A DNA stretch of 11,735 bases, from the NCBI GenBank assembly GCA_026981635.1, contig JALSIF010000261.1, positions 1 through 11,735 on the forward strand, written 5' to 3'. This DNA comes from JALSIF01 sp026981635 [NCBI: bacterium]. GTDB lineage: Bacteria > 4484-113 > JALSIF01. Positions 1 to 11,735 of the stretch are shown in pieces. A program made the position numbers and the translations under genes. Under the pieces are notes generated by a model. That model was not told the DNA's origin. It worked only from the letters and a program-made list of their open reading frames with translations, and searched no databases. Numbering within the stretch: the stretch's first letter is position 1; each line of letters starts with the position of its first letter.

Positions 1-1
1 T

Positions 2-394
2 CGGACCGCCCTGCTCATCTCTGTCCCTCCCCTGCGGCTTGACCCCACCCTGAGGCCACCCATTCGGGGAGCAAGGGAGCTGCTACTCAACCAGTCCCAC
101 CACCACCGGGTCGCCACCCCGGAGGAGCTATCCCCTCCCCTGCGCCGGCTAGTGGAGGGAGAGGTGACCGAGCGGGGGCTTAGCCAGGCGGTGCTGGTCG
201 GAGTTGCCGGTCCCCTCTTGCCCTACTCCCTCCACCAGGCCACCCCCACCGCCGACCTGGGCTGGGTGGCGGTGCGCTACCTGTGGGACGCCCCCCAGCC
301 GGTGGGCAGACTGCTGCTCCTCCTGCGGGTGCCGGGGGAGGAGGGGGTCTGGCTGGTGCCGGTGGGACCCTGGTCACAGGGAAGCGGTTCCTAG
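2..394 (+). CDS. C-terminal part of an unrecognised protein (gene begins outside the window)
   Basis: An open frame runs from base 2 to the TAG at 392-394, giving at least 130 residues with no in-frame stop, so the gene very probably starts upstream of the window. A GTG at 152 could start an 80-residue protein, but no clear ribosome-binding site sits before it and coding character continues further upstream. The translation is rich in Leu, Val, Pro and Gly. It contains a short DLGWVAVRYLWD stretch and a Leu/Val-rich run near the end (LLLLLRVPGEEGVWLVPVGPW) that looks like beta structure rather than a membrane helix. Codons end mostly in G or C, as expected for this genome, and the other two forward frames give Pro/Arg/Cys-rich shadow proteins. 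It lies 47 bases before the HIT-family gene and may share its transcript. I do not recognise the family. Confidence 0.5.
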   Translation, partial: RTALLISVPPLRLDPTLRPPIRGARELLLNQSHHHRVATPEELSPPLRRLVEGEVTERGLSQAVLVGVAGPLLPYSLHQATPTADLGWVAVRYLWDAPQPVGRLLLLLRVPGEEGVWLVPVGPWSQGSGS

Positions 395-441
395 GGCGCT
401 ATCATTCAGCCGGAGAGTCCAGCGGCGAGGAGGCAAGCGGC

Positions 442-867
442 GTGAACCAGGAAAAGACCGTCTTCCAGAAGATCATTGACGGGGAGCTGCCCGCCGAGAA
501 GGTGTGGGAGGACGACAGGTGTATCGCCATCCTGGATCTCTTCCCCGCCAACCCGGGTCATGCCCTGGTGATCTCCAAACAGCCCTACCCCGACCTATTC
601 TCCATTGACGAGGAGACCCTCTGCCACTGCCACCGGGTAGCCAAGCGGCTGGCCCGGGCCATCAAGCGGGCCACCGACTGCGAGGGAATAAACATCCTGC
701 AGAACAACGGCTCGGCCAGCGGCCAGATCATCTTCCACTACCACATCCACATCATCCCCCGCTACACCGGCGACGGACTCCAGATCCCCAAATCCGGCCC
801 CAAGGCGGACGAGGACTACATGCGCGAGTGGGGGGAAAAGATCCGCAGTCAGCTCAAGGGTGTCTAG
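442..867 (+). CDS. HIT-family nucleotide phosphohydrolase/transferase (histidine triad protein)
   Basis: The 141-residue protein has the histidine triad HYHIHII at residues 99-105 (His99, His101, His103). By family knowledge the middle His101 would be the nucleophile that forms a nucleotidyl intermediate. The N-terminal FQKIIDGELPAEKVWEDD, the NPGHALVISK segment (residues 37-46) and the ILQNNGSASGQ segment (85-95) are the usual fold landmarks of the Hint/HinT branch, cytosolic hydrolases of purine nucleoside phosphoramidates and related adenylylated compounds. I chose the GTG at 442 because GAGGAGG ends eight bases before it. The frame stays open back to 283, but that extension is low-complexity Gly/Ala/Pro and would make the protein far longer than the family norm of 110-145 residues. 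The exact substrate cannot be told. No functional link to N2O respiration is evident; it shares only strand with nosL. Confidence 0.93.
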   Translation: MNQEKTVFQKIIDGELPAEKVWEDDRCIAILDLFPANPGHALVISKQPYPDLFSIDEETLCHCHRVAKRLARAIKRATDCEGINILQNNGSASGQIIFHYHIHIIPRYTGDGLQIPKSGPKADEDYMREWGEKIRSQLKGV

Positions 868-915
868 CCCCCACCGCGGATCGGAGGAGTGAGGAAACCA
901 TCAGGGAGGGGAAAT

Positions 916-1509
916 ATGCGGAACCGATGGGTGGTCTTCGGCGCGATCCTTGTTGTACTGCTCACCTCTTCCTGTCCACGCCAGGCGGACAAGGAAACGG
1001 GAGGGCCATCCCCTGCCGCTGAGACGGGCGGGCTGGCGGCGGTAGTGACGGAGGGTAAGTGCCCCGTCTGCGGCATGCCCTACGCTACCGCTTCCACCGA
1101 GGTCCATGCTGGCGGGCGCAAATTTGACAGCTTCCCCTGCTGGGTGGAGTACGCCGACAAGAACGGCCTAGATCCAGCCAAGGGAGAGATCCTTGATTTT
1201 CCCACCCGGGGAGGGGAGCGGAGCTTCGTTCCCCTCATCCAGGCCTTCTATGTGGAGGCGGAGTTTCTGGAAAGCTCCATGCCCCCCTTCCTGGCCGCTT
1301 TCAAGGACCCCACCGAGGCGGAGCGGTTTGCCGCCGAGCAGCAGAGCCAGGTGATCACCTTTGACCAGGCCCTGAAGATCTCCCGCAACTGGTTCAAGAA
1401 ACACGGCTACCGGGGCCACCAGGGCAAGCCGATGGATATGGGTGATATGGAAGGCAAACCCATGAACCACCAAGACGCCGACCAGCAGGGACGAAGCGGA
1501 GACGGATAG
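916..1509 (+). CDS. nosL: NosL-type copper-binding lipoprotein with Met/His-rich tail
   Basis: The 197-residue protein starts with a signal peptide (residues 1-19) ending LLTSSC. Cys20 is a plausible lipidation site, although the -3 residue is Thr rather than Leu. The NosL hallmark CPVCGM lies at 49-54, followed by a conserved-looking FDSFPCWVEYADKNG stretch (70-84, Cys75). NosL proteins are outer-face copper chaperones that deliver Cu(I) for the CuZ centre of nitrous oxide reductase. The C-terminal tail (163-185) is unusual: it contains GKPM twice plus MDMGDM and NHQ, with five Met and three His that could bind Cu(I). I preferred the ATG at 916, preceded by GGGAGGGG. A GTG at 889 in the same frame has its GGAGGA directly abutting the codon, which is too close. 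The gene converges on nosY and so must be transcribed separately from the nosZ operon. Confidence 0.85.
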   Translation: MRNRWVVFGAILVVLLTSSCPRQADKETGGPSPAAETGGLAAVVTEGKCPVCGMPYATASTEVHAGGRKFDSFPCWVEYADKNGLDPAKGEILDFPTRGGERSFVPLIQAFYVEAEFLESSMPPFLAAFKDPTEAERFAAEQQSQVITFDQALKISRNWFKKHGYRGHQGKPMDMGDMEGKPMNHQDADQQGRSGDG

Positions 1510-1526
1510 CTCTACCGGAATCCGTC
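1501..1526. terminator. Short inverted repeat spanning the convergent nosL and nosY stop codons
   Basis: GACGGAT (1501-1507) and ATCCGTC (1520-1526) form a perfect 7-bp inverted repeat with a 12-base loop, covering the TAG of nosL and part of the TGA of nosY. Its position between two convergent genes suggests a bidirectional transcription end, but neither side has a clear run of T, so an intrinsic terminator is not proven. Confidence 0.3.
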
Positions 1527-2379
1527 AGATCAGGTCGCGCCGGCAAAGCAGGAGGGAACTTGACCCACCGGGCACCAGCGCCCAGAGGACCAGTGCTCCG
1601 GTTAGGGTAGCGATGGCGGTGGAGTAGCCGCCCAGCGCCTCAGCAAGCTTTGCTCCCGCCACCCCGAAGATCTCCTCCCCGCCCAGGGCCATCAGGCTTG
1701 CCACCCTGACCAGGTCAATGGGGTTTAGGAAGATGGAGTACATGAAGAGCTGGTTGGCCTCGCGCTCACTGAGCACCGAACCAAAGCCCAGCACAGCGAG
1801 GTCGTAGAGGGCGACCAGGAAGAACCAGACCAAAACCCCCAGGGCATAGCCCGCCATGGAGCGTCGAGTGACCACCGCGCAGACCATCCCCAGGCCCACG
1901 CTGGCCGCCGCCATGAGCAGGGAAAGGAAGGCAAACAGGATGTAGCCCCCCGCATCGGCTCCCCCCTGGCGCATGGCGATAACCGCCCCGGTGAGGGAGA
2001 AGGCAAACACCATCCCCAGCGCCATGGCCAGACACTGGCCGATGAACTTGGCAAAGATGAGCCGCGGTCGGGAGAGGGGCTGGGAGAAGATGAGCTCCCC
2101 CGCCCGGTCGCGCTGGGTGAGGGAGTGGACCCCGGAGAGCATCCCCATCAGGGGAACCAGGTAGATGACCAGGTTGAGCAGGCTAACCGTGGTGCGGCTA
2201 AACCCCATAAGGCCGGTGCGCTGGCTAACCGAAATGCCGAACCAGGCCACCCCAATGAGCAGGGCGGCAAAGACCAGGGCAAAGCCCATCACCCACTGGT
2301 CGCGAACCATGAGGGTTAGCTCAAACCAGACGATGTCCCTGGTGCGGAGCCGGGGAGACGCCATCGCCTTACTCTCCAC
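1525..2379 (-). CDS. nosY: NosY-type ABC transporter permease
   Basis: A protein of about 284 residues with roughly six hydrophobic segments (near 30-49, 62-82, 112-136, 146-168, 175-198 and 254-277) and a C-terminal CRRDLI, a common ending for ABC-2-type permeases. The SLTQRDRAGELIFSQPLSRPR segment (residues 86-106) matches the cytoplasmic coupling region typical of NosY-like permeases. NosY with NosF forms the membrane transporter that works with periplasmic/external NosD in maturing the CuZ site of nitrous oxide reductase. For the start I chose GTG at 2379: AGGAGG lies six bases before it inside nosF, giving an 11-base overlap with the nosF stop. ATG at 2364 (MASPRLRTRD), four bases after that stop, is the main alternative. 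An ATG at 2406 would need a 38-base overlap. It is the last gene of the minus-strand operon. Confidence 0.88.
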   Translation of the reverse strand: MESKAMASPRLRTRDIVWFELTLMVRDQWVMGFALVFAALLIGVAWFGISVSQRTGLMGFSRTTVSLLNLVIYLVPLMGMLSGVHSLTQRDRAGELIFSQPLSRPRLIFAKFIGQCLAMALGMVFAFSLTGAVIAMRQGGADAGGYILFAFLSLLMAAASVGLGMVCAVVTRRSMAGYALGVLVWFFLVALYDLAVLGFGSVLSEREANQLFMYSIFLNPIDLVRVASLMALGGEEIFGVAGAKLAEALGGYSTAIATLTGALVLWALVPGGSSSLLLCRRDLI

Positions 2380-3307
2380 TTTGGGCCTCCTCCACCACCT
2401 GGTCAATCAGCTTGAGGTAAAGCTTTTCCAGCCTGCCCGGGATCACCTCCAGGGACCTCACCCGAAGCCCTCGCCGCTCAAGCTCGCTCACCACCCGGGC
2501 GCGGCTCTCCGGGTCGGCCACCACCAGGTAGCCCTTGGCGTTGGGTGAGACTTTGCGTGCCCCCGCCTCACGGGCCACCCGCACCACCTCATCGCCATCC
2601 CCCTCCACCTCAATGCGCAGTTGCTCCATTTCTTCCACCTGCCGGTCAAGCTCCTGCCGGTCAAGATCACCCACCACCTTCCCCCCACAGAGGAAGATGA
2701 TCCGGTCGGTAAAGCCCACCAGCTCATCCAGCAGGTGGGTGGCGATGATGATCCCATGGCGGCCACCGCTTCTGGCGTGGGTCTCCTTGAGGAAGTCAAA
2801 GAAGTCCTTGGCCGAGCGGGGATCAAGCTGGGCGGTAGGCTCATCCAGCAGCAGAAAGTCTGCCTCGGCAAGCAGCGCTATGGCCAGGGTGGTGCGCTGG
2901 GCTAGGCCGCCAGACAGCTCCCGGCAGAGCTTGTCGGCCTGCTCCAGCTCGTATAGCCCCACCGTGCGCAGCACCTCCTCGGTGCGCTCCGGGGGAAGCC
3001 CCCGCAGGCGGCGGTAGAAGTCCACCACCTCCCAGACGCTGAGCTCGGCGGGAAGCTCTGGCCTTTGGGGCAGGTAGCTTATGTGGCGCAGGGCCAGGGA
3101 GGGCCGTTGAAAGGGGTCGTGACCGAATACCCTCACCCTCCCCCGGGTGGGCCGGATCAGGCCGGCACAGAGCTTAAGCAGGGTGGACTTGCCACTTCCG
3201 TTGGGTCCCACCAGGGCCACCACCCGGCCCGGCTCAAGGGAAAGGGTGATCCCCTCCACCGCCACTACCTGCCGGTAGCGCTTGGTGAGCCCCTCAAGCA
3301 CAATCAT
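2369..3307 (-). CDS. nosF: NosF-type ABC transporter ATP-binding protein
   Basis: A 312-residue ATPase with all ABC motifs: Walker A GPNGSGKST (34-42), Q-loop Gln81 in YLPQRP, signature LSGGLAQR (131-138), Walker B FLLLDEPT (151-158), D-loop AQLD (159-162) and switch His191 in IIIATHLLDE. The roughly 85 residues after the nucleotide-binding domain form a small alpha/beta extension often seen in this subfamily. It should power NosY and couple ATP hydrolysis to NosD during CuZ assembly on the outer face of the membrane. The ATG at 3307 overlaps the nosD TGA as ATGA, so translation is probably coupled, and it also has its own AGGAGGAG five to six bases upstream. The nosF end in turn overlaps the preferred nosY start. 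The assignment to NosF, rather than a generic drug-type ATPase, rests on the nosD and nosY neighbours. Confidence 0.92.
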   Translation of the reverse strand: MIVLEGLTKRYRQVVAVEGITLSLEPGRVVALVGPNGSGKSTLLKLCAGLIRPTRGRVRVFGHDPFQRPSLALRHISYLPQRPELPAELSVWEVVDFYRRLRGLPPERTEEVLRTVGLYELEQADKLCRELSGGLAQRTTLAIALLAEADFLLLDEPTAQLDPRSAKDFFDFLKETHARSGGRHGIIIATHLLDELVGFTDRIIFLCGGKVVGDLDRQELDRQVEEMEQLRIEVEGDGDEVVRVAREAGARKVSPNAKGYLVVADPESRARVVSELERRGLRVRSLEVIPGRLEKLYLKLIDQVVEEAQSGE

Positions 3308-4719
3308 CGCTTTCTCCTCCTAAACCGGCCGCCTATTCCCCGCGGCCTGGCCTGCCGTCCCACCAGCAAGGCTAGCAGAATCCCCAGCCCGAGCATCAAC
3401 ACCCCCGCCGCCGGACTGGGTTTGGTCGCCTTGCGCTGGGTCTCCAGCGCTACCCGGGCTACGGAGGTAGGCCGCATGAGGGGGGCAGGGTCCACGGTGG
3501 GCTGGGAAAAGATGATGGGAAAGACCTTCTCCGCACTGGCCAGCGCCTTGGCTCCCAGGCTGAAGAGGTACAGCCGGGCCAGGGGCCTCAGGCGCTGGAG
3601 CTCCTCAAAGGCGCCGCTCAGGTGGTGGGGCACATCTCCCACCCCGTCAAGGTCCAGGTCGTAGCCCAAGTAGTCACTCCAGTAGTTACCCCGTCCTTCC
3701 TTGGCCCAGATCACCCCGTCAATGGGTCCGTCCACCGGCTGGACCGAGGTGTAGTTGCCGATGAAGTCGTTCTCGGTGAAGTAGACCTCACCACCACCGG
3801 TGAAGGCCAGCACTCCGACATCATTTTCAGCAAAGAGGTTCTTTATAAATTCTGAGTCATATACTAGATCAAGCTGTATCCCAATATAGTTTCCGACTAC
3901 AACATTCTTAGATGCCTCAATATTCTTTGTTTTAAGAAGCACTAGTCCACTGGATAGGTACGTATCCCGGTTAAAAAGGATTTGATTCTGATTGAGTTCA
4001 ATATAATCTGAGTACATCATCACTCCACCTACTGTTGATCTATAGATTAGATTTCCCTCAAACTTGTTGTAGTCTGAGTACATGTAGTGGAGTCCATAGC
4101 GCAGGTCGTGAATACGGTTATTAATTGTGGTGATTCTATTGGCATGATCAAAGTATATCCCGTCTCTAACTAGACTAATGTCGTTTCCATGTATCGTCAC
4201 TTCCTCAGTATTCCAGAGGTAGATTCCATTTCCCTTCTCATCATCGGGAAGGCCCTTCTTCCCAACAATTACGTTGCCTAATATCTGATGCCCCTTTCCC
4301 CCCTCCACAAAAATACCGAAGCGGGCCTCAAGCAGGCGGTTGTCTCTGATGGTGATGCGGTCCCCCTTGATATGCACGCAGGAGGCGTTGTGCATGAGGT
4401 CATCTCCCGTACCCACCACGGTAAAGCCGGAAAGTTCAACCCCGTTGGCTAATAGCTCCACCGTGTGGGTAGAGCCACTGTTCTCAATCACTGGCCCGCC
4501 TCGCCCAACCAGCCTGAGGCCGGGGACCTTAACCACCACATGTTCCCGGTAGCGCCCCCCATCCACCACCACCACATCGCCCGGACCGGCCGCCTCCACC
4601 GCCGCCTGAATAGAGGAAAACTCCCCACCCTGCGGGGAAACGAAGATGGTCCTGGCCTGAAGTTGAGCAGGAAAAAGGATTAGGCACAGTGTAGCGGTTC
4701 CAATAACCAATCTTCCCAC
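3304..4719 (-). CDS. nosD: NosD, copper-site maturation beta-helix protein with C-terminal membrane anchor
   Basis: From GTG 4719 the protein has 471 residues. Residues 1-22 form a Sec signal peptide (MGRLVIGTATLCLILFPAQLQA). Then comes a right-handed parallel beta-helix of carbohydrate-binding/CASH type (about 25-340), seen as repeated G-I-x-x, N-x-I and N-x-I-x-x-N rungs, followed by the NosD landmarks GNYWSDYLGYDLDLDGVGD and VDPAPLMRP. NosD receives copper from NosL and helps build CuZ in NosZ. Unusually, the chain continues into a hydrophobic helix (437-454) and a very basic tail ending RFRRRKR, so it would be anchored with the tail in the cytoplasm. Codons for about residues 135-293 are AT-rich, unlike the rest. 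I preferred GTG 4719, five bases after GGGAGG. GTG 4746 in the same frame has AGGAGG 14 bases away. It overlaps nosF by four bases. Confidence 0.92.
   Translation of the reverse strand: MGRLVIGTATLCLILFPAQLQARTIFVSPQGGEFSSIQAAVEAAGPGDVVVVDGGRYREHVVVKVPGLRLVGRGGPVIENSGSTHTVELLANGVELSGFTVVGTGDDLMHNASCVHIKGDRITIRDNRLLEARFGIFVEGGKGHQILGNVIVGKKGLPDDEKGNGIYLWNTEEVTIHGNDISLVRDGIYFDHANRITTINNRIHDLRYGLHYMYSDYNKFEGNLIYRSTVGGVMMYSDYIELNQNQILFNRDTYLSSGLVLLKTKNIEASKNVVVGNYIGIQLDLVYDSEFIKNLFAENDVGVLAFTGGGEVYFTENDFIGNYTSVQPVDGPIDGVIWAKEGRGNYWSDYLGYDLDLDGVGDVPHHLSGAFEELQRLRPLARLYLFSLGAKALASAEKVFPIIFSQPTVDPAPLMRPTSVARVALETQRKATKPSPAAGVLMLGLGILLALLVGRQARPRGIGGRFRRRKR
3841..4320. other. Low-GC segment inside nosD
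   Basis: By hand count 190 of 480 bases are G or C (about 40%), with single 60-base blocks as low as 33%. The adjacent blocks at 3721-3840 and 4321-4440 are 53-62%. On the coding strand the segment uses A/T-ending synonymous codons such as CTA, ATA, GTA, TCA, ACA and AGA, whereas the flanks use G/C-ending codons. The reading frame stays open and the protein pattern continues, so this is a composition break rather than a gene break. Confidence 0.75.
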
Positions 4720-4775
4720 CCTGACCTCCCCTCTCCGACTTGGCACCCGTTGCCTGGATTCCTCCTAACTCCTTC

Positions 4776-5450
4776 TCAATTAGGCGGTGCAGCTTGGGTC
4801 TGGGCTGCTCCCTGACGTTGGCGCTTCAGGTAGGCTATGCTCTCGTAGAGGAAGGCGATAAGGATCAGTCCACCAGCAATAAAGAGCATCCAGCTGCCAT
4901 GCCCGGGTACGCTGGTAACGGTGAAGTTGGCGATCTTCTTGGTGCCAAATATGGGTGGCATAAATGGGTCAACTTTGATCGGGGCATCTGGAGCCAGATT
5001 GTGCCCGTAATACCAAAGCTTGTGATAAAAGTCATAAAAGGAGAAGCCTCCGAAGTAGAGCATGATCACCAGCGCATCAATCATGGTCTTAAACTCGCCC
5101 AACACGGCCGCCCTGAGTAGCAGGATGACGATAATGCCAAATCCCAAAGGAAGCCAAAGAAACTCCTTAAAGTCCTCTGCCACGATGGGGTCCATCCCAA
5201 TGTAGTGATTGAGGGCGTTGATCTCACGGATGTCGTCACGGTTGGGGACATCTCCTCCCTCCAGTCGGTTGGCGTAAATGTAGAGCCTAAGCGGAGGATC
5301 CTTGTACATCTGGGCCTCAAACTCCATGAACCAGAGGGGCTTGTTAAAGGCCCCATAGGCGATGAGCACCGCCGCGATTATCAACAGAAGCCTTCCGACC
5401 AGGCCAAAGCTTGAGTGGAGGTATTGGTTGATCCTCTCAAAGAAGCCCAT
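4776..5450 (-). CDS. NosB-like four-helix membrane protein of nos clusters
   Basis: A 224-residue protein with four hydrophobic segments (about 18-36, 97-117, 123-139 and 186-206). An exported-side loop of roughly 60 residues follows the first helix and carries EINALNHYIGMDP (76-88). Helix 3 leads into YDFYHKLWYYGHNLAP (139-154). His82, His143, His150 and His184, together with the Met residues, could bind copper or haem, but that is speculation. It sits between nosZ and nosD, the place where, from memory, Sec-type (clade II) nos clusters often carry nosB, a polytopic membrane protein of unsettled function; the symbol is therefore only positional. The ATG at 5450 is preceded by GGGGAG nine bases away. 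A strong GC hairpin lies between nosZ and this gene. It ends 56 bases before the chosen nosD start, and its base composition is lower in GC than the bc-type genes. Confidence 0.8.
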   Translation of the reverse strand: MGFFERINQYLHSSFGLVGRLLLIIAAVLIAYGAFNKPLWFMEFEAQMYKDPPLRLYIYANRLEGGDVPNRDDIREINALNHYIGMDPIVAEDFKEFLWLPLGFGIIVILLLRAAVLGEFKTMIDALVIMLYFGGFSFYDFYHKLWYYGHNLAPDAPIKVDPFMPPIFGTKKIANFTVTSVPGHGSWMLFIAGGLILIAFLYESIAYLKRQRQGAAQTQAAPPN

Positions 5451-5490
5451 CTCTATTTACTCCCCATATCCAAAATCAGCCTCTCCTGGA

Positions 5491-5527
5491 TGGGGGGCGG
5501 CGATCCTTTAACGACCGCCGCCCCCCA
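5491..5527. other. 12-bp perfect GC-rich inverted repeat between nosZ and the NosB-like gene
   Basis: TGGGGGGCGGCG (5491-5502) pairs perfectly with CGCCGCCCCCCA (5516-5527) around a 13-base loop. It begins 18 bases after the nosZ stop. In the direction of transcription no T-run follows it, so it looks more like a partial terminator or an RNA-stabilising/processing hairpin than a full intrinsic terminator. It would let nosZ mRNA accumulate above that of the downstream accessory genes. Confidence 0.6.
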
Positions 5528-5545
5528 CGGAGACGGAGAACCGAG

Positions 5546-7468
5546 CTAGCGCTTCGGCTTCACCACCAGATAGCCCTGCATCTCCTGGTGAAGTGCAGAG
5601 CAGAAGTTGGTGCAGTAGTAGGGGTACACTCCCGGCTTATCAGCCTTGATCGTTACATGCTTGGTTTCACCGGGGTCAACAACCACATTGACGTTGTAAC
5701 CGACGATCCCAAAGCCGTGAAGCTCATCGGTGGTTTGCTCTATGTTGGTCAGGTGGAAGATAACAGTATCCCCCTCATTCACCTCAACCTCTGTCGGGTA
5801 GATGGTTGACCTGACCAGGGCAACCCATACCTCTACTGTGTTCGGCCCAGTGCGCTCAATCCGGGCTTGCTCAATGGATGTGATCTTGTTGGGATCCTTG
5901 TTGTCCTTCTCCAGGTCGTAGACCTCAATGACCTTTGGCTCCAGCTCCGATGCTTTGATGGAGATGGCATAGTGTGGCTCAGGCTCAGTAAAGGCATCAT
6001 AGAGCAGGCGCATCTTCTCACCCGAAATATCAATGAGTTGGCTGGACTCGGGCTGGCTGGGTCCTACCGACAGATGACGCCCGTGGGAGAGCTTGTTTAG
6101 AGCGATTACATACTCCCCGTAGGGCTCCACCGTATCCCCACCGGGAACCAGCAGGTGGCCAATGTTGTAGCTCACCTTGATGGTGTCCACCACCTTCCAC
6201 TCCTCAAGCTTCCACTTGGCGATGGCACTATCAATGAACAGCGAGGTGTAGGCGTAGCCCTTGTTGTCAAATTGGGTGTGGAGCGGGCCCAGCCCAACGT
6301 TTACCTCAGCCTCCTTGACCGAGTCGTAGTTGAGCACCGGGATGTCAAACACGGTGTCGGTGAAGTCCTGGTTCTCAATCGCCTTGAGGATCTTCTCAAA
6401 GTTGAACACGGTGACGATGGAGGCAAGCTTTCCGCTGGCCACAATCCACTTCCCGTTGGGTGCCACATCTACCCCGTGGGGGCTCTTGGCAGTAGGGATA
6501 AAAAAGATGGCCCCCTTTATGTCTTTAGGCTCAAGCACCCTGACACCGTTCAGCACCCGGCCCAGGTTGGGGTTGTTTTCCAGGATCTCATCTACCTTCT
6601 TCCAGTTGACTAGCAGCGTATAGTCGCGCTCGTTCTGGGAGGCGGTCACCTCCAGTTTACCGGTGGCCATCTCCGAGTTGTAGGAGGTCCAGAAGCCCCA
6701 GCCATGGGAAATCCCATGACCCGTCGCCCCCAGATCCCAGTCAAAGGGTGGAGTGACGATCTGCCAGGGGGTAGACATCTTTCCCGTCTCTGGATCTATC
6801 CGCACAGCACCCACTACGCCCTTGTACTTTTCTTTGTAGTCCGAGACAGGGGCGTAGGTGCCAATGGGGAAGGGGATGGAGAAACGGGTTCCATAGAGTA
6901 TGTACTCACTGTTGTCGGTGATGAAAGCTGAGCAGTGGGCTCCTGCCACGTTGGGGAGGTCAATTATCTCCTTGGTCTTGAAGTCCCTCAGGTCAATTCT
7001 CGCTATCCGATTGTTTGCGTTGTCGTTTACAAAGAGCCATCTGCCATCGTACTTCCCGTTGGTCTTGGACAGGTTCGGGTGGTGAACATCGCCCCAGGTG
7101 AAGCCACCCAGCATCTTTTTGGTCTCGTCGTCAAAGCCGTAGCCGGTTGACGGATAGGGAGTGAAGACCGGGATGGTGGCGATGTGGCGCATGGAGGGGA
7201 TGCCAGCGACAAAGACGTTGCCCGAGTGGCCTCCGGAATAGAATAGGTAGTAATCGTCTTTTTCTCCCGGTGGAACGTAGGTAGCTTCAGCCGCCGAGAC
7301 CATTCCTCCACCCCCCGTTGACGGCCGGGTTGCGGTAGGAGCTTTCCCCCGCTCTACCTTCTCCGCCCGCTGACAACTTGCCGCATAGGCGGCTATGAGC
7401 ACCGCCAGCGCGAACAGCCCCAGGATCAGGCCCATCCTGACCCACGCTCTCTGGTTCCTGTTGCCCAT
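5546..7468 (-). CDS. nosZ: Nitrous oxide reductase, Sec-exported (clade II) type, probable lipoprotein
   Basis: A 640-residue copper enzyme that reduces N2O to N2 outside the cytoplasmic membrane. The N-terminal seven-bladed propeller carries seven histidines where CuZ ligands are expected: His129 and His130 (DVHHP), His178 (GAHC), His331 (SPHG), His396 (GPLHTQF), His438 (NIGHL) and His499 (EPEPHY). The C-terminal cupredoxin domain holds CuA: His584, Cys619, Cys623, His627 and Met630 (YYCTNFCSALHQEMQGY). The signal region has no twin-arginine motif. It has a hydrophobic stretch (12-30) followed by AASC (29-32), a permissive lipobox, so the enzyme may be lipid-anchored via Cys32; if not, the stretch is a Sec signal or uncleaved anchor. 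The ATG at 7468 is seven bases after AGGAGGT. The first gene after a 234-base control region, it heads the nos maturation genes and would take electrons from the upstream bc-type module. Confidence 0.97.
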   Translation of the reverse strand: MGNRNQRAWVRMGLILGLFALAVLIAAYAASCQRAEKVERGKAPTATRPSTGGGGMVSAAEATYVPPGEKDDYYLFYSGGHSGNVFVAGIPSMRHIATIPVFTPYPSTGYGFDDETKKMLGGFTWGDVHHPNLSKTNGKYDGRWLFVNDNANNRIARIDLRDFKTKEIIDLPNVAGAHCSAFITDNSEYILYGTRFSIPFPIGTYAPVSDYKEKYKGVVGAVRIDPETGKMSTPWQIVTPPFDWDLGATGHGISHGWGFWTSYNSEMATGKLEVTASQNERDYTLLVNWKKVDEILENNPNLGRVLNGVRVLEPKDIKGAIFFIPTAKSPHGVDVAPNGKWIVASGKLASIVTVFNFEKILKAIENQDFTDTVFDIPVLNYDSVKEAEVNVGLGPLHTQFDNKGYAYTSLFIDSAIAKWKLEEWKVVDTIKVSYNIGHLLVPGGDTVEPYGEYVIALNKLSHGRHLSVGPSQPESSQLIDISGEKMRLLYDAFTEPEPHYAISIKASELEPKVIEVYDLEKDNKDPNKITSIEQARIERTGPNTVEVWVALVRSTIYPTEVEVNEGDTVIFHLTNIEQTTDELHGFGIVGYNVNVVVDPGETKHVTIKADKPGVYPYYCTNFCSALHQEMQGYLVVKPKR

Positions 7469-7533
7469 TTCCCTTACCTCCTACTTCGGCATGGGGGTTT
7501 GCCCCAGCCGGTTTCTTTCTTGAAGCTAAAGAA

Positions 7534-7575
7534 ATAGTCCCAGGCAGACGCAGACTAGTAAGTGACCTAGGTCAC
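7534..7575 (-). promoter_or_regulatory. Candidate nosZ control region: CRP/FNR-like (or Rex-like) palindrome and possible -10
   Basis: GTGACCTAGGTCAC (7562-7575) is a perfect 14-bp palindrome with the GTGA-N6-TCAC spacing of CRP-type sites. With one flanking base each side it reads AGTGA-N6-TCACA. Members of the CRP/FNR superfamily often control nos genes, and the redox regulator Rex also uses GTGA-N6-TCAC, though usually with an AT-rich centre. If the site is centred at -41.5, transcription would start near 7527, with GACTAT (7539-7534) as a weak -10. The site lies 94 bases before the nosZ start codon. Confidence 0.5.
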
Positions 7576-7631
7576 AAGCTCTACAAGTCCCCAACCTGCC
7601 ACTTCTTTGCATAGTCATCCGGTTCAAAGGT

Positions 7632-7662
7632 GAAGAAAAAGAGACTCCCTCCAACCAGGGAG
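7632..7662 (-). terminator. Probable intrinsic terminator after the cytochrome c gene
   Basis: On the minus strand CTCCCT (7662-7657), a six-base loop GGTTGG and AGGGAG (7650-7645) are followed by TCTCTTTTTCTTC. The stem is short at 6 bp, but the T-rich tract directly after it and the position 41 bases past the cytochrome c stop fit an intrinsic or leaky terminator separating the bc-type genes from nosZ. Confidence 0.5.
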
Positions 7663-7702
7663 AGAGAGGAGCAAGAGCAGTCCTGGGTGACCGAAGCCGC
7701 TC

Positions 7703-8914
7703 CTACTCGGGAAGCTTTTTGCCCTGTTGGTGGAGATCGTAAGCACGTTTGAGAAGCTCCACTGCAAGCTTTCGTTCATCCTCGGATAGCCGAATTCTTG
7801 TCTCAAGCACCATCCTCATGGTTCCGATGGGATTCATGAGAAACTCCTCAAGATCCATTCCAAATCTCTTCCGCACATCCTCAACAGCCAGAGACAGGTC
7901 AGGTCCGATGTCCGCAGGGCTGTCAATTCCAAAGCTGGAGATGTCGTGGCAAGCATTACAACCCTTTGCTACGAACCATTGCCCCGGATCCTTCTCAAGG
8001 TCAATACTTAACGCGCCCGCTTCCTTCTGCTTGATCTCAGCCCCCGGTCTAGCCTTGTTAAAGCCTGCAGTAACCGGTATATATTTGGGAGGAATTCCCC
8101 ACTCTCGCCAGCTCATAACGAGCATGGCCAGGGCCATAGCCTCTCGGTCGGTGAGGTTGAAATTAGGCATTTCCGTTCCCGGGCTGACCCGCTTGGGGTC
8201 TTTGAGGTGCTCAAACTGCCAGTTCAGCATGGAGCGGATACCTTGGACAAAGGTGTAGTCAAAGGCTTCGGGGGATTTGTCCCCCTCATAGGTCAGGTCT
8301 GGTCCTATGGTCCCACCAATTCCGTCAACCGCATGGCACTGGAGACACCCTTTCTTCACAAACAGCTCTTTGGCAAGGTTGATGTAGTTCATTCCCTCCA
8401 CCTCCTTCTCAAAGAGGTGGCAGGAGTTACACCTTATCTCCAGCAAGGCCCTGGAGTCATCCAGCGGATAGCTCTGAACTAACTCCGGCAGGTCAAGAAC
8501 CGGCTCCAGCCAGAACTTAACCAGCCCGTGGGCCTCTTCTTTCTCCAGTGCCCATCCCTGACCGCCATGACAGGTGGTGCACCCATAGACCTCAATAGGG
8601 TGCTTCTCAAGGATCCCCTTGGGATGGGAACGGTAGGGCTGGGGTGCATCCTCCAACCCCTCCCAGGTAACTCCAGCATGACAGGTCATGCATCTGTCCA
8701 CCACACCCAGCTCCGGATTCCAGATCTGCTGAATCCCAAACTCAATCTTCTCCGCCACCTCCGGACCCCGGGTCTCATAGATGTACTGATAGAACCCCTG
8801 TTGGTAGCGCTGCCACTCCGAGTACTGCTCCTTGTAGGTAAGCCACACGCTAAGCAACACTACGGCAAGACCGGCAACCATCAGCCACACGACGTCCATC
8901 CGGTAGTTCTTCAT
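7703..8914 (-). CDS. Membrane-anchored pentaheme cytochrome c
   Basis: A 403-residue protein with an N-terminal uncleaved anchor (about residues 8-26) and five CxxCH haem c sites: CMTCH (75-79), CTTCH (112-116), CNSCH (162-166), CLQCH (190-194) and CNACH (319-323). The first three lie in a compact N-terminal part. The last two belong to two class I cytochrome c-like domains with GPDL motifs after the haem (204-207, 337-340). PGTEMPNF (246-253) offers Met249 as axial ligand for haem four, and Met366 or Met368 may serve haem five. It follows the cytochrome b gene by 13 bases and occupies the place of cytochrome c1 or f, so it probably takes electrons from the Rieske protein and passes them to NosZ CuA. 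I chose ATG 8914, after GGGAGAGGA. An in-frame ATG at 9010 would run deep into the cytochrome b gene and lacks support. Confidence 0.92.
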   Translation of the reverse strand: MKNYRMDVVWLMVAGLAVVLLSVWLTYKEQYSEWQRYQQGFYQYIYETRGPEVAEKIEFGIQQIWNPELGVVDRCMTCHAGVTWEGLEDAPQPYRSHPKGILEKHPIEVYGCTTCHGGQGWALEKEEAHGLVKFWLEPVLDLPELVQSYPLDDSRALLEIRCNSCHLFEKEVEGMNYINLAKELFVKKGCLQCHAVDGIGGTIGPDLTYEGDKSPEAFDYTFVQGIRSMLNWQFEHLKDPKRVSPGTEMPNFNLTDREAMALAMLVMSWREWGIPPKYIPVTAGFNKARPGAEIKQKEAGALSIDLEKDPGQWFVAKGCNACHDISSFGIDSPADIGPDLSLAVEDVRKRFGMDLEEFLMNPIGTMRMVLETRIRLSEDERKLAVELLKRAYDLHQQGKKLPE

Positions 8915-8927
8915 GGCTATCCTCTCC

Positions 8928-10283
8928 CTAGTACTTGACGGGCGGAGCCTCCCAGGTTTGCCAAGGCCAGTACCACTCCCAGAATGGCCCCCTGAGATAG
9001 GAAGCGACAAGGATCAGAACCATGATCAGAAGCGAGATGATGATGAAGGTCAGGTTCTGCCACCTGCGTGAGCGATGAAACCAGACCCCCACCGCTTCCA
9101 CCGGGGAGCGGTCTAGCCAGGGCCAAACCGCCGCCCAGAGAAGAAGCAAACCGGGGATCAGGATCCCTCCTACTAGGCCACCGCTGATGGCAAAACCTGT
9201 GCCGAACTTGATGGTAGTGATGGTGACCAGCTCCTGCAGCCAGAGGAAATACCAGGGAGCCTTGGCCGGGTTGGGAGTGACCGAGGGGTTGGCCGGGTCC
9301 TCCAGCGGGGCAGGAATGAGTTGGGTGAGCACCATGGCCACTGCCAGGGTTGCCAGCCCCACCAGCAGCACCCTACGCACCAAGATAGGAACCGCATGAA
9401 CCGTCTGCTCCTCGGTGTCCACCATCACCTGCTTGACCATGGGGGTCTCACCCTTCACCAGTCCCATGATCATGTAGTTCTTGCGCTTGGCAGGCTTAAC
9501 CTCCTTCTTCCTCTCCTCCAGCGCCAGGTGGTCCTCGCAGGCCAGCCCCCCGTCCTTTCTAATCCGCCACATGTGCCAGGAGAAGAGCAAAAGAACCAGG
9601 GCGGGAAGGAAGAAGACATGCAGGGTGTAGAAGCGGATCAGGGTGTTTTGGGAAATCTCGTTTCCTCCGAGCAGGATGAAGCGGATCTGCTCTCCCACCA
9701 GTGGAGCGTTGCGGGCAATCTCGGTGCCAACCGTTATCGCCCAGAAGGCCAGCTGGTCCCAGGGCAACAGGTAGCCAGTAAAGGAAAGGAGCAAGGTAAG
9801 AAGTAGCAGTGCTATACCAATCAGCCAGTTCAGGGGCCGGTTCTGGCGGGCAAACACCCCGTTTCTGTAGGCGGCGGTGAGAAAGACCCGCATCATGTGA
9901 AGGAAAACCACCCCCACCATGAGGTGAGCGCTGATCCGATGGAGGTTTCTTAGGTAGCTGCCGTAGGGGATTACATACTCCAGATCCTTGATTGATGCGT
10001 AGGCCCGCTCGGTGGAGGGAACGTAGAAGAACATGAGGATGACCCCGGTCACCGTAAGGATGAGAAAGAGGATGGCCGAGATGGTGCCCAGCCAGAGGGA
10101 GTAGGACCAGGAGAGGGAGCGGTGGCTAACCCGGTTGGGAAACCAGTGGAGCAGGAAGTTGACCACAATGGCATCCCCCTGCTCCTTTTTGCTGCGCGGC
10201 CACCACGACCAGACCACCGATCTCCAGTCAATCTTTAGCAGACCAGCCAACTCTCTTAGGACTCTTGTGCCGGCTCTCGCCAT
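8928..10283 (-). CDS. Cytochrome b of a bc/b6f-like complex (b6 and subunit IV domains in one chain)
   Basis: A 451-residue quinol-oxidising membrane subunit. Four-helix part: His115 and His129 in helix B, His222 and His237 in helix D. The 14 and 15 residue spacings match cytochrome b6 rather than mitochondrial b. LPWDQLAFWA (173-182) is also strongly b6-like. A basic cytoplasmic linker of about 60 residues leads to a subunit-IV-like part with three helices (about 302-324, 366-388, 411-429). The Qo-site motif reads APWY (342-345) instead of PEWY, after NPAK. The N-terminal region lacks the cysteine that binds haem ci in b6f. The protein ends in a Trp-rich tail. ATG 10283 follows GGAGGAAGGAGG; the gene starts 33 bases after the Rieske stop and ends 13 bases before the cytochrome c start, so the three form one transcription unit. 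The likely substrate is menaquinol, by inference. Confidence 0.95.
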   Translation of the reverse strand: MARAGTRVLRELAGLLKIDWRSVVWSWWPRSKKEQGDAIVVNFLLHWFPNRVSHRSLSWSYSLWLGTISAILFLILTVTGVILMFFYVPSTERAYASIKDLEYVIPYGSYLRNLHRISAHLMVGVVFLHMMRVFLTAAYRNGVFARQNRPLNWLIGIALLLLTLLLSFTGYLLPWDQLAFWAITVGTEIARNAPLVGEQIRFILLGGNEISQNTLIRFYTLHVFFLPALVLLLFSWHMWRIRKDGGLACEDHLALEERKKEVKPAKRKNYMIMGLVKGETPMVKQVMVDTEEQTVHAVPILVRRVLLVGLATLAVAMVLTQLIPAPLEDPANPSVTPNPAKAPWYFLWLQELVTITTIKFGTGFAISGGLVGGILIPGLLLLWAAVWPWLDRSPVEAVGVWFHRSRRWQNLTFIIISLLIMVLILVASYLRGPFWEWYWPWQTWEAPPVKY

Positions 10284-10316
10284 TTAGCCTCCTTCCTCCA
10301 GTCGTAGGATTGGCTT

Positions 10317-10955
10317 CTAGGTGAAAAACCTCCAGCCGATCTCCACCTTCCTCCGCTTGTCAACGGTTAACGAGCCATCATCCGGGGAAATGAAGACCTC
10401 GTACCAATCAAGCGGCCTAGGAGCAGGTCCAGCGTAATTGGTGCCATCCCCATAAAACTTTGAGCCATGGCATGGGCAGTGAAACTCCCAGTGTTCCTCT
10501 ATCATCTCCCGGCCTCCCCGCCCCCTGACCATCTTGGGCTTCTCTAGGGGGACATACTTCACCGTGCAGCCCAGGTGGGTACAGATGGCAGATATGCAGT
10601 AGAAACGGGTTTGCTTAGTGGCCTTATCTACTTCTTTGAACACGAAAGCCCGCTGCTCCGGAATGAAGTTGACCCCCTCGGCCACCTCCTCCGGCTTTCC
10701 CACCTTGAAGCGCTTGTTGGGCTCATAGAGCACCCGGGGAACGAAGGAGAGCAGGGACAGCCACCCCTGCCAAACCACCCCCAGGAAGACCGACAGGCCG
10801 GTGGCCATCCCCAGCCAGCGTCGGCGGGTAAAGAGGGGGCGGTCAATCTGCTCAAAGTCGGGCGCTACCTCACTTGCCACCTTCTTCGGCAGACTCACCT
10901 GCCCAGCGCCCCGCTCCTGCCCACTTTCCTCAGGCGGGGACTTCAACCTCTTCAT
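10317..10955 (-). CDS. Rieske 2Fe-2S protein of the bc/b6f-like complex
   Basis: A 212-residue protein with Rieske boxes CTHLGC (125-130) and CPCHGS (160-165). Cys125, His127, Cys160 and His163 would bind the 2Fe-2S cluster, and Cys130 and Cys162 would form the disulfide. TRRRWLG (43-49) before a hydrophobic helix (about 50-72) is a twin-arginine export/anchor signal, as is usual for Rieske subunits that fold in the cytoplasm. The N-terminal cytoplasmic tail of 42 residues is longer than in most homologues. The protein should carry electrons from the Qo site of the cytochrome b to the pentaheme cytochrome c. The ATG at 10955 follows GGAGG nine bases upstream and lies inside the preceding flavoprotein gene, a 26-base overlap, so translation of the two is probably coupled. 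The insertion between the two cluster boxes (residues 131-159) is basic and rich in Lys, Arg and Glu. Confidence 0.95.
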   Translation of the reverse strand: MKRLKSPPEESGQERGAGQVSLPKKVASEVAPDFEQIDRPLFTRRRWLGMATGLSVFLGVVWQGWLSLLSFVPRVLYEPNKRFKVGKPEEVAEGVNFIPEQRAFVFKEVDKATKQTRFYCISAICTHLGCTVKYVPLEKPKMVRGRGGREMIEEHWEFHCPCHGSKFYGDGTNYAGPAPRPLDWYEVFISPDDGSLTVDKRRKVEIGWRFFT

Positions 10956-11735
10956 ACCACATCACCTCCATCGTCATGGCCTCAGTGGGGCAGCGGATGG
11001 CACAAAGCCCACAGCGGATGCAGAGCTCATCATCCTTGAGCATCACCGAGACGGGCCCGCCATCCGATGCCCCCGCCTCTTCCACCAACCTCCTCACCGT
11101 CTCATCGTCGCAGAGGATCTCAAGCTCCATCAGATCCACCAGCTTTAGGCAGTCGGTGGGGCAGACATCCACGCACCGGTTACACATCACACACAGGTCC
11201 GGGTTGTAGACCGTCTGGATATGGCAGGAGAGACACCGCTCCGCCTGGCGCCTGGCCTCCTCCGGCGAGTAGGTCTCTTCCACCTCGGAGATGCCAGTGC
11301 GTCGCTCAAAGTCCACCGTGGGGGGCGCCTTGCGCGGGTAGTTCTCATAGCCCTCCGGCTGCTGGTAGCGGTTGATGGGGAGCTTCTCAAAGATGAAGTG
11401 GACCTCGTGGCGCACCTCCCGCTTGCGCAGGTAGGAGTCGATGGAGAGGGCGGCCCGCTTCCCGTCGGCCACCGCATCAATGATGTTCCTGGGGCCGAAG
11501 GCCACATCACCGCCCGCAAAGACCCACTCGGCGGTGGTCCTCAGGGAGTCGGGATCAACCTTGATGGTCTTTCGCGGGGTGATCTCCACCCCATCCTCCG
11601 GCTTTAGGAAGGAGAGGTCGGCGGTCTGGCCGATGGCCAGAATTGCGGTGTCGGCCTCAAACTCCTCTACGATCTCCTCGTCATACTCCGGGTTGAAGCG
11701 GCCCTCCTCGTCAAACACCCGCTTCACCCTAACCA
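10930..11735 (-). CDS. C-terminal part of a GltD-like FAD/NAD(P)-binding oxidoreductase with two 4Fe-4S sites
   Basis: The frame is open to the right edge, so the N-terminal half with the first dinucleotide-binding motifs lies outside. The GTG at 11727 is an internal Val, not a start. Residue numbers below count from it. ADTAILAIGQTAD (25-37) and EWVFAGGDVAFGP (67-79) are the late FAD-binding segments of the glutamate synthase small-subunit-like family. The C-terminus carries two ferredoxin sites, CVMCNRCVDVCP (179-190) and CIRCGLCAIRCP (236-247), preceded by a CLSC pair (165-168). Such proteins shuttle electrons between NAD(P)H and iron-sulfur partners in the cytoplasm; they need not make glutamate. 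Its stop overlaps the Rieske gene by 26 bases, which ties it to the quinol-oxidising complex. The physiological donor or acceptor is unknown. The CLSCH string is not a haem site in a cytoplasmic protein. Confidence 0.85.
   Translation of the reverse strand, partial: VRVKRVFDEEGRFNPEYDEEIVEEFEADTAILAIGQTADLSFLKPEDGVEITPRKTIKVDPDSLRTTAEWVFAGGDVAFGPRNIIDAVADGKRAALSIDSYLRKREVRHEVHFIFEKLPINRYQQPEGYENYPRKAPPTVDFERRTGISEVEETYSPEEARRQAERCLSCHIQTVYNPDLCVMCNRCVDVCPTDCLKLVDLMELEILCDDETVRRLVEEAGASDGGPVSVMLKDDELCIRCGLCAIRCPTEAMTMEVMWYEEVEVPA

Follow-up and report, generated by a model that had tools for sequence, protein, structure and literature searches.

The window analysed here, 11735 bp in length, is the entire contig G000:C261 of a draft genome (1.75 Mb in 317 contigs, 85%-complete). 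On its minus strand, NosZ, the Sec-dependent nitrous oxide reductase (5546..7468; 863.9 bits for TIGR04246, cut-off 625), is followed by a 224-residue membrane protein (4776..5450) which lacks a Pfam or NCBIfam match and which, judging from position and similarity among nos loci, we take to be NosB-like, by NosD (3304..4746; PF05048, with TIGR04247 above cut-off), by the ABC ATPase NosF (2369..3307; PF00005) and by the ABC permease NosY (1525..2406; PF12679). A NosL-like copper chaperone (889..1509, plus strand; PF05573 with 25.4 bits, cut-off 24) is encoded convergently to the operon, and the gene of a HIT-domain protein (283-867, plus strand) adjoins nosL. Sec-type NosZ, NosD, NosF, NosY and NosL identify a clade II nos operon, where the matches of NosF and NosY are to ABC transporters in general and their names derive from context, that is, from their relatives in nos loci. 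Upstream of nosZ, and likewise on the minus strand, are located the genes of (i) a membrane-anchored pentaheme cytochrome c with five CxxCH motifs (7703..8914; start ATG and membrane anchor placed by eye), (ii) a b6-like cytochrome b with a fused C-terminal domain, one chain of 451 residues (8928..10283), (iii) a Rieske [2Fe-2S] protein of 212 residues (10317..10955; PF00355), and (iv) the C-terminal 267 residues of a GltD/NfnL-like, putatively NAD(H)-dependent FAD oxidoreductase with a ferredoxin tail (11733..10930), whose frame is open to the window end. The initial annotation of this flavoprotein had recognized its coupling to the Rieske gene and left the nos operon unmentioned.

Since the window is a complete contig, the 5' end of the flavoprotein gene was cut by the assembly. 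The remaining fragment comprises the C-terminal part of a Pyr_redox_2 domain (residues 21-91) and two Fer4 stretches (Pfam), and it matches GltD-like NCBIfam families, the best being PRK12771 (residues 6-256) with a score under the cut-off, as is expected for a fragment. The earlier assignment as a GltD-like FAD/NAD(P) protein is thus confirmed, and so is the overlap of 26 nt between its reading frame and that of the Rieske protein, which starts at 10955: the 3' end of the flavoprotein gene includes a Shine-Dalgarno sequence, GGAGGTGAT (10961..10969, minus strand), located 5 nt ahead of the Rieske ATG. The corresponding overlaps in the relatives L035, L036 and L037 amount to 14 nt each. As to the two 4Fe-4S sites that had been noticed, both are indeed present in the window, namely a first Fer4 motif at residues 175-197 (11143..11211, minus strand; cysteines in 106 or 107 of 107 aligned relatives) and a second at about residues 232-255 (10969..11040, minus strand; cysteines in 106/106 or 107/107). 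Full-length relatives, however, contain more: alignment of up to 107 of them reveals 17 near-invariant cysteines, six N-terminal and eleven C-terminal, the former lying in the half that is absent from the window. These would provide room for four Fe-S clusters, the number also contained in published models of complexes from Kuenenia (PMC12954380).

The initial annotation had further proposed to obtain the full gene, and this was achieved in part. A profile of relatives matches 294 N-terminal residues of the same protein type at the end of another contig of this genome, C145 (L128:1-882, minus strand). The C145 half is 59% identical to a nos-form relative from genome G008, and the window half is also 59% identical to the same G008 gene. 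As the genome otherwise exhibits a single complete second copy of the flavoprotein, the two pieces very probably belong to one gene, of which ∼86 residues fall between C145 and C261 and are in neither contig. Upstream on C145, two genes for binding-protein-dependent transport permeases lie on the same strand, separated by a 96-nt gap from the flavoprotein gene, and the nearest encodes an unrelated peptide-transporter permease; transcription may read through from there into the flavoprotein gene. The gap contains a 5-bp inverted repeat, GTGAC-TAAG-GTCAC (L128 911-924), 28 nt ahead of the frame's first start codon, which we take to resemble a Crp/Fnr-type site. In four relatives from the same class, a reading frame of 159-195 residues overlaps the flavoprotein start by 4 nt (the one scanned, in L036, encodes an Rrf2 regulator), and the nos operon comes after the flavoprotein. 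Membership in a separate upstream operon, named in the initial annotation as what would refute its view, is not borne out: the order in these relatives runs from a small gene through the flavoprotein into the nos operon, and on C145 the upstream gene codes for a permease.

How regularly the flavoprotein gene adjoins those of Rieske protein and cytochrome b was assessed across genomes, as the initial annotation had advised. A flavoprotein profile search of 289 genomes (the source genome, nine relatives from its class, and the remainder spread over the domain) yielded 121 rows at E <= 1e-70, of which the 22 strongest (E <= 7.1e-203, from 21 genomes) are without exception located beside a cytochrome b gene on the same strand. 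Eleven of these 22 were in the search profile and had been picked after their neighbourhoods were known; the 11 outside the profile are cytochrome b-linked as well (11/11). The other 99 rows include the window itself, C145, two linked pieces from G238, a linked locus in G071 in which the flavoprotein comes last, and a contig-end fragment (G039:C226), while none of the remaining 93 was found by eye to lie <=5 kb from cytochrome b among the matches listed. Within the class, a strong flavoprotein match is present in four of the nine relatives and five are without one. From a pattern scan of named genomes, the best 80 of 328 relatives were kept, a set ranked by similarity and not random, and 79/80 of these loci contain Rieske and/or cytochrome b genes within about 4.5 kb. 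With at least 2.5 kb of downstream sequence (69 of the best 80), 68 loci have both within 4.5 kb downstream, and the 69th, L107, has both about 4.3 kb upstream. Shorter flanks are available for 11 loci, 10 of which have at least one of the two genes; L049 has neither, over 2.4 kb on the downstream and about 8.9 kb on the upstream side. The flavoprotein gene of L049 (8887-10893) is intact and of the nos form, and the gene downstream of this unlinked copy appears by eye to be glycoside hydrolase-like. The order flavoprotein, Rieske protein, cytochrome b recurs far beyond chance, and both a chance overlap and a separate operon are rejected in view of this linkage (22/22 and 79/80) and of the permease gene upstream on C145.

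Considering the best 80 of 328 together with the rows of the tree described below, hosts of the module belong to Acidobacteriota, Myxococcota (Anaeromyxobacter), Ignavibacteriota, Bacteroidota, KSB1, Verrucomicrobiota, Chloroflexota, Armatimonadota and Zixiibacteriota, and include the anammox genus Scalindua; among them are named strains of Anaeromyxobacter, with the nos form, and Geothrix, with an octaheme form. Cytochrome b is split in many of the linked relatives, whereas it is a single chain in the window. At one divergent locus (L044 5582-9474, in G056), genes for a NapC-like seven-heme protein and for a 648-residue protein without Pfam match are found directly upstream of the flavoprotein gene.

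Among solved structures, to which this comparison is confined, the Rieske protein of the window is closest to two crystal structures of Rieske proteins from Kuenenia, 9rk4 (Kuste4569) and 9rk3 (Kustd1480; PMC12954380), with E-values of 7.8e-19 and 7.6e-16 for a single-sequence search (next best 4.2e-9); in a profile search, the best pair scores 3.7e-37 and 3.7e-32 (next best 4.3e-25). It shares the second-sphere pair of Ser and Phe with Kustd1480, and the Ser is reported to characterize the Rieske proteins of Kuenenia that have a high potential (PMC12954380). This Ser is present in 92/92 linked Rieske motifs found (of 108 loci, 16 yielded no motif), with Phe as the partner in 69 and Tyr in 23.

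In AlphaFold3 models of the Kuenenia complexes, a new heme b is predicted where two cytochrome b chains meet, at His43 in Kuste4571 or at His62 in Kustd1481 (PMC12954380). We infer that His46 of the window cytochrome b (codon at 10146..10148, minus strand) is the counterpart of these residues, and thus of the predicted ligand of the central heme, from its position in the chain. The corresponding alignment column holds His in 102/102 flavoprotein-linked rows (from 109 loci, seven of which had no cytochrome b; two pairs of rows are duplicates) versus 9/41 controls, which were hand-picked among the matches listed, plus L034, and hence are not random. Likewise, Lys and Asp of the WRIRKD motif (Lys243-Asp244; 9552..9557, minus strand) are found in 100/100 linked rows with letters, and Arg242/Lys243 may correspond to the Arg and Lys residues at the heme propionates in the Kuenenia models. 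The position of the cysteine that would bind heme c_N, which we identified by reference to b6 sequences, is occupied by Trp in the window; the cysteine occurs in 3/102 linked cytochromes b versus 23/41 controls. One reading, suggested by these sequences, is that in most flavoprotein-linked complexes electrons would leave via the central heme instead of heme c_N. The quinol-site motif is APWY, not PEWY, and is invariant in 12/12 aligned sequences.

As a flavoprotein-specific marker, His46 had to be discarded. Among the nine controls with His, L167 likely reflects a misalignment, L170 adjoins a divergent GltD-like gene (L187), and seven constitute a sister group around which no GltD gene was found in the 9.5 to 16 kb stretches examined. 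Since His46 is present also in this GltD-free sister group, the proposed central heme is not specific to the flavoprotein. All seven sister cytochromes b contain the heme c_N cysteine, as do 8/8 of the controls with both His46 and an RKD or RRD motif, one of which is L170. Near three sister genes (L186, L190, L192) a protein with a ferredoxin-type motif is encoded, and near two (L186 and L192) a large reading frame of 987 or 1161 residues that is molybdoenzyme-like by eye; possibly, these loci represent another dedicated-reductase version of the module. In L189 (9584-10042), a 152-residue protein with four ferredoxin-type Cys motifs is encoded two genes upstream of the Rieske protein of a sister complex without flavoprotein.

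NosZ is located downstream in 23 of the best 80 (of 328) flavoprotein loci. In the 289 genomes, NosZ scores above cut-off in 26, and the module lies directly upstream of it in six (G000, G001, G004, G007, G008, G183); in G015, the module and the nos part are on two contigs, each ending in cytochrome b. With 7/26 NosZ genomes having the module, five of them (source genome included) from the oversampled class, most clade II nosZ genes are without it. A quick tree of 105 flavoproteins unites all 29 rows with a nos label in one set of 37 rows (SH-aLRT 100), and six changes of this label are required on the tree. Eight rows of the set are unlabelled, namely the one from G015 (L039), four on contigs ending before the nosZ position (L050, L054, L068, L073), the unlinked L049, L040, where a HAMP/GAF protein follows, and L140, where the 0.7 kb remaining after cytochrome c contains no nosZ. 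The source genome encodes a second module (L032, G000:C107, 230-9364), which consists of flavoprotein, Rieske protein, cytochrome b and tetraheme c, with two further c cytochromes and then a cbb3-type CcoN/CcoO-like pair, the latter with scores under the curated NCBIfam cut-offs. Within this genome, one kind of module is found with two dedicated reductases of strong acceptors, NosZ and a cbb3-type oxidase. That the module replaces complex I was considered and rejected, with NuoD detected in 21/22 genomes with the module. NuoD was not found in the source genome, 85%-complete, where a search with PF01512 was also negative; since NuoH and antiporter-type subunits, that is, the membrane arm of complex I, are present, this likely reflects an assembly gap.

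An AlphaFold2 model of the relative L048 (mean pLDDT 73.0, pTM 0.76), used for fold comparison only, suggests that the bifurcating NfnABC/StnABC enzymes are the nearest solved folds (9n5v: Z 30.9, rmsd 2.9, 440 residues; 8oh5: Z 30.5, rmsd 3.9, 452 residues), and it matches 5jfc with Z 28.5 and rmsd 2.6 over 401 residues. The Pyr_redox_2 domain is complete in the full-length relative that was scanned with Pfam. At the nucleotide site, where an NfnL-type NADPH site has an Arg pair behind the second Rossmann strand, Tyr-Arg-Arg is found in the five PDB alignments shown, which represent NfnABC, StnABC and NfnL types and do not include GltD or DPD, and the relatives mostly exhibit Cys/Ser-Leu-Glu, with Glu in 103/106 relatives with letters and another residue in the divergent L044, L134 and L187. 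An acidic residue at such a site usually indicates NAD(H). The conserved Glu makes NAD(H) the rather probable substrate in preference to NADP(H); the Arg/Glu argument as such is weak, since the residue of the window protein itself is among those missing between C145 and C261, and since 9bov and 9n5v, both folds with Arg, have titles that describe NAD(H) complexes.

That the flavoprotein assembles with Rieske protein and cytochrome b as one complex appears, from conserved gene order and coupling, highly probable. We lean, if slightly, towards the more specific proposal that it constitutes the cytoplasmic-side NAD(H) subunit of an anammox-type b6f-like complex which is dedicated to N2O respiration and bifurcates quinol electrons. 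Quinol, presumably menaquinol, would be oxidised at the P side; one electron would pass via the Rieske protein and the pentaheme cytochrome c to NosZ and N2O, and the other from heme b_P to heme b_N, to a central heme b with His46 from each of the two cytochrome b monomers as ligands, and through the Fe-S chain and FAD to NAD+. The net effect would be that quinol electrons are bifurcated between N2O and NAD+. The initial annotation had offered coupling of NAD(P)H to the quinol pool, or bifurcation with that pool, as possible roles, and bifurcation, proposed before for Kuenenia (PMC12954380), is the leading proposal here as well. With regard to direction alone, we consider the chance of bifurcating NAD+ reduction to be about even, and that of NADH input to be appreciably lower. 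A bifurcating complex requires a strong sink at high potential, with which NosZ and the cbb3 oxidase both agree. For heme b_P of Kuenenia, a published estimate of the potential reaches down to -475 mV.

The same machinery might instead run in the other direction, such that NADH delivers electrons through the flavoprotein to heme b_N or to an N-side quinone site, which would turn the complex into an NADH:N2O oxidoreductase with a Q-loop or an assisted Q-cycle; we regard this as a serious, albeit less probable, explanation. Anaeromyxobacter, Geothrix and many Acidobacteria, which are chemo-organotrophs, are among the hosts, NAD(H) is suggested by the Glu that replaces Arg in the nucleotide site, and in the source genome one copy of the module stands with NosZ and the other with a cbb3-type oxidase, each a strong acceptor. 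Moreover, RuBisCO was found in 0/7 genomes with the nos form, which not only agrees with NADH input but also makes the need for reverse electron flow to fix CO2 weaker in this form. On the other hand, the second-sphere Ser suits the high-potential Rieske protein that is wanted for bifurcation, and NADH input has been argued to waste energy where proton-pumping NADH dehydrogenases exist (PMC12954380); NuoD is present in 21/22 module genomes. Quite improbable is that the electron partner is ferredoxin or another low-potential carrier, docking at the C-terminal clusters, and not NAD(H): although these two clusters are of ferredoxin type, and the sister complex of L189 is accompanied by the protein with four ferredoxin-type motifs, the scanned relative has a complete Pyr_redox_2 domain, the nucleotide-site Glu is conserved in the relatives, and the clusters are better explained as a wire to cytochrome b, as in the AlphaFold3 models (PMC12954380). 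That the gene encodes a separate soluble enzyme of glutamate synthase or Hdr type can be dismissed as exceedingly improbable, for membership in the GltD family and the one unlinked copy (L049) are outweighed by the adjacency in 22/22 strongest rows and 79/80 of the best 80 named loci, by the eleven conserved cysteines of the C-terminal tail, and by neighbours that comprise no GltB or Hdr subunit among the ten window proteins scanned with Pfam and transporter permeases upstream of the C145 half (L128).

New in the present analysis are the spread of the module over many phyla, the existence of one clade wired to NosZ, and the second copy located by a cbb3-type oxidase in the source genome. It is tempting to speculate, and we do so tentatively, that such widespread complexes bifurcate from menaquinol to NADH, with the high-potential electron going to N2O (or, for the cbb3 copy, to O2) and the low-potential electron passing via the central heme b and the Fe-S/FAD port. 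If this were true, N2O respiration would yield NADH directly in such bacteria, and bifurcation would change the energy yield and redox balance expected for these N2O reducers. Anammox bacteria, for whose NAD(P)-linked Rieske/cytochrome b complexes bifurcation is so far a proposal, are hard to handle. The occurrence of the module in cultivable Anaeromyxobacter and Geothrix and in nos operons of several phyla renders the proposed bifurcation testable, and its spread allows the predicted central heme b to be checked independently, on evolutionary grounds.

Comparison with known systems places the module as follows. Canonical bc1 and b6f complexes, which have no N-side flavoprotein, are not matched by a window in which the flavoprotein gene is coupled to that of the Rieske protein; the earlier statement that classical bc complexes lack such a subunit holds, and the flavoprotein is a partner of the Rieske/cytochrome b complex. 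NfnABC/StnABC (9bov, 9n5v, 8oh5) and NfnI, soluble ferredoxin/NAD/NADP enzymes, share the GltD-type FAD and NAD(P) core with an N-terminal Fe-S region; unlike these, the window protein possesses a ferredoxin tail and adjoins Rieske/cytochrome b genes, and the Arg pair is replaced by Leu-Glu in most relatives. ExtP of the selenite/tellurite operon is the best NCBIfam match of the cytochrome b (244 bits, under the curated cut-off of 290), but ExtP and ExtQ are separate models (NF040969/NF040970) and the window protein is fused. Clade II nos clusters for which a figure legend lists genes of a Rieske protein (S), cy-b, cy-c and an Fe-S protein (PMC11096178) resemble the window in NosZ type, the NosB-like protein, NosDFYL, Rieske protein, cytochrome b and cytochrome c, yet the flavoprotein is not named there, as far as the excerpted text goes, in the electron path to NosZ, nor did a search of open-licence literature yield a paper naming it in nos electron transport. 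Octaheme-type operons of Nitrospina, Kuenenia and Methylomirabilis encode a Rieske protein, a split b6-like cytochrome b and an octaheme cytochrome c (PMC3578206), and relatives of the octaheme form show this order too, downstream of the flavoprotein gene; the excerpt of that report names no flavoprotein, and the window differs by its fused cytochrome b and five c hemes.

The closest known counterparts are the two Rieske/cytochrome b complexes of Kuenenia stuttgartiensis, Kuste4569-4574 and Kustd1480-1485, which include an NAD(P) oxidoreductase subunit (Hauser et al. 2025, PMC12954380). For these, it has been proposed that quinol electrons bifurcate between NAD(P)+ and an acceptor of high potential, with credit given to Kartal et al. 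(PMC12954380). Hence, the flavoprotein is not the undescribed energy-coupling partner for which it had been named the best candidate: the same type of subunit and the proposed bifurcation are both part of that account. In contrast to the Kuenenia complexes, the window has (i) a cytochrome b that is not split, (ii) five c hemes versus six or eight, (iii) no heme c_N cysteine, (iv) no HAO-like octaheme protein that we could see, and (v) an operon that runs into nosZ; the heme c_N cysteine is also absent from the anammox relative L098, whereas the Kuenenia models contain heme c_N (PMC12954380). Shared by both are the NAD(P) oxidoreductase with its Fe-S chain, the b6-like cytochrome b, a multiheme cytochrome c, an N-terminal His as the proposed ligand of a central heme, and the Rieske protein, for which the Kuenenia pair is the closest match in the PDB, with the Ser/Phe pair common to the window and Kustd1480. 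If the tentative reading given above proved true, the anammox complexes would amount to a single branch within a general type of complex III that is linked to NAD(H).
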